From the NCBI RefSeq assembly GCF_000526495.1, contig NZ_JAGE01000001.1:1-64000 (forward strand): 64,000 nt of DNA. The letters run 5' to 3'. This document shows, in pieces, positions 1-64,000 of the stretch (position 1 is the stretch's first letter; every line of letters starts with the position of its first letter). Under the pieces are notes generated by a model, which did not search any database, was not told where the DNA came from, and was given only the letters and a program-made list of their open reading frames with translations. Origin of the DNA: Ruminiclostridium josui JCM 17888. Its GTDB lineage: Bacteria; Bacillota; Clostridia; Acetivibrionales; DSM-1351. The translations under genes were made by a program, and so were the position numbers.

Positions 1-1015
1 TTGTTGCTGGTCCAACTTTTACTTGTCCTCGCAGACCTATTGGATATAATCGGTTTTTGTCAACATGAAAATCTTCAAACATCTGTCCATATATTCCGCA
101 TTCTGCATTTGCAAATATTTTCCCCATTGGAGGCTTGTTTTCCATAAATATACCTTTAAGCTCTCCAGGTGTTCCCTGCTCACCTTTTCTTACCGAAATA
201 ATGTTTGATTCCATTACTTCTCCGCTATTAACAGGCATTAATGTTCCTGTGTCAGCATCTGTTATTCCATGCCCCAGTGCACCAAATCCATGAGTTTCAG
301 GATCATAAAATGTCATTGTTCCTATACCCGCTGTGCTGTCTCTTACCCATAATCCAATATGATATTTCTTATCATTTACGCCTTCAATTGGATTAATGGT
401 AGTAGTCATTAATTCATTTCCTCGTTTGAATTTAATTGTCAGCTTGTCTCCTTTACTGTTATCAATCTGATTAATCAAATCTTTAATACATAACATCTTT
501 TTGTTATTTACTTCATAAATGATATCTCCAGTCTTTATCCCTCCGTCCTTGGCAGGTGCAGATTTAGAACCGTCAGCCTTATCAACTTCACTAAGACCGA
601 TTACTAAAATCCCATCCATTCTAATTTTTACACCTATAGTATTTCCGCATGCAGCAAGCTTTTTGCTAGGAATTATGTCTACTTGCATAGTCTTTAATGG
701 TATAACTCCAAAAGCTTTGAAATTAAGCTTCACCGAGCCTCTCTTTTGTGTTTTAAAAGAAAGGGGCGATATTAATTCCAAGTAATTCCCCTGAACTTTA
801 ATATCCGCATTATTAAGTTTTAAAACTGCTCTGTTATCAGCCTTTATATTTACAAAATAGAAGCTTTTAAAATTGTAAATATACTCCTCACCTTCCAGAA
901 GAATTAGTTTTTCTGGAATTACGGAAAATGCCTGCAAGTAACTGAGTGTAATAACACAAAAACAAACAAATAATAATACAAACAGCTTTTTCTTATTTGA
1001 TTTGATATAGTGCAT
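1..1015 (-). CDS. spoIVB: SpoIVB sporulation signalling serine peptidase (S55), C-terminus cut by window edge
   Basis: Forespore-secreted serine peptidase that crosses to the intermembrane space and triggers pro-sigma-K processing. Translating the minus strand from the ATG at 1015 gives 338 continuous residues that run off the window. I see a basic N-terminus, one hydrophobic signal/anchor segment (about residues 11-31), a PDZ-like region (about 130-215, with KDGGIKTGDIIYEVN) and the S55 core with the GHGITD motif, whose catalytic His is residue 249. The catalytic Ser lies outside the window. The ribosome-binding site is GGGAGAG, 8 nt before the ATG. It follows recN, the usual clostridial order, but a terminator separates the two, so spoIVB should have its own forespore promoter. 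I could not find a convincing sigma-F/G sequence. Confidence 0.93.
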   Translation of the reverse strand, partial: MHYIKSNKKKLFVLLFVCFCVITLSYLQAFSVIPEKLILLEGEEYIYNFKSFYFVNIKADNRAVLKLNNADIKVQGNYLELISPLSFKTQKRGSVKLNFKAFGVIPLKTMQVDIIPSKKLAACGNTIGVKIRMDGILVIGLSEVDKADGSKSAPAKDGGIKTGDIIYEVNNKKMLCIKDLINQIDNSKGDKLTIKFKRGNELMTTTINPIEGVNDKKYHIGLWVRDSTAGIGTMTFYDPETHGFGALGHGITDADTGTLMPVNSGEVMESNIISVRKGEQGTPGELKGIFMENKPPMGKIFANAECGIYGQMFEDFHVDKNRLYPIGLRGQVKVGPAT

Positions 1016-1070
1016 TTATTTTCACTCTCCCGATATTTAAAATATCTTTACGGCTGCTTGCGGATAATAA

Positions 1071-1093
1071 AATCACGCCCATTAAAGCGTGAT
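1071..1093 (-). terminator. Small hairpin between recN and spoIVB, possible second terminator
   Basis: Perfect 7-bp arms ATCACGC/GCGTGAT with an 8-nt loop. Read on the minus strand the hairpin is followed by TTTTATT. It could back up the recN terminator or be a structure in the spoIVB leader. The U-run is short, so confidence is low. Confidence 0.35.
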
Positions 1094-1143
1094 CTCAAAA
1101 TCATAATCATAAGTTAACCTTTATGCTTTTTTATTATTCAAGT

Positions 1144-1187
1144 AAAAAAAAACATGACAGGTAATTAAAACTCATATCTGTCATGTT
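1144..1187 (-). terminator. Intrinsic terminator after recN
   Basis: Ten-bp perfect stem AACATGACAG/CTGTCATGTT (1151-1160 and 1178-1187) followed on the minus strand by an uninterrupted run of T. It is placed about 35 nt after the recN stop and closes the long isoprenoid/recN gene cluster. Confidence 0.85.
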
Positions 1188-1221
1188 TAGCGATTTTCGA
1201 ATTTGGAAATGATTTCTGCAA

Positions 1222-2922
1222 TTATTTTTTCTTAAAATTTTCAGCAGCAAGAAGTAATTCTTCCGCATGCTTATAAGCAATGGATGTTATGTCAGAACCA
1301 CCTATTATTCTTGCTATTTCCTGTATACGGCCTTTTTTATCCAAAATTCTTACAGTTGTATATGTATTTTCACCGTTTGAATTTTTTTCAATATAAAGGT
1401 GATTATCAGCCATACAAGCCAACTGGGACAAGTGGGTTACACATATAACCTGGTGGGTTCTCGATATGTAGGACAGCTTTTCTCCAACCTTTTGAGCTGC
1501 TTTTCCGCTGATTCCAGTATCAATTTCATCAAATATAAGTGTTGGGATTTCATCCACATTAGCAAGAATTGTTTTTATGGCAAGCATAATTCTTGACATT
1601 TCACCACCTGAAGCTATTTTGCTAAGGGGTTTCAAAGGTTCTCCCACATTACTTGAAATCAGAAATTCCACATTATCCAAACCATTTTTAGTAAAATTAT
1701 TCTTTGCTTCATCTATTACAATATTAACTTTAAAACGGGCATTTTTCATTTCAAGATTTTCAAGTTCAGCGGTTATATTACTTTCAAGAACCAGAGCAGC
1801 CTTTTCCCTCTGAGAATGCAGTTTAGCAGCTATTTCTTGTAATTTTTTAATTATGGATACCAGCTGTTTTTTTAAATCTTCAGCAAGGCTTTCACTTTGA
1901 AGTAATTCGTCATATTCAATCTGAGATTTCTTAAGAAAATCCAAGGCCTCCAAAATGCCTGAGCCATACTTTCTCTTTACTCTAGTAATAATATCAAGTC
2001 TTTCTTCTATTACGGACAGTTCATTTGGGTCAAAATCATCTTCATCCCTTCTTGCTCTCAACTCTTCACAAATATCCTCAAGCTGGTAAACAACGGATTC
2101 CAGTTTTTCAGACAAAGGAATGAGCCCTTCATCGTACTTCTGAACAGCTGTAAGCTCTGAAAGTGCCTTGTTAATATTGTATAAAGCTGAATTACCAGTG
2201 TTTCCTCCATCACTGAGCAATTCATAAGAACTATGTATAGAATTCATTATTTTCTCAGAATTAGCCAGTAATTGTCTTCTTTTTAATAGTTCTTCGTCCT
2301 CGCCTTCCTTGAGTTTGGCATTTTTTATTTCATCAATCTGAAATTTAAGCATATCCATCCTGCGCTCAATTTCACCTTTATCTCCGACAATGCCTTTAAG
2401 TTTTGATTTTATTGATTTGTATTCCTCAAAGAGACTGTGATATTCAGACTTAACTTTTTGAATAGCTTCTCCGCCAAAAGCATCCAGCAATTCAATATGT
2501 GATTCTGTTTTAAGCAATGATTGATTGTCGTGCTGACCGTGGATATCCAAAAGAAGTTGTCCTACCTGTTTGAGTACAGAAACATTCACCAGTCTTCCAT
2601 TTATTCGGCATGCATTCTTTCCGCTTAAGCTTATTTCCCTTGATAGAATTAAGCTGCCATCCTCATGTTCGATACCCAGTTCATCCAAAATTTCATTTAT
2701 ATATGTACTGTCATATTCGAACACAGCTTCAATAAATGCCTTTTCTTTACCATTTCTAATTATGTCCCTGTTTACACGTTCTCCTAGGACAGCATTTATT
2801 GAATCAATAAGAATGGACTTTCCTGCACCAGTTTCACCAGTTAATACATTTAACCCTGGCGCAATTTCAAGACTTATCTTATCAATAAGTGCAATATTCT
2901 GGATATCCAGCTGTAACAGCAT
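1222..2922 (-). CDS. recN: DNA repair protein RecN
   Basis: SMC-like ATPase that acts early at double-strand breaks and helps RecA-dependent repair. 566 aa, the normal family length. Walker A GETGAGKS is at residues 29-36. A long central coiled-coil arm (about 150-370) separates it from the C-terminal ATPase half, which has the ABC-type signature ASGGEMSR and Walker B LIFDEIDTGISG. The ATG at 2922 has AGGTG upstream. It sits just downstream of argR (29-nt gap), the conserved argR-recN order of Firmicutes, and is the last gene before a strong terminator. Confidence 0.97.
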   Translation of the reverse strand: MLLQLDIQNIALIDKISLEIAPGLNVLTGETGAGKSILIDSINAVLGERVNRDIIRNGKEKAFIEAVFEYDSTYINEILDELGIEHEDGSLILSREISLSGKNACRINGRLVNVSVLKQVGQLLLDIHGQHDNQSLLKTESHIELLDAFGGEAIQKVKSEYHSLFEEYKSIKSKLKGIVGDKGEIERRMDMLKFQIDEIKNAKLKEGEDEELLKRRQLLANSEKIMNSIHSSYELLSDGGNTGNSALYNINKALSELTAVQKYDEGLIPLSEKLESVVYQLEDICEELRARRDEDDFDPNELSVIEERLDIITRVKRKYGSGILEALDFLKKSQIEYDELLQSESLAEDLKKQLVSIIKKLQEIAAKLHSQREKAALVLESNITAELENLEMKNARFKVNIVIDEAKNNFTKNGLDNVEFLISSNVGEPLKPLSKIASGGEMSRIMLAIKTILANVDEIPTLIFDEIDTGISGKAAQKVGEKLSYISRTHQVICVTHLSQLACMADNHLYIEKNSNGENTYTTVRILDKKGRIQEIARIIGGSDITSIAYKHAEELLLAAENFKKK

Positions 2923-2951
2923 ACAAAAACACCTGCCTGTTTATAAATAAT

Positions 2952-3404
2952 TTATGATTTTATCATTTTATTAAATTTGTTAACTATATCCTCAGCTATT
3001 TTTTCAGCCCTACAGACCATTATTAATGTATCGTCTCCAGCTATTGTTCCTAGTATTTCATTCCATTTAAGGGAATCAATGGCAGAACCCGCTGCCTGAG
3101 CCATACCTGAGAGTGTCTTAACAACAACGATATTATTAGCATAATCACTGGAAACATATGCTTCTGTAAGTATAGTTATCAATCTGTTTGAAACCTGATT
3201 TTCAGACTGAGCAAAGGCAGAATATTTATATTTGCCTTCAGGAGTCATAACCTTAATAAGCCTTAGTTCCTTAATATCACGAGAAACTGTAGCCTGAGTT
3301 ACATCCATTCCTTGCTCCTTAAGCTTTTCTGCAAGCTCTTCCTGTGTTTCAATATCGTTATTTTCAATAATATCCAAAATTTTTGCGTGTCTGTTATATT
3401 TCAT
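2952..3404 (-). CDS. argR: Arginine repressor ArgR
   Basis: Arginine-responsive transcription factor that represses arginine biosynthesis and activates catabolism; it binds ARG boxes as a hexamer. 150 aa. The N-terminal winged helix-turn-helix (about 1-70, with TQATVSRDIKELRLIK) is followed by the oligomerisation/arginine-binding domain with GTIAGDDTLIMVCR (about 117-131). The ribosome-binding site GAGGAG lies in the end of nadK, only 4 nt away, so the two are translationally close. ArgR here probably acts in trans; no arginine genes are nearby. Confidence 0.97.
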   Translation of the reverse strand: MKYNRHAKILDIIENNDIETQEELAEKLKEQGMDVTQATVSRDIKELRLIKVMTPEGKYKYSAFAQSENQVSNRLITILTEAYVSSDYANNIVVVKTLSGMAQAAGSAIDSLKWNEILGTIAGDDTLIMVCRAEKIAEDIVNKFNKMIKS

Positions 3405-3408
3405 AATC

Positions 3409-4269
3409 TTACTCCTCTTTTCTCCCGTAAATTTTACTTCTGAGTACGGTAAAAAAGTTCTTGGAATTTACTCTGATTATTTTTACTGTACTCTCTGTTT
3501 TCTCTATTTCAAGATAATCTCCACCTGTTATTTCAAGATTTTTCTGTCCGTCCACAGTCACCTTAGCTTTATGCTCAAACCCCTGGGATACACATATTTT
3601 TATTTTTCGCATATCCGATGTAATTAATGGTCTTGATGACAAAATATGCGGACAAATGGGAGTTATTATAATCAGTCCCGATGTAGGCTCAACTATGGGG
3701 CCTCCTGCCGATAAGGAATACGCCGTGGATCCTGTTGGGGTAGCCACAACAATACCATCTCCCGGATACATTTCAACAAGGTTATCATCAATGTAAGTAC
3801 TAAGGTGAAGTATTCTGGGAATGCCTCCTCTTGAAATTACAACATCATTTATTGCAACGTCTTGGGCAACCAATTTCCCATCCTTGTACAATTTTGATGA
3901 TAACATTATTCTATCTTCTAAAGTATACCTGTCATTCAATATGTTTTCTACCGCTTTGTCTATTTCACCCTTTTCTACATCAGTTAAGAACCCAAGGGAA
4001 CCAAGGTTAATACCCAACATAGGGAGTCCGTACAAATATGCAGTTCTGGCTGTTCTCAAAAAAGTGCCGTCTCCCCCGAGACATATGATCATATCGCAAT
4101 TATCACAAATTTCAACTACCAGGTTGTCAATATCATCCATTTCAAAAGAGCCGTCATAAGTAGGCAATACAGCTTGACCACCGTATTTTTGAATGCTCTC
4201 AACCAATTGATTTGTAAATTCTAAACCTTTGTCTTTTTCTCTATTTGTTATAATTCCGATTCTTTTCAT
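3409..4269 (-). CDS. nadK: NAD kinase
   Basis: Phosphorylates NAD to NADP in the cytoplasm. Hallmarks are the GGDGTFLRTAR motif, the NE/D region and the glycine-rich GDGIVVATPTGSTAYSLSAGGP segment (given here only as its key residues). I place the start at the ATG at 4269 (MKRIGII, 286 aa), because GGAGG lies about 9 nt upstream. An in-frame start 11 codons earlier would place this ribosome-binding site inside the coding sequence. The neighbours tlyA and argR form the usual dxs-tlyA-nadK-argR-recN series. Confidence 0.95.
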   Translation of the reverse strand: MKRIGIITNREKDKGLEFTNQLVESIQKYGGQAVLPTYDGSFEMDDIDNLVVEICDNCDMIICLGGDGTFLRTARTAYLYGLPMLGINLGSLGFLTDVEKGEIDKAVENILNDRYTLEDRIMLSSKLYKDGKLVAQDVAINDVVISRGGIPRILHLSTYIDDNLVEMYPGDGIVVATPTGSTAYSLSAGGPIVEPTSGLIIITPICPHILSSRPLITSDMRKIKICVSQGFEHKAKVTVDGQKNLEITGGDYLEIEKTESTVKIIRVNSKNFFTVLRSKIYGRKEE

Positions 4270-4334
4270 AGTCATCAGCCTCCATGAGCCGTGCAATAAC
4301 ATAGTTTATCTTTTTTTACACTTTAACAGATTAT

Positions 4335-5147
4335 TTAGCTTTTTACCAGTGTGTTGTGTGCTTCAGCAACAACACTTTCTACAAGTTCATTAATATCTTT
4401 TGAATCCTGATTTTCTTTTTTTGTCGTATATAATAAATACTCTATATTGCCTTCAGGCCCTTTAATGGGTGAAAAGGATAACTCTTTTATAAATAATTTA
4501 CTAGCAATAGCAAAATTAATTATATTAAATATAACTTCTTTATGAACAGCACTGTCTCTTACAACACCGTGCTTGCCAACCTTTTCACGCCCCGCCTCAA
4601 ACTGAGGTTTTATAAGACATACCAACTCCGCATTGTCCTTTAAAAGTGCCAAAACTGCCGGCAGCACCTTAGTAAGTGATATAAAGGAAACATCTATTGA
4701 TGCAAAATCAGATAAAAATCCGATATCCTCAGGCTTAACATATCTGACATTGGTACGTTCCATACATACGACTCTGGGGTCATTTCTCAACTCCCATGCC
4801 AGCTGACCATACCCAACATCTACAGCAACTACCTTTGTTGCACCGTTTTTAAGCATACAATCCGTAAATCCCCCTGTAGATGCGCCAATATCCAGACATG
4901 TCTTATCTGTAAGATTTATATTAAAAGCACTAATGGCTTTAGCAAGCTTTAATCCTCCCCTGCTAACGTAAGGATTAATATTTTCTTTTATTTCAACCTC
5001 ACATTCAACAGGGACTTTTGTTCCCGGCTTGTCCTCTCTGATTCCATCAATCCACACAAGACCAGCCATAATTGCACTCTTGCATTTTTCACGGCTTGAA
5101 AAGAAGCCTTTATTTACAAGTAGTACATCAAGTCTTTCCTTTTCCAA
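4335..5147 (-). CDS. tlyA: TlyA-family rRNA 2'-O-methyltransferase
   Basis: Putative 16S/23S rRNA (cytidine-2'-O)-methyltransferase, often annotated as hemolysin TlyA. 270 aa. It has an N-terminal S4 RNA-binding domain (about 3-62) and a FtsJ-like SAM domain with LDIGASTGGFTDCML (about 85-100) and KPQFEAGREKVGKHG. The start is TTG at 5147 with GGAGGG upstream. The gene lies 22 nt after dxs. Methylation rather than hemolysis is the likely role, from family knowledge. Confidence 0.93.
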   Translation of the reverse strand: MEKERLDVLLVNKGFFSSREKCKSAIMAGLVWIDGIREDKPGTKVPVECEVEIKENINPYVSRGGLKLAKAISAFNINLTDKTCLDIGASTGGFTDCMLKNGATKVVAVDVGYGQLAWELRNDPRVVCMERTNVRYVKPEDIGFLSDFASIDVSFISLTKVLPAVLALLKDNAELVCLIKPQFEAGREKVGKHGVVRDSAVHKEVIFNIINFAIASKLFIKELSFSPIKGPEGNIEYLLYTTKKENQDSKDINELVESVVAEAHNTLVKS

Positions 5148-5169
5148 AATATACCCTCCAAAATATTTA

Positions 5170-7041
5170 TTATAACGCGGTATTTTTTAACAAATCTATT
5201 ATATCATTTGTTACAGAGTCTGTATCTAATCTGATTTTTTTCATAAGTTCTTCTCTGGAACCATGAGGTATAAACTGCTCCGGCAAACCTTTTATTAGTA
5301 ACCGTGTTTTATAATTAAGAGTGTTAAGGGTATCAAGTACTCTGCTGCCGAATCCCCCCATTACACAATTATCCTCCAATGTTACAAGGTTTTGATATTT
5401 ATCTGCACATTTCTTAACCAATTCAACATCCAAAGGCTTAATAAACCTAGCGTTGACAACTCCTGCACTAATACCTTGCTCTTTCAGCTTTTCAGACACT
5501 TGTAAAGCTGTCTCAACCATACTGCCAACAGCGAGTATACACACATGCTGTCCCTCTTCCAGTACTACTCCTTTACCTAGTATTATAGGCATTTCCTGTT
5601 TAATTAAATCCTTTCCTCTGCCTCTAGGATATCTGACAGCTATAGGTCCGTTATGTTTGTTTATGGCATAATCAACCATTGCTTTAAGTTCATAATAATC
5701 GGCAGGAGCCATTATTGTAAAATTAGGTATGTGATTCAAAAATGATATATCAAATTCTCCCTGATGAGTTTCTCCATCCTCACCTACAATTCCAGCTCTG
5801 TCAACACCTAAAACTACATGCAGTTTCTGAATTGCTACATCGTGTATAAGCTGATCATATGCCCTTTGTAAAAATGATGAATAAACTGCAACAACAGGGA
5901 CCATACCGTTAATGGCCATTCCGGCCGCTGATGTAACTGCATGCTGTTCGGCTATACCCACGTCAAAAAACCTTTGGGGATACTTTTCGCTGAATTTGGA
6001 TAACCCAGTTCCTTTTGCCATTGCTGCTGATATGGCAACCACTCTGTTATTTATATCAGCTGCTTCTAAAACCGCTTCTCCAAAAACTTCAGAATAATCC
6101 GGTAGCTTCTTACCGTACGTTTCTCCTGTCTCTATCTCAAAAGGTGCTATTCCGTGAAATCTGTCAGGACTTTCTTCCGCATAGGAATAGCCCTTCCCTT
6201 TTTGAGTACATACATGAATCAGCACAGGCCCTTTTATTTTCTTTGCTGCCTGAATTGATTTGTTCAACTCATCTAGGCTATGCCCATCTACAGGTCCGTA
6301 ATACTTATAACCTAATTGCTCAAAAAATACTCCCGGCGTAATCAGGTATTTTACAGTACCTTTTAATTTACGGACAGCCTTCCTAGCCTTTTTACTAATA
6401 TTAGGCATTTTGTCAAGAAATTTATCTATATCTTCTTTAGTTTTTGTGTAAACTGGGTCAGTACGCAGTTTACTTAAATATCTTGACATTCCACCAACAT
6501 TCTGTGCTATAGACATTTCATTGTCATTAAGTATTACAATGAAATTACTTGTTAGTCTCCCAGCATCATTTAAGGCTTCATAAGCCATTCCGCCAGTCAT
6601 TGCCCCATCGCCTATAATAGCCATTACACTGTAGTTTTCTTTTTTTATATCCCTTGCACGGGCAATACCCAGCGCTGCAGAAATAGAAGTACTGCTATGC
6701 CCAGTGTTAAAGCAATCGTGTACACTTTCACAGGTTTTTGGAAATCCGGCTAAGCCTCCAAATTTTCGTAATGTATCGAAATCTTCCTTTCGGCCTGTCA
6801 ATATCTTGTGGACATAAGATTGATGCCCTACGTCCCAAACAATTTTGTCCTTATTTGTATTAAAGTTTTTATGAATCGAAAGTGTCAGTTCAACAACTCC
6901 CAGATTAGAAGCCAAATGCCCCCCAGTCTTTGAAACTTTATTTATAAGAAACGTTCTAATTTCTTCTGCAAGAACCTTTAATTCTTCTATCTCCAATTTT
7001 GCTACATCTTCAGGAGAGTTTATACCATTGAGATACCCCAC
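5170..7041 (-). CDS. dxs: 1-deoxy-D-xylulose-5-phosphate synthase
   Basis: First enzyme of the MEP isoprenoid pathway; condenses pyruvate and glyceraldehyde 3-phosphate using thiamine diphosphate. 623 aa, full length. The TPP-binding motif GDGAMTGGMAYEALNDAG is near residues 150-170. The GHSSTSIS His motif, the EDGETHQGEFD pyrimidine-domain motif and a C-terminal transketolase domain are all present. GTG start at 7041 with GGAG upstream. It follows oapA by 5 nt, so the two are co-transcribed, and it shares the cluster with ispA, linking precursor supply to prenyl diphosphate synthesis. Confidence 0.97.
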   Translation of the reverse strand: MGYLNGINSPEDVAKLEIEELKVLAEEIRTFLINKVSKTGGHLASNLGVVELTLSIHKNFNTNKDKIVWDVGHQSYVHKILTGRKEDFDTLRKFGGLAGFPKTCESVHDCFNTGHSSTSISAALGIARARDIKKENYSVMAIIGDGAMTGGMAYEALNDAGRLTSNFIVILNDNEMSIAQNVGGMSRYLSKLRTDPVYTKTKEDIDKFLDKMPNISKKARKAVRKLKGTVKYLITPGVFFEQLGYKYYGPVDGHSLDELNKSIQAAKKIKGPVLIHVCTQKGKGYSYAEESPDRFHGIAPFEIETGETYGKKLPDYSEVFGEAVLEAADINNRVVAISAAMAKGTGLSKFSEKYPQRFFDVGIAEQHAVTSAAGMAINGMVPVVAVYSSFLQRAYDQLIHDVAIQKLHVVLGVDRAGIVGEDGETHQGEFDISFLNHIPNFTIMAPADYYELKAMVDYAINKHNGPIAVRYPRGRGKDLIKQEMPIILGKGVVLEEGQHVCILAVGSMVETALQVSEKLKEQGISAGVVNARFIKPLDVELVKKCADKYQNLVTLEDNCVMGGFGSRVLDTLNTLNYKTRLLIKGLPEQFIPHGSREELMKKIRLDTDSVTNDIIDLLKNTAL

Positions 7042-7046
7042 TTGAA

Positions 7047-7709
7047 TTACTCCTTTATAGTACCTTTGTTAGCGCGTTTTTTTTTATTATTCCATTTCTT
7101 TTTCTTTTTAAAATTTATTTTTCCAAATAGAAATTTTATAACTACTGCTACTTTGTATATTATGTAATTACTGTTTTGCAATGCTATGGATTTACCCAGT
7201 GCTTTTCCTCCAACTGTTAGGGATGCAACCATTGCTGTAATGGAAAGTCCAAAAATAGAATTTTGTGCATCCGTACCGCCTCCCGAAAACTTGTATACAA
7301 TAAAGGCAGCCGCCGTACCGCTTATTACACCGCAAATATCCCCAACAACATCGTTGCAGAAATTTGAGACCTTGTCGGCATTTCTTATTAGCATAACAGC
7401 CTGTTTAGCACCATAAAGCTTTCTTGATGCCATAGAATGAAATGGTGCCTCATCCGCAGCTGTTGCAGCTGTACCTATAAGGTCAAATAATATACTTATG
7501 ATTATTATAACAAAAACAATAAGAAATGAAACAACTGTGGTAGCATTGCCTAATGTTTCATTTGAAAAAAAAGACATAAAAATTGAAATGAAAAAAGTTA
7601 TTACCGTTATTGATAATGTCCAAACTCTTGTTTCTTTTTTAGAGCTAACTGCATTAGCCCTGAATTTAACTTTCTTTTCATCGGCTGGATGTTTTAAATT
7701 ATCTTCCAC
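7047..7709 (-). CDS. oapA: OLE-associated protein OapA (DUF21/CNNM-like membrane protein)
   Basis: Membrane protein with no CBS domains, 220 aa. It has hydrophobic segments near residues 29-50, 57-80, 120-140 and 150-175. The central region GTAATAADEAPFHSMASRK, continuing to NADKVSNFCNDVVGDICG, resembles the DUF21 transmembrane module of CNNM/CorB proteins. The C-terminal tail is very lysine-rich (KKKKKWNNKKKRANKG), as expected for RNA binding. GTG start at 7709 with GGAGG upstream. It lies directly downstream of the OLE RNA and 5 nt upstream of dxs, the position known for OapA, which binds OLE RNA and carries it to the membrane. The assignment rests on this synteny and the domain pattern. 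Confidence 0.88.
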   Translation of the reverse strand: MEDNLKHPADEKKVKFRANAVSSKKETRVWTLSITVITFFISIFMSFFSNETLGNATTVVSFLIVFVIIIISILFDLIGTAATAADEAPFHSMASRKLYGAKQAVMLIRNADKVSNFCNDVVGDICGVISGTAAAFIVYKFSGGGTDAQNSIFGLSITAMVASLTVGGKALGKSIALQNSNYIIYKVAVVIKFLFGKINFKKKKKWNNKKKRANKGTIKE

Positions 7710-7731
7710 ACCAATCCTCCAAATTTATTAG

Positions 7732-8345
7732 AAAAACAGGTGGCAGTTTATTGAGTAAATTTTGCGGCTTAGGTCAGGCAGGATTTCCCTGACATGTGCT
7801 GGAATGTCGCCAAACCAGTGGTTTCCCTTTAAACATATCACCGTGCGTCTCCGTTTACGGGGCCTGATTACCACTTAGTCCACACTTTAATCCCCAACAA
7901 ACCACTTATAAGAACAGTCTAGGGGTTTTCCCCAACAGTCAAAATGATTCCTAGCCTCTTTTGCAAAAAGGGTTTCAAACAGCAATAATGCTTATATATC
8001 GGCCAATACATGAAGCATCTGATCCGTTATTCACCGAATTTCACTCAAGGCAGGCTACACTGTTCACAGCCATCATATAGACACCGCATAACAGGTTTAA
8101 TCCCTTTTCGTAGTCGAGGTGGCAAGCAAAAAGCTTGACTTTTCTTCCACAAGTAAGGGTCTCCACGGAAAAGGGGTCAACGCCCGCATGCCATTGCGGA
8201 TCGCCCCTAATCCTTAACTCCCAGCATCAACCCACCACTGGGCGTAGCAAGCCGACACCAGGAACTTCATCGATGTGCCCTTAAACGGATTTTTAGGCCC
8301 GTCTTCAGAATCATCAGTACTGACTAGAATACTGCGCCACCCTGT
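7732..8345 (-). ncRNA. ole: OLE RNA (ornate, large, extremophilic RNA), about 610 nt
   Basis: A 740-bp gap without reading frames separates ispA and oapA. Read on the minus strand the RNA starts near 8345 with ACAGGGTGGCGCAGT and ends near 7736 with ACTGCCACCTGT followed by five T. These ends pair with each other as a closing P1 stem. The length between them is 610 nt, the known OLE size. The interior is GC-richer than its flanks and has many small stems, for example GTCAGG/CCTGAC at 7773-7778 and 7788-7793. The surroundings (ispA upstream, OapA and dxs downstream) match the known OLE locus. OLE forms a membrane ribonucleoprotein linked to tolerance of alcohols, cold and magnesium stress. I did not align it to the family model. 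Confidence 0.88.
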
Positions 8346-8394
8346 TTTTTTGTCAATAGTAATAATAAAATAACTTAACTGTCATCGAGACATC

Positions 8395-8422
8395 ATTATA
8401 ACATAAAAATCTTGATAAACAA
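8395..8422 (-). promoter_or_regulatory. Candidate sigma-A promoter for OLE RNA-oapA-dxs
   Basis: Minus-strand TATAAT (8395-8400) with TTGTTT (8417-8422) 16 nt upstream, in the 104-nt space between ispA and the OLE RNA. Transcription would begin near 8388, about 40 nt before the P1 stem. The -35 match is poor (3 of 6), so this is a candidate only. Confidence 0.45.
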
Positions 8423-8449
8423 AGAGAATATTATTCCCCAAAATTTGTA

Positions 8450-9334
8450 TTATCTGTCCCTTACGACCAGTGATAATGCAAGTTCTTTTAAAAACTGTGC
8501 CTTATTCCCGAATGCTTCTAAACATGAAATGCCTTCTTGAGTTACCGTTTCTAAGAGCTTTTTTGACTCCTCAATACCGTACATAGTTACATAAGTTGAT
8601 TTATTACATGAAGAATCCTTTCCGGGATTCTTCCCCATATTTTCAACGGTTCCCTCTATGTCAAGTATATCGTCCTTTATCTGAAAAGCTAAACCTAAAT
8701 TTGCTGCATATCCTGACAGAAGCTCAAATTCCTTTTTCTCTGCACCGCATATTACTGCTGCAGCTTCCACCGGAGCTTTTATCAACGCACCTGTTTTTAG
8801 TTTATGCATTGTTTTTAGCCTTTCACTTTCAATGGTTTTTCCTTCTGATTGAAGATCAATTACCTGACCTCCTACCATTCCTAATGCCCCTGCATATTTG
8901 GCAACTATTCCGGCAGCCCGCATTTTTTCAATACTCTTGGACTCCACTGCATCATTAATCATTATCTCATAAGCCATATTCAATAGTCCATCTCCGGCAA
9001 GTATTGCCATGGCTTCACCAAACACCTTGTGGTTTGTCGGCTTTCCCCTTCTGAAATCATCATTATCCATAGCCGGCAAATCATCGTGTATCAGTGAGTA
9101 TGTATGAATCATTTCAATTGCACAGCCAAAATTAACTACCTCTTGAAGAGGCTTATCTAGCAAATCAGCAACAGCAAGTGCCAATAAAGGTCTCAATCTC
9201 TTGCCTCCGGCTAAAAGACTGTATGACATTGCTTCTTTTATATCAAGGCAGTATCCGTTAACTTCTGGAATAATATTATGAAGCCTCTCTTCAATAATAT
9301 TCACATATATATCATTTTTTTCCTTAAAATTCAT
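8450..9334 (-). CDS. ispA: Polyprenyl (farnesyl/geranyl) diphosphate synthase
   Basis: Head-to-tail condensation of isopentenyl diphosphate with allylic diphosphates, probably yielding farnesyl diphosphate. The two aspartate-rich motifs are visible: HDDLPAMDNDDFRRG (the first, with the extra residues typical of bacterial short-chain enzymes) and KDDILD. GGKRLRP binds isopentenyl diphosphate. The start is the ATG at 9334 (MNFKEK, 294 aa) because GGGAGG is 5 nt upstream; the ATG four codons earlier contains this ribosome-binding site. It is 12 nt after xseB. Confidence 0.95.
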   Translation of the reverse strand: MNFKEKNDIYVNIIEERLHNIIPEVNGYCLDIKEAMSYSLLAGGKRLRPLLALAVADLLDKPLQEVVNFGCAIEMIHTYSLIHDDLPAMDNDDFRRGKPTNHKVFGEAMAILAGDGLLNMAYEIMINDAVESKSIEKMRAAGIVAKYAGALGMVGGQVIDLQSEGKTIESERLKTMHKLKTGALIKAPVEAAAVICGAEKKEFELLSGYAANLGLAFQIKDDILDIEGTVENMGKNPGKDSSCNKSTYVTMYGIEESKKLLETVTQEGISCLEAFGNKAQFLKELALSLVVRDR

Positions 9335-9346
9335 ATTTCCTCCCAA

Positions 9347-9583
9347 TTATATGTTAAATTCTTTTTCTTCCAATTTACCCTCTTCATTCTGAATCAGCAT
9401 TGTTATTTGCTTTTCAGCTTCATCCAGCTTTGCTGCACAGTATCTTGACAGTTCTATTCCCTGCTGAAAGCTGGTGATGGATTCCTCCAAAGTGGCCTCA
9501 CCCTTTTCAAGCTTCACAACAATTTGTTCAAGTTCTGCCATAGCCTCTTCAAAACTCTTTTCAATTTTAACACTCTTACTCAT
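9347..9583 (-). CDS. xseB: Exodeoxyribonuclease VII small subunit
   Basis: Small subunit of the ATP-independent single-strand exonuclease VII. 78 aa, acidic, helical. The family core is FEEAMAELEQIVVKLEKGE followed by a TLEESITSFQQGIEL segment. Its start overlaps the last 8 nt of xseA, giving translational coupling, and ispA follows at once. The xseA-xseB-ispA order is conserved in Firmicutes. Confidence 0.96.
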   Translation of the reverse strand: MSKSVKIEKSFEEAMAELEQIVVKLEKGEATLEESITSFQQGIELSRYCAAKLDEAEKQITMLIQNEEGKLEEKEFNI

Positions 9584-10790
9584 ATATTTTTCCCTCTCTT
9601 ACCGATTTAACGTCGCACTCTGCTAACCCGTTATTTAGTAATATTTTTACATTATCTCCAACATTAACCTGCCCTACACTATTTACAACATTGCCCTGAG
9701 AATTTTTAACAACACTGTACCCCCGCTCCATAATTTTCAAGGGGCTCAAGGCATCCAACTTTCCTGCTAGGATTCCAAACTGTGATTTTTTATCTTTTAT
9801 AATGGATTGATTCTCTCTTACAAGATTTTTAATTAAATTATCCAATGTTTGCCTTTGCTGATTTACTCTGTCAAAGGGCTGTGTAAAAAAAGGTCTTGAG
9901 TTTATTTTTTGCAGTTGATTCTGCAATGTTGTGACTTTTTTTACAAGAGCATTTTTCATTCTCATTTTGTAACTTTCCAGCTTATATAAAAGAACTTCTA
10001 TATCAGGAACTGCAAGTTCAGCGGCTGCAGAAGGAGTCGGCGCCCTCATATCCGCTACGAAATCGCATATAGTAAAATCTGTTTCATGTCCAACGGCAGA
10101 TATAACAGGAATATTTGATGCATATATGCTTCTTGCAACAATTTCCTCATTGAATGCCCACAGTTCCTCTAGTGAGCCTCCGCCCCTGGCTACAATAATT
10201 ACGTCAACCTTATTATACTCATTTAGCCGCTTTATGGCTTCAGCTATCTGCCCTGCTGCTTGTGGTCCCTGAACAGCTACAGGATACAAAACCAGTTTCA
10301 TTTTACTATTTCTTCTATAGGTTACATTTATAATATCCCTTATAACTGCACCTGTTGAAGATGTGACAATACCTATACTTCCGGGCAACATAGGTATGCT
10401 TTTCTTTTTCTCGGGGTCAAATAGCCCCTCTAGCTGCAGTTTCTCTTTTAACTGTTCAAATGCAATATGTAGAGCACCTACTCCATCCGGCTGCATATTA
10501 CTTGCGTACAGCTGATACTGCCCGTCTCTTTCAAAAACAGAGATATAGCCTGATACTATCACCTTCATGCCATTTTCGGGGGCAAACTTAAGTGTAATAG
10601 CCTGCGACTTGAACATAACGCATTTTAACAGGCTATTTTCATCTTTAATGGTAAAATACATATGCCCTGTATAATGGTGCTTAAAGTTAGATATTTCACC
10701 CCTAATTGAAACATCCGATAATATTAAATCCCTTGATATCAACTGCTTTATATAGTTATTTATGTCAGATACCGAGTAAATTCTATTCAT
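9576..10790 (-). CDS. xseA: Exodeoxyribonuclease VII large subunit
   Basis: Catalytic subunit of exonuclease VII, which degrades single-stranded DNA to oligonucleotides in repair. 404 aa. It has an N-terminal OB fold (about 1-100, with SDVSIRGEISNFKHH) and a catalytic domain with GIVTSSTGAVIRDI, VARGGGSLEELWAFN and SAVGHETDFTICDFVAD. A coiled-coil C-terminal region that binds XseB follows. The ATG at 10790 has GGAG upstream. A terminator-like hairpin lies in the 70 nt between this gene and nusB. Confidence 0.96.
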   Translation of the reverse strand: MNRIYSVSDINNYIKQLISRDLILSDVSIRGEISNFKHHYTGHMYFTIKDENSLLKCVMFKSQAITLKFAPENGMKVIVSGYISVFERDGQYQLYASNMQPDGVGALHIAFEQLKEKLQLEGLFDPEKKKSIPMLPGSIGIVTSSTGAVIRDIINVTYRRNSKMKLVLYPVAVQGPQAAGQIAEAIKRLNEYNKVDVIIVARGGGSLEELWAFNEEIVARSIYASNIPVISAVGHETDFTICDFVADMRAPTPSAAAELAVPDIEVLLYKLESYKMRMKNALVKKVTTLQNQLQKINSRPFFTQPFDRVNQQRQTLDNLIKNLVRENQSIIKDKKSQFGILAGKLDALSPLKIMERGYSVVKNSQGNVVNSVGQVNVGDNVKILLNNGLAECDVKSVREGKIYE

Positions 10791-10813
10791 TATTCAAAAA
10801 ACTCCTATATTCC

Positions 10814-10848
10814 AAAAAAGGATAATGTCAAATGTATCACATTACCCT
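10814..10848 (-). terminator. Intrinsic terminator (or attenuator) between nusB and xseA
   Basis: On the minus strand AAGGGTAATGT and ACATTATCCTT form a stem with a 10-nt loop, followed by TTTTTT (10814-10819). It starts about 12 nt after the nusB stop. It should end or reduce transcription from the amaP-DUF2273-nusB side before xseA. Confidence 0.75.
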
Positions 10849-10860
10849 TTAAAGCTTCAA

Positions 10861-11298
10861 TTATTCAGAATCACTTTCACTTACTGGCGTTTCTTGAGGT
10901 ATATCATTCTTTGATACCTTAGCCAAAAGGCCATTAACAAACGCTCCTGCATCCTCATTGCTATACTTTTTAGCCAATTCTACAGCCTCATTTACAGAGA
11001 CACTAAATGGTATATCATCCCTGTACAATATCTCGTAAATTCCTATTCTTAAAACTGATAAATCTATTTTTGATAAACGATTTATTTTCCATCCGGTAGC
11101 CTTTTTTTCTATTATACTATCTAATACCGGTATTTTTTCGTATACCCCATAAACGATTCCTTTGATGTATTCCCTATCGTTTTCAGTTAAACTTTCGTCT
11201 TCCAGGGCCATGTTAATTTGATCGTCTCTGTCAGTTTTCTGTATTTCCAATTGATACAACAGCTTCATCGCAGATTCCCTGGATGCACGGCGTCCCAT
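10861..11298 (-). CDS. nusB: Transcription antitermination factor NusB
   Basis: Binds boxA RNA with NusE (S10) in rRNA antitermination complexes. 145 aa, all-helical, beginning MGRRASRESAMKLLYQLE and containing the family segment PFSVSVNEAVELAKKY with a DAGAFVNGLL motif. The C-terminal tail is short and acidic. GGAGG lies 10 nt upstream of the ATG. It follows the Asp23-family pair amaP-DUF2273, a common clostridial order. Confidence 0.96.
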   Translation of the reverse strand: MGRRASRESAMKLLYQLEIQKTDRDDQINMALEDESLTENDREYIKGIVYGVYEKIPVLDSIIEKKATGWKINRLSKIDLSVLRIGIYEILYRDDIPFSVSVNEAVELAKKYSNEDAGAFVNGLLAKVSKNDIPQETPVSESDSE

Positions 11299-11331
11299 TG
11301 AATATTCCTCCTTAAATTAAGTTATTTCTGA

Positions 11332-11562
11332 CTATCTGTATGTACCAGGAGGCAGTATCCTGTCTAAAAGATTTTTGATATAGTCTTTGTCCTGGTACAA
11401 TTTTTTCCCAACATAAAATCCAAATACTACACACAGCACTACAAATAATGCCTTTAACAATCCAAGAATCAATACGACAACTGCAATTACAAAACCAATT
11501 GCAGCACCAAGTATTTCGCCCTTGTGTTGATTGTAAAATTCGGTTAATACCTGTTTATCCAT
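11332..11562 (-). CDS. DUF2273 small membrane protein
   Basis: 76 aa. One or two hydrophobic segments (about 17-50, with GAAIGFVIAVVVLILGLL) lie between a short N-terminus and a basic/acidic C-terminal tail with LLDRILPPG. DUF2273 proteins are regularly found between amaP and nusB or asp23 and are thought to help anchor Asp23 at the membrane. The function is unproven. The RBS GGAGGTG is strong and the gene is 17 nt after amaP. Confidence 0.85.
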   Translation of the reverse strand: MDKQVLTEFYNQHKGEILGAAIGFVIAVVVLILGLLKALFVVLCVVFGFYVGKKLYQDKDYIKNLLDRILPPGTYR

Positions 11563-11579
11563 GGTAACACCTCCAATTG

Positions 11580-12131
11580 TTACTCAACTCTAGCAGATTT
11601 GTAACCAGTGAAAATGCTCTCCACTAAAACTCTGACACTATCTACCTGCACTCCCGTGCAATCTTCAACCGCTGATTTTACTTTTTGCTGCATATCTTCA
11701 GACAGGAGCGGAATATTTATGTCAGGAAGAACAATCGCTTTCACAGTAATGCTTACACCTTCGCCTACTTTTGTAACAAATGCCTTGGAATCACGAATCC
11801 CGTTAAGCTTTCTGGATGTAGCCAATGCAATGTTCTCTATTGAGTTTAAAGTAATTCTGATATCGCCGTTCTTATTGTATTTAATTATAGCTTTTTTATC
11901 TCCTTCAGGCTTAAAACCAGAAAGAAGGAATGTCAAACTCAAACAGAAAAATATTGAAGAAACAATGAACATTATAATGGACGGATTCCGATGCGCCAAC
12001 ACATCGTTATATAAGTATGTATAAGCCTCCGACAATATGTCAGACTTGATTGTAACAAGCATTGCAAACATAGATGCTATTGTCAGGAAAAATGCATATA
12101 CAGCTAATAGTACACGTAAAATTATGTTCAT
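11580..12131 (-). CDS. amaP: Alkaline-shock membrane anchor AmaP (Asp23 family)
   Basis: 183 aa. Two transmembrane helices (about 7-29 and 52-73) are followed by an Asp23/Gls24-type domain (about 85-180) with the VKAIVLPDINIPLLSEDMQQKV pattern and a CTGVQVDSVRVLVE end. AmaP tethers Asp23 to the membrane in staphylococci, where loss induces cell-wall stress genes. Here its partner asp23 lies just upstream (171 nt away), with a hairpin between them. The RBS GAGGTG is 8 nt before the ATG. Confidence 0.88.
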   Translation of the reverse strand: MNIILRVLLAVYAFFLTIASMFAMLVTIKSDILSEAYTYLYNDVLAHRNPSIIMFIVSSIFFCLSLTFLLSGFKPEGDKKAIIKYNKNGDIRITLNSIENIALATSRKLNGIRDSKAFVTKVGEGVSITVKAIVLPDINIPLLSEDMQQKVKSAVEDCTGVQVDSVRVLVESIFTGYKSARVE

Positions 12132-12225
12132 ATTAACTTCACCTCTATTCTTTTTATTTCAAGCGAACAATACCAAAAATTCGTAATTAATTTCATTATA
12201 TTTCAATTATGTATAAAAATCAAAC

Positions 12226-12264
12226 GTATATGAGAATGTTTGGATAATAATCATTCTCATATAC
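12226..12264 (-). terminator. Hairpin after asp23
   Basis: Perfect 13-bp stem GTATATGAGAATG/CATTCTCATATAC (12226-12238 and 12252-12264), 38 nt beyond the asp23 stop. The following minus-strand sequence (GTTTGATTTTTA) is only moderately U-rich, so termination may be partial, giving more asp23 than amaP message. Confidence 0.6.
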
Positions 12265-12302
12265 TTTATTTAATTATTTCCAATAATACCGATATTGATA
12301 CT

Positions 12303-12686
12303 CTACTTAGTTTCAGGATCCTTTTTTATCTCTTTGTCAAAGTTAACTCCCTGAATGTGAATATTAACCTCAACAACATTGAGTCCAGTCATTTCCTGAA
12401 CTGCGTTTTTTACCTTGTCCTGTATATCCCATGCCACTTCAGGTATTCTTGCACCATATTCTACAATTATATATAAATCTATAGCTGCCTCTTTTTCTCC
12501 AACCTCTACTTTTACTCCTTTTGAAAGGTTTTTTCTTCCCAGAATCTCAGCGATTCCTCCTGCTATACCGCCACTCATTCCCGCTACCCCAGGAACATCA
12601 GTTGCAGCAATTCCCGCAATAATGGCAACAACTTCCTCAGATATTTTTACAGAACCATAGTCGTCGATTATATTATTCTCTTCCAT
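12303..12686 (-). CDS. asp23: Asp23/Gls24 envelope stress-response protein
   Basis: Alkaline-shock protein family. The domain occupies nearly the whole protein (127 aa), with KISEEVVAIIAGIAATDVPG and an EVAWDIQDKVKNAVQEMTG segment. It is cytoplasmic and expected to bind AmaP at the membrane. I use the ATG at 12686 because an in-frame ATG four codons earlier forms part of its GGAGG ribosome-binding site. Clostridia usually have several paralogues; this one and amaP stand between spoIIIAH and nusB. Confidence 0.92.
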   Translation of the reverse strand: MEENNIIDDYGSVKISEEVVAIIAGIAATDVPGVAGMSGGIAGGIAEILGRKNLSKGVKVEVGEKEAAIDLYIIVEYGARIPEVAWDIQDKVKNAVQEMTGLNVVEVNIHIQGVNFDKEIKKDPETK

Positions 12687-12848
12687 AAATACCTCCATTA
12701 TATCAGTCAGGCAATATTACCATTTTTTCTGGATAACAGCTTGTAAAATTATATCACTTCAAACTTTAATTATCAATCTATACTAGTATTTTAAATAATC
12801 GTGGTGTGTAATCATTTTGAATAATGCAACTGCTTGTCCTAAGTAACT

Positions 12849-12888
12849 AAAAAACAAAAGGCTATCTTTCCCAAGATAACCCCTTTTA
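12849..12888 (-). terminator. Terminator of the spoIIIA operon
   Basis: On the minus strand GGTTATCTT pairs with AAGATAGCC around a 4-nt loop, with flanking A and T runs extending the stem, followed by GTTTTTT. It lies about 30 nt after the spoIIIAH stop. Confidence 0.75.
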
Positions 12889-12916
12889 AGCTCATTTATA
12901 TATAAAATTATAAGAA

Positions 12917-13498
12917 TTAAAACATATTCTTGATTACAATCTTATCAAAAGGAACATTTCCCTGTCTTGAAACAATATCAGCTATTTTAGCCCAGTCAGC
13001 CTTGGATATTGCAGGAGCTTTAACAACAACATCTACACTTCCGTCGTCAGAAAATAATGCAACTACGTCATTAAAACCTTTTTCTTTTATAAGGGTTTCA
13101 ATATTTGTTTCTTTCTGAGACGTTTCAACTATTTTCATCATTTTTTCATATGCCTTGGATTTAGCATCTTTGCTGGCCATATCATCTTGATAAATACTTT
13201 TCATTGTTTCAATGTCCTTGTCTCTTGTAACATCCCTATCCATTTTTGCCTGAGCAAAAAAGGTGTTTGCTTCCTTTGAAGCGGTAGCTGTTTTCTCTTC
13301 ATCCCCGGCAGCAGCAGTGTCGATATTTTCCTTATCAGATGCATCCTGATTATCTACATATACTGCATCGCCAATTTGAGCGGAGTCATCTTCGCTGTAT
13401 TGTGAGCTTTTGTTGTAGTTATACTGCAGATATCCTGCCACTAACAACATAAGTACAAGGGAAAGTACAATTATTTGTTTTCTTTTTAAAAAATTCAT
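12917..13498 (-). CDS. spoIIIAH: Stage III sporulation protein AH
   Basis: Mother-cell component of the SpoIIIA-SpoIIQ channel. Its YscJ/FliF-like extracellular domain forms a ring and binds SpoIIQ across the intermembrane space. 193 aa. The N-terminal transmembrane helix (about 7-25) follows FLKRKQ. A low-complexity acidic linker (about 30-80) leads to a folded C-terminal domain with ETNIETLIKEKGFNDVVALF. GGAGGG lies about 8 nt upstream of the ATG. It is last in the operon, with a 125-nt gap after spoIIIAG. Confidence 0.95.
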   Translation of the reverse strand: MNFLKRKQIIVLSLVLMLLVAGYLQYNYNKSSQYSEDDSAQIGDAVYVDNQDASDKENIDTAAAGDEEKTATASKEANTFFAQAKMDRDVTRDKDIETMKSIYQDDMASKDAKSKAYEKMMKIVETSQKETNIETLIKEKGFNDVVALFSDDGSVDVVVKAPAISKADWAKIADIVSRQGNVPFDKIVIKNMF

Positions 13499-13623
13499 TA
13501 CATAGACCCTCCTAACAATCTTTTAGTTTATTGTTTCTCCTTGGCTTTTCACCTGAAGGATTTTGCTCGTCTCACACATTATGTATATTCATGTATATTA
13601 AAGTTTATTTCTATTTTTTAAAA

Positions 13624-14244
13624 TTAGTTTTTATTTCTCTCAAATACCTGTATTTTGTGAGAAGCTACTTCAAAAAGTGCTTCTGTAGCCTTTGAAAGAC
13701 TGCTCCTGACTTCTGCATCTCCGGCCCCGTCTGCAACTATGACAACTCCTTTTACTTTTGGGAGCAGTTCCTTTGTTATGTATGGTTTTTTTACACCATC
13801 GCTTTCCTCGAAAATAATGCTATTTTCCCTTTCTGACTGTTTAACTGACCTTGTACCTCCTTCCTTGTCTTTCTCCTGGGTGTCGCTTGTACTGTTTTTG
13901 GTGTTATATGCCGGCACAGATTCATTACCGGAATAAAAAGTCACCATAACACTAACCTTCCCTGCTCCCTTTATTTGAGACAGGATAGCCTCCAGACTTT
14001 TTTCCAGTTTATCCTTTGTTTCACCTTCCTTCTGGTTCAATGTTTCCACAGCCTCTGTCCCGTTTTTTGGCTGGGGAGTAACCTGCTCTTTTTTCTCAGG
14101 TGTTCCTTGGAAGAATACGCTGCCTGCAATGAGTAGAATTATTCCTATAATTGCAACTATTACGGCATTTTGAATAATCTTTTTGCTTCCGTCGGCAGTT
14201 ATTCTTTTTTTCAAATCCATTATAAGCTTACCAAATTTATACAT
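13624..14244 (-). CDS. spoIIIAG: Stage III sporulation protein AG
   Basis: Forms a large ring in the mother-cell to forespore feeding channel. 206 aa. A single transmembrane helix (about 27-45), a flexible linker (EKKEQVTPQPKNGTEAVE) and a ring-building domain with LEAILSQIKGAGKVSVMVTFYSG and VKGVVIVADGAGDAEVRSSL are present. The ATG at 14244 has GGAGGG upstream. It lies within the complete spoIIIAA-AH operon and is expected to be under sigma-E. Confidence 0.95.
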   Translation of the reverse strand: MYKFGKLIMDLKKRITADGSKKIIQNAVIVAIIGIILLIAGSVFFQGTPEKKEQVTPQPKNGTEAVETLNQKEGETKDKLEKSLEAILSQIKGAGKVSVMVTFYSGNESVPAYNTKNSTSDTQEKDKEGGTRSVKQSERENSIIFEESDGVKKPYITKELLPKVKGVVIVADGAGDAEVRSSLSKATEALFEVASHKIQVFERNKN

Positions 14245-14295
14245 TTATATTCCCTCCTGCACCATTTATTCCGAAAACTTATGGATTATCCCAAA

Positions 14296-14940
14296 TTAAT
14301 TTACTGTAACAATAATATTGTCTTTCTTTATTTCAAAGGATTTATTTATGGTCTGTCTTAACTGCTCGGTTATTTTTTTGCTCTCCTCATCTACAGGAGC
14401 TTCAACTGTTTTATTATTCTTTTTTCCCTTTATAAAAGGTAATGAAATATCTACCTTTTCAACAGGCATTACTGAAATAATTTTTACACTGTCCGACTTC
14501 TTTTTACCGCGTTTTACTTGCAGGTTTACTCTGGTTATTTCTCCGAATTTATCTGAAGAGTAATCCTCATTGATTTCAATATCTGCTTTTGCCTGGGAAA
14601 CTCCATCAACCTTTAAGGCTTGCTCCTGGATACTGTTAATAACCTTTTCCTTGTATACCTGAGATACTTGTTTCATCTGCTTGTCCTTTAGCAGTTTGCT
14701 GCTGGCTTCAAGTTCATTTTTATCAATATACATGCTATCTGATATTACATTTTGTCCGAGATCAAAATTCTTATTTTTAAGAGCTAAAAAAGGGTTTATA
14801 ACTGCAATTAACAAAATGAACCCTGCTATAAGGCTTATTACTTTTTTTATTTTTCCTGAAGGCATTATTATTTCAAATAAAATAAGAATGATAGTAATTG
14901 TTACAATATTGATAATCCAGCTTTTTAAAAATTCAAGCAT
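14296..14940 (-). CDS. spoIIIAF: Stage III sporulation protein AF
   Basis: Membrane protein of the SpoIIIA complex. 214 aa. Two N-terminal transmembrane helices (about 7-27 and 34-54) are followed by a charged C-terminal domain with predicted ring-building fold. The sequence VINSIQEQALKVDGVSQAKADIEI is typical of the family. Its RBS GGGGGAG sits in the 11-nt space after spoIIIAE. Confidence 0.93.
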   Translation of the reverse strand: MLEFLKSWIINIVTITIILILFEIIMPSGKIKKVISLIAGFILLIAVINPFLALKNKNFDLGQNVISDSMYIDKNELEASSKLLKDKQMKQVSQVYKEKVINSIQEQALKVDGVSQAKADIEINEDYSSDKFGEITRVNLQVKRGKKKSDSVKIISVMPVEKVDISLPFIKGKKNNKTVEAPVDEESKKITEQLRQTINKSFEIKKDNIIVTVN

Positions 14941-14951
14941 TTAACTCCCCC

Positions 14952-16148
14952 CTACCTTATTGCGGCAGACATGTTAGTAGTACTTATTACGATTGTGATT
15001 GCTATTAGGAACATAACTGCTATTGCCGCCGTTACTCCTAATATATATGTCAGTGAGCCTGACATATCATTAAGGCAATTTGTAATCTTCTTATCTGATA
15101 TAGGCTCTACAAATGCACAGGCCAGCTTGTACAACACAACTACTGCAAGAATCTTCAAAAGGGGCGCAAGACATATTAAAAGGATTCCTATCATTGCAAT
15201 GAGTCCCGATGCATTTTTAATTACCAATGTACAGCCTACTACTGTTTCAGCTGCATCTGCCAGATACTTTCCTACTACCGGGATAAACGTTCCCAGTGCA
15301 AACTTTGCTGTTTTACTTGTCACCCCGTCTACAACTGCACCCATTGAGCCCTGTATTGATACAATTGCTATAAATATTGTAAGAATAAGTCCTAGCCCCC
15401 AGGTACAGATTTGTTTCATAAAGCCAGCAAGTTTGGTTAATTGAATCTTATCTGAAATATTATTTACGATGTTAAGTATTGTAATAAGAAAAATAAGCGG
15501 GATAAAAAAATTTTTAATTACTGTGGCACCTATTTCAATCAGCATTACCAACACAGGTTGGAAAACACCCGCCGAAGATATACTCCCTGATGTTGCCAGA
15601 AGTGTTATTAGCAGCGGTATTATTGAATGCATAAATGATACCATACTATCAATAATGTCCATACACATTTTCATAGCCGTACTGAAACTAACCATCAGCA
15701 CTGAAACCAATACAATGTAGCACACGAAAAAAGCCATTTCACCCACACTTTCACTTAAAAATGAACTTTGCAGGTTTTTTAATATAGCACAAATAATAGA
15801 AAGAACTATTATCTTTATCAATATATCCGCATTTAAAAATACTTCTTTTAGCAAGTATCTGATTACTCTGTTAATAACTCCAGTGAAACTGAATTTCAAA
15901 TCTCCTTTTGCCGCATCAGAAACAAATTTCCCAGGGTCAAAGTCCGGAAAGAGTTCTTGCGAATCTTCACTGTAGTACTTTCTTACATTGTCACTTATGC
16001 CGGAGTTATCCTTAAGTTGATCATTTAGAATCTTTTCATTTTCGGCACTACTCTCTGTATTTTTCTGTATTGTCTCTGCATGTATGCAAAGTGGGGAGAA
16101 AATAGTTACAAGAAATAAAAATGCAAATACAAGTTTTTTTAATTTCAT
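14952..16148 (-). CDS. spoIIIAE: Stage III sporulation protein AE
   Basis: Polytopic membrane protein of the SpoIIIA channel. 398 aa. A signal peptide (about 1-24, ending HAETI) and a soluble region (25-100) precede about eight hydrophobic helices to the C-terminus. Family segments such as SGSISSAGVFQPVLVMLIE and VDGVTSKTAKFALGTFIPVVG (key residues GTFIPVVGKYLADA) are evident. The RBS GGAGGAT is strong. It resembles a permease-like component for small-molecule transfer, which remains a family-level proposal. Confidence 0.95.
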   Translation of the reverse strand: MKLKKLVFAFLFLVTIFSPLCIHAETIQKNTESSAENEKILNDQLKDNSGISDNVRKYYSEDSQELFPDFDPGKFVSDAAKGDLKFSFTGVINRVIRYLLKEVFLNADILIKIIVLSIICAILKNLQSSFLSESVGEMAFFVCYIVLVSVLMVSFSTAMKMCMDIIDSMVSFMHSIIPLLITLLATSGSISSAGVFQPVLVMLIEIGATVIKNFFIPLIFLITILNIVNNISDKIQLTKLAGFMKQICTWGLGLILTIFIAIVSIQGSMGAVVDGVTSKTAKFALGTFIPVVGKYLADAAETVVGCTLVIKNASGLIAMIGILLICLAPLLKILAVVVLYKLACAFVEPISDKKITNCLNDMSGSLTYILGVTAAIAVMFLIAITIVISTTNMSAAIR

Positions 16149-16204
16149 TGGTATATCCTCCGAGGCTGAAAGCAGCCATTAACGTGATGAATGTAGGATA
16201 CCTG

Positions 16205-16591
16205 CTATGGCATCAGTTTAATTACCAAGTCCAGGAGTGATGTTATTATCGGTACGGCCAGAACTACTATGGTAACCTTACCGGCAAGTTCTATTTTAGA
16301 GGCAATTGAGGATTCTCCTGCATCTTTGCAAACCTCCGCTCCAAACTCTGCTATATATGCGATTCCCACTATTTTAAGCAAGATAGCAATATATGTCGAA
16401 TCTATATCAGCTTTCTGACTAAAGGTCTTTATAAAATCTATCACTGCGGATAGCTTTACTGCCACAAGCATAAATATAAGAATCCCGGTAATAATGCTAA
16501 CCTGCAACGCAAGCTCCGGTTTTTGTGCCTTTATCACTGATGAAAGTGCTACCGCAACTATACCAATAAAAACAATCTGAAGTATGTCCAT
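16205..16591 (-). CDS. spoIIIAD: Stage III sporulation protein AD
   Basis: Small membrane protein of the SpoIIIA complex, 128 aa with four hydrophobic helices. Key features are MDILQIVFIGIVAVALSSVIK, the IVGIAYIAEFGAEVCKDAGE segment with ESSIASKIELAGK, and a C-terminal helix. It shares remote similarity with SpoIIIAC and lies two genes below spoIIIAA. The RBS GAGGGT lies about 9 nt before the ATG. Confidence 0.95.
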   Translation of the reverse strand: MDILQIVFIGIVAVALSSVIKAQKPELALQVSIITGILIFMLVAVKLSAVIDFIKTFSQKADIDSTYIAILLKIVGIAYIAEFGAEVCKDAGESSIASKIELAGKVTIVVLAVPIITSLLDLVIKLMP

Positions 16592-16624
16592 ATCATATGT
16601 ACCCTCGTATCCATAATGCTTTTG

Positions 16625-16819
16625 TTAAAACTGAAACATGGTTTTTACTGCCTCAAAAAGCCCTGCAATCTGTTTTGACACCATTAAAAGTACAACAACT
16701 ATTCCTGCAAGAGTAGTCATCATGGCCTGTTCTTCTCTGCCTGACCTGATTAATACTTGATTCAATACTGACACTAATATGCCTATTGCTGCAATTTTAA
16801 ATATGAGATCTACTTCCAT
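16625..16819 (-). CDS. spoIIIAC: Stage III sporulation protein AC
   Basis: 64-aa protein with two transmembrane helices, MEVDLIFKIAAIGILVSVLNQ and TTLAGIVVVLLMVSKQI, separated by a short RSGREEQAMM loop. This is the standard AC size and pattern. It probably oligomerises like other small channel components. AAGGAG lies 9 nt upstream of the ATG, and the gap to spoIIIAB is 20 nt. Confidence 0.95.
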   Translation of the reverse strand: MEVDLIFKIAAIGILVSVLNQVLIRSGREEQAMMTTLAGIVVVLLMVSKQIAGLFEAVKTMFQF

Positions 16820-16839
16820 AAAACTACACTCCTTTGTAC

Positions 16840-17358
16840 CTAAAATAATACAACTACTATTGCCAATCCGCTTAGTACACCAAGGCTTTTGTACATTTTT
16901 TCATTTTTTTGCCTCATCTGCTCCGCTTTCATTTCCTGAAGCTTTAGTTGGGATGAGACAAGATTTATATTGTTAATCTGACCTTCTAGCTCTGAACTTC
17001 CAAGCATTTTACCAAAGGTAATCAAAATAGCCTTATCTTCCTTATTTAAACCTAGCCTTGAATAAGTGTTAGTCACTGCCTTTTCCCATGCCATATCTGC
17101 AGTTATACCTGGCAAGGATAAGTTTTCGGCCGCTTCCTTGAAGAGTAGTGAAGCATCTGTTTTAGAGCTTGTATATATTCGTTCAAAGGACAATGCCAAT
17201 AAATTTGACAAATAACTTATCTCATTTTCAAACATTTGCATCAGTACCTGAAGTTCTCTTAGCACTTTAGGCCTTTTTGAGCAGTCTGCTGCCATAGAAA
17301 AACCCATAAGACTGGTAGCACATATTAATAGAGCCGAGCCAATAATTTTTATAATCAT
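16840..17358 (-). CDS. spoIIIAB: Stage III sporulation protein AB
   Basis: 172 aa. An N-terminal membrane helix (about 2-22) leads to a helical soluble domain with KRPKVLRELQVLMQMFENEISYLS (key part LRELQVLMQMFENEI) and LGSSELEGQINNI, and a C-terminal hydrophobic helix follows. The shape resembles type II secretion GspF-like proteins, which fits a secretion-type apparatus with SpoIIIAA as its motor. The RBS is GGAGGAG. Confidence 0.94.
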   Translation of the reverse strand: MIIKIIGSALLICATSLMGFSMAADCSKRPKVLRELQVLMQMFENEISYLSNLLALSFERIYTSSKTDASLLFKEAAENLSLPGITADMAWEKAVTNTYSRLGLNKEDKAILITFGKMLGSSELEGQINNINLVSSQLKLQEMKAEQMRQKNEKMYKSLGVLSGLAIVVVLF

Positions 17359-17372
17359 TTTCGCTGCTCCTC

Positions 17373-18344
17373 CTATTGTGATACCCTGTAAATCGGTGTC
17401 ATATCTGAGTCTACAACTTCTTCAAGGGTACCCGGTCCATTTCTGGCACTTAGTACTATATACCTTTCAAATGCCGCGGATTTAATCAAAGACAGAAGTT
17501 CGTCTCTCATTTTTAGCTCTGTTATGTTATAGCCATGTGCTGAAGCTATTATTTTAATTCCAGAATTTAATACTTTAAGAATGGCATCCTTGTCCCCGTG
17601 AGTTCCTATTTCATCTGTAATTATTATCCCAGGTGACATGCTTCTCAGTAACATTTCCATTCCCAATACTTTTGGACAACCATCCAATACATCGGTTCTA
17701 TATCCTACATCATTCTGAGGTACACCTTTACAGCATGCAGCGATTTCAGACCTTTCATCAACTATTCCCACCTTAATACCGTTAAAATCGTATTCCGGCT
17801 CACCGTTGCTCAACATTCTGGACAAATCCCTAAGTATAGTAGTTTTTCCACATTGAGGCGGCCCTACGATAAGTGTGTTATAAATATCAAAGCTGTTTTT
17901 TATTATGTAGTTTATTATATGTTTTGCACTACCCTTTATCTCTTTTGCTATACGTATGTTTAGACCATTAAAGTCCTTTATATTTCTTATTTTACTTTCC
18001 TGCAATATAACCTTACCGCTGAGTCCTACTCTATGTCCTCCCCGTAAAGTAATATAACCTGATTTTATTTCGTCCTGATATGCATAAATAGAGTTTTCAC
18101 TCATCAGTTCCAGTGTTTTTACTATCTCTTTCTGATTCACTATATATGCCTCACTTAAAGAACGTGTTAACTGCCCATTTTGAGTGACAAACCAGTCTCT
18201 TTTCCTGCAAAATACCATTAAGGGTTTTTCTGCCCGCAACCGTATTTCTTCTAAATCGTCTAACTCATTGATATTAATTTTTTGAATAATCTTCCCGATA
18301 CTGGGAACAAGGAAAGGCAATATTTCATATTGTACGTTAGTCAT
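17373..18344 (-). CDS. spoIIIAA: Stage III sporulation protein AA, secretion-type ATPase
   Basis: Cytoplasmic ATPase of the SpoIIIA machine, related to type II/IV secretion motors. 323 aa. It has Walker A GPPQCGKT (161-168), VDERSEIAA, and Walker B GIIITDEIG (239-247), followed by ASAHG. The ATG at 18344 has GGAGTG upstream. It is first in the operon. The 130 nt upstream should hold a sigma-E promoter, but only loosely matching AT-rich segments are visible. Confidence 0.95.
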   Translation of the reverse strand: MTNVQYEILPFLVPSIGKIIQKININELDDLEEIRLRAEKPLMVFCRKRDWFVTQNGQLTRSLSEAYIVNQKEIVKTLELMSENSIYAYQDEIKSGYITLRGGHRVGLSGKVILQESKIRNIKDFNGLNIRIAKEIKGSAKHIINYIIKNSFDIYNTLIVGPPQCGKTTILRDLSRMLSNGEPEYDFNGIKVGIVDERSEIAACCKGVPQNDVGYRTDVLDGCPKVLGMEMLLRSMSPGIIITDEIGTHGDKDAILKVLNSGIKIIASAHGYNITELKMRDELLSLIKSAAFERYIVLSARNGPGTLEEVVDSDMTPIYRVSQ

Positions 18345-18474
18345 GTGTTAATCACTCCTTTCTTTTCTTTAGTTAACACCCTCGTGTTAAGAAACCGCCT
18401 AATAAATCATATAAGAAATTTATTTATTTATATATATTAGGCTTTGTCCAACATTATGACAAAAATAAAAAAGG

Positions 18475-18518
18475 TATAAAAAACACCCGACGAAACCGTT
18501 TTACAGCTCCATCGGGTG
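18475..18518 (-). terminator. Terminator of the lipoprotein-gntR-ABC operon
   Basis: Perfect 8-bp stem ACACCCGA/TCGGGTGT (18482-18489 and 18511-18518) followed on the minus strand by TTTTTTA. It begins about 26 nt after the permease stop and insulates spoIIIAA. Confidence 0.85.
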
Positions 18519-18543
18519 TCCTGTTTAATTTCATATAATTTCT

Positions 18544-19368
18544 TTATCTCAAGGAAACCTTCTTATTCATTATTCTACCAGTTATATAAAAGAGAACACA
18601 TACCATTATTACATCGAATATATATCCACCCAGTCCAACAACCAAATTTGATGGGTTTTGGTTGTTTATGTTATTTATTAAATATCCCACCATATTTTGT
18701 GCAGTTAATGAAATATCAAAGCCATCCGTCAGACTTACTTTTACTGAAATAGGAAATACTATGGTAAATATAGTCTCTACTATCTTTAATGATACATTTG
18801 TAGCAAGAAACAATAGAATCGAAGCTCCTACCGCCCCTATATTATGAAATCTTGGACGATTTGCCAAGGTTATAGAAAAGTAAATTTGGCTCATTAAGTA
18901 CAAAATTCCTAAACATACCATAGGTATAAATAGATATATATAGTTTTCCATACCATAACTTTTCATTTCCTCAATCACCGAAGACCATACTATCCAATCT
19001 ATTCCCAGTCCACACAATCCAACATAAAAAGCTCCCATACAAATCAAAACACTCAATATCATCCAAATAAATGATACAATTGCCTTTGAAACAAGGTGAA
19101 GGTGAGGTTTTAGGGGTAGTGTAAAACTCAAGTATCCTTCGCTTGAGTATAAGTTTTTATAAAATCTCATACATATAACAACCATTGTAACAATAAATAC
19201 TGTAATACCAACTAATAACAGCAACACCGAAGATGTTACCTTGAACCAACCCAGCTCCAGTTTTCCAGCAAGCATGGACAAACCAGCTAGTATTGCTGTT
19301 ATTGCATAAAAGAAAGGTATTATCCTTGATGTATCCTTAACCTCATATTTGATTAATTTCCCTAACAT
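18544..19368 (-). CDS. ABC transporter permease
   Basis: 274 aa with six hydrophobic segments (about 17-36, 43-66, 91-113, 141-163, 180-203 and 240-262). It resembles ABC-2-type permeases that pair with BcrA/YtrB-type ATPases. Its start overlaps the end of the ATPase gene by 7 nt, so the two are translationally coupled. The substrate is unknown. Operons regulated by GntR/YtrA repressors often answer cell-wall antibiotics, so export of, or protection from, an envelope-active compound is a reasonable but unproven idea. Confidence 0.85.
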   Translation of the reverse strand: MLGKLIKYEVKDTSRIIPFFYAITAILAGLSMLAGKLELGWFKVTSSVLLLLVGITVFIVTMVVICMRFYKNLYSSEGYLSFTLPLKPHLHLVSKAIVSFIWMILSVLICMGAFYVGLCGLGIDWIVWSSVIEEMKSYGMENYIYLFIPMVCLGILYLMSQIYFSITLANRPRFHNIGAVGASILLFLATNVSLKIVETIFTIVFPISVKVSLTDGFDISLTAQNMVGYLINNINNQNPSNLVVGLGGYIFDVIMVCVLFYITGRIMNKKVSLR

Positions 19369-20060
19369 TTGAACACCTCCTCAAAAAGCTCTTCAACAGA
19401 TTTGCCATTTTTCTCACGTATATTATCAACAGTATCATCTACCAAGATTCCATTATTTCCCATCATGATTACCCTATCAAATATTCTTTCAACATCATTT
19501 ATCAGGTGAGTTGAAAGAAGTACTACCGCATCCTCTGAATAATTGTTCAGTATAATGTCAAGCATTGCTTTACGTGAAGAGGGGTCAAGTCCTCCTAGCG
19601 GCTCATCTAATAAATATACCTTTGCTTTTCTTGACATTACAAGAATCAGCTGAACCTTTTCCTGCATTCCCTTTGACATACTTTTAATCTTCTGATTTGG
19701 ATCAAGTTTGAATTGGGAAAGCATTCTCGTTGCTTTCTCCTTGTCAAAGTCGGAGTAAAAATCTTCAAAGAAGTCCAGAGCGTCCTTAGCTCTTAAGTTA
19801 TCAGCAAGATATGTTTTTTCAGGTAAGTAAGAAACAATGGATTTTGTGTATTCATCAGGCGCTCTTCCATCAATCAACACCTGTCCTTCATAATCCTGTA
19901 TAATACCTGCAATTATCTTGATTATTGATGTCTTACCGCATCCGTTTGGTCCCAGCAAACCTACTATTGTTCCACTTTCTAAGGATAGAGAGACATTTTC
20001 CAGAACCTTTCTTTCTCCATAACATTTATGGAGTGCATTTATTTCTATAACTTTACTCAT
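19362..20060 (-). CDS. ABC transporter ATP-binding protein (YtrB/BcrA-like)
   Basis: 232 aa. Walker A GPNGCGKT is at 37-44. The signature is degenerate (MSKGMQEKVQL instead of LSGGQ), as in the BcrA/YtrB group, and Walker B is VYLLDEPLGGLD with STHLI as switch. The start is the ATG at 20060, since GGAGG lies about 9 nt upstream; an in-frame ATG seven codons earlier has no site. It works with the overlapping permease gene and follows the GntR repressor by 13 nt. Confidence 0.93.
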   Translation of the reverse strand: MSKVIEINALHKCYGERKVLENVSLSLESGTIVGLLGPNGCGKTSIIKIIAGIIQDYEGQVLIDGRAPDEYTKSIVSYLPEKTYLADNLRAKDALDFFEDFYSDFDKEKATRMLSQFKLDPNQKIKSMSKGMQEKVQLILVMSRKAKVYLLDEPLGGLDPSSRKAMLDIILNNYSEDAVVLLSTHLINDVERIFDRVIMMGNNGILVDDTVDNIREKNGKSVEELFEEVFKC

Positions 20061-20073
20061 TTTTAAGACCTCC

Positions 20074-20442
20074 TTATTCAATTTCAGTCAATCTGCTGGT
20101 TACTACATATACTATTTCATCTTTTGCATAACCCAGTTTCTTCATCAAATTATAATAATTCTCGGTGTATTCTTTAGCCATCTCATCTCGTGCTTTTTTT
20201 ATTTTTTCCTTGTCCTGTGAAACATATCTTCCCGATGTTCTTTCGGTATACAGCAATCCCTCTCTTTCAAGTTCAGATAAGGCCTTTTGCATGGTGTTGG
20301 GATTAACTGAAAACTCTACAGCTAGTTCTCTGACAGATTGAAGTCTTTGCCCTGATTCCCATACTCCTGAAACTATTTTTAGCTTAACTTCATTCATTAT
20401 TTGAATATATATGGGAATATTAGATGAAAAATCATTAGCCAT
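20074..20442 (-). CDS. GntR-family repressor, YtrA subfamily
   Basis: 122 aa. The N-terminal winged HTH (about 1-75) contains PIYIQIMNEVKLKIVSGVWESG and the helix-turn-helix VRELAVEFSVNPNTMQKALSELEREGL (key residues NPNTMQKAL). The C-terminal extension is short and helical with no ligand-binding domain, which defines YtrA-type regulators. The ATG at 20442 is 5 nt after GGAGGG. It is encoded in the operon it most likely represses; the operator is probably the 42-bp palindrome at 20884-20925. Confidence 0.94.
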   Translation of the reverse strand: MANDFSSNIPIYIQIMNEVKLKIVSGVWESGQRLQSVRELAVEFSVNPNTMQKALSELEREGLLYTERTSGRYVSQDKEKIKKARDEMAKEYTENYYNLMKKLGYAKDEIVYVVTSRLTEIE

Positions 20443-20459
20443 CAAATCCCTCCTTGCAG

Positions 20460-20867
20460 TTATTTTTCATTATCTTCACTTGCCTTTCCCCACGTAATTT
20501 TGTAGCTTCCGGAATGTTTTTCACCTTGGACTTTCAACTTGTATTTGCCAGACTTATCCAGTCTTACTACAAATGAGGATGTAGGTACTTCCTTCCCTTC
20601 ATAAACACTTTCTCCTTCTTCATCTGTAATTGACATGTTCAGTTTTCCTTTATCTGAAACAATATCAAAATTGACATCAATAGGATTATCTTCTTTTACT
20701 TTAATATTGGTAGCTTTGTATCCGTTAAACCTCTCATACCTCATTGACATCATGCTTGAAGTGTTACTTTCAACAGATTTCAAACTAGTATAACTTCCAT
20801 AAGTACATCCGGATAATAAAATTATTGCTGAAACAATTACTAATAATATGTGCTTTTTATTTGTCAT
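20460..20867 (-). CDS. Putative lipoprotein of the gntR-ABC operon
   Basis: 135 aa. The signal peptide MTNKKHILLVIVSAIILLSGC ends in a clear lipobox (LLSGC), predicting lipid attachment at Cys21 and location on the outer membrane face. The rest (about 50-130) looks like a small beta-rich domain with VRLDKSGKYKLKVQGEKHSG. I do not recognise a family. It is first in the operon, 17 nt before gntR, so it may be a sensor or accessory protein for the transporter. Confidence 0.85.
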   Translation of the reverse strand: MTNKKHILLVIVSAIILLSGCTYGSYTSLKSVESNTSSMMSMRYERFNGYKATNIKVKEDNPIDVNFDIVSDKGKLNMSITDEEGESVYEGKEVPTSSFVVRLDKSGKYKLKVQGEKHSGSYKITWGKASEDNEK

Positions 20868-20883
20868 AGGCCTATTCTCCCTA

Positions 20884-20925
20884 AACTGTATTATTGTATT
20901 AATCGCTTAATACAATAATACAGTT
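20884..20925. repeat. Perfect 42-bp palindrome, predicted GntR operator
   Basis: Arms 20884-20902 (AACTGTATTATTGTATTAA) and 20907-20925 are exact reverse complements over 19 bp, with a 4-bp centre (TCGC). The palindrome lies between the promoter -35 box and the lipoprotein start and covers the -10 box. YtrA-type repressors bind such long AT-rich inverted repeats. This is the obvious autoregulatory site. Confidence 0.85.
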
Positions 20926-20943
20926 AAATTATTAATGTGTCAA
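20915..20943 (-). promoter_or_regulatory. Promoter of the lipoprotein-gntR-ABC operon
   Basis: Minus-strand TTGACA (20938-20943), 17-bp spacer, TATTAT (20915-20920). It matches the -35 consensus fully and the -10 in five of six positions. The -10 box lies inside the palindromic operator, so repressor binding would block RNA polymerase directly. Confidence 0.8.
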
Positions 20944-20955
20944 TAGTAAACCACT

Positions 20956-20993
20956 AAAAAAGCTTCCAACAATATATTTGTTGGAAGCTTTTT
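20956..20993 (-). terminator. Terminator after the CD1247-like gene
   Basis: Long stem AGCTTCCAACAA/TTGTTGGAAGCT flanked by A and T runs, so it could function in both directions. On the minus strand it follows the 21011-21427 gene and ends in TTTTTTAG. Confidence 0.88.
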
Positions 20994-21010
20994 ATAGGAA
21001 TTATATTAAA

Positions 21011-21427
21011 TTACTCTTCATCATGATCATGCTCGCAACCGCAGCCACATTCATCATCACATTCACAATCCCATTCCAATTCAATCTTCTCGTGGCAATG
21101 GGGACACTCAATGGTTTCAGCATCTTCATCAATCATATCAAGATCAACTTCGATTTTTTCGCCACAGTTAGGGCACTCAATTTCTTCAAACTCAATGCCG
21201 TCCTCATCATAAATAATCTTTTCAATCTCTGCGAGGTCTTCATCTATGCTGTCTACCTGCTCACCAAGATCATCCTGAATTTCCTCAATATCTTCAATTG
21301 CAAGTGAAATGTCATCCAGAACATCGATTATAGCGTTTAACAGCTTACCTTCATCGGTTGAATCATTAATTTTCATACCCTCTGCCAAACCTTTAATGAA
21401 TGCTACACGTTCGCTTATATAGCTCAT
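21011..21427 (-). CDS. CD1247-like protein with zinc ribbon and Cys/His/acidic tail
   Basis: 138 aa. The N-terminal helical domain (about 1-45, starting MSYISERVAFIKGLAEGM) matches the CD1247 N-terminal family of Clostridia. An acidic coiled region is followed by two CxxC knuckles (CPNCGEKIEV and CPHCHEKIEL, about 83-120) that form a zinc ribbon. The tail CECDDECGCGCEHDHDEE is packed with metal ligands. The function is unknown. Candidates are a metal-binding regulator or a metal store. Strong GGAGG. It precedes no obvious partner; efp is upstream. Confidence 0.8.
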   Translation of the reverse strand: MSYISERVAFIKGLAEGMKINDSTDEGKLLNAIIDVLDDISLAIEDIEEIQDDLGEQVDSIDEDLAEIEKIIYDEDGIEFEEIECPNCGEKIEVDLDMIDEDAETIECPHCHEKIELEWDCECDDECGCGCEHDHDEE

Positions 21428-21460
21428 ACTTACCTCCTCATTACCACTTAGGTATTTTTA

Positions 21461-22021
21461 TTATTTAACTCTTTCCATGTATTCATTTGTTCTTGTATCA
21501 ATTCTTATTATATCTCCAGTGTTAACAAAAAGAGGCACTTTTATAACATAACCAGTTTCAACTGTAGCTGGTTTTGTTGCACCGGTAGCAGTATCACCCT
21601 TGAATCCAGGGTCTGTTTCTGTTACCTCAAGCTCTACAAATGTTGGAGGCTCAATACCAAAAACATTTCCTTTATGTGAAAGAATCTTTACGATTTCATT
21701 TTCCTTAACAAGGTCAAGAGCATTTCCAATTGTTTCTTTGTTTAAAGGAAGTTGTTCATATGATTCAACATCCATAAAGTAGTACAAATCACCATCATTA
21801 TATAAATACTGCATATCTTTTCTTTCGATATGAGCTTTTGGCATTTTATCTGTTGGATTGAAAGTTCTTTCAACTGTTGCACCTGTTATTATATTCTTTA
21901 ACTTTGTTCTTACGAACGCAGCTCCTTTTCCCGGCTTTACATGTTGGAATTCAACTACCTGAAATATATTATTATCCAATTCAAATGTTACACCATTTTT
22001 AAAATCACCAGCTACTATCAT
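21461..22021 (-). CDS. efp: Elongation factor P
   Basis: Relieves ribosome stalling at polyproline stretches. 186 aa, three beta-barrel domains. The N-terminal KOW-like domain has the loop [14 protein letters not shown], with the modified-residue position in PGKG. The C-terminal signature [22 protein letters not shown] (key part [10 protein letters not shown]) is present. The ATG at 22021 has GGAGG. It lies downstream of the M24 peptidase, the common pepP-efp order, with a 153-nt gap that may hold its own promoter. Confidence 0.97.
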
Positions 22022-22174
22022 ACCTTACCTCCATAATATAAAAATGCATAAAAATTTATTTTATTTTTAATACTATCCTAGTTTATATTAAATTAAATTT
22101 CTCCATTAGGCAAGAAAAATTTTCATTTTAATGATAAAAGTCAATAAAACACCGAAAAAGTTTAATTTTTGAGT

Positions 22175-23260
22175 TTATAGAATAATCAAGTCCTTCTTAG
22201 ATTGGGTTAAAACAAGAGGGTTATCATCCCTGATTATTATAGTATCCTCAATTCTCACTCCTCCGAGTCCCTCAACATAAATACCTGGTTCTACAGTAAC
22301 TGCCATATTGTTTTTTAGTACTGCTTCTCCGCTTGGGGAAAGGCGTGGATTTTCATGTATCTCAAGTCCTAAACCATGTCCAAGTCCGTGACCGAATTTA
22401 CCTTCAAATCCCTTGCCATATATAATATCTCTTGCTATTTTATCTATTTCTTTTCCTGTTTTACCCTGTATGGCACCTCTCTCTGAATTTAATTGAGCCT
22501 CTAAAACTATATTATAAATGTGTATCATTTTTTTATCCGGCTGTCCAAGAAAAACCGTTCTTGTTATATCGGAGCAATAATGGTTATATAATGCGCCGAA
22601 ATCCATTGTAATTGTATCACCGATTTCCAGTTTCTTTTCAGATGCTACTCCATGAGGCATGGATGACCTCAATCCTGATGCAACAATTGTTTCAAAAGAA
22701 GCACCTGACGCCCCTAATTTTTTCATTTGATATTCTAGTTCAGCAGCAACATCAAGCTCTGTAATTCCGGGTTTTATGATACCAAGAACATACTTGAACG
22801 CGCCATCCGCAATTTCTACAGCCTTAGTTATAGTTTCTATTTCATAGGAGTCCTTTATACTCCTTAACTTTTCAACAACAGAGCCTATTCCTTCCAATTC
22901 AGTATCCTTAAACTTGCTTGTAAAAGATTTATATTCCGCATAAGTTAGGCTTTCGTCTTCAAATCCAAGTTTTTTAATTCCTTCAGAGTTTAATATTTCA
23001 AGGATAGTATCTTTTATATCTGTTTTATGCTGAATTATTTCAAACATTGGTGCCTGCATTGCCGATTGCTCAACATATCTAAAGTCAGTCAGCAGATATG
23101 CTTTTTTATCAGTAATAATAAGGTTTGCTGAAGTACCTGAAAACCCTGATAGATACATATAATTTTCTCTCTTTGTAATCAATGCACCATCCTGACCAAG
23201 GTTTTTCAGTTCCTTTCTAAAAGTATTGAGCCTATTAGACAATATTTGCTTGTCAATCAT
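22175..23260 (-). CDS. M24-family aminopeptidase (Xaa-Pro dipeptidase-like)
   Basis: 361 aa. It has an N-terminal creatinase-like domain (about 1-130) and a pita-bread catalytic domain. Metal-ligand motifs are MDFGALYNHYCSDITRTVF (two Asp), FGHGLGHGLGLEIHENP (His), VEPGIYVEG (Glu) and GVRIEDT (Glu). The family cleaves N-terminal residues before proline. Pairing with efp is widespread and may reflect shared proline biology. The RBS GGAGG is 7 nt from the ATG. Confidence 0.93.
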   Translation of the reverse strand: MIDKQILSNRLNTFRKELKNLGQDGALITKRENYMYLSGFSGTSANLIITDKKAYLLTDFRYVEQSAMQAPMFEIIQHKTDIKDTILEILNSEGIKKLGFEDESLTYAEYKSFTSKFKDTELEGIGSVVEKLRSIKDSYEIETITKAVEIADGAFKYVLGIIKPGITELDVAAELEYQMKKLGASGASFETIVASGLRSSMPHGVASEKKLEIGDTITMDFGALYNHYCSDITRTVFLGQPDKKMIHIYNIVLEAQLNSERGAIQGKTGKEIDKIARDIIYGKGFEGKFGHGLGHGLGLEIHENPRLSPSGEAVLKNNMAVTVEPGIYVEGLGGVRIEDTIIIRDDNPLVLTQSKKDLIIL

Positions 23261-23307
23261 TTAACTACCTCCATAAATCCCTATTTTAATATATACTCTA
23301 ATAACCT

Positions 23308-23736
23308 TTACATGTTCGCTGCAGCATGAAGTGCCAAGATATAGCTCATCTTACCAAATCCGCATATCTGCCCTACACAAACGGGCGCTATCATGGATGT
23401 ATGTCTAAATTCTTCTCTGCTATGTATGTTTGAAAGGTGTATCTCTATTGTAGGTATTTCTATTGCCTTAATTGCATCTCTTATAGCAATGCTGTAATGT
23501 GTATATGCTCCTGCATTAATTATTACAACATCATATACTCCACGTGCTGCATGGAGTTTGTCTATTATTTCCCCTTCATGGTTTGATTGTACAAAATCTG
23601 ACTCAAGGCCAAGCTCTTGGGATACAATATTAACCTCCTTTGCAATATCAAGAAGTGTTTCACTCCCATAAACAGCTTTTTCCCTGATTCCTAACATATT
23701 CAGATTAGGTCCATTTATAACAAGTATTTTTTTCAT
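23308..23736 (-). CDS. aroQ: 3-dehydroquinate dehydratase, type II
   Basis: Shikimate pathway: dehydrates 3-dehydroquinate to 3-dehydroshikimate. 142 aa, the family size. Motifs are NGPNLNMLG, Tyr23 on the flexible lid, SNHEGEIID, NAGAYTHYSIAIRDAI and EIHLSNIHSREEFRH. The start is the ATG at 23736; an in-frame ATG four codons earlier is itself part of the ATGGAGG ribosome-binding site. No other shikimate gene is near. A 16-bp hairpin lies just before its ribosome-binding site. Confidence 0.97.
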   Translation of the reverse strand: MKKILVINGPNLNMLGIREKAVYGSETLLDIAKEVNIVSQELGLESDFVQSNHEGEIIDKLHAARGVYDVVIINAGAYTHYSIAIRDAIKAIEIPTIEIHLSNIHSREEFRHTSMIAPVCVGQICGFGKMSYILALHAAANM

Positions 23737-23754
23737 TTTAACCTCCACATTTTA

Positions 23755-23796
23755 TATATAAGCCTGTTTGTGTTTTATCCAAACAGGCTTATATAG
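23755..23796 (-). terminator. Strong hairpin between the endonuclease IV-like gene and aroQ
   Basis: Arms TATATAAGCCTGTTTG (23755-23770) and their complement (23780-23795) form an almost perfect 16-bp stem with a short loop, immediately after the upstream stop codon. The stretch after it is ATAAAATG, without a clear U-run, and the aroQ ribosome-binding site follows within about 10 nt. It may be a weak terminator, an mRNA-processing site or a control of aroQ translation. Confidence 0.5.
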
Positions 23797-23800
23797 TACT

Positions 23801-24667
23801 TTAGAATAAATTTTGACTTTCCAAAATACCATAGTAAATATCTTTCATTTCTATAGCATCCTCTGCCATCATTCCTCTTGATTCACAAATAATCACAGGT
23901 TCCATTTTCCTGTTAATCAGTACAGGTGCAAGGTGTTCGAATTCAGGTCCAAACTGCTTGTCTGCAAAATTCCAGTGTTTTTTCTCTCCGCCTTTGGTAA
24001 ACTCTATTCTGCTAAAATGACAATGGATGCTTTTAGTTCTTTCCTTACCTATGGAATTTTCTATAAAATCTATAACCTTTTCGAAATCTTCCTGTGAATT
24101 CAGTATACCCAGTCCTCTGGCATGGATATGTCCAAAATCTATAGTAGGTATCAGCCTTTCATCAATTTTACACATTTCCATTATTTCTTCAAGTGTTCCC
24201 AACTGGTTATGCTTGCCTAAGACCTCCGGACATATATTTATATCGCCAAAACCCGCAGCATCAGACATTTGCAAAGTTTCTTTAAGAATCTGTATTGCCC
24301 ATTCAAGAGACTTTTCTCGGCCCAGTTTACTGGTAGAGCCTGTATGAACAACTATTCTTTTGGCGCCCATCCACTTTGCAACCTGCAAAGTTTCCATAAT
24401 GTATCTCTTAGAATTTTCTCTTTTGTCCTCTTCTTCACTTGACATGTTTATATAATACGGGGCATGGATACTGACAAAAATATTGTTATTTTCTGCCTGT
24501 TGACCTATTTCCCTTGCAGTTGCTTCTCCAATCTTTACCCCTTTTGTACAGGAGTACTCATAAGCATTCAAGCCCATTGAAGCAAGCCATGAAGGCATTT
24601 GTGCCGACGATTTGTATCCCTGTTCATAAAAGCCGTCTGAATTTCCGGATGGTCCGAATCTTATCAT
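23801..24667 (-). CDS. Endonuclease IV-like TIM-barrel protein (AP endonuclease family 2)
   Basis: 288 aa. The pattern of metal ligands follows xylose-isomerase-like/Nfo barrels: SIHAPYYIN, VVHTGST, CPEVLGKHNQLGTLEE, TIDFGHIHARG, SIHCHFSRIEFTKGGEKKH and VIICESRG. The family includes true AP endonucleases and related enzymes. Its divergence from Nfo leaves the exact role open (abasic-site repair is likely but unproven). The RBS is AGGAG. Confidence 0.85.
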   Translation of the reverse strand: MIRFGPSGNSDGFYEQGYKSSAQMPSWLASMGLNAYEYSCTKGVKIGEATAREIGQQAENNNIFVSIHAPYYINMSSEEEDKRENSKRYIMETLQVAKWMGAKRIVVHTGSTSKLGREKSLEWAIQILKETLQMSDAAGFGDINICPEVLGKHNQLGTLEEIMEMCKIDERLIPTIDFGHIHARGLGILNSQEDFEKVIDFIENSIGKERTKSIHCHFSRIEFTKGGEKKHWNFADKQFGPEFEHLAPVLINRKMEPVIICESRGMMAEDAIEMKDIYYGILESQNLF

Positions 24668-24688
24668 GTCCTTTTCTCCTAATAACGT

Positions 24689-26119
24689 TTATTTGCTTTC
24701 AAGGAAAACTTTCATGCCCTTGTAACTCATGTAAACATCTATTTTACTTGATATTTCAATTGGGGAATGCATAGAGAGTATCGGCACCCCACAATCAAGT
24801 ACATCAACACCAAGGTTAGCAACATATTGAGCAATAGTTCCTCCACCGCCCAAGTCAACTTTACCCATTTCTGATGAATGCCATATAATTCCTTCTTTAT
24901 TAAACAAGTTTCTTATTTCTGCCATAAATTCAGCATTAGCATCACTTGCATCATATTTGCCTCGTGAACCCGTGTATTTTTGAATTACAATACCATTTCC
25001 CATATATGATGAGTTTGACTTTTCATTTACACTTTCATATGTTGGATCAACAGCTGCATTAACATCTGCTGAAAGCATTTTTGAATTTTCCAGACATTGA
25101 TTTGTTAAAATGTCTGAATAGTTATCTGTAGATAAATACAATAACTTTGATACAAAATTCTTAAGAAGACTGGACTGGGCTCCAGTGTTTCCCATACTTC
25201 CAATTTCTTCTTTGTCAGTAAGAATACACAGTGCTGTTTTTTCAGGCTGTACAAGATTAAGCATTGCTTTTACACATGTAAATGCACAAACCCTGTCATC
25301 CTGACCGTAAGCTCCTATCATACTCCTGTCAAGTCCGATATCCCTTGCTTTGTATGCAGGTACTGCCTCCAGTTCTGCTGATATAAAATCTTCTTCTACC
25401 ATTCCGTATTTTTCGTTTAAGAGTTTTAAAATATTCAGCTTAATCTTATCTTTTACCTTATCATCCTTTAAAGGCATTGAGCCAAATAATATGTTAAGAC
25501 TTTCACCTTCAATAACAGCTGTAGCTTTTTTCTGCATCTGCTCCTGTGCCAAATGAGGAAGTAAATCTGTTATTGTAAATACAGGGTCTTTGTCATCCTC
25601 ACCAATACTGATTTCAACCTTTGTGCCATCTGCCTTAATAACTACACCATGTAATGCATAAGGAATAGTTACCCATTGATATTTCTTTATGCCACCATAA
25701 TAGTGTGTCTTGAGAAGAACCATTCCCGCACCTTCATAAAGAGGATTTGGCTTTAAATCAAGGCGTGGAGAGTCTATATGTGCTCCTACCATATTTATTC
25801 CTCCAGTCAGCGGCTCTTGCCCGATTACAGCAAAAATCGCAGACTTACCCTTGTTTATGTAGTACACCTTGTCACCTTGTTTCAATTTTGTACCTTTTAT
25901 CATAAGTTCATTAAGATTTTCATATCCCGCTTTAACTAACTGTTTTTCTACAACTGAGCAAAATTCACGTTCTGTTTTTCCTTCATCAAGGTACTTCTTA
26001 TACTCATCGCATAATTCAAAAGCTTGTTGTATCTCTTTTTCGCTATGCTCCCAAGCATTTTTTTGCTTGTAGGTAAGTTTTTCTTTTAATAATTCACCCT
26101 GTGTCTTTTCATTATTCAT
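24689..26119 (-). CDS. M18-family aspartyl-type aminopeptidase
   Basis: 476 aa, the length of bacterial M18 enzymes; dodecameric dinuclear zinc peptidases. Metal and catalytic motifs are GAHIDSPRLDLKPNPLYE, LTDKEEIGSMGNTGAQ, ADVNAAVDP and LSMHSPIEISSKID. It removes acidic or other N-terminal residues from peptides in the cytoplasm. It is 21 nt before the endonuclease IV-like gene, so the two are probably co-transcribed. A PHP gene diverges upstream. Confidence 0.93.
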   Translation of the reverse strand: MNNEKTQGELLKEKLTYKQKNAWEHSEKEIQQAFELCDEYKKYLDEGKTEREFCSVVEKQLVKAGYENLNELMIKGTKLKQGDKVYYINKGKSAIFAVIGQEPLTGGINMVGAHIDSPRLDLKPNPLYEGAGMVLLKTHYYGGIKKYQWVTIPYALHGVVIKADGTKVEISIGEDDKDPVFTITDLLPHLAQEQMQKKATAVIEGESLNILFGSMPLKDDKVKDKIKLNILKLLNEKYGMVEEDFISAELEAVPAYKARDIGLDRSMIGAYGQDDRVCAFTCVKAMLNLVQPEKTALCILTDKEEIGSMGNTGAQSSLLKNFVSKLLYLSTDNYSDILTNQCLENSKMLSADVNAAVDPTYESVNEKSNSSYMGNGIVIQKYTGSRGKYDASDANAEFMAEIRNLFNKEGIIWHSSEMGKVDLGGGGTIAQYVANLGVDVLDCGVPILSMHSPIEISSKIDVYMSYKGMKVFLESK

Positions 26120-26250
26120 ATGATAACCTCTCTTTTTTGACTTTTAGTTTAAAATGTAGATAATATTAATTATTAGTAGTCAATAACACATCATACTTTA
26201 TAGGATGGTTAATTTTAGTTTTATTATACTTTTCAAAGGAGAAAGTTACA

Positions 26251-27051
26251 ATGCATGATAACCATATTCATTCAAAATTTTCTACAGATTCACACATGGA
26301 CGCTGAAGAAGCCTGTAAAAGAGCAGTCGAAATAGGCCTTAAAGGATTAGTTTTCACTGACCATGTGGATTATGACTATCCGGATTTTGATGAAAGCTTT
26401 TTAATAGATTATAATGAATATTTCCCTTTTTTTAATAAACTCAAAGATAAGTGGAAATCAAAACTTGAAGTACTTATAGGTGTTGAAATGGGTTTTCAGC
26501 CTCATGTGCTTGATAAAATTAATGATATATTAAATCGTTATGACTTCGACTTTATCATTAATTCAGTGCACATAATAGAGCACAAGGACCCTTATACCGG
26601 AGCCTTCTTTAAAGGCAGGACACAGCAGCAGGCTTATGAAAGATATTTGGAGGAAATCCTTTGCTCAGTAAATGCTTATGATAATTATGATGTCATAGGT
26701 CATATAGGTTATGCTGCTCGCTACGGCAACTTTGAAGACAAACCTTTAAGATACAAGGATTACAGCGATATTATTGACGAGATTTTAAAAGCAGTTATAG
26801 CAAAGGGAAAAGGTATTGAACTAAATACTTCCGGCTTAAGAAGCGACCTTGGATGTACACTACCCGGTTATGATGTTTTCAAACGTTATTTTGAGTTAGG
26901 TGGAGAAATTATTACCATAGGGTCAGATTCTCACTCAACCGAGCATCTTGGACATAGTTTCAGGGAAGTATTGGAACATATTGCAAATATAGGATTTAAA
27001 CATGTGGCGCATTTCAAGAATAGAAAACCTGTCTTTGAAAAAATAATTTAA
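26251..27051 (+). CDS. PHP-domain phosphatase, HisJ/HisK family
   Basis: 266 aa. Metal-ligand motifs of PHP histidinol-phosphatases are HNHIHSKFSTDSHMD (His5, His7), VFTDHVDYDYP, GVEMGF, INSVHIIE, GHIGYAARYG and IGSDSHSTEHLGH. The expected reaction is removal of phosphate from histidinol phosphate. With no his genes nearby, another phosphoester may be the substrate. GGAG lies 11 nt before the ATG. It is one of the few plus-strand genes and is divergent from the M18 peptidase (131-nt gap). Confidence 0.88.
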   Translation: MHDNHIHSKFSTDSHMDAEEACKRAVEIGLKGLVFTDHVDYDYPDFDESFLIDYNEYFPFFNKLKDKWKSKLEVLIGVEMGFQPHVLDKINDILNRYDFDFIINSVHIIEHKDPYTGAFFKGRTQQQAYERYLEEILCSVNAYDNYDVIGHIGYAARYGNFEDKPLRYKDYSDIIDEILKAVIAKGKGIELNTSGLRSDLGCTLPGYDVFKRYFELGGEIITIGSDSHSTEHLGHSFREVLEHIANIGFKHVAHFKNRKPVFEKII

Positions 27052-27078
27052 ATAAAATAAATTAGTAAATAAGCAGTA

Positions 27079-27833
27079 TCATAAAAATCCATGATTCTTT
27101 GCCCATTTTTCTTTACTTTGATACATTTTTTCTATTTCAGCAGGAATTTTGCCTTCAACGGTTTTTAAAATCTGTCTGAAAAACACAAGGTCATTATAAT
27201 CAGTCGTGAATACCCCATTTGGTGTAACCCTATACCATAAATCACCATTGGGACGTATCCACTTGCTGCTGGTCAGCTTAATGGAGTTAAGCAATAGTAA
27301 AGAAACATTACCTCTGTTTCCGCAATAAAATGATTAAGAGAAGTAGGATTAATCTTGTTTTTACCGCTGATATCCATGTAATCTGGTACAAATATAGCTT
27401 TCCCAACCTTATACTGTTTTGTCTTGTAATAATTTTTGTAAAAAGCAATATATTTATTAAGCTTTTCGAGTACGTATTTATCAGGATAGTCCTTATATAT
27501 GTATATCAGCGAAGTACCAATACCCATTTGCATGCTCTTACTTGAAGAACTGACGGATTCTTAAAATAAGTTCTTACGCTGTTTGACCGTGGAACATAAT
27601 TATACATGTTTTCCCTGTATAATCCATCGCTAAAAAAATCGCACCTGATTCAAAATCCATTTTCAACATTGTATTTGTTAACAAAAAACATCCAATTATT
27701 ATTATCGCTGAGACTATTCAGAGTAAGGTTAACATATCCCGTTTTTTGCAGTTTATATACTGTACCAGTATATAAATCTTGGAGGTCATATAGAAATAAA
27801 AGTTGAAGCTTATTTTTCTTCATGAATACCTCT
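27079..27833 (-). pseudogene. Decayed gene, unknown product, several frameshifts and stops
   Basis: Reading from an ATG at 27833 gives MKKNKLQLLFLYDL and continues to a TGA. The next stretch is readable only by changing frame: ESGAIFLAMDYTGK, then MYNYVPRSNSVRTYFKNP, then MGIGTSLIYIYKDYPDKY, then KWIRPNGDLWYRVTPNGVF. The stop of one fragment and the start of the next overlap at 27273-27294. The pieces have normal codon composition and look like one former protein of about 240 residues, plausibly extracytoplasmic. I do not recognise the family. No ribosome-binding site is clear. The 800-bp stretch holds nothing else coding. Confidence 0.7.
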
Positions 27834-27895
27834 GTTACTGTATTTTGTATATATCTCCAGTAGTTTCATGGAAATTCAACCATTTATTATAATAC

Positions 27896-27946
27896 GAAAA
27901 AATCTCCATGAAAGCTATATAATCAACTTCCATGGAGATTTTTTAA
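27896..27946 (-). terminator. Terminator after mnmA
   Basis: AAAAAATCTCCATGAAAG (27897-27914) pairs with CTTCCATGGAGATTTTTT (27927-27946), one mismatch, with A and T runs at both ends. It follows the mnmA stop by about 25 nt and is likely active in either direction. Confidence 0.85.
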
Positions 27947-27971
27947 TGTATATTTATATTAATGTTAATTT

Positions 27972-29051
27972 TTAATCTATTGTACCGCCGCCCACAACTA
28001 CATCTCCGTCATAGAAAACTACTGATTGTCCTGGAGTAATAGCCCTTTGAGGTGTATCAAATACAACCTTTATACGGTTTTCATCAATTACATTTATTGT
28101 TGCAGGTGCTTCTTTTGCCGAATATCTGATTTTTGCATTTACCCTCATTCCATCGACCGGCTTCTCAATTGAAATAAAATTCAGGTCAGATGCCGTAAGT
28201 GTTTGGGAAAACACCTCGCTATCGTCTCCAAGAACAACTGTATTATTTTCGGGATTTACGGCTACTACAAACATTGGTTTTCCAAAAGCAATGCCAAGTC
28301 CTTTTCTTTGTCCTACAGTGTAATGAACAATTCCTTTGTGATCACCCAACACATTCCCCTTTGTATCTACAAATTTTCCAGGAATAATCTTTTTGTCACA
28401 GTTTTCACTTAGAAATTTTCCATAATCATTATCATGTATAAAGCAAATTTCCTGACTGTCAGGTTTCGTTGCCACAGAAAGGCCTATTTCCTTTGCAATT
28501 TCTCTGATCTCATCCTTTGTATAATCACCTACTGGCATAAGGGTATGGCTTAATTGCTTCTGTGTCAAATTATATAGTGCATACGTCTGATCTTTTCTGT
28601 CAGTAACGGATTTCTTTAGAATAAATCTTCCGTTTTTTGAATCTTGGATTACTTTTGCATAATGTCCTGTGGCAATATAGTCAATTCCCATGGAAAGAGC
28701 CTTATCTAGCATAGCCTGCCACTTAACATGCCTGTTACAGGCAATACATGGGTTTGGTGTTCTTCCTCTAAAGTACTCTTCCTTAAAATATTCAATAACC
28801 GTTTTATTAAAAATGTCTTTAAAGTTTAAAACATAATAAGGTATACCTAATTTGTTTGCAACCCTTCTGGCATCATCAACTGCAGAAAGTGAACAGCAGC
28901 CGCCTTCAGACTTCTGCCGCTCTTCATCCATATCCTGCCATATTTGCAAAGTAACTCCTATAACCTCATAACCCTGTCTCAATAAAATGGCGGCAGCTAC
29001 AGAACTGTCAACGCCGCCGCTCATACCAAGCATTACTTTCTTTGATCCCAT
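27972..29051 (-). CDS. mnmA: tRNA-specific 2-thiouridylase MnmA
   Basis: Transfers sulfur to U34 of tRNA-Lys, Glu and Gln. 359 aa. The PP-loop GMSGGVDSS is at 9-17, catalytic Cys102 is in NPCIACNRH and Cys203 in SQEICFIHD, and a C-terminal beta-barrel follows. The activated sulfur comes from a cysteine desulfurase. The gene lies directly behind iscR-iscS-iscU (21-nt gap after iscU), so this operon supplies both Fe-S clusters and tRNA thiolation. The RBS is GGAG. Confidence 0.97.
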
Positions 29052-29072
29052 TATATATCTCCTGCTATAATT

Positions 29073-29534
29073 CTATTCTTCATCATCAAAGTCTTCCTCA
29101 CGTCCATGGCTATGGTGACAAGCTGAACATTCTCCTGTACAACCTTCATCTTCATTTGGGTCAACTAATCCGTTTCTTTTTCTGTAGTCGTACAAAGCAG
29201 CTGCAATTGCTTCTTCTGCAAGATTTGAACAGTGCATCTTTGCAGGAGGTAGCCCATCCAAAGCCTCAGCAACCGCTTTATTAGTAATTTTCATAGCTTC
29301 TTCAACTGTTTTACCCTTAACCAACTCAGTAGCCATACTACTAGTAGCAACAGCGGCTCCGCATCCGAAGGTCTTGAACTTTGCATCAACAATTATATTG
29401 TCTTCAATTTTAAGATACATTTTCATTATATCTCCGCATTTCGGATTTCCAACCTGGCCCACGCCGTTAGCATCTTCTATTTCTCCAACATTTCTCGGAT
29501 TTGAGAAATGATCCATAACCTTTTCACTATACAT
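29073..29534 (-). CDS. iscU: Fe-S cluster scaffold IscU with Cys/His tail
   Basis: Scaffold that receives sulfur from IscS and builds Fe-S clusters. The conserved ligands are Cys33 (NPKCGD), Cys58 (FGCGAAVATSS) and Cys102 (KMHCSNLAEEA). The start at 29534 (MYSEKVMDHF, 153 aa) is preceded by GAGG; an ATG eight codons earlier has no site. About 25 residues beyond the usual end, the tail has Cys132, Cys136, Cys139 and three His in GCTGECSACHHSHG, ending acidic. This tail is not needed for the classic scaffold and may bind extra metal. Confidence 0.95.
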   Translation of the reverse strand: MYSEKVMDHFSNPRNVGEIEDANGVGQVGNPKCGDIMKMYLKIEDNIIVDAKFKTFGCGAAVATSSMATELVKGKTVEEAMKITNKAVAEALDGLPPAKMHCSNLAEEAIAAALYDYRKRNGLVDPNEDEGCTGECSACHHSHGREEDFDDEE

Positions 29535-29583
29535 TTTACATACCTCATTTCTATACAAATAATATTAATATGTGTTATTTATT

Positions 29584-30765
29584 TTACTTTTTATCTTTTA
29601 CTGCTTCCCAAAGAGGTGACATATCTCTTAGTTTGCTAACCATCTGAGGTATCACCTCGAGTATATAATCAACATCTTCCTGAGTGTTTTCATCTCCAAA
29701 AGTAAGCCTTAGTGAACCATGTGCAATTTCATGGGGTAACCCTATAGCTAATAGGACATGAGAAGGATCAAGTGACCCCGATGAGCAGGCAGATCCGCTG
29801 GAGCCGTATATTCCCTTCATGTCAAGCATAAGAAGAAGTGATTCTCCCTCTATAAACTCAAATGAAATATTTACGTTACCGGGCAGTCTGTTATGTCTAT
29901 GTCCGTTTAACCTGATATAAGGAACTTTTGCAAGCAAACCCTCTATAGTTCTTTCTCTAAGTTCTATCAATTTTTTATTATATTCATCAAGGTTTTCAGT
30001 AGCTAGCTCAATAGCTTTCCCCAAACCTATTATTGCCGGAACATTTTCTGTACTGGCTCTTTTTCCACGCTCCTGATGTCCTCCGTGGATAAATGAAGAA
30101 ATCTTAACACCCTTTCTTATATACAATGCTCCTATGCCCTTTGGACCATAGAATTTATGACCTGATAAAGAAAGGAGGTCAACATTCAAATCCTTAACAT
30201 CTATCTTTACATTTCCAACCGCCTGTACAGCATCTGTGTGGAATAAAACTCCCTTTTCCTTTGCGATGGCACCGATTTCCTTTATAGGCTGAATAGTACC
30301 TATTTCATTATTTGCAAACATTATGCTGATAAGTATTGTATTTTCCTTAATTGCATTTCTTACCTGTTCGGGAGATACAAGTCCATCACTGTCTACAGGA
30401 ACATATGTTATCTCAAAACCTTCACTTTCAAGATATTTGCATGAACTCATGATTGCTGGATGCTCAATAGCTGATGTAATAATATGGTTTCCCTTATTCT
30501 TGTATGCAGCAGCTATTCCTTTAAGTGCCCAGTTATCTGCTTCACTCCCTGATCCTGTGAAATATATCTCTCTAGGTTCTGCACCTATTGCCTTAGCAAC
30601 CTTTTCTCTGGCATCTTCCACAGCTTTTTTGCTGTCGCGGCCCAAACTATATATAGACGAAGCATTTCCAAAATGCTCACTGAAATACGGTTTCATAGTT
30701 TCAAATACTTCAGGTTTCACATATGTGGTTGCAGCATGATCTAAGTATACTATTCTGTCCTCCAT
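29584..30765 (-). CDS. iscS: Cysteine desulfurase (IscS/NifS type)
   Basis: PLP enzyme that takes sulfur from cysteine as an enzyme persulfide. 393 aa from the ATG at 30765. The schiff-base Lys204 is in [12 protein letters not shown], the PLP-binding motif is [12 protein letters not shown], and the catalytic Cys327 is in [16 protein letters not shown] (a loop of the NifS/IscS type). GGGAGTG lies upstream of the ATG; the nearer GTG codons belong to this region and are less likely. It supplies IscU and MnmA encoded just downstream. Confidence 0.96.
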
Positions 30766-30841
30766 CACTAACACTCCCTTTTATATATCTTTAAATTGTA
30801 TTTATTCTAATTATACCCCTGCAAGAAGCAACAAAAACAGC

Positions 30842-31288
30842 TTATATGTAGTAAATATAATTATTATTAGTCTTATTTCCCAACTCCGAAACAAGATCCG
30901 CCAGAGTTATTGAGTCAACTACCTCGTTAATTTTATCTCGTATTTTAGCCCAGACATCTGCCGTAACGCACTCATCAGCCCTGTCACAATTTGTTGGCAC
31001 ATCAGGGTCAATACACTCTACCGGACATAATGTTCCTTCAAGAGATCTCAAAATATCTCCAACAGTTATTTTATCAGCCGGCCTTGCTAGAAGATAGCCG
31101 CCTTGAGCCCCTCTTATGCTTTTAACAAGACCTGACTTTTTCAGGGATGAAAATAACTGTTCCAGATAGTTTTCTGAAAGTCCTTGCCTTTCGGCAACAC
31201 TTTTCAGAGAAACCTGTCCTTCACTTTCATGGGCAGCAAGATCAACAATAGCCCTAAGTCCATACCTTCCTTTTGTTGATACTTTCAC
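30842..31288 (-). CDS. iscR: Rrf2-family regulator, IscR-like
   Basis: 148 aa. N-terminal winged HTH (about 1-75, starting MKVSTKGRYGLRAIVDLA) with QLFSSLKKSGLVKSIRGAQGGY, followed by a linker with Cys88, Cys92, Cys101 and Cys107, suitable for a [2Fe-2S] cluster as in IscR. CymR-type proteins lack this cysteine set. It probably senses Fe-S status and represses the iscR-iscS-iscU-mnmA operon. GTG start at 31288, RBS AAGGT. A hairpin and a palindromic site lie upstream. Confidence 0.9.
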   Translation of the reverse strand: MKVSTKGRYGLRAIVDLAAHESEGQVSLKSVAERQGLSENYLEQLFSSLKKSGLVKSIRGAQGGYLLARPADKITVGDILRSLEGTLCPVECIDPDVPTNCDRADECVTADVWAKIRDKINEVVDSITLADLVSELGNKTNNNYIYYI

Positions 31289-31320
31289 TTACCTTCACGC
31301 CCCTTATAAAAAATAATTTA

Positions 31321-31362
31321 GGCAATCGGCTACTAAACTCTGTGTTTTTTAAGCCAATCACC
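31321..31362 (-). promoter_or_regulatory. Hairpin in the iscR leader
   Basis: Arms 31321-31331 and 31352-31362. The mRNA strand GGUGAUUGGCU pairs fully with AGCCGAUUGCC if G-U pairs are allowed, with a 20-nt loop. It lies about 30 nt downstream of the predicted start of transcription. It may be a 5' UTR regulatory or stabilising structure, or in DNA form an imperfect regulator site. Confidence 0.45.
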
Positions 31363-31395
31363 TCAATTCCAATTAAATTACTATGATTTAATCAG

Positions 31396-31424
31396 ATGTT
31401 AACACATTAACAAAGTTAATGCAA
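31396..31424 (-). promoter_or_regulatory. Promoter of the isc operon with palindromic operator candidate
   Basis: Minus-strand TTGCAT (31419-31424), 17-bp spacer, TAACAT (31396-31401). The spacer is filled by the inverted repeat CATTAAC-AAA-GTTAATG (31405-31421). Binding of an Rrf2 dimer there would block the promoter. The match of the boxes is moderate. Confidence 0.6.
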
Positions 31425-31457
31425 GCATCTGCTAATTTTTTTATTGCCTTTTTTTAA

Positions 31458-31736
31458 TTAAATAAACGAACTATAACACCTTGTCTTTAACATATAATCA
31501 ATTTCGTCAATACTCTTACCGTTTGAACATACTATAAATACTCCGTAACCCGTACTGCCTGTACCATCATTTGAGCTTACATTATCTTCGGTAATTGCTG
31601 AGAAATCAAAGTTTTTACCCTGATAAACAACTGCATCCACAGGTTTTTTATAAGAATACAGGTCAACAACTGTATAACCTCTTTTTTTTAGTCCTTCTGC
31701 AATATCTGTAAGATTTGAAGAAACCGCAACAACCAT
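31458..31736 (-). CDS. YkuS / UPF0180 family protein
   Basis: 92 aa. It has the UPF0180 pattern: an N-terminal VAVSSNLTDIAEGLKKRGY strand-helix unit, VVDLYSYKKPVDAVVYQG, and a GYGVFIVCSNGKSIDEID end. The start is the ATG at 31736 with GAGGTGG upstream; a TTG five codons earlier contains this site. It is a small cytoplasmic protein of unknown function, upstream of and on the same strand as iscR, with an intervening promoter. Confidence 0.8.
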   Translation of the reverse strand: MVVAVSSNLTDIAEGLKKRGYTVVDLYSYKKPVDAVVYQGKNFDFSAITEDNVSSNDGTGSTGYGVFIVCSNGKSIDEIDYMLKTRCYSSFI

Positions 31737-31803
31737 ATAAATCCACCTCAAACATCCAATAGTCTATACCAGGATATTATTTGCTGCGGATTTATTTTTA
31801 TTC

Positions 31804-32043
31804 TTAGTTATATTTATTTTTTTCGACATCAGCCTCTATTTCCTGATACACGTTAGCATCTTTGTAGTTTTTGTTTTCTCTAGCCAACCTTGGCCCTGAA
31901 AACAGATAAAATACGGCTATTATTAAATACAATGCCATACTTGGCACAATTAAAACATGGAATATTGTTATATTTAACAGCAGAAGTACAAAACCTGCAA
32001 GTAATACCCATGCCAAAACTCTTTTAAAAGTACTAGTTTCCAT
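31804..32043 (-). CDS. Small two-TM membrane protein, unknown
   Basis: 79 aa. Two hydrophobic helices (about 9-30 and 32-53) separated by almost no loop, then a hydrophilic tail with ARENKNYKDANVYQEIEADVE. I recognise no family. Start ATG at 32043 after GGAGG (the earlier ATGGAGG is the ribosome-binding site). It lies 2 nt after rarA, so is translationally tied to it, and probably in the same mRNA. Confidence 0.7.
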   Translation of the reverse strand: METSTFKRVLAWVLLAGFVLLLLNITIFHVLIVPSMALYLIIAVFYLFSGPRLARENKNYKDANVYQEIEADVEKNKYN

Positions 32044-32045
32044 TT

Positions 32046-33329
32046 TTACCTCCATTTTTCAAGCCATTCTTTTATTCTGGCTTCATACCCATTTTGAGTT
32101 GGATTGTAGTAGATTGTTCCCTTCATTTCCTCAGGGAAAAACTCTTGCTTGACTATGTTGTTTTTATAGTCATGTGCGTATTTATATCCTATACCATATC
32201 CCAGTTGTTCCATGCCCTTGGCTGCCGCATTTCTTAAATGCATAGGAACACTTCCGGTATTTTTTGATTCTACATCTGATAATGCCTTGTTAATTGCCAC
32301 ATATGCCGAATTGGACTTTGGACTGCAAGCTACAGTTACAGCAGCATGAGCAAGTATTATTCTTGCTTCCGGCATACCTATCATTTTAACAGCCTGAGCT
32401 GCAGCTACTGCCACCTGTAATGCCGTAGGGTTTGCCATTCCTACATCCTCTGAAGCACATATAATTATTCTTCTGGCAAGGAATTCAACGTCTTCACCTG
32501 CATAAAGAGCTCTAGCCAAATAAAATACAGCTGCATCGGGATTACTTCCCCTCATGGACTTTATAAACGCACTGATGTTATCATAGTGTTCTTCACCGTT
32601 TTTGTCAAAACGTATAGCCTTCTTTTGGACACATTGCTCTATGGTATCAATTCCAATGTCTATTTTTCCGTCTTGCCCCAGCTCCGAGGTAAGAACTGCC
32701 AACTCAAGAGAATTCAAAGCAGTTCTGGCATCTCCTGAGCTAACCTCACAAAGGTAATCCATAGCTTCATCCGATATATTAATATCGTAGTTTCCCAATC
32801 CTCTCTCCTTATCCTCAAGAGCATATTTTAACAACTCTCTTATATCATCATTTTCAAGAGGTTTAAGCATAAATACCGTAGATCTTGATATTAATGCTTT
32901 ATTTACTTCAAAAAACGGATTTTCCGTAGTAGCACCAATAAGTACAATAGAGCCATCTTCAACAAATGGAAGCAGTGCATCCTGCTGTGATTTGTTGAAC
33001 CTGTGAATTTCATCTATAAACAATACTGTCCTTCCATTTGGATTCAGCAAGGTGTTTTGTGTATCAGCGGCTATTCTTTTTATATCTGCTACTCCAGAAG
33101 TAACGGCATTCAGCTTTTCAAAACTGGATTGGGTTGTGTTTGCTATTATTCTTGCCAGAGAGGTTTTTCCTGTCCCCGGCGGGCCGTACAAAATAATAGA
33201 GGTTATTCTGTCAGCCTTTATCATTCTGTAGAGCATCTTGTCCTTACCAATTATATGTTTTTGTCCCACAAATTCATCAATTGTCCTTGGCGACATCCTG
33301 TACGCTAAAGGTTGTATTCTATCTCTCAT
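32046..33329 (-). CDS. rarA: Replication-associated recombination protein A (RarA/MgsA)
   Basis: AAA+ ATPase of the clamp-loader group that acts at stalled forks. Walker A GPPGTGKT is at 49-56, Walker B is VLFIDEIHRFNKSQQDALLP and a sensor motif IGATTENPFFEVN follows. The C-terminal MgsA domain has GSNPDAAVFYLARALYAGED and RRIIICASEDVG. The ATG at 33329 (MRDRIQPLAYRM, 428 aa) is 5-7 nt after AAGGTG; an ATG 15 codons earlier has no site. Downstream of a secreted-protein gene. Confidence 0.96.
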   Translation of the reverse strand: MRDRIQPLAYRMSPRTIDEFVGQKHIIGKDKMLYRMIKADRITSIILYGPPGTGKTSLARIIANTTQSSFEKLNAVTSGVADIKRIAADTQNTLLNPNGRTVLFIDEIHRFNKSQQDALLPFVEDGSIVLIGATTENPFFEVNKALISRSTVFMLKPLENDDIRELLKYALEDKERGLGNYDINISDEAMDYLCEVSSGDARTALNSLELAVLTSELGQDGKIDIGIDTIEQCVQKKAIRFDKNGEEHYDNISAFIKSMRGSNPDAAVFYLARALYAGEDVEFLARRIIICASEDVGMANPTALQVAVAAAQAVKMIGMPEARIILAHAAVTVACSPKSNSAYVAINKALSDVESKNTGSVPMHLRNAAAKGMEQLGYGIGYKYAHDYKNNIVKQEFFPEEMKGTIYYNPTQNGYEARIKEWLEKWR

Positions 33330-33339
33330 TTTGCACCTT

Positions 33340-35289
33340 TTATTTTGTAATTGTAAATGATTTCCATATGTCATTAACCTCCTTAACTGCCTTATCAGTT
33401 GCAGTCAAGTCCGGTACGAAACTCATAAAGAAATATGAATAACTTTCTTTTTCAAAAATGTGGATTTGCGCAGTCCCGTACAAATCCTGCTCTTCATCCT
33501 CAACTCGGTATGTATAATTTCTGACTTTTGTCCCCTTGTCCGTAGTCGTACTTTTTGATGTTTGTTTAAAACCTGTTGAAGTCATAACCGAACTTAGATA
33601 AAACTTTTCCTTATCCTGAAGATTTTTGGTTTGAGCATTATTGGGTGTAGCCTCAATCATTATAAACGCATTTGAATTAGGGTTGCTGAATTGTATAATG
33701 TTGAACATGCTGGAATCCATCCAGTATCCTTGTATCTTCAAATTCCATTTATAAGTTTTATTTACATAATTAAAAGGTTTGTCACTTGAAGAGACCCTAT
33801 TATCCTCATTTTTTGCATTAAATTCACTGATTTCGTCAGCCAACTTATCCCCTGTATCACTGAATAATATTATTTTATCAACTGTATTCAGGTATTCATT
33901 TTTTGCTTTGGAATACTCATTTTCAGGAAGCTTTACTGAGATTTCATATACAAAAGACCCTTTCTGAAAATAATATTCGTCAATAACATAGCTTTTACCA
34001 CCCTGCTTAATCTTGAACTTTAGGTTTTTAGCTATGGTTCCAACTAAAGTTCTTTCTCCGGTACTGACAAAGGTATATGTCTTTGGGCTAAAATTTTTAT
34101 CATAACCTTTTTTAATATTTTCTACATATTGTCCTAAAGTCTTTTCTCCCAATATGTTTACAGTAATCTGCACATAGTGTTTTGTATCAAGGCCCAGAAA
34201 AGTTGTTAACTGATCTCCTGAAATCTTAAGAACATTCCAGTTAGCCGGAATATCCATAGACCATGAAAGGTACTTATTACGGGATGAAAATGAAATGTAA
34301 TTATAATAACTAACTTTGCCGTTAACTACTTTTGAAAGGTCCTGTATTCCTTTTACATTGCCTTTGTATTCAAGGTTAAAGGAGTCTACAATATCTGAAT
34401 AATACTTCTCTGACATCAGACGTTTTGAAGACACACTCCCATCATAGCATCCTATTGTCAAAGAGTAAAAGTACTGTCCCTTATCATATACTCTGGTTCT
34501 TGTGGGTTCATCGTATTCGGATATACCAGAGCACTCAAAGTATGGAACTTTGGCTTTTAAGTTCAAGTTAGACTCTTCTGTACTGTTCTCAAGCTTAAAT
34601 GTATTTAAATACTGTGTCAATGTTCTGTTATTTTTAGCTTCAACCTTAATTTCAAAATATAATCCTCTGCCCTCGTTTGTTACCTGAATAAAGTCTGACT
34701 TGAAGCTGTTGGATATAATTCTGGAACCGGAAGGTACACTAAGACTCCATCCAAAAAAGCTGTTACCGATTTTAGGAGTGCTTATTCCGCCTGTAAGAAA
34801 TGACAAATCACTCAATGCGCCATCGTCTTCAAGAACAATTTTTACTATGCCACTACTCACATCACTTTTAACCGTAACAGGAAAATTGGATGCAATAAAA
34901 TCAATAGGAACCATTGTACTGTTGTTTTTTTGCGAAGGAGCAACAGACATGGTCTTTTGTTGATAGTTTGCTATGTATTCAGTTTTGCTTATAGTTATTT
35001 CAACAGTATTCCCGCCGTAAATTATACTGATACGCTCACTATCCTCGGAGTTTTTGCTTACTTCAGCGCCAATGGTATCTGCAAAGCACTCAAGAGGTAC
35101 TATAAAAGTACCGTCAATAATATAAGGTGTTTCGGTTATATTAGTATAATTACCATTTACACAAATCTGATTTATGCCTGTCCTAAATTCTATTACAGTT
35201 TTGTCATCATCAGCTGCATACATATTTGAAATGCTTGTCAAAAGAATTGCCAAAACAATGAGAATACTTACATATTTCTTAATTTTCAT
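33340..35289 (-). CDS. Secreted stalk-domain protein with three tandem PsbP-like repeats
   Basis: 649 aa. Signal peptide about 1-25 (ending SNMYAA). A copper-amine-oxidase-type N-terminal domain (about 30-152) has the typical two lobes, FIVPLECFADTIGAEV and STMVPIDFIASNF. Three tandem units of roughly 130-150 residues follow (about 179-318, 338-490, 510-648), each starting with W-x-L/M-x-I/V-P and ending in a hydrophobic sheet. They suggest PsbP/Mog1-like folds. It probably sits in the cell wall or outside. It is next to an HtrA-like protease with the same N-terminal domain type. The function is not known. Confidence 0.75.
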   Translation of the reverse strand: MKIKKYVSILIVLAILLTSISNMYAADDDKTVIEFRTGINQICVNGNYTNITETPYIIDGTFIVPLECFADTIGAEVSKNSEDSERISIIYGGNTVEITISKTEYIANYQQKTMSVAPSQKNNSTMVPIDFIASNFPVTVKSDVSSGIVKIVLEDDGALSDLSFLTGGISTPKIGNSFFGWSLSVPSGSRIISNSFKSDFIQVTNEGRGLYFEIKVEAKNNRTLTQYLNTFKLENSTEESNLNLKAKVPYFECSGISEYDEPTRTRVYDKGQYFYSLTIGCYDGSVSSKRLMSEKYYSDIVDSFNLEYKGNVKGIQDLSKVVNGKVSYYNYISFSSRNKYLSWSMDIPANWNVLKISGDQLTTFLGLDTKHYVQITVNILGEKTLGQYVENIKKGYDKNFSPKTYTFVSTGERTLVGTIAKNLKFKIKQGGKSYVIDEYYFQKGSFVYEISVKLPENEYSKAKNEYLNTVDKIILFSDTGDKLADEISEFNAKNEDNRVSSSDKPFNYVNKTYKWNLKIQGYWMDSSMFNIIQFSNPNSNAFIMIEATPNNAQTKNLQDKEKFYLSSVMTSTGFKQTSKSTTTDKGTKVRNYTYRVEDEEQDLYGTAQIHIFEKESYSYFFMSFVPDLTATDKAVKEVNDIWKSFTITK

Positions 35290-35313
35290 ATTTGCACGCC
35301 CTTATTCTTAGAA

Positions 35314-36447
35314 TTATTTTTCACCAAAAGTAACAGTAATATTAAATTCTCTGTTGTCACGCTGCAATTTGAATTCAGCAATGTCGCCAGGCAGGTACTT
35401 CTTCATTTCTTCGTTGTAGTCTGTAGTTGAGTTAATCTTAACACCATTTATGGAAATCAGCCTATCGTCAACTTTAATATTATATTTCTGTGCAGGGGAG
35501 TTTTTTTCAATAGATTTTACAGTTACTCCTTCTGCGGTATTGGGTAAGCCATACAGGGAAGTTATACTGTCAGAAAAAACAAGCCCAAGATATGGACGTC
35601 TGATTTTTCCAAACCTTTCAAACTGGTCTATGGCATATTTAACAGTATCAATAGGTATTGAAAATCCCATACTCTGTACACCTATTCCTGCATAAACCCA
35701 TGAATTAATACCTACAACTTCACCTTTCATATTCACCAACGGACCGCCGCTGTTTCCCGAATTAATGGCAGCATCGGTCTGCAAAAATCTATACTGTCTA
35801 TTCTCAGACCTGTTCATCCCACTGATTATTCCCCTTGTAGCAGAATTTCTCAGTCCAAATGACAAAGGTGTTCCTATTGCTACAACTTCATCACCCACAG
35901 CAACTTTTGAAATATCTCCGAATGTTGCAGGTTGGAGCCCGCCTTTATCAATTTTTATCTCCGCCAAATCAAGGTCCTCATCAATAGCTTTCAGCCTTGC
36001 CTTGTATGCTTTACTATTCGAAAGCACTACAACAATACTTTCCATGTCTTTTACCACATGAGCATTTGTTATTATGTAACCATTACTGCGATATATGACT
36101 CCTGTTCCGAATATAATATTATCTGAAGTTTCATCATATTCGTAACTACTTTCTTTCAATTTACCTATAATCCCAACTACTGAAGGACTTACTTTTGATA
36201 CTACATTTGAAATTCTATTCAAGGAGTTTATATCGATAGAATTGTTCTCCTGAGTAATTGAGACACCTTCCAAATAGGATGACAATGCATCAACGGATAT
36301 ATACTGCTTGCCTTCTATTGTCTTTATTCCGCTAGAGAATTCCTGTCCGTTTATCCTAAGGGTAGTTCCGGCTGCAAAGGTATTCGTAGTGCAAAAAGCA
36401 AAAATCAAAAGGAGTACTACGCATTTTGCAATATTGATTCTTTTCAT
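35314..36447 (-). CDS. HtrA/DegP-like secreted serine protease with PDZ domain
   Basis: 377 aa from the ATG at 36447; an ATG at 36459 belongs to the GGAGG ribosome-binding region. Signal peptide about 1-26 (TTNTFAAG). A short copper-amine-oxidase-type segment (about 27-75) precedes the trypsin-like domain with His130 (NAHVV), Asp160 (DLDLAEI) and Ser233 (GNSGGPL). A C-terminal PDZ domain (about 290-370) has KSIEKNSPAQKYNIKVDDRLI. It is expected to do protein quality control outside the membrane. All catalytic residues are present, so it is probably active. It lies 24 nt before the triple-repeat gene and so is likely co-transcribed with it. Confidence 0.9.
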   Translation of the reverse strand: MKRINIAKCVVLLLIFAFCTTNTFAAGTTLRINGQEFSSGIKTIEGKQYISVDALSSYLEGVSITQENNSIDINSLNRISNVVSKVSPSVVGIIGKLKESSYEYDETSDNIIFGTGVIYRSNGYIITNAHVVKDMESIVVVLSNSKAYKARLKAIDEDLDLAEIKIDKGGLQPATFGDISKVAVGDEVVAIGTPLSFGLRNSATRGIISGMNRSENRQYRFLQTDAAINSGNSGGPLVNMKGEVVGINSWVYAGIGVQSMGFSIPIDTVKYAIDQFERFGKIRRPYLGLVFSDSITSLYGLPNTAEGVTVKSIEKNSPAQKYNIKVDDRLISINGVKINSTTDYNEEMKKYLPGDIAEFKLQRDNREFNITVTFGEK

Positions 36448-36566
36448 TTTTACCTCCATATAAGTTTTCTTTTGTAAACCATATCCAAAAATGCTATTTA
36501 AGTAACATTTTATCATTATAATCTTTTGAATACAATTAGACTAATCTGTAACCTTTTTAGTTAAAT

Positions 36567-37112
36567 TTATATGTTATAAAGAAGTTCAACTCTTTCAATT
36601 GGAACATATGCAAGACTATTATTAATACGTTTACTTTCCATAAGTGATATTGATTTCACTTTAATAATAAGTCTCTCAATATCAGTTTTTTCTGTTAAAA
36701 AATTAAAATCCTCTATTTTTACTTCTCTTGCCAGAGTTATGTGAGGATTATAGCTTCTTTCCTCTATTTGATATCCATTTTTAACCAGAATGTTTTCTAA
36801 ATTATTGTAAAGCTGTTGAAGATGTAAGCTTTTTTCCAAACCTACCCACATTACACTTCTGTTTCCCTTCCTGAAACTCCCTAATTTGTCCAGCTTAAGT
36901 TCAAATTCTGAAGTCTTGGCTGCATCTCTTAATACCTGTTTTAGATTTTCAACTTGCTGAATATTTTGCTCACCTATAAATCTTAGTGTAAGATGGAAAT
37001 TTTCTCTAAATGAAAAATTTCCGGATATGCAATGGGATTTAACTTCCTTTTGAATTTCATATAAATAGTCCTTTATGGCCTCGTCTAACTCAATGGCAAA
37101 AAACACTCTCAT
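36567..37112 (-). CDS. thpR: RNA 2',3'-cyclic phosphodiesterase ThpR
   Basis: 2H phosphoesterase, also known as 2'-5' RNA ligase. 181 aa. The two HxTx motifs are HLTL (His40, Thr42) and HITL (His124, Thr126) and the domain spans the protein. It opens 2',3'-cyclic phosphates at RNA ends. Cellular substrates in clostridia are unknown. RBS GGAGT before the ATG. It stands alone between the HtrA gene and a nucleotidyltransferase gene. Confidence 0.94.
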   Translation of the reverse strand: MRVFFAIELDEAIKDYLYEIQKEVKSHCISGNFSFRENFHLTLRFIGEQNIQQVENLKQVLRDAAKTSEFELKLDKLGSFRKGNRSVMWVGLEKSLHLQQLYNNLENILVKNGYQIEERSYNPHITLAREVKIEDFNFLTEKTDIERLIIKVKSISLMESKRINNSLAYVPIERVELLYNI

Positions 37113-37216
37113 AGCAACTTACTCCATTATGTTTTAGTAATTATTATCATAAATATTTATTTTTCATTATTAATCTTAGCATATATGATGCCGCTTATTC
37201 ATTATACTAAATAACT

Positions 37217-37251
37217 AAAAAATGCATCTGAAGCTTATAGATTCAGATGCA
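37217..37251 (-). terminator. Terminator after the nucleotidyltransferase gene
   Basis: Perfect 10-bp stem TGCATCTGAA/TTCAGATGCA (37223-37232 and 37242-37251) followed on the minus strand by TTTTTT (37217-37222). It comes about 15 nt after the stop. Confidence 0.9.
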
Positions 37252-37265
37252 CTAAATATAAACAT

Positions 37266-39722
37266 TCAAGTTATCTTATTCTCACTGATTGCTTTTACCT
37301 TGTCTACAAAAATATCTGTTAATTCATGTGCAAATTCTTGGGTATAACCTTCTCCTATTACCTTACAAACTGGTTTTTCTGCGTCCGGCAATACCAGAAC
37401 CCAGCCCTTATCACCCACTACTTTAACTCCTTCAAGTGTTTCAACACTGTTTGAATTTTCCTCAATAATAGCTCTTATGACCTTTCCCTTTGCAGACCAG
37501 GAGCATTTCACCTCTTTTTTTATTATATGAAAATCGGGTATCGAGTCCACTATCTTTGCAAGGCTTATGTCATTAAGCATCATATAGTCTATTATCCTGA
37601 CAAAAGCTTCAACAGGGTCAAAATTCATTGCAAAGAAATCCAACATACTTTCGTCAAATTCCTCATCTAATATCTTGTTCATCAGCTCTGTTGTTGATGT
37701 TTTTGTTCTTATAACCCTTTCTTTATTCTCTCCAGCCATTTTCTCAATTACAGTACTGGCATTCAATGGCACTATAACCTTGTTGCAGGCTTTTGATTTT
37801 AAGTGAATGTATGAAATAAGTGCAATATACATGTCATCAGCTATTATCCTGCCTTTTGTATCTATAAGGAATATTTTATCATAGGAATTTGCAAAATAAA
37901 CTCCCACATCAAAGCCTCCGTGCTTTACAACTTGCGAAAGAGTTTTCAAATCGGAAAAAAGGCTTTTTCTTTTATCATGGACTTCTTTTGTATTAGCAAA
38001 TTCATATCGGCAATTCAACTCGTTTAATATCGTTGACACTATATTCTTCAAATCACCAGAAGGTGCTATTAAAGCAATTTTCAAATCATGTTTTTCCGCC
38101 ATTGTATGGTTTATTATACTTCGAATATAAAAAACTTTGTGATCAGGTACATTAATAACTGCTTTTATTTCATCTGCCTCACATCTAGCAAAGTCTTCTC
38201 TTATATAGCAGTTTTCAATTTTTCTTTCTATATTTCTGGAAATGTTTCTTCCCAAATTATCCAAAATATCTATTACAATTTTGCCTTTTTTATTTCCTTC
38301 CGAGATATGAATTCCACCGGATAAATTGTAATAGCGTATAGCAGACCTTGTAACCGGCAACAGGCATGTTCCTAAATCGTAGGCTTCCGTACCTGCTGAA
38401 AGTACGCCTGAGATACATGAATTCTTCACCATTTTTAAAGCATCAACTTCTTCACAGCTTACAGCCAGTCCCGAACCTTTTTTACATACAGCACCATAGG
38501 CTGCAGCCAGTCTTGATGCAAATTCAGGTGTTATATCAACATTGATTTCACCTGAAATTCCTCTGTTTCCAAAAAGGTTTTTTGAATATCTAGAACCCCA
38601 AACAATGTTTGTACATACTTCCGTACCCATGTCTATATGTTTTTCCGGCCAAATTTTTATTCCGGGCTTAATTAAGGCATTTTCACCTAAAATGCAATTA
38701 TCACCAACAACGGTTCCTTCAAAAGCCGCTGTTTTTTCTCTACATTTAACACTATTACAAAGTACACTACCTCTTAACTCAACTTTATTTCTCAAAATAC
38801 AATTATTCCACAGGATACTCCTTTTGGTGGTGCTGCCTTCACCAATATGACATTCTTCTCCTACAACTGTATAACGCCCCAGTACACTATCATCCTTTAT
38901 AACAGAATTTTTACCTATTAATACGGGAGGCTTGATAACAGCTTCTTTTGATATTACTGCTCCTTCCGAAACCCAAACCCCTTGTCTAATTTCCCGGGCA
39001 TCAATACTTATGTTAACTTTTTTATCAAGAATATCAGCATGTACCCCGACATATGCATCTAAATCACCAATGTCACACCAGTAGTCTTTGGTTACAAAAC
39101 CATACATTGGCTGTTCTTCTTCCAAAAGGATTGGGAATAAATCCTTACTGAAATCAAAAACAACTCCCTTTTGGAAATATTTAAGTACCTCAGGGGACAA
39201 GACATAAATACCAGTGTTTACAGTATCACTAAAAACTTCTCCCCAGCTTGGTTTTTCAAGGAACCTTCTAATTTTTCCGTCTGCATCTGTTACAACAACT
39301 CCGTATTCTATGGGACACTCAACTTTCTTTAGAACTAGTGTAGCAATAGATTTGTTCTTTTTGTGAAACTCAAAAGCCTCATGCAAATTAATATCGGTAA
39401 GGGCATCCCCGCTTATAACTATAAATGTCTCATCCAAAAATTCCTCAGCATTTTTTACGCTTCCAGCAGTGCCAAGGGGAACATCTTCTGTAAAATATTT
39501 AAGGTTAACTCCATACTCTCTTCCATCACCAAAATAATCTTTTATTTTTTCTGGCATGTACTGCAAGGTTACTGCTATATCCCTAATCCCATATTTTTTC
39601 AAAAGCTCAATAATATGCTCCATCACAGGCTTGTTGGCAATTGGCACCATAGGTTTTGGCCTATTACAGGTCAGCGGTCTTAGACGTGATCCCTCTCCAC
39701 CTGCCATAATCACAGCTTTCAT
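37266..39722 (-). CDS. Sugar nucleotidyltransferase fused to left-handed beta-helix and degenerate phosphomannomutase domain
   Basis: 818 aa from the ATG at 39722 ([11 protein letters not shown]). Residues 1-230 form a nucleotidyltransferase with [11 protein letters not shown] and SGDALTD (metal Asp near 106). Residues 250-375 are hexapeptide repeats. Residues 385-800 align in outline with phosphomannomutase, but the catalytic loop TASHNP is replaced by HISEGNKK (472-479) and the metal loop DGDADR by ANSYDK (611-616). The mutase half is thus probably catalytically dead and may be regulatory or structural. The first half is likely mannose/glucose-1-phosphate nucleotidylyltransferase; the donor is not certain. 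RBS AAAGGAT. Confidence 0.85.
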
Positions 39723-39921
39723 CAGATCCATCCTTTCAAAATGTTTTTGTATAACCTTTTGGTATGTCCAATAAAACTGCAAAATTTGAATGAGAGCCTA
39801 TGGAACTGTTTTTATAATTAATTGTTCCAAATATGATAATGAAATTATTTTTACCTTATGTATAGAAACTATTCTATCTAGCTTTACGGAATATTTGGTA
39901 ATGATATTTTGATTTAAAATT

Positions 39922-39960
39922 AAAAAAAGACTGTGCGAATATATCTGCACAGTCTTTTTT
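39922..39960 (-). terminator. Terminator after lepA
   Basis: AAAAAAAGACTGTGC (39922-39936) pairs with GCACAGTCTTTTTT (39947-39960) around a 10-nt loop; T-run on the minus strand. It starts 16 nt after the lepA stop. Confidence 0.92.
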
Positions 39961-39975
39961 GGCTTTTTTATTTTT

Positions 39976-41784
39976 TTAATCAAGCTTCAGAACGCTCATG
40001 AATGCTTCCTGTGGAACTTCTACTGAGCCTACCTGACGCATACGTTTCTTCCCCTCCTTCTGTTTTTCAAGGAGTTTTCTCTTTCTGGTTATGTCACCAC
40101 CGTAACATTTTGCCAATACGTCTTTTCTGAATGCCTTAACGGTTTCACGTGCTATTATTTTTCCTCCAATACATGCCTGAATAGGTATTTCAAACATCTG
40201 TCTTGGTATTGATTCCTTTAGCTTTTCCGCCATTCTTCTGCCTCTTGACACAGCTTTTTCACGGTGTACTATAAAGGACAAAGCATCCACTATTTCACCG
40301 TTTAGCATTATATCAAGCTTTACAAGGTCGGATTCCCTGTAACCGATAAGCTCATAGTCAAAGGATGCATAGCCCTTTGTTCTTGATTTTAACGCATCAA
40401 AAAAGTCATATATTATCTCATTCAGAGGCATTTCATAAGTAAGCACAGCCCTGCCCTCATCAATATAGGACATGTCCTTGTATACCCCTCTTCTCTCCTG
40501 TGACAATTCCATAATGTTACCTACATATTCTGTGGGCACCATAATTGTTGCCTTTACCACAGGCTCCTCCATCATATCAATTTCAGTAACTGGCGGAAGA
40601 TTTGTAGGGTTATCTATCTCAATGACATCACCATTTGTGGTAGTAACTTTATATATAACACTTGGAGCAGTTGTAACCAAGTCAAAATTATATTCTCTTT
40701 CAAGCCTCTCCTGAATTATTTCCATATGAAGTAATCCAAGGAATCCGCATCTGAAACCAAAACCAAGAGCCACCGATGACTCAGGTTCAAAAGTAAGGGC
40801 CGCATCATTTAGTTGAAGCTTTTCCAAAGCATCGCGAAGATCGCCGTACTTTGAGCCGTCGGCAGGATAAATACCGCAGAAAACCATGGAATTTACTTTT
40901 TTATATCCCGGAAGCGGTTCTTTTGCAGGATTGTCAGCAAGAGTTATGGTATCACCAACACGGGTATCCCTTACATTCTTGATACTTGCCGCTATATATC
41001 CTACATCACCGGCTTTTAATTCATCGGAAGGAGATAGTCCTCCCGGTCTTAAATATCCCAACTCGGTGACAACAAATTCTTTTTTAGTATACATCATTCT
41101 TATTGTGTCACCTGTTTTTACAGTACCTTCCTTAACCCTCATATAAACTATAACACCCTTATAGCTGTCATAGAATGAGTCAAATATCAATGCTCGAAGA
41201 GGAGCATTTTCATCAGAATCAGGGCACGGAATCATATCAACTATCTTCTCAAGAACCTCCTCAATGTTTAGCCCATTCTTAGCTGATACCATTGGCGCCT
41301 CCGAAGCATCAAGACCTATTACGTCTTCTATTTCTTTCTTTACAACGTCAGGTTGGGCACTTGGAAGATCTATTTTATTTATAACCGGCATTATCTCTAG
41401 ATTATGCTCCAGTGCAAGATAAACATTTGCCAGAGTCTGAGCTTCTATACCCTGTGCTGCATCAACAACCAGAATTGCACCTTCACACGCTGCAAGGCTT
41501 CTTGATACCTCATAGTTAAAGTCAACATGTCCGGGAGTATCTATTAAATTATAAATGTATTCATGACCGTCAGAGGCTTTATAAACCATTCTGACCGCTT
41601 GGGCCTTTATGGTTATCCCACGTTCTCTTTCAAGCTCCATATTGTCTAGAACCTGTTCCTGCATCTCTCTGGTTGTCAGAACTCCGGTCTTTTCCAATAA
41701 TCTGTCTGCCAGAGTTGACTTACCATGGTCTATATGTGCTATTATACAAAAATTTCTTATATATTTCTGTCGTTCACTAGGCAT
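39976..41784 (-). CDS. lepA: Elongation factor 4 (LepA)
   Basis: Ribosome-associated GTPase; promotes correct translation and 30S assembly. 602 aa, complete. G1 AHIDHGKST (16-24), switch [16 protein letters not shown], and the LepA-specific C-terminal end with [21 protein letters not shown] (key part [14 protein letters not shown]). RBS GGAGG. It has an extended -10 promoter (41835-41862). spoIIP lies upstream on the same strand with two genes between, close to the usual gpr-spoIIP-lepA order. Confidence 0.98.
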
Positions 41785-41834
41785 TTATTACCTCCAAAGC
41801 TTTGATTCCACATAAATACAATTATGCGCATTTA

Positions 41835-41862
41835 ATTATACCATATACTTTTAAAGGTGCAA
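41835..41862 (-). promoter_or_regulatory. Extended -10 promoter of lepA
   Basis: Minus-strand TTGCAC (41857-41862), 16 nt, TATAAT (41835-41840) preceded by TG (TGGTATAAT). The strong extended -10 box compensates for the weak -35. Confidence 0.65.
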
Positions 41863-41887
41863 TATAGTGATTTTGTACTTATTGTCT

Positions 41888-41934
41888 TAAAAAACAAAGC
41901 TATAGTCACCACTTTTGCAGGTAACTATAGCTTT
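41888..41934 (-). terminator. Terminator after the RsiV-like gene
   Basis: Perfect 11-bp stem AAAGCTATAGT/ACTATAGCTTT (41896-41906 and 41924-41934), followed on the minus strand by GTTTTTTAAG. It separates this gene from the lepA promoter. Confidence 0.88.
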
Positions 41935-41956
41935 TGAACTAAGCTCTAAATATTAA

Positions 41957-43390
41957 TTACTCTTTAATGTCAGTAATCTCAAAGTAATCCTGATCCTTAA
42001 CCTTACTTATGGATAGGGTTACTATTGTGTCAGGTGATTTTCCTGCAGATGTAGTCCAATGGAATGTTATTTTAAAAGTACCATCTCCATTATCTTTAAT
42101 ATTGTATGTTGTAATCCATGGGCTGGATACTCCTGTTACCCAATCCAATTCTTCAAAGTAAGTTTTCTTAACAGCCCTTAATTGTGGTGACATAAGACCA
42201 TATTGAAGTACTCCTTTACGTTCTTCTATTGCTTTTGCATATAGCTCAGCACATTCTTTTGCACTGTCAGCTCTCATAAACTCAGTGCTCTGTAAGTCAA
42301 ACTGACTTGGGGCTACTGTTGATTTGGTAAAAAACCTTATTGCTTCCCCGTCATAACTTACATCCTCTTTTAGAACCTCTGAAAAAAATGTTATTGGTAC
42401 ATACATTACATTCTCAACTATTTGGGCCGGAGTAAGCTTTATTTTTTTAGAATCTGCTGTATAATACGTGCCAACATTATTCTTAATATATCCGCCGGCT
42501 ATGCTTGCTCCTTTTTTTGAATCCCATCCTACTTTGTAGCCAAGAATTTCAGCAGCAGCTTTAAGGGGTACCATTAATACATAGTCTTTATCAAAGGTTT
42601 TAAACTGGTTTTTTATACTTATACCGTTTAATCTAATTCTCTCCAAAGCTTTTGCATTTATCATCTGATTATAGACATCATCTTTAAGCAATCCTTTAAG
42701 TTCCTTGGCAGGTATGCTGAATTTTGCTATCCCACCTGCATATGGTCTTAATTCATATAATCCAAAGTATATTACAAGGTTGTTTCCGTCAATATAAAAT
42801 TTGTAATTACTGTTTGCTTCATCTACAGTAGTCTTTGCATCATCAAAATACAAATCCTTTTCTTTATCTATTGACTTCTTTATTTTATCCTGAATAACTT
42901 TCTTGTAGTTCGAGTTAGGGTTAAATAAAGAATTAAAGGTATATATTTCACCAGTTTTGGTATTCATTGTGTAAGCTTCAAGTGTAGTTGTACCATGTGC
43001 ACCACCGGTGTATACATATGTATTTGTAACCAAAGAGAGAATATCTCCGCTTGTGTTATAATCATATAATGAGTCTATGGAAGCCAAAGGAAGATTTTGC
43101 TCTCTTTGGGGCATATCTTTTATGTATTCTTCTAAATACACCTGTTCTCTTCTGATATATCCGATAGAATCAAGGTTTTCGTCGTTTAGTAAATCATTGA
43201 TTTTTTTAGCTGAATCAAAACCGCTTAAAACAGGATATATAATCTTAATAGAACAGATGCCATCAAGTTTTTCAATCTTTGCAGTCTCAACTTTTGCTAA
43301 GGTTTTTGAATCCGCAGCAGCAGAGGAAACACCTGGAAATAAAGTTAGTGTAATTGCAATAATGATAAAGAATAATAATGCTTTTTTCAT
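41957..43390 (-). CDS. Secreted RsiV-like protein (DUF4163/DUF3298) with copper-amine-oxidase-type domain
   Basis: 477 aa. Signal peptide about 1-24 (VSSAAADS). A DUF4163 region (about 40-130) has YVYTGGAHGTT, followed by a DUF3298 region (about 155-235), both found in the sigma-V anti-sigma factor RsiV and lysozyme-binding proteins. A copper-amine-oxidase-type segment (about 255-350) has VLMVPLKAAAEILGYKVGW and MYVPITFFSEVL. The C-terminal about 100 residues look NTF2-like. There is no transmembrane anchor beyond the signal, so it is probably exported, not a true anti-sigma factor. No sigma-V gene is beside it. RBS AAGGG. Confidence 0.82.
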   Translation of the reverse strand: MKKALLFFIIIAITLTLFPGVSSAAADSKTLAKVETAKIEKLDGICSIKIIYPVLSGFDSAKKINDLLNDENLDSIGYIRREQVYLEEYIKDMPQREQNLPLASIDSLYDYNTSGDILSLVTNTYVYTGGAHGTTTLEAYTMNTKTGEIYTFNSLFNPNSNYKKVIQDKIKKSIDKEKDLYFDDAKTTVDEANSNYKFYIDGNNLVIYFGLYELRPYAGGIAKFSIPAKELKGLLKDDVYNQMINAKALERIRLNGISIKNQFKTFDKDYVLMVPLKAAAEILGYKVGWDSKKGASIAGGYIKNNVGTYYTADSKKIKLTPAQIVENVMYVPITFFSEVLKEDVSYDGEAIRFFTKSTVAPSQFDLQSTEFMRADSAKECAELYAKAIEERKGVLQYGLMSPQLRAVKKTYFEELDWVTGVSSPWITTYNIKDNGDGTFKITFHWTTSAGKSPDTIVTLSISKVKDQDYFEITDIKE

Positions 43391-43475
43391 TGTGTCAGAC
43401 CCTTTCTTTTATTATGTTTATTACTTAATTTAGCTTAGCACATCCTATTGATATAATGGTAACAATATGGTTACA

Positions 43476-43757
43476 CTACCTGTCAGCAATAAAAAAAGCT
43501 CTTATTTTCATTACACTACCCTTTAAATACTTTAAATTGAGATCAAAATATTTACCTAACAGGGTTATTCGATATATATCAGTATCAACAGGCGATATTT
43601 GCATAATTTCCATTTTGGGTTCACCATAGTAAATAAAACTTTTACTATAATCCACTGCTAAAAGTCCGAATATAAGAATCAACACAAATACTGCTGATAC
43701 AAGTGTAATTTTTAATCTGTACAATCTCCTTTGCTTAAATCTTGTTTTTCTTGGCAT
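43476..43757 (-). CDS. Small membrane protein, unknown
   Basis: 93 aa from the ATG at 43757. Basic N-terminus (PRKTRFKQRRLYRLK), one transmembrane helix (about 18-38) and a short extracellular domain with FIYYGEPKMEIMQISPVDTD. No family recognised. The upstream TTG alternative adds 11 residues. It lies 92 nt downstream of spoIIP on the same strand and 85 nt upstream of the RsiV-like gene. The ribosome-binding site (GGGG) is weak. Confidence 0.55.
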   Translation of the reverse strand: MPRKTRFKQRRLYRLKITLVSAVFVLILIFGLLAVDYSKSFIYYGEPKMEIMQISPVDTDIYRITLLGKYFDLNLKYLKGSVMKIRAFFIADR

Positions 43758-43849
43758 ATATAACCCCGCATTTAATGTTTTCGGGTTCAAGTCTTTATTA
43801 TATCTAAACCCTTATGTATTATTTTTAACAATACGAAGTTATTTTAATC

Positions 43850-45070
43850 CTATTTCTTTTTGAATATAACATCATTTATAGCTTGTGCTAGATACGATGT
43901 ACTGCGGACACATTCATCTATTACATTTCCGTCCCCTCCTATTTCAACTATAACCGAACCGTTTAACAAATGCTGGTTGTACCTGTTTTTACTTACGTAG
44001 ATTGGCTTAGCGATTCCTGGGCAAATTTCGTTAAGTCTAGCCTGAACTTTAATTGCAAGTTTTAAATTCTCCTTCCACCGAGGATTGTTCAGCTTGGCAT
44101 CTGTTCCAATAACAAACATTATTTCTGCTACATTTTTGCCGTTAATATTCTGCACTGCTCTTAGCTTTCCTTCGCTTGCAGCATCACGGTGAAGGTCTAT
44201 GACCATTTTTAAAGAAGAATACTTTTCAACATAGCCTGTCAGCGTATTAAGAGACTTTATGTAGGAACTGTTGTAGTCGGCATCATGAATTGTAGTATTA
44301 TGTAGAACATCTATATTATATTTTTTCAGATTATTTATTAAAGCCTCTCCCACTCTGACAACATTGTATTTATTATTGGTAGTCCTTGAAGGAGTATTGC
44401 TCTTACCAATTTCGTCCGCACTCTTTAAAAAGCACTCCGTTGTGTGGGTATGATAAATTAATATCTTGGGACCTTTTTTATCAGGAGCAAGCTTTAAAGG
44501 CTCATTTAGCAATTTCTTTATATCAATTTTTAGGCTTGTTTCGTTTTTAATGTTGATTTTTCCGCTTGAAACAATAGGATTATTATTTTGATCTGTTTCT
44601 TCTACATCCCCCTCAAAGGTTATACTGCTTGATGCCTCTTTAAATTGTACTGTAGAAGTATCTGAAGGCTTTTGTGCTAAATTTTCCTGAGGCTGTATGG
44701 ATTCTGTCTGTGCATTTTGGATTTTCTTAATCTCCTGCTGCACTTTTTCAGAAGCAGGAGGCTGATACTTTTCATCGTAAAACATTTTAAAATATGGATA
44801 ATTTGTATTTAATATTGTTATAGGATTGTAAATGTCAATTCCAAAAAGCTTAAAAACATACTCTTTTATGCTTTCAGATGATTGTATTGTTGTAACATTT
44901 CCCGAGCTAATCTGTTTTAAATCAATAGGTATTTTTACCTTTCCATTTGCCAAACTAAAGGCTAACCCCCCCAGTACAATACCGCCAACGGCACACAAAA
45001 TTATAGGTAGCTTTGTCAGATTACCCTTATTTCCTTCCAGATAGGTATTATCGTAAATAGTATCTCTCAT
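43850..45070 (-). CDS. spoIIP: Stage II sporulation protein P
   Basis: Peptidoglycan amidase of the SpoIIDMP engulfment complex; thins septal peptidoglycan during sporulation. 406 aa from the ATG at 45070 (GGAGGTC about 8 nt upstream; earlier in-frame ATGs have none). One transmembrane helix (about 21-43), a linker region of low complexity (about 100-180), then the amidase domain with ILIYHTHTTECF (His207, His209), MVIDLHRDA and IVEIGGDGN. The helix and the active site on the outer side match SpoIIP. Normally sigma-E controlled. Confidence 0.95.
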   Translation of the reverse strand: MRDTIYDNTYLEGNKGNLTKLPIILCAVGGIVLGGLAFSLANGKVKIPIDLKQISSGNVTTIQSSESIKEYVFKLFGIDIYNPITILNTNYPYFKMFYDEKYQPPASEKVQQEIKKIQNAQTESIQPQENLAQKPSDTSTVQFKEASSSITFEGDVEETDQNNNPIVSSGKINIKNETSLKIDIKKLLNEPLKLAPDKKGPKILIYHTHTTECFLKSADEIGKSNTPSRTTNNKYNVVRVGEALINNLKKYNIDVLHNTTIHDADYNSSYIKSLNTLTGYVEKYSSLKMVIDLHRDAASEGKLRAVQNINGKNVAEIMFVIGTDAKLNNPRWKENLKLAIKVQARLNEICPGIAKPIYVSKNRYNQHLLNGSVIVEIGGDGNVIDECVRSTSYLAQAINDVIFKKK

Positions 45071-45298
45071 AGCACTGACCTCCATATCTAACAGTAAAAT
45101 CCTCATAAATTTCGGGTTATAAAAACTATATTCATATAAAATAGAAATATTACTGGCTTGTACATACTTTAAAATATTTGTAACGTATTTATGGGAAATA
45201 TTGTAATATATCTTAGTACTATTTATATGAATGAAGTTCTAAAAATAGTCAATTCTAAATATACCTTATAGAATATAATTGAAATGGGGGACGATATT

Positions 45299-45499
45299 TT
45301 GAATTTTTGCACAATTAGATGCTGCATTTGTGAAAGTGTGTTATTAAACCTTCCGGAAGAAGAAATAAGCAGGCTGAACGGACTTACTTTCAGGTGTGAA
45401 AGTTGCGGGCATAAACTTTTACTTGAAGGAAGAAATGTATCAAAGGACATTAGTACTGATACATTTTATAATCTGTATAAATATGACTTGAATATCTAA
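45299..45499 (+). CDS. Small zinc-ribbon protein
   Basis: 67 aa from the TTG at 45299. Two pairs CCIC and CESC make a zinc ribbon (NFCTIRCCICESV and FRCESCGHKLLLEG). GGGGGA precedes the TTG by 8 nt, and a minus-10 sequence TATAAT (45274-45279) upstream would put transcription after the ATG at 45284, so I prefer the TTG. If ATG is used the protein is 71 aa. Plus strand, divergent from spoIIP, own terminator. Function unknown; it may bind nucleic acid or zinc. Confidence 0.6.
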   Translation: MNFCTIRCCICESVLLNLPEEEISRLNGLTFRCESCGHKLLLEGRNVSKDISTDTFYNLYKYDLNI

Positions 45500-45508
45500 C
45501 AAAACGGG

Positions 45509-45547
45509 AGTGCCATTACCAAACTACAGTAATGGTACTTATTTTTT
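45509..45547 (+). terminator. Terminator after the zinc-ribbon gene
   Basis: Eleven-bp stem AGTGCCATTAC/GTAATGGTACT (one G-U pair) with a short loop, then TTATTTTTT. It starts 10 nt after the stop. Confidence 0.85.
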
Positions 45548-45584
45548 ATATGAATCTCCTTCCATTTGTAACTAATCCCTTATG

Positions 45585-45602
45585 TTAAGAATTTCTTAAG
45601 AA
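45585..45602 (+). repeat. Direct heptamer repeat, possible response-regulator site
   Basis: TTAAGAA at 45585-45591 and 45596-45602, spaced 11 bp start to start (TTAAGAA-N4-TTAAGAA). The spacing is that of OmpR/PhoB-type direct repeats. It lies about 95-110 bp before the candidate promoter of the response-regulator gene. Confidence 0.45.
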
Positions 45603-45694
45603 TATTATCAATAGTTCCGTAAGATTGTACTGCTATATTGTGTATTGTAGATTATAGCTATATTTTACATTGGTCAAAATCGAAAAAAAGGATG

Positions 45695-45703
45695 TGATAT
45701 AAT
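45695..45703 (+). promoter_or_regulatory. Extended -10 promoter of the two-component operon
   Basis: TGATATAAT (TG at 45695-45696, TATAAT 45698-45703). No clear -35 at the right spacing. Transcription would begin about 56 nt before the GTG. Confidence 0.5.
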
Positions 45704-45765
45704 GTTTGCTGAGAATAAATTGAATTGATAAATCAATTTTAGCAACATTTTTTGGGAGGTATTTT

Positions 45766-46452
45766 GTGAATATTCTTGTTTGTGATGATGATAAGGAAAT
45801 TGTGGATGCCATCGAGATTTATCTTAAAAATGAAGGTTATTGTGTTTATAAGGCATATAACGGTTCTGAAGCCCTTTCAGTCTTTGATAATACAGAAATA
45901 CATCTGCTCATTATTGATATAATGATGCCTGTAATGGATGGAATCCGTGCTACAATGAAAATTCGTGAAAAATATAATATTCCTGTCTTAATGTTAAGTG
46001 CAAAATCAGAAGACACTGATAAAATTATAGGTCTTAACATGGGGGCGGATGATTATGTAACGAAGCCCTTTAACCCCCTAGAACTTCTTGCTAGAGTAAA
46101 GTCACTACTTAGAAGATATTTATCATTGGGCAGTTTTGTAGCACAATCTGGTGTATTCAAAACAGGAGACCTTGTTATTAACGATGATGCAAAAGAAGTA
46201 AAAGTTGACGATAAACTGGTAAGGTTAACACCTGTAGAATATAAAATTTTAAAATTTTTGTGTGAAAATGCCGGAAAAGTGTTTTCAATTGATCAAATAT
46301 ATGAGCAAGTGTGGAATGAACCCTCCTTTTCACCAGAAAATACAGTTGCTGTCCATATAAGAAGAATTCGCGAAAAAATTGAAATCAATCCGAAAGAACC
46401 AAAATATTTAAAGGTGGTGTGGGGAATTGGATATAAAATTGAAAAAATATAG
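45766..46452 (+). CDS. OmpR-family response regulator
   Basis: 228 aa, GTG start at 45766 after GGGAGGT. Receiver domain with Asp6-8, phosphoacceptor Asp51 (LIIDIMMPVMDG) and Lys100 (DDYVTKPFNPLELLARV). C-terminal winged helix (about 130-228) with KLVRLTPVEYKILKFLCENAGKVF (key part LTPVEYKILKFL) and GIGYKIE. The gene overlaps the histidine kinase gene by 26 nt, so the two form one unit. Likely target genes are not visible; a direct repeat upstream may be its own site. Confidence 0.96.
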   Translation: MNILVCDDDKEIVDAIEIYLKNEGYCVYKAYNGSEALSVFDNTEIHLLIIDIMMPVMDGIRATMKIREKYNIPVLMLSAKSEDTDKIIGLNMGADDYVTKPFNPLELLARVKSLLRRYLSLGSFVAQSGVFKTGDLVINDDAKEVKVDDKLVRLTPVEYKILKFLCENAGKVFSIDQIYEQVWNEPSFSPENTVAVHIRRIREKIEINPKEPKYLKVVWGIGYKIEKI

Positions 46453-48661
46453 CTATTCCGTATGGCTTAAAGCTTTGGCAGTTATAGTATGTGTTGCTGG
46501 AATGCTTACGACAGCGTACGGAATAACAAAAGCCCCTTATTTTGATATAGGAATTCAGAATAAGGATTTTAAAAAAAGTATTTACCTACGGGACATTCTA
46601 AACGAAACTTACATTCAGGTTTGTGATATTTCTTTTAACTACATAAATGAAGATAATATAAAATCAGGAACCTGTTTGGATAAAAATGATATAAATGATA
46701 GAAAAGAGCAACTGCTTAAGGATAAGCAAACAGAGATTAACAGAATAAACGATTATTACCGTTCAATACTAGCTGACTCTTCAAATCTTAATGATGATTT
46801 AGATGATATTACCGAGTCTCAGCTAAAAAAAAATACTGAGATACAGAAGTTGTTGGATGAAAGAAAAAGCGAAATAGAAAAAATAGAAAATGAGTATAAA
46901 ACAAAGATATCTAACATCGAAACCGATTATATCAAAGAACAATTGGCTGATTACCATATGAAACTAGATTCTCTAAATAAAATCAAAGGAATCTATTACA
47001 CCGTCGTAAATAATGGTACTGTAACATTAACTAATACCAATAACAGTAATGTTACAGGTTTCTTTAATTCACTCCCTGTAAGTTTTCAACTAACTCAGCA
47101 AGCAGGAAATAATATAGACACATTTTTTTATACAGGCAATTTCCCCTCTGATACTACTATCTTTATAGGACTATCACAGGAAAGATATGATTCTGAACTC
47201 TCAGTCTATAACCATAATGTCAGAGAAGGCCTTACAGGAATAAGATTTTTAGGTATTGGAATAGTGGCCTTTCTAATTGCCCTTTCCTATATTATTTATG
47301 CCACAGGAAGAAGCACCCGTAAAGATGGGCTCCTTCTTATACCCATAGATGATATATATCTTGATGTGGCTATGGTAGTTTTAGCGGGAATTATAATACT
47401 TTGTATTGCAACATTGTTCCAATATGGAGGGTATATCATATTCAAAAACAGCTCTTATTATAATATGAACATTTTGACTGTTCTGTTATGCATTGCAATA
47501 TCCTTTGGAACCCTTGTCGGAATCGTTTTTGTTACAATGTTTGTAAGAAGGCTTAAGAGGCATGAAGTTATAAAGAGTACACTTACCTACAAAGCTTTTA
47601 TTTGGATTAAAGACAGCTTTTTTAAGAGATTATACGAAAAAATGCTATCTGTATATGATAACAGTCCTGCTGCAATAAGATTAATTCTGATTTTCGGAAT
47701 ATATGCTGTTGTCACATTAGTTGGAGTAGTATTACTGTTCACTGGATCATTTGGTATACTCTTCGGGCTGGCCCTAATGGTTGGTATTAATGTTACAGCA
47801 GTTTATTTTGTACTGACGGCCTTTAAGGCTTTAAAGGATATAACGGAAGGAGCTAAAAGAATTCGCTCTGGGGAACAGTCAACTAATATTCCACCTCAGA
47901 AAATTCCTGAGTTCAGAGAACTCTCAGAAATCATTGAGAGTATTGCTGATGGACTAAAACACGCAGTCAGCAGTCGAGTTAAAGCGGAAAGGATGAAAGC
48001 CGAGTTGATTACCAATGTTTCTCATGACCTTAAAACTCCTTTGACCTCTATAATAACTTATGTTGATTTGTTAAAAAATGAGGAACTTACTTCTCAAAAC
48101 TCTCAAAAATATCTGGATATAATTGATAAAAAGTCTCAAAGGCTCAAAACATTAACGGAAGACTTGTTTGAGGCTGCAAAAGCATCCAGTGGAAGTATAG
48201 CAGTTAACCCAGAAGAAATAAATATTGTATCCTTAATAAATCAAGGCCTTGGTGAATTATCAGACAAAATTCAGGCTTCCGGTCTAAATTTCAGGACTAA
48301 TTTTTCATCTGACAAACTGCTTGTCATGGCTGACGGCAGGCTTCTTTGGAGAGTTATAGAAAACCTGATTTCAAATGCTTTAAAATATGCAATGCCCAAC
48401 TCCAGAGTTTATATTGAAACGTCAGATGTAAATGACAACGTAGTTGTTTCCATAAAAAATATTTCTGCATATGAATTGAATATCCCTCCAGATGAGCTTA
48501 TGGAGCGCTTTAAAAGAGGAGATTCGTCACGTAACAGTGAAGGTTCTGGTCTCGGCCTTTCAATAGCCAGAAGCCTTACGGAAATTCAAGGTGGAAGTTT
48601 TTCAATCAATATTGATGGAGACCTTTTTAAAGCAACAGTTGTAATACCTAAAGCAAAATAA
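46427..48661 (+). CDS. Multi-TM sensor histidine kinase with coiled-coil sensor region
   Basis: 744 aa, TTG start at 46427 with AAGGTGG about 9 nt upstream. Helix at 12-33, then an extracytoplasmic region (about 35-270) with a strong coiled coil (95-185). A further cluster of about five helices spans roughly 272-470. HAMP-like region near 470-515, His533 in SHDLKTPLTS, then HATPase with ENLISNALKYA and GSGLGLSIA. The cognate regulator overlaps it. The long helical membrane block between sensor and HAMP is unusual. The signal is unknown. Confidence 0.93.
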   Translation: MDIKLKKYSYSVWLKALAVIVCVAGMLTTAYGITKAPYFDIGIQNKDFKKSIYLRDILNETYIQVCDISFNYINEDNIKSGTCLDKNDINDRKEQLLKDKQTEINRINDYYRSILADSSNLNDDLDDITESQLKKNTEIQKLLDERKSEIEKIENEYKTKISNIETDYIKEQLADYHMKLDSLNKIKGIYYTVVNNGTVTLTNTNNSNVTGFFNSLPVSFQLTQQAGNNIDTFFYTGNFPSDTTIFIGLSQERYDSELSVYNHNVREGLTGIRFLGIGIVAFLIALSYIIYATGRSTRKDGLLLIPIDDIYLDVAMVVLAGIIILCIATLFQYGGYIIFKNSSYYNMNILTVLLCIAISFGTLVGIVFVTMFVRRLKRHEVIKSTLTYKAFIWIKDSFFKRLYEKMLSVYDNSPAAIRLILIFGIYAVVTLVGVVLLFTGSFGILFGLALMVGINVTAVYFVLTAFKALKDITEGAKRIRSGEQSTNIPPQKIPEFRELSEIIESIADGLKHAVSSRVKAERMKAELITNVSHDLKTPLTSIITYVDLLKNEELTSQNSQKYLDIIDKKSQRLKTLTEDLFEAAKASSGSIAVNPEEINIVSLINQGLGELSDKIQASGLNFRTNFSSDKLLVMADGRLLWRVIENLISNALKYAMPNSRVYIETSDVNDNVVVSIKNISAYELNIPPDELMERFKRGDSSRNSEGSGLGLSIARSLTEIQGGSFSINIDGDLFKATVVIPKAK

Positions 48662-48668
48662 AATGTTG

Positions 48669-48825
48669 AAAGGTGTAGTTGCAAAACCATAAATCTTTTC
48701 TATCCTGTACTTCCGTATAAAATTGCATCAATAATATCTTTAACCAAGCTTCCATTGATACAATTTTTAATAACGTACAGGCTTAGAAAAGGTAAAACTA
48801 ATTTTGCTTCTACACCTTTTTGCTT
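48669..48825. repeat. 157-bp imperfect palindrome (long hairpin), MITE-like or dual terminator
   Basis: The two halves are near reverse complements: AAAGGTGTAG at 48669 matches the complement near 48825, then GCAAAA, then TTTTCTA, CCTGTAC and AAAATTG-ATCAAT are shared in the same order with small gaps. The centre is near 48747. It fills the gap between the convergent kinase gene and the activase gene. It could be a degenerate mobile repeat or a bidirectional terminator (CTACACC then TTTTT on the plus strand). No target-site duplication seen. Confidence 0.7.
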
Positions 48826-48850
48826 CTTACATTTCTTTTAAACTGAAAAG

Positions 48851-51800
48851 CTACGCTTGCTTTTTCTCCTGCTGGGGAGCCTGATATTCCTCCTGTATCA
48901 AGTCAGTCTCACCTCTCATATTTTTAAACGCAACCGACATCATAAGCTTTATTCTGTTGAGTTGGTTAACTTCACTGGCTCCTGGGTCATAATCTACTGC
49001 AACAATGTTTGATTCAGGATATCTCCTTCTGAGCTCCTTAATCATTCCCTTTCCCGTAACATGGTTAGGAAGGCAGGCAAATGGCTGCATACATATGATA
49101 TTTCCGGCTCCGCTCTTAATAAGTTCAATCATTTCTGCCGTCAAGAACCAGCCCTCTCCTGTCTGGTTTCCCAGAGAAAGAATCTTTGAAGCACTGTTTG
49201 CAAGATGATATATTGAATGCGGTGCATCAAATCTCTTGCTTTTGCGAAGATATTTCTTCAAATGACGTCTATACCACTCTATTCCACTTATGACAGCATT
49301 GCTCACAATTTTACTCTTTAAGGTACCTGCCAGGTACTTACGCTTGAAGATTGGACTATAAGCACAGTAAAGGAAAAAGTCAATGAGGTCAGGCATCACC
49401 GCTTCTGCACCCTCTTTTTCCACAACATCAACTACATCATTATTTGCATCAGGATGGAATTTAACCAATATCTCACCAACCAGTCCAACTCTTGGTTTTA
49501 TCTCATCACTGATTTCCAGTTCGTCAAAATCTTTAATAATAGCCTTTATATTCCGCTTAAAGCTACCTTTTTTATCTTCATATATTGACTTTTTGCAGAT
49601 ATCTGCCCACTTTCTATATAGTTCGTTTGCAGAACCGGGTATTTTTTCATAAGGTCGAACCCTGTACAATACCCTCATAAGCAAATCTCCATAAACCATA
49701 GCCTTTAAAGCAAGATCTAAAAGCTTCAAAGAAATTTTAAATCCCGGCTGTTTTTCCATTCCCAGTGCATTTAAAGATATAACCGGTATTTGCTTCATTC
49801 CTGCTTCTACAAGGGCTTTTTTTAGGAAGCCTATATAATTTGTAGCACGGCAGCCTCCTCCTGTCTGAGTAATTAAAACAGAAGTATTATCAAGATCATA
49901 CTGTCCGGATTTTAGTGCATGTATAATCTGTCCAACAACAATAATAGAGGGGTAGCACGCGTCATTATTTACATACTTCAAACCATCCTCAATTGCACTA
50001 TTATCAACATCCTGAAGAACAACAATATTATATCCTGCTTTTTTGAAGGCAGCCTCAACAAACTGAAAATGTATCGGTGACATCTGCGGTGCAAGAATAG
50101 TATGTGTCTTGCGCATTTCTTCAGTAAATACATTTCTTTCAAATCTGCCTGATTTATTCTGGTGCTTAACTGTTTTCTTATCTCTTTCCTCAATGGCAGC
50201 AACCAATGATCTGATTCTGATTTTCGCTGCTCCCAGATTGTTACCCTCGTCTATTTTCAATACAGTATAGATTTCATCACTGGAGTTTAGTATCTCCTGA
50301 ACTTGGTCTGTTGTAACAGCATCAAGTCCGCATCCAAAGGAATTGAGCTGAATCATTTCAAGCTCCGGATGCTCCTTTACTACAGTCGCCGCTGCATACA
50401 GACGTGAATGATATTTCCACTGGTCAACAACTCTAAGAGGCCTTTCTGTCTTTCCCAGATGAGCCACAGAGTCCTCTGTAAGTACTGCAAATCCAAAGGA
50501 TGTAATTATCTGAGGAATCCCGTGGTTTATTTCAGGGTCCACATGATAAGGTCTTCCTGCAAGGACTATACCCTTTTTACCGGTATCCTGTAAGTACTTA
50601 AGGGTTTCTTCACCTTTTTTCCTGACGTCTTCCCTAGCCTTTTCTTCTTCTGCCCATGCCTTTTCTGCTGCTTGTTCAATTTCAGCTTTTGAAATACCTA
50701 ATTCTTTACCCAGTACTTGGAAAAGTCGTGCCTTAAGTTTCTCCTTGTCATCATATGGTAAAAATGGACTAAAGAATTTAACTCCACTAGTGTGAAGTAT
50801 ATCCATATTGTTTTTAATTACTTCCGGATATGATGTAACAATCGGACAATTATAATGATTGTCGGCTTCCTCATCCTCAACCTTCTCATATGGCAGCGAA
50901 GGGTAAAAAATATAGTTAACCTTTTGGTTTATAAGGCTCATAATATGACCGTGTACGAGTTTAGCCGGGTAACAAACCGATTCTGACGGCATAGTCTCAA
51001 TACCTAGTTCATATATTTTCTTTGATGAACGTGGTGACAAAACCACCTTGAATTTTAATTCATCAAAGAAAGTAAACCAGAACGGATAATTCTCATACAT
51101 ATTCAGAACACGAGGTATACCTACTGTTCCCCTACTACGCACAACATCACTGTTTTGCTTGTATCCGAAAATTCTTTTATATTTGTAGTCATACAAATTC
51201 GGAACATCCTGTGCTGTACTTTCAATACCCGCGCCTCTTTCGCATCTGTTTCCGGATACAAATCTACTTCCGTCACTGAATTGATTAATAGTAAGAAGAC
51301 AGTTATTGCTGCACAGTTTACATCTTTGGAGCTCTGTATCAAAAACAAAGTTTCCTATATTGTCCCTTGATAAAATAGTTGATGTTCCCCCGGTATACCT
51401 TTCTTTTGCTATAAGAGCAGCCCCGAAAGCACCCATTAATCCAGCAATATTAGGCCTTACAGCCTCTCTCTCTGATATGAGCTCAAAACTTCTTAGTACA
51501 GCATCATTGAGGAATGTTCCTCCCTGTACAATTATTTTCTTGCCCATTTCCTTAGGGTCTCTTATTTTAATAACCTTTAAAAGTGCATTTTTTATTACCG
51601 AATACGATAAGCCTGCTGATATATCTCCAACTTGAGCTCCTTCTTTTTGAGCCTGCTTAACTCTTGAATTCATAAATACAGTACACCTTGAACCAAGGTC
51701 AACAGGCTTTTCAGCCAATAATGCCTGCTCGGCAAAATCTTCAACTGAAAAATTCAGTGACTTGGCAAAAGTCTCAATAAAAGACCCACACCCAGAAGAA

Positions 51801-53134
51801 CATGCCTCGTTTAGCATAATACTGTCAATTACACCATCTTTTATTTTAAGGCATTTCATATCCTGACCGCCAATATCCAGAATAAAATCTACTCCCGGCA
51901 GAAAGAAATCCGCAGCCTTATAGTGTGCAATCGTCTCTATCTCTCCAATGTCTACTCCTAAACCTGCCTTAATTAGACCTTCCCCGTAACCTGTTACAGC
52001 AGAATTAACTATCTTTGCATCTACAGGCAATTTGGAATAGATATCATTTAATATTTTAATAGATGAGCTCAAAGGACTTCCTTCATTGCTGCCATAGAAG
52101 GAATAAAGAAGTTCTCCCTCATTATTAATTAAAACAGCCTTTGTTGTTGTGGACCCGGCATCAATCCCCAGAAAACAATCCCCCTTGTAATTCTCAAGAG
52201 GTTTAACTAAAACTGATTGCTGGGCATGTCTATTTCTGAATTCATCCAATTCTTCTTGTGAATTAAATAGGGGTTTTAAACGTTCAACCTCATGTACAGA
52301 TATAGTGTTTAAAACCGGAAGTTTATTCTTTATTTCTTTAAAGGATATTATTTTACATTCCTTCGAAGACAGAGCTGCACCCATTGCTACAAAAAGCTGT
52401 GAGTTTTCAGGAAAAATAACTTGCTCCGGTTTCAAATTAAGTGTAATCTCAAACCTTTTTCTAAGCTCAGAGAGAAAATAAAGAGGACCTCCCAAAAACG
52501 CAATATTTCCGCTTATTGGTTTTCCACATGCAAGCCCGCTTATTGTCTGGGTTACTACAGACTGAAATATTGAAGCTGCTATGTCCTCCTTTGCAGCACC
52601 TTCATTTAACAGCGGTTGTATATCTGTCTTAGCAAAAACTCCACACCTCGCCGCAATTGGATATATAACTCTACTTTTTTTGGCATATTCATTGAGCCCT
52701 GCTGCGTCAGTCTGCAGCAAGGAAGCCATTTGATCAATAAATGCTCCTGTACCTCCCGCACAGGTACCATTCATTCTCTGTTCAAGTCCTCCTCGGAAAT
52801 ATGTTATTTTAGCATCTTCTCCACCTAATTCTATAGCTACATCTGTTTGAGGAATGACGGTTTGAATTGCTTCTGAACCTGCAATTACCTCTTGAATAAA
52901 TTCAAGTCCCAACCACTGAGAAACCAACAATCCGCCGGATCCAGTTATCATTATCGTACATTCTTCCTGGTAAAAAGAATTGCACATTTCATTCATCAAT
53001 TCAAATATAGTTTTACGTATATCTGAATAGTGTCTCTGATATTTTGAATATACAATTCTATTATCCTTATCCAGCACAGCCATTTTTACTGTGGTTGAAC
53101 CAACATCTAACCCCACATGATATTTTTTCTTCAT
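48851..53134 (-). CDS. Large acyl-CoA dehydratase activase-like protein (fused two-ATPase type)
   Basis: 1427 aa. Two BcrAD/BadFG-type ATPase domains: the first (about 1-310) begins [16 protein letters not shown], with Fe-S ligand Cys125 (GTCAGGTG) and Cys164 ([11 protein letters not shown]). The second (about 320-590) has [26 protein letters not shown] and [14 protein letters not shown]2229 region (about 650-850) and a C-terminal 2-hydroxyglutaryl-CoA-dehydratase-like part follow. In strict anaerobes such activases use ATP to drive an electron into radical dehydratases. This fused form is common in Clostridia but its target is not established. RBS about AGGT. It follows aspS by 42 nt, possibly same mRNA. 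Confidence 0.9.
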
Positions 53135-53176
53135 AATTAACGACCTAATCTCTCCAAACTAGAATTTTAAAATTAA

Positions 53177-54958
53177 TTAGTTATTTGTTATATTTATATG
53201 CAATTCTTCCAACTGCTTTTCATCAACAACGTCAGGTGCATTTGACATCAGTTCGGATGCATTCTGTACCTTTGGAAATGCAATTACATCTCTAATGCTG
53301 TTTCTCTTTGCCATTAGCATTATGAGTCTATCAAGACCAAAGGCCATTCCGCCGTGAGGAGGAGTTCCGTACTTGAATGCTTCAAGTAGGAATCCAAACT
53401 TTCTATTTGCATCTTCTTCAGTAAATCCGAGCATTTCAAACATCTTGGATTGTAATTCCTGTATATGAATTCTGATACTTCCTCCACCAAGCTCAACACC
53501 GTTTAAAACCATGTCATAAGCCTTTGCACGTACTTTTCCTGGGTCTGTATCCAAATATTCAAGGTCTTCATCCATAGGACTGGTAAAAGGATGGTGTTTT
53601 GCAACCCATCTCTGTTCTTCCTCGTCATACTCGAAGAGTGGGAATTCAGTAACCCACAGGAACTTGAATTCATCAAGATTTAAAATATCCAGTTTTCTTG
53701 CAATTTCTAATCTCAACTGACCCAGTGCGTCAAAAACTACATTGTTCTTATCAGCAACAAAACATATCAAGTCTCCAGCCTCAGCCTGAGCCCTTTCCAA
53801 AATAGCTTTCATTTCCTCTTCTGACATAAACTTGGCAAATGAAGATTTTATCTCATTTTCCTGATTAATGGAAATCCACGCCATTCCTTTTGCCTTGTAT
53901 GTCTTAACAACTTCCACCAACGCATCTATTTCTTTTCTACTGAATTTTGCGCAGCCCTTTGCATTTATTGCTCTTACACTACCACCCATGGCAATTGCAT
54001 CGGTAAACACTTTAAATCCGCAATTTGCTACCATGTCAGACATATTTATCAGTTCCATACCGAAGCGAATATCCGGCTTATCGGAACCGAATCTCTCCAT
54101 TGCTTCTGCGTAAGGCATTCTAATAAAAGGAGTTTCAATGTCTATATTTAAAGCTTCCTTAAAAGCTCTCTTTACAAATCCTTCATTAACCTCCAAAACA
54201 TCATCAACATTTACGAATGACATCTCAATATCAATCTGAGTGAATTCAGGCTGTCTGTCAGCTCTCAAATCTTCATCTCTAAAACATTTAGCAATCTGGA
54301 AATATCTGTCATATCCTGATACCATCAGTAACTGTTTGTATAACTGTGGAGACTGAGGTAATGCAAAGAACTTTCCGGGATGAACTCTGCTGGGAACAAG
54401 ATAATCCCTTGCACCCTCTGGTGTACTCTTTATCAATATCGGAGTTTCAATTTCAAGAAATCCGTTTTCATCGTAGTAGTCTCTTGCCACTTTTGCAACT
54501 CTGTGTCTAAGTATAAGATTTCTTTGCATATCAGGTCTTCTCAAATCCAAAAACCTATACTTAAGACGTGTTTGTTCGTTAACCTCAGAATCCTCCTCTA
54601 TATACATAGGCGGTGTTTCAGAAGTGCTGAGTATCCTTAATTCGCTGGCGATAATCTCAATTTCTCCTGTGGCCATTTTTTTGTTTACTGCTTCTGGAGA
54701 ACGAGCTGCAACAGTTCCCACAGCTGCTATTACGAACTCGCTTCTTATTGATTTAGCCTTGTCAAACATTTCTCCGTCTTTATCAGTGAAAACAATCTGT
54801 ACAATTCCTGTTCTGTCTCTTAAGTCAATAAAAACCAAGCTTCCTAAATTTCTTTGTTTTTGAACCCAGCCCATAACAGTTACTTTCTCACCTATATTTG
54901 AACTGCTTAGTTCTGTACATTTGTGGCTTCTTTTCAAGCCGTGTATTGATTCTCCCAT
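53177..54958 (-). CDS. aspS: Aspartyl-tRNA synthetase
   Basis: Class IIb synthetase, 593 aa, bacterial type. N-terminal anticodon-binding OB fold (about 10-110, with VTVMGWVQKQRNLGSLVFIDLRDR), catalytic domain with motif 2 FRDEDLRADRQPEFTQ, a GAD insertion (about 300-410) and motif 3 GGMAFGLDRLIMLM. ATG at 54958 after GGGAGGAAAT. It is 30 nt after hisS and shares its T-box-controlled mRNA. Presence of an AsnRS or GatCAB system, which determines its discrimination, cannot be judged from the window. Confidence 0.97.
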   Translation of the reverse strand: MGESIHGLKRSHKCTELSSSNIGEKVTVMGWVQKQRNLGSLVFIDLRDRTGIVQIVFTDKDGEMFDKAKSIRSEFVIAAVGTVAARSPEAVNKKMATGEIEIIASELRILSTSETPPMYIEEDSEVNEQTRLKYRFLDLRRPDMQRNLILRHRVAKVARDYYDENGFLEIETPILIKSTPEGARDYLVPSRVHPGKFFALPQSPQLYKQLLMVSGYDRYFQIAKCFRDEDLRADRQPEFTQIDIEMSFVNVDDVLEVNEGFVKRAFKEALNIDIETPFIRMPYAEAMERFGSDKPDIRFGMELINMSDMVANCGFKVFTDAIAMGGSVRAINAKGCAKFSRKEIDALVEVVKTYKAKGMAWISINQENEIKSSFAKFMSEEEMKAILERAQAEAGDLICFVADKNNVVFDALGQLRLEIARKLDILNLDEFKFLWVTEFPLFEYDEEEQRWVAKHHPFTSPMDEDLEYLDTDPGKVRAKAYDMVLNGVELGGGSIRIHIQELQSKMFEMLGFTEEDANRKFGFLLEAFKYGTPPHGGMAFGLDRLIMLMAKRNSIRDVIAFPKVQNASELMSNAPDVVDEKQLEELHINITNN

Positions 54959-54988
54959 TTGCTATTTCCTCCCACCAGATTTTTCTGA

Positions 54989-56317
54989 TTATATGTTATA
55001 CTGTGCCTTTAATTTTTCAATTATTTGCTCAACAGTCATATTAACCTGTTCACCTGTAGCCATGTCCTTTAACTTATATATACCCGATTTAACCTCATCC
55101 TCACCAACAACTATTACATAAGGTATACCCAGTTTATCGGCATATGAAAACTTTTTTCCTATTTTTCCTTCATTAAAGTATATTTCAGCAGACACGCCTT
55201 CATCCCTTATTTTTGTTGCTATTTCCAAAGCATTTTCCATTGTTCCATTCATTGGTATTACAAGTATCTTTGAAGGAGTGGCTCTTTTCATTTCTCCAAG
55301 GATTCCGGCTTCTCTCAGTTGATAAAACAGTCTTGAAAGGCCTATGGAAATACCTACACCCGGCAATTTCTTTGTTGTATACTTTTGAGCAAGATTATCA
55401 TACCTGCCGCCTGAACATACACTTCCAATAGACGGATACTGGTTAAGAACAGTTTCGTAAATCGTACCGGTATAATAATCCAATCCTCTTGCAATAGTAA
55501 GGTCTATAGTATAATTTTCAGCTGGAACCTTGAAGGAATCTATGTAGTTAACCACCAATTCCAGTTCATCTATACCTTCATTAAACATATCATTCTGAAT
55601 ATTCATTTCTTTAAGATATTTTATTATATCTCTGCAGCTGCCCTTAGTACCTACAAATTCCAATACTCTTTGAGAATTTTCCTTAGATAGTCCTATGGCT
55701 TCAAGCTCCTTTAGAACCGCTTCATTGCCTATTTTTTCAAGCTTGTCTATAGTTCGCAGAACTTCGGTTTTGTCTGATACCTGAAGTGCTTCAAAAAAAC
55801 CGTTAAGTATCTTTCTGTTATTTATCCTGATTGTAAAGTCATCAAATCCAAGGGCTTTAAAAGTTGAATAGATAACACTTAATATTTCAGCATCATTAAT
55901 TACGCTAAGACTTTCATTTCCAATAATATCTATATCACATTGATAAAACTCTCTGAATCTACCCTTTTGTGGTTTTTCACCTCTGAAGACCTTGCCGATA
56001 TGATACCTTTTAAATGGAAACGTCAAATCACCAAAGTGCTGTGACACGTATCTGGCAAGGGGAACCGTAAGGTCAAATCTCAAGGATAAATCATTATCTC
56101 CCTTATTAAACCTGTATACCTGCTTCTCTGTTTCACCACCACTTTTTGCCAGCAAAACTTCCGACTTCTCAATCATCGGTGTATCAAGAGGTATAAAACC
56201 GTACTTTTCATATGTTTTTTTAATTATTTCCAGCATATTGTTAAAAACAATCTGATCAGCCGGTAACAGTTCCATAAATCCCGGTAATATTGAAGGCGTA
56301 ATTACTTCTTTTGCCAT
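54989..56317 (-). CDS. hisS: Histidyl-tRNA synthetase
   Basis: Class IIa synthetase, 442 aa. Motif 2 FREFYQCDID, histidine-A motif LARGLDYYTGTIYE, motif 3 GVGISIGLSRL, and a C-terminal anticodon-binding domain. ATG at 56317 after GGAGTT. First gene of the hisS-aspS mRNA, preceded by a T-box leader of about 250 nt whose signals point to tRNA-Asp rather than tRNA-His. Confidence 0.97.
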   Translation of the reverse strand: MAKEVITPSILPGFMELLPADQIVFNNMLEIIKKTYEKYGFIPLDTPMIEKSEVLLAKSGGETEKQVYRFNKGDNDLSLRFDLTVPLARYVSQHFGDLTFPFKRYHIGKVFRGEKPQKGRFREFYQCDIDIIGNESLSVINDAEILSVIYSTFKALGFDDFTIRINNRKILNGFFEALQVSDKTEVLRTIDKLEKIGNEAVLKELEAIGLSKENSQRVLEFVGTKGSCRDIIKYLKEMNIQNDMFNEGIDELELVVNYIDSFKVPAENYTIDLTIARGLDYYTGTIYETVLNQYPSIGSVCSGGRYDNLAQKYTTKKLPGVGISIGLSRLFYQLREAGILGEMKRATPSKILVIPMNGTMENALEIATKIRDEGVSAEIYFNEGKIGKKFSYADKLGIPYVIVVGEDEVKSGIYKLKDMATGEQVNMTVEQIIEKLKAQYNI

Positions 56318-56425
56318 TTAAACAACTCCTATCATAAAAGTATAATACACTACCAATTATTAACACATTAATTAATAAATAAAAAGAAATATGAAATTTC
56401 TAATGAAAGCATACCCAAGAACAGT

Positions 56426-56665
56426 AAAAAACCTCCCGTATCCCAACAAGGGACGAGAGGAACTTCCCGTGGTGCCACCCTAATGATTCCAATACAGAAC
56501 CCACTTATATCCTTAACGCGGAAAACGGATGAGTCTTTCTCATCAGCCCTTAAGCTACGGCTCTAAAGGGTGTCTTTCAGTAGTCTTACTATAAGCTGCT
56601 CTCAGTCCATGACAGCTTTTCCCTTAATAGCAGTTTCTAATTACTCTTCCCTTTTAAGGCTACTT
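56426..56665 (-). promoter_or_regulatory. T-box leader of hisS-aspS
   Basis: On the minus strand: stem I closed by AGTAG/CTACT (56579-56583 with 56660-56664), T-box sequence AGGGTGGCACCACGGGAAG (56463-56481), then a terminator stem of CCTCTCGTCCC with GGGATACGGGAGG and TTTTTT (56426-56431). The specifier is read as GAC (56583-56585), an Asp codon. The UGGC in the T-box pairs with a CCA end whose discriminator base is G, as in tRNA-Asp; tRNA-His has C. Uncharged tRNA-Asp would prevent termination. Confidence 0.9.
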
Positions 56666-56683
56666 CCCTATTTGCATACATAT

Positions 56684-56712
56684 ATTTTAGAATTTACATC
56701 TAAGCTTGTCAA
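56684..56712 (-). promoter_or_regulatory. Sigma-A promoter of the hisS T-box mRNA
   Basis: Minus-strand TTGACA (56707-56712), 17-bp spacer, TAAAAT (56684-56689). The -35 overlaps the hemZ stop codon. Near consensus. Confidence 0.85.
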
Positions 56713-58202
56713 TATTTATTATTTCCTTCCATGAGAATATTGGCTTTCCGTTCCAGCATTTCATTGATTCTACCGATATATTCCTCAACACTCTTTACGT
56801 TAAATGACCTTTCCAGTCTGTTCATAGGGAAAATCACCTTTGTAACCGCCCCAGCTCCGCAAGCTAGAATTGTCTGACGTTCCTCCATAATTTGTATGTT
56901 GTATAAACATTCCATACCAGGCCGACTATATCCAACATTTTCTAAATTACCTAGAATATTTTTCTGTCTGTAAAGATAATATGGGCTTAAACCCATTTCT
57001 TTTGCACATGTACGTGCCATATCAACCATTACGGCAGAATCAACATATTGAGCTTCCAGATTGTATTTTTCCATTTCCTTTGTAAGCTGTGAAGCTCTTT
57101 TTATAGCCATTGTGTGAACTGTTAAACTGTCCGGGTTTAATTCTTTTATTTTTCTTAAAGTTTCATTAAACATTTGGACATCTTCGCCTGGGAGTCCACA
57201 TATTAAATCCATATTTATATTGTCAAAACCCATATCCCTAGCGGCATAAAAAGCCATCCCCACATCTTCCGGTTTGTGCAGTCTCCCTATTCTGGCAAGG
57301 GTTTTTTCATTCATTGTCTGAGGATTTATGCTTATTCTGGATACCCTACTATTTTTAATAACCTTTAGCTTATCAACAGTTATGGTATCTGGACGGCCAG
57401 CCTCAAGGGTATATTCTTTAAGGTATGTCATATCAATACAGTCCTCTATACCTCTTAGGAGACGGCTCAACTGCTGCTCATTTAGGGAAGTTGGTGTACC
57501 GCCCCCAATATATATACTCTCAGCAATTAGTCCTTTATCTTTCATAAGCATGGCCGTATGCTTTATTTCCTTCAAAAGTGTATCCACATAAACATCTACC
57601 ATTTTTTTATATTGCCCTATGGTACTTGAACTAAAAGAGCAATACAAGCAACGGGTAGGACAGAATGGAATACCAATGTACAGTGATATGCTGTTTTCCT
57701 TTGACTCTGAAAACAATTTCCTTTGATTGACTGCCACCTCATATAGAAGCCTTGATTTATTCTTCGTAACAAAATAATCCTTCTGTAAAACAGTTAGAAT
57801 ATCACTCTTTGTCATTTTCTCATCAATCAACTCGTTTACCAGCTTAACAGGCCTTATACCTGTCAAAATACCCCAAGGAATTACCTTGTTAGTATATTTT
57901 GCAAGCAGCAAAAACGTCTTCCTCTTTAGTATTCTCTTAAACTCTTTTACTTTAAGTTTGTCAGAAGAGCCAATTATCCCTGTACATGGGAGGCTTATAA
58001 GCTCACTAAAATCCTTAGCCTTCAGGCTTATATTAAAACAGTCCTTTCCATCCTCATAGGACAGAAAACAGAAAAGAAATGCCCCGGAACACTCATCCCA
58101 AGGCTCATCGGATTTTACTATTTCATTTTGAGTAAAGAATAATTTTATAACATCTTCCAATTCATAATCAAAGTATTTTGTCTCGTTATTATAAATTAAC
58201 AT
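56709..58202 (-). CDS. hemZ: Coproporphyrinogen dehydrogenase-like radical SAM protein HemZ
   Basis: 497 aa. The radical SAM cluster motif CPTRCLYC has Cys181, Cys185 and Cys188, followed by YIGGGTPTSLNEQQLS and the HemN-type NPQTMNEKTLARIGRLH. HemZ-type proteins have an N-terminal domain (about 1-170) lacking in HemN. Proposed to convert coproporphyrinogen III in anaerobes, though some HemN-like proteins have other roles (for example heme insertion). RBS GAGG, then 7 nt. 15 nt after the MBL gene in the relA-dtd group. Confidence 0.9.
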   Translation of the reverse strand: MLIYNNETKYFDYELEDVIKLFFTQNEIVKSDEPWDECSGAFLFCFLSYEDGKDCFNISLKAKDFSELISLPCTGIIGSSDKLKVKEFKRILKRKTFLLLAKYTNKVIPWGILTGIRPVKLVNELIDEKMTKSDILTVLQKDYFVTKNKSRLLYEVAVNQRKLFSESKENSISLYIGIPFCPTRCLYCSFSSSTIGQYKKMVDVYVDTLLKEIKHTAMLMKDKGLIAESIYIGGGTPTSLNEQQLSRLLRGIEDCIDMTYLKEYTLEAGRPDTITVDKLKVIKNSRVSRISINPQTMNEKTLARIGRLHKPEDVGMAFYAARDMGFDNINMDLICGLPGEDVQMFNETLRKIKELNPDSLTVHTMAIKRASQLTKEMEKYNLEAQYVDSAVMVDMARTCAKEMGLSPYYLYRQKNILGNLENVGYSRPGMECLYNIQIMEERQTILACGAGAVTKVIFPMNRLERSFNVKSVEEYIGRINEMLERKANILMEGNNKY

Positions 58203-58217
58203 TTTATCCTCTTTGTT

Positions 58218-58844
58218 TTACCATTGAATTGCATTTTTTATAGGATTGCCTCTTATTTCATCTATAATCGTTGTACTTCCACCATGACCGGGGTAAACTA
58301 TTGTTTCACCGGGCAGTACAAAAAGTTTCTCGACGATTGAATTATATATATCAGAAAAATTACCATTTGGTAAATCAACTCTTCCATATCCAAACTTAAA
58401 CAATGTATCTCCTGAGAAAAGAAGGTTTTCAATCTGAATACAGATAGAGCCTGGTGTATGTCCCGGAGTAAGAATTACCTTAAACTTCAGTTCTCCCAAG
58501 TTCACACTGTTTCCATCTCTAAGAACTTCATACTTGCTTTCAAAGGTTTTCGCTTTTCCTGTAAATGCAGAAATGTTGAATCTTGCATTCGTCATTGCCT
58601 GCTCTTCATCAACATGGATATAAACCATAGCATTTGTTTTCTGTACTATATCATCAACATGTAATATATGGTCAATATGCCCATGGGTAAGAATTATTTT
58701 TTTTATTTTTGTATTATATTCTTTTTGTGCAGCAATTACCTTTTCAGGGGGAACTCCTGCATCTATCAGAATAGCTTCATTTTCATTTCCAACCATATAG
58801 GAAACAGAGTCAAATAACCCTCCGTATATTGGTTTTACAAACAT
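58218..58844 (-). CDS. Metallo-beta-lactamase fold hydrolase (glyoxalase II-like)
   Basis: 208 aa. The THGHIDH metal motif, TPGHTPGS, SGDTLFKFGYGRVD and YPGHGG are those of YcbL/hydroxyacylglutathione hydrolase-type enzymes. Expected role: thioester hydrolysis in glutathione-like or other thiol systems; the natural substrate is not known. RBS GGAGGT. In a tight run after dtd (19 nt) and before hemZ. Confidence 0.88.
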   Translation of the reverse strand: MFVKPIYGGLFDSVSYMVGNENEAILIDAGVPPEKVIAAQKEYNTKIKKIILTHGHIDHILHVDDIVQKTNAMVYIHVDEEQAMTNARFNISAFTGKAKTFESKYEVLRDGNSVNLGELKFKVILTPGHTPGSICIQIENLLFSGDTLFKFGYGRVDLPNGNFSDIYNSIVEKLFVLPGETIVYPGHGGSTTIIDEIRGNPIKNAIQW

Positions 58845-58863
58845 TATGCCAAACCTCCATCAT

Positions 58864-59313
58864 CTAAAATTCCTTTTTACTGTCCAATAAAAGTGTAACT
58901 GGACCGTCATTACTTATATCTACAAGCATATCTGCCTGAAAAATTCCTGTTTCGGTAAGTACGCCGGCTTCTCTACATCTATTTACAAAACGTTCATACA
59001 GTTCTCTCGCAATCTCTGGTTTGGCTGCTTTATCAAAACCGGGCCTTCTGCCTTTTCTGCAATCTCCGAAAAGTGTAAACTGTGATACAACCAGCAACTG
59101 ACCTCCAATATCTACCAAAGACTTATTCATCTTGCCGTCATCATCCTCAAAAATACGCAAATTCAGTATTTTATCTGATAGATATTCTATATCACTGTCG
59201 TCATCTTCCTTACCAACTCCAAGGAGCACCAAAAGTCCCTGTCCAATGCTTCCTACAATATTCTCATTTACAGTAACCGTTGATTTTTTTACTCTTTGAA
59301 CAACTGCTCTCAT
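58864..59313 (-). CDS. dtd: D-aminoacyl-tRNA deacylase
   Basis: 149 aa. Removes D-amino acids from mischarged tRNA. Thr80 in [17 protein letters not shown] and Gly-Pro in NDGPVT (138-139) are the conserved active-site pieces. RBS GGGGG. It lies 18 nt after relA, the normal clostridial order. Confidence 0.96.
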
Positions 59314-59331
59314 TTAAATGTAAACCCCCGA

Positions 59332-61512
59332 TTATTGTTTATTTCTAGTTACGTCAAATACGCTGTCTATTTTTCTCAGTCTTTTAATTATTTTTTCAAG
59401 CTGCTCGGTATTTGTTATCTCAAGGGTAAGTGTTATAACCGTAATCTGTTCCTTGGTAGTCCTTGCGTTAACTGCCTTTATAGGTATTTTTACTTCTGTG
59501 ATACAGTTGGTTACATCCAACAGAAGAGAAGTCCTGTCATTAGCCATAAGTGTAATGTCTGCCTTATAGGCAACATCATTGGTAGTACGCCACTTAACGT
59601 CTATAAGCCTTTCTTCTTCCTCTCTATCAGCAGAAATATTTATACAGTCGCTTCTGTGGACTGAAACACCTCTTCCTCTTGTTATATAACCTATTATCTC
59701 ATCACCAGGAACCGGATTGCAGCATCTAGATAAACGTACAAGACAATTGTCTATTCCCTTTACTACTACACCACTTTCAAGTGTATGCCTTTTCTTTCTG
59801 TCATTTTTGGTCTGGGCTATTGTTTCCAGCATTTCTTCCAATTCTTCCGGCTTAAGTGTCTTTTTGAATTCTTCCTTGAGCCTAGTTATAACCTTATTTG
59901 CCGTAATTGCCCCATACCCTACTCCGGCATATAAATCCTCTTGGGATGCAAAATTGTATTTTTTTAATACAATTTCAACCCACTCATTTCTAAATAACTG
60001 TGAATAGGTCAATCCCTGCTTTTTAAGCTCACGCTCAAGCATTTCCTTGCCCCTGATAATATTTTCTTCACGCTTTTCCTTTTTAAACCACTGATTAATC
60101 TTACTTTTTGCCTGACTGCTCTTAACAATTTTAAGCCAGTCCCTGCTGGGACCATGAATTGTTGATGACGTAAGAATGTCTATTATATCGCCGTTTTTTA
60201 GCTTGTAATCTATAGGCTCCATTTTTCCATTTATTCTGGCACCTATCATTTTATTACCAATAGCACTGTGTATTGCATAGGCAAAGTCTACAGGCGTGGA
60301 GCCCACTGGAAGATTTATTACATCACCTTTTGGGGTAAATACAAATACCTCGTCGGTAAACAAATCAATTTTAAGGGTCTCCATAAATTCGCTTTCGTCT
60401 CTGGTATCCTTTTGCCATTCCAAAAGCTGCCTGAGCCATGCAAACTTATTGTCTGAATCCTTTGCGCTGTTAATTCCTTCCTTATATTTCCAGTGCGCTG
60501 CAATACCAACCTCGGCAACCCTATGCATATCCCATGTTCTTATCTGTACTTCAAAAGGTTGTCCTTCAGGCCCAATCAATGTGGTATGTAAAGATTGGTA
60601 CATGTTTGGTTTGGGCATGGCAATGTAATCCTTGAATCTGCCTGGCATTGGTTTATATAGCTCATGCACAAGTCCAAGAACAGCATAGCAATCTTTTACA
60701 GAATTTACAATTATTCTAAACGCAAACAAGTCGTATATTTGCTCGAGTGTCTTGTTCTGCTTTACCATCTTCCTGTAAATACTGTAGAAGTGCTTTGGCC
60801 TTCCGTCTATCTGTGCGTTTTCTATCCCAAGTTCATTTGTTTTTTCACGTAGAGTATCAATAATTGTTGCTATATATGCTTCTCTTTGTTTTCGCTTGGT
60901 GTTAATTTTTTCAACAAGATCGTAATAGCCCTTTGGATCAAGATATCTGAGACAAATATCTTCAAGCTCCCACTTAATCTTGGATATACCAAGCCTATGG
61001 GCAAGTGGAGCATATATCTCTAGGGTTTCTCTGGCTTTTTCAAGTTGTTTGTCCTGGGTCATATACTTAAGGGTTCTCATATTATGAAGCCTGTCTGCAA
61101 GTTTAATCATGATAACCCTTATGTCCTTAGCCATAGCTAAAAACATTTTACGCAGATTTTCAACCTGCTGCTCTTCTTTTGTAGTGAACGGTATCTTTCC
61201 CAATTTGGTTACACCGTCCACTAGTTCTGATACTTCTTGTCCAAACTGAGATTTCAGTTGATCATAAGTACATGTTGTATCTTCAATGGTATCGTGTAAA
61301 AGGGCAGCTACAAGAGCCGTACAATCCAGCTCCATCTCGGCAAGTATTATCGCAACCTCAACCGGATGAATAATGTATGGCTCTCCTGATATTCTCTGTT
61401 GACCCATGTGCGCAGCTTTTGAAACAGAATATGCTTTTTTAAGCATTTCCAAATTACAGTCAGGGTCATATTTATTTACTTTCTCAACAAGTACTGAAAA
61501 GCTGTCTATCAA
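59332..61512 (-). CDS. relA: Bifunctional (p)ppGpp synthetase/hydrolase RelA/SpoT
   Basis: Stringent-response enzyme, 726 aa with start at TTG 61512, which has GGAGGG 8 nt upstream; a TTG seven codons earlier has no such site. HD hydrolase domain (about 25-180) with His73-Asp74 in HDTIEDTT; synthetase domain with GRPKHFYSIYRKM and PMPGRFKDYI; TGS (VFVFTPKGDVINLPVG), helical and ACT domains follow. Both halves appear intact. apt lies 31 nt upstream, dtd follows. Confidence 0.97.
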   Translation of the reverse strand: MIDSFSVLVEKVNKYDPDCNLEMLKKAYSVSKAAHMGQQRISGEPYIIHPVEVAIILAEMELDCTALVAALLHDTIEDTTCTYDQLKSQFGQEVSELVDGVTKLGKIPFTTKEEQQVENLRKMFLAMAKDIRVIMIKLADRLHNMRTLKYMTQDKQLEKARETLEIYAPLAHRLGISKIKWELEDICLRYLDPKGYYDLVEKINTKRKQREAYIATIIDTLREKTNELGIENAQIDGRPKHFYSIYRKMVKQNKTLEQIYDLFAFRIIVNSVKDCYAVLGLVHELYKPMPGRFKDYIAMPKPNMYQSLHTTLIGPEGQPFEVQIRTWDMHRVAEVGIAAHWKYKEGINSAKDSDNKFAWLRQLLEWQKDTRDESEFMETLKIDLFTDEVFVFTPKGDVINLPVGSTPVDFAYAIHSAIGNKMIGARINGKMEPIDYKLKNGDIIDILTSSTIHGPSRDWLKIVKSSQAKSKINQWFKKEKREENIIRGKEMLERELKKQGLTYSQLFRNEWVEIVLKKYNFASQEDLYAGVGYGAITANKVITRLKEEFKKTLKPEELEEMLETIAQTKNDRKKRHTLESGVVVKGIDNCLVRLSRCCNPVPGDEIIGYITRGRGVSVHRSDCINISADREEEERLIDVKWRTTNDVAYKADITLMANDRTSLLLDVTNCITEVKIPIKAVNARTTKEQITVITLTLEITNTEQLEKIIKRLRKIDSVFDVTRNKQ

Positions 61513-61564
61513 TGTGTCCCTCCACCTGTCCAAATGACTACCAATAAATTCATTATTAATCTTG

Positions 61565-62080
61565 TTAGAATTTTACTATGGAATCAACTTTATAGCCTTT
61601 GAGCTTATCTCTACCATTTAGTGATAGAAGCTCAATAAAGTATACTATACCTGCAACCTCTCCTCCCAGCTTCTCTATAAGTCTAATGTTAGCTTGAGTA
61701 GTTCCGCCAGTTGCAAGAAGATCATCAACTATTAACACTCTCTGTCCTGGCTTGATTGCATCTGAGTGCATCTCGAGGACATCTTTTCCGTATTCCAAAT
61801 CATATTCTTCACGTACAGTTTTATATGGGAGTTTTCCTTTCTTTCTTACAGGAACAAAGCCTTTATTCATGTGGTAAGCTAGGGGGGCTCCAAAAATAAA
61901 TCCTCTTGACTCTGAACCTACAATAATATCAAAATCTCCCATATTTTCCGAAAGTGCCTTTAATGAATCCATACATGCTCTGAATGTCTCCGCATCCTGA
62001 AGTACTGTAGTAATATCGATAAAATCGATTCCTTCTTTAGGAAAATCCATAACATGTCTGAGTTTATCTTTAAAATTCAT
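61565..62080 (-). CDS. apt: Adenine phosphoribosyltransferase
   Basis: Converts adenine and PRPP to AMP. 171 aa. PRPP-binding motif VLIVDDLLATGGTTQA, N-terminal FPKEGIDFIDITTVL, and GSESRGFIFGAPLAY. RBS GAGAGGAG. First gene of the apt-relA-dtd-MBL-hemZ run, with its own promoter at 62125-62153; linking purine salvage and (p)ppGpp metabolism is common in Firmicutes. Confidence 0.97.
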   Translation of the reverse strand: MNFKDKLRHVMDFPKEGIDFIDITTVLQDAETFRACMDSLKALSENMGDFDIIVGSESRGFIFGAPLAYHMNKGFVPVRKKGKLPYKTVREEYDLEYGKDVLEMHSDAIKPGQRVLIVDDLLATGGTTQANIRLIEKLGGEVAGIVYFIELLSLNGRDKLKGYKVDSIVKF

Positions 62081-62124
62081 AGTAAACTCCTCTCATAAAT
62101 AAATATTATATCACACATAAATAT

Positions 62125-62153
62125 ATTATAAATAAATAAATTCTTAGTTACAA
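62125..62153 (-). promoter_or_regulatory. Promoter of apt-relA
   Basis: Minus-strand TTGTAA (62148-62153), 17-bp spacer, TATAAT (62125-62130). A second TATAAT (62105-62110) lies 20 bp closer to apt without a good -35. Confidence 0.7.
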
Positions 62154-62296
62154 GGATGTATAATTTAATTTGGAAAATTTTTCTAGTTATGCAATAAATA
62201 TGTTACAATTAGTAAAAAAATAGTGCGGAAAGTGCATCCATTAATCTATAGTGTATACTTAAGTTCACACAAGAATACACAATCTTCTACACTTCT

Positions 62297-63550
62297 TTAC
62301 TTCCTCAATTCTTTGAACTGTCTGCACATTTTTTGCTTAATATATATGCCACCACTCCAAACAGTAGCAATTAAAAATAGAATTAAAGCCATATAAAAGT
62401 TCAAATTGTATCCGAATTGTAAAAGCAAATAATATCCAAGTAGTGGTCCTATAAAGCCTCTTATTCCTGTAAGTGTCTGGTGAAATCCCTGATAAATAAG
62501 CTCGTTTTCTTTTGTAGAAAATTTTATTGTGCCTAGGTTCCATAATATACCTATCCCACTTAACCCCAATGAATAACAAGCAAGTCCCAAGTATGCATAA
62601 ATTTTAGATATACTTACATCTGATAATATAAAAAACAAAGGATATAAAATTAGTATACCGAACGAGATTGCCCCAACTTTCCATATGTTTATTCTGTCAA
62701 AAATTCTCCCTGCGTAAGGCATGGTCAAAATAATAAAAAGTTGTGCGTAAATGCCCTTAGCATTAGCCATTTCTACTGTAGACAGTTTTAGAACATTCAA
62801 CATAAATAAGTTGACAGTAGGCATACTTATCATATATGCAAAACCATAAATCATAAATATTATCTCAAAGACAATGAAATCAGTATTTTTAAAAATTGAA
62901 GTCATTGATATTTTAAAAGTTACCGGTTTAGTACCTTTCAATTCAGTGTAATCAACCTTTGATTCAATATAATAGAAAACTCCATATGTTAAAAGTGAAG
63001 CAACTGCTATTATCGATAAAATCCATTTGAACATGCTGGGGTTAAAATCTAACAATTTGCCAACAAGTAATGAGGTTATCATCATGGAGAACATAAGTAT
63101 GCTTCGTACAATACCAAAATATAATCCGCTTCTCTCTTTAAAAAAGTATGGAAAAAAGCTATTGGTTACAGGGAACTGTATTGCAAACACTGAGTGATAG
63201 AAAAAAAGAAAAACTAAATATACAGCAGAATAATTTATAACAAAACTAAATAAAAAAATAAACCTACCAATAATATACCCCCATACAAGTAGTTTTTTTT
63301 TGCTTTTACCGGAATACAATACAGTAAACAGTAGTGAAAAAATAATCGTCGCTGAAGCTATAATACTGATCACAGTTATGTCAAGGTCAGACGATTTAAG
63401 AGGGTTTTGTGCAATTTTCTCCTGTAAAAGCAAAATCCCTTGTGTTATTCCATCTGTTACTGATGAAATCATTAAAAGAATAAACATCCATTTTATTTTG
63501 TTATTATGCAAATCAGAATATTTACTACGCAAGGTACCGTACCTTTCCAT
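62297..63550 (-). CDS. MFS-type membrane transporter
   Basis: 417 aa, about 12 hydrophobic helices, N-terminus cytoplasmic (MERYGTLRSKYSDLHNNKIKW). It has an MFS-like loop with VLYSGKSKKKLLVWGYIIGR between helices 2 and 3 and a second pattern PYAGRIFDRINIWKVG between helices 8 and 9, as in MFS symmetry. Substrate unknown. Start is uncertain: ATG at 63550 has no good RBS, while TTG at 63532 is preceded by AAAGG. It is 11 nt after the HIT-like gene and likely co-transcribed. Confidence 0.85.
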   Translation of the reverse strand: MERYGTLRSKYSDLHNNKIKWMFILLMISSVTDGITQGILLLQEKIAQNPLKSSDLDITVISIIASATIIFSLLFTVLYSGKSKKKLLVWGYIIGRFIFLFSFVINYSAVYLVFLFFYHSVFAIQFPVTNSFFPYFFKERSGLYFGIVRSILMFSMMITSLLVGKLLDFNPSMFKWILSIIAVASLLTYGVFYYIESKVDYTELKGTKPVTFKISMTSIFKNTDFIVFEIIFMIYGFAYMISMPTVNLFMLNVLKLSTVEMANAKGIYAQLFIILTMPYAGRIFDRINIWKVGAISFGILILYPLFFILSDVSISKIYAYLGLACYSLGLSGIGILWNLGTIKFSTKENELIYQGFHQTLTGIRGFIGPLLGYYLLLQFGYNLNFYMALILFLIATVWSGGIYIKQKMCRQFKELRK

Positions 63551-63561
63551 ATTTTTTTTAT

Positions 63562-64000
63562 TTACTTTTTAATACTATAGTATGTATTTTTAATTTCTTC
63601 AGCAATCTCATTCAACCTATTGGAAGTTTGAGGAATAGAAAAGCCAACGAATAGTGGAGAAGTTACATACCTTGGAACTATTTTACAGATAATAGATCGT
63701 TTCCATTGGTAGAAAAATAAGTTAAAGCTATTACAACGTTTAAGTAAATATTTTACGATATTTTGTATATTATCCGCCATAAAATTGTCATTGCGAGAGG
63801 TAGTAATAATATTGAATTCAGTTGAGCAAACTTTGGGTTTACTAGATATGTTTATAGAGCAACTTCCTTCTTGATAAATTTCAATTCCTTCAAAAATTTC
63901 ATCATTTAAGCCTATTTTATAATCAATATCTTTTAGTCCTACTATTTGCATATGTGAATGATTTACTGTTCCACCAGACATTGGTCCATGATTTTTATAA
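63562..64000 (-). CDS. GalT/HIT-like protein (DUF4931 type), N-terminus cut by window edge
   Basis: 146 residues visible, running in from beyond position 64000 without a start. The NHGPMSGGTVNHSHMQIVG segment resembles galactose-1-phosphate uridylyltransferase and DUF4931 proteins, in which the HxHxQ motif (here HSHMQ) carries the catalytic His. The C-terminal part has TEFNIITTSRNDNF and PQTSNRLNEIAEEIKNTYY. A nucleotidyl- or phosphate-transferring role is possible; not certain. The 3' end is in the window, just ahead of the MFS gene. Confidence 0.75.
   Translation of the reverse strand, partial: YKNHGPMSGGTVNHSHMQIVGLKDIDYKIGLNDEIFEGIEIYQEGSCSINISSKPKVCSTEFNIITTSRNDNFMADNIQNIVKYLLKRCNSFNLFFYQWKRSIICKIVPRYVTSPLFVGFSIPQTSNRLNEIAEEIKNTYYSIKK

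Follow-up and report, generated by a model that had tools for sequence, protein, structure and literature searches.

The window, by which we mean the whole 64-kb stretch of Ruminiclostridium josui DNA that was analysed, carries on its minus strand the gene series nusB-xseA-xseB-ispA-ole-oapA-dxs, continued by genes for an S4/FtsJ-type methyltransferase and NAD kinase, and by argR and recN. This order agrees with that of published ole clusters, in which ole has genes of isoprenoid synthesis, of DNA repair and of kindred functions as its neighbours (PMC12265935). Upstream of ole lies ispA (8450-9346, minus strand; NF045485, E 3.4e-106, above the cut-off), which encodes farnesyl diphosphate synthase and ends with its stop codon at 8450. 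Downstream, oapA (7047-7709, minus strand) has GTG as its start codon, at 7709, preceded by GGAGG, and encodes a membrane protein of 220 aa with a lysine-rich C-terminus, assigned by its resemblance to the CNNM model (PF01595) and by relatives that adjoin OLE. Five bases after oapA begins dxs (5170-7041, minus strand; TIGR00204, E 1.3e-249), so that the setting given in an earlier note on this DNA, between ispA and a membrane protein gene followed by dxs, is the one found. The same note had called the membrane protein lysine-tailed, which is correct, 12 of its last 30 residues being lysine, and DUF21-type, which is fair but weak, as the match to PF01595 has an E-value of 2.5e-5 but, at 24.4 bits, stays below the cut-off of 28.4. 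Such a weak relation to CNNM/DUF21 is what the literature states of OapA (PMC11332333). Hydropathy places hydrophobic segments of the protein at residues 27-86 and 120-139.

Between ispA and oapA, the Rfam model of OLE RNA (RF01071) matches the minus strand at 8356-7724 (cmscan) over its whole length, positions 1-616, with 543.8 bits and an E-value of 1.1e-156, the gathering score being 50. This comparison, which the earlier note had proposed together with the OLE identity itself, thus supports that identity far above threshold, and the match is the only one above threshold when the 64-kb window is compared with all Rfam families. Delimited by its own outer stem, the ole element extends from 8342 to 7738, and the coordinates first put forward, 7732-8345, were therefore right to a few bases. 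No minus-strand open reading frame of at least 70 aa lies inside the element. Relative to the Rfam model, there is an insertion of 14 nt at 8121-8134 (minus strand), in the P7/P8 region, whose length varies among relatives. The element is almost certainly a complete and canonical OLE RNA, an ordinary copy in its usual gene setting and accompanied by its partner OapA. Work on OLE RNA and OapA goes back to 2006, and catalogues list them in thousands of genomes of Bacillota. A survey of GTDB R214 counted 2,822 OLE matches in Bacillota (PMC11332333), and the present locus agrees with existing knowledge of the class and adds little that is new. A literature search for OLE RNA together with the name 'cellulolyticum' found nothing, and phage records were without OLE-like DNA.

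The pairing of the two ends was analysed in an alignment of 41 OLE sequences, comprising that of the window and its relatives, in which the pairs of the stems P1, P2, P3 and P3.1 were counted. The core of P1 consists of seven contiguous pairs, one of them G-U, between the 5' strand GGGUGGC at 8342-8336 and the 3' strand GCCACCU at 7744-7738 (minus strand, both placed by the alignment); both ends are unpaired in the Rfam consensus, and a second copy of GCCACCU is present inside the RNA. The earlier note had described the ends, ACAGGGTGGC and GCCACCTGT, as pairing exactly; the ends do pair, as covariation attests, but not exactly, as the two strands are unequal in length and the nine-pair form of P1 carries one bulged G. 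Over P1 to P3.1, 94.7% of cells are paired and 17 of the 25 pairs have changed on both sides, values reached by none of 500 shuffles, and the pairing falls to 35-51% when the partner strand is slid by 1-3 columns. In P1 itself, six of the seven pairs have changed on both sides with pairing kept (90.6% of cells paired), as have all six pairs of P3.1. Given the covariation, the shuffle control and the loss on sliding, the pairing of the ends is a product of evolution and not a coincidence. The published OLE model has a stem P1 in domain 2 (PMC12265935), to which the end pairing found here probably corresponds.

The 5' strand of P2 (GCAGUAUUCUAG, 8324-8335, minus strand) contains a CUAG palindrome, and the literature puts an OapA site 'in or near P2' (PMC12265935); the strand pairs with the 3' strand (CUAGACUGU, aligned at 7922-7914, minus strand) in 98.5-100% of cells. 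The CUAG pairs are invariant across the alignment, as would be expected if OapA reads them. Beyond P2, the strands of P3/P3.1, a helix proposed to cross the membrane, lie at 8309-8322 and 7936-7949 (minus strand, from the alignment). Minimum free energy folding also joined the ends, but did not recover the published model throughout. The four stems P1, P2, P3 and P3.1 are, across the aligned sequences, backed by covariation.

The genome, of about 4.47 Mb in two contigs, has a single copy of OLE, and one OLE per genome was likewise found in all 11 genomes searched of the GTDB family, all of which belong to one genus. The named relatives are Ruminiclostridium species, the nearest being R. papyrosolvens C7, whose OapA is 96% identical. 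A search of genomes with the OapA of R. josui yielded 59 loci, 56 of which carry an OLE match; in two of the other three (L048 and L062) the upstream DNA is too short to judge, so that OLE lies just upstream of OapA in 56 of the 57 judgeable relatives, in keeping with the partnership claimed before. The third locus without an OLE match (L050) belongs to a metagenome-assembled genome (MAG) in which OLE is found on another contig (L090), with no OapA within 1.5 kb on either side; in that MAG the two are apparently unlinked. Another MAG (JAFTJA01) has near-identical OLE-OapA loci on two contigs (L028, L031), representing either a duplication or a mixture of strains. In a Ruminiclostridium-like MAG, the OLE at L012:2408-2956, on a contig shared with L011, is without part of P7/P8 and without the 3' end including P1, and an OapA gene adjoins it; this is either a decayed OLE or an error of MAG assembly.

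The position of ole, which immediately precedes oapA and dxs and points the same way, would also suit a mere long structured leader, that is, a 5' UTR acting in cis on these genes and not a free RNA. Its ends would fit such a leader as well, as there is no clear promoter at ole (13 promoter-like sites were found, with 12.7 expected by chance) and no terminator-like site at either end. However, OLE is conserved over its whole length, and in H. halodurans the class is known as a separate, abundant and membrane-bound RNA (PMC12265935); moreover, a leader would not allow the arrangement in the MAG of L050, where OLE stands apart from OapA. On the strength of the whole-length conservation and this unlinked OLE, a leader acting in cis was rejected as highly improbable. 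The decayed-looking copies in relatives, such as that of L012, which lacks two parts of the RNA (with assembly error as the other explanation), could suggest that the element of R. josui is likewise a degenerate, non-functional relic. Its full-length score, though, is no lower than those of its relatives, its conserved positions and compensatory pairs are kept, and OapA, OapB and OapC are intact. Contradicted by covariation and score, decay was dismissed, and its probability is close to negligible.

As a complete OLE RNA, the element contains the sequences through which OLE is known to dimerise, namely an A-A contact in the P4 loop (bridge B1) and a kissing loop in L9.3 (bridge B3) (PMC12286853). 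Both are recognised here by their sequence motifs: the conserved A run of the P4 loop (CCUAAAAAUCC, placed by its position in the sequence) at 8287-8297, and the L9.3 loop with palindromic GGCC at 7997-8008 (both minus strand). Among the 41 aligned sequences, the L9.3 palindrome is GGCC in 33, AGCU in two and GAUC in one, and is missing in five. The published OapA sites of OLE RNA are palindromes (PMC12265935), and the AUCGAU palindrome at 8268-8277 (minus strand) is the likely position of the one in P4a. The J4a/5 strand of the OapC kink turn (GAUGAAGUUCC) probably lies at 8261-8271 (PMC9723947), and the P13 stem-loop with GGCGAC, the OapB-binding region, at 7799-7818 (PMC12265935), both on the minus strand. 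To judge from these motifs, the RNA has all the predicted elements: those for dimerisation, the sites of OapA and of OapB, and the kink turn.

Homologues of the other partner proteins are also encoded in the genome. The OapB homologue (L085:6754-7035) lies between map and infA and matches PDB entry 7k9b, 'OLE-associated protein B', with an E-value of 5.5e-10; its product is without a Pfam match, the KOW model of Pfam included, and it was located by its gene position. An OapC/YbxF homologue (L086:885-1127; YbxF 4lck, E 2.5e-14) is found just upstream of rpsL, and a gene for bS21 is present.

The particle may be envisaged as follows. Because no clear promoter and no terminator-like site were found at the ends of ole, the case for a discrete RNA is drawn from the OLE class; ole would most likely be transcribed with its neighbours and then trimmed to about 600 nt. 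In the folded RNA the ends would be joined in P1, as covariation shows, and two such RNAs would dimerise via the P4 A run and the GGCC loop of L9.3, by analogy with C. acetobutylicum and C. botulinum, in which OLE dimerisation has been shown. OapA would hold the RNA at the membrane via the palindromes of P2 and P4a, while OapC would bind the kink turn, OapB P13 and bS21 P6. One model places OLE RNA across the membrane. The particle would aid endurance of alcohol, cold, high Mg2+ and poor carbon sources, by analogy with Halalkalibacterium halodurans, in which stress phenotypes of these four kinds have been shown. Among structured bacterial RNAs to which, to our knowledge, no biochemical activity has been assigned, OLE is one of the largest, and the lack of an assigned activity extends to the whole class. 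Expression, binding and physiology in R. josui may be presumed from H. halodurans, C. acetobutylicum and C. botulinum.

Contact with bS21 is the weakest step of this explanation, because the strict anti-Shine-Dalgarno mimic is missing. The bS21 site of H. halodurans is a perfect CCUCCU mimic (PMC12054373); the corresponding 3' strand of P6, at 8176-8167 (minus strand), reads CCCCUUUUCC and contains no CCUCCU. Only three of the 41 aligned sequences have CCUCC at this site (alignment columns 199-216). The mimic is a feature of the binding site of one species and not of the OLE class, and the identification is unaffected. A further peculiarity concerns the Mg2+ exporter MpfA, with which OLE anticorrelates, genomes with OLE as a rule encoding at most one MpfA (PMC11332333). 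The present genome has two open reading frames, of 438 and 445 aa, with both CNNM and CorC_HlyC domains, i.e., of the full-length MpfA type (CNNM loci L081 and L082; CorC_HlyC matches at G000:C1:251214-251444 and 2092508-2092735). Each of the 11 genomes from this genus has at least one CorC_HlyC protein of this full length, and three of them have a second. Since the published anticorrelation is a tendency, the two proteins are an exception and not a contradiction, and they leave the identification of OLE as it stands. Since each of the species examined encodes one or two MpfA-type exporters of full length and a perfect anti-Shine-Dalgarno mimic is wanting, the role of OLE in Ruminiclostridium could have shifted from Mg2+ export and bS21 sensing to another task, e.g., alcohol tolerance in organisms making ethanol from cellulose, although we consider such a shift unlikely.

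The locus itself brings no new principle, but a mesophilic cellulose degrader that forms ethanol and has a clean copy of OLE offers a further possible host in which to test the link with alcohol tolerance. Compared with the OLE class (RF01071, full-length type), the RNA is alike in covering the whole model, in size, in P1-P3, in the conserved loops, in gene neighbourhood and in the adjoining OapA; it is unlike in the 14-nt insertion of the length-variable P7/P8 region and in a P6 without the perfect CCUCCU mimic. With the OLE dimer of C. acetobutylicum, resolved by cryo-EM (PMC12286853), it shares the A run of the P4 loop and the GGCC of L9.3, a likeness seen here at the level of sequence motifs. 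The OLE ribonucleoprotein of H. halodurans consists of OLE with OapA, OapB, OapC and bS21, and R. josui encodes a homologue of, or a candidate for, each of the four proteins; H. halodurans, however, is without MpfA (PMC11332333), whereas the present genome has its two CNNM and CorC_HlyC proteins.
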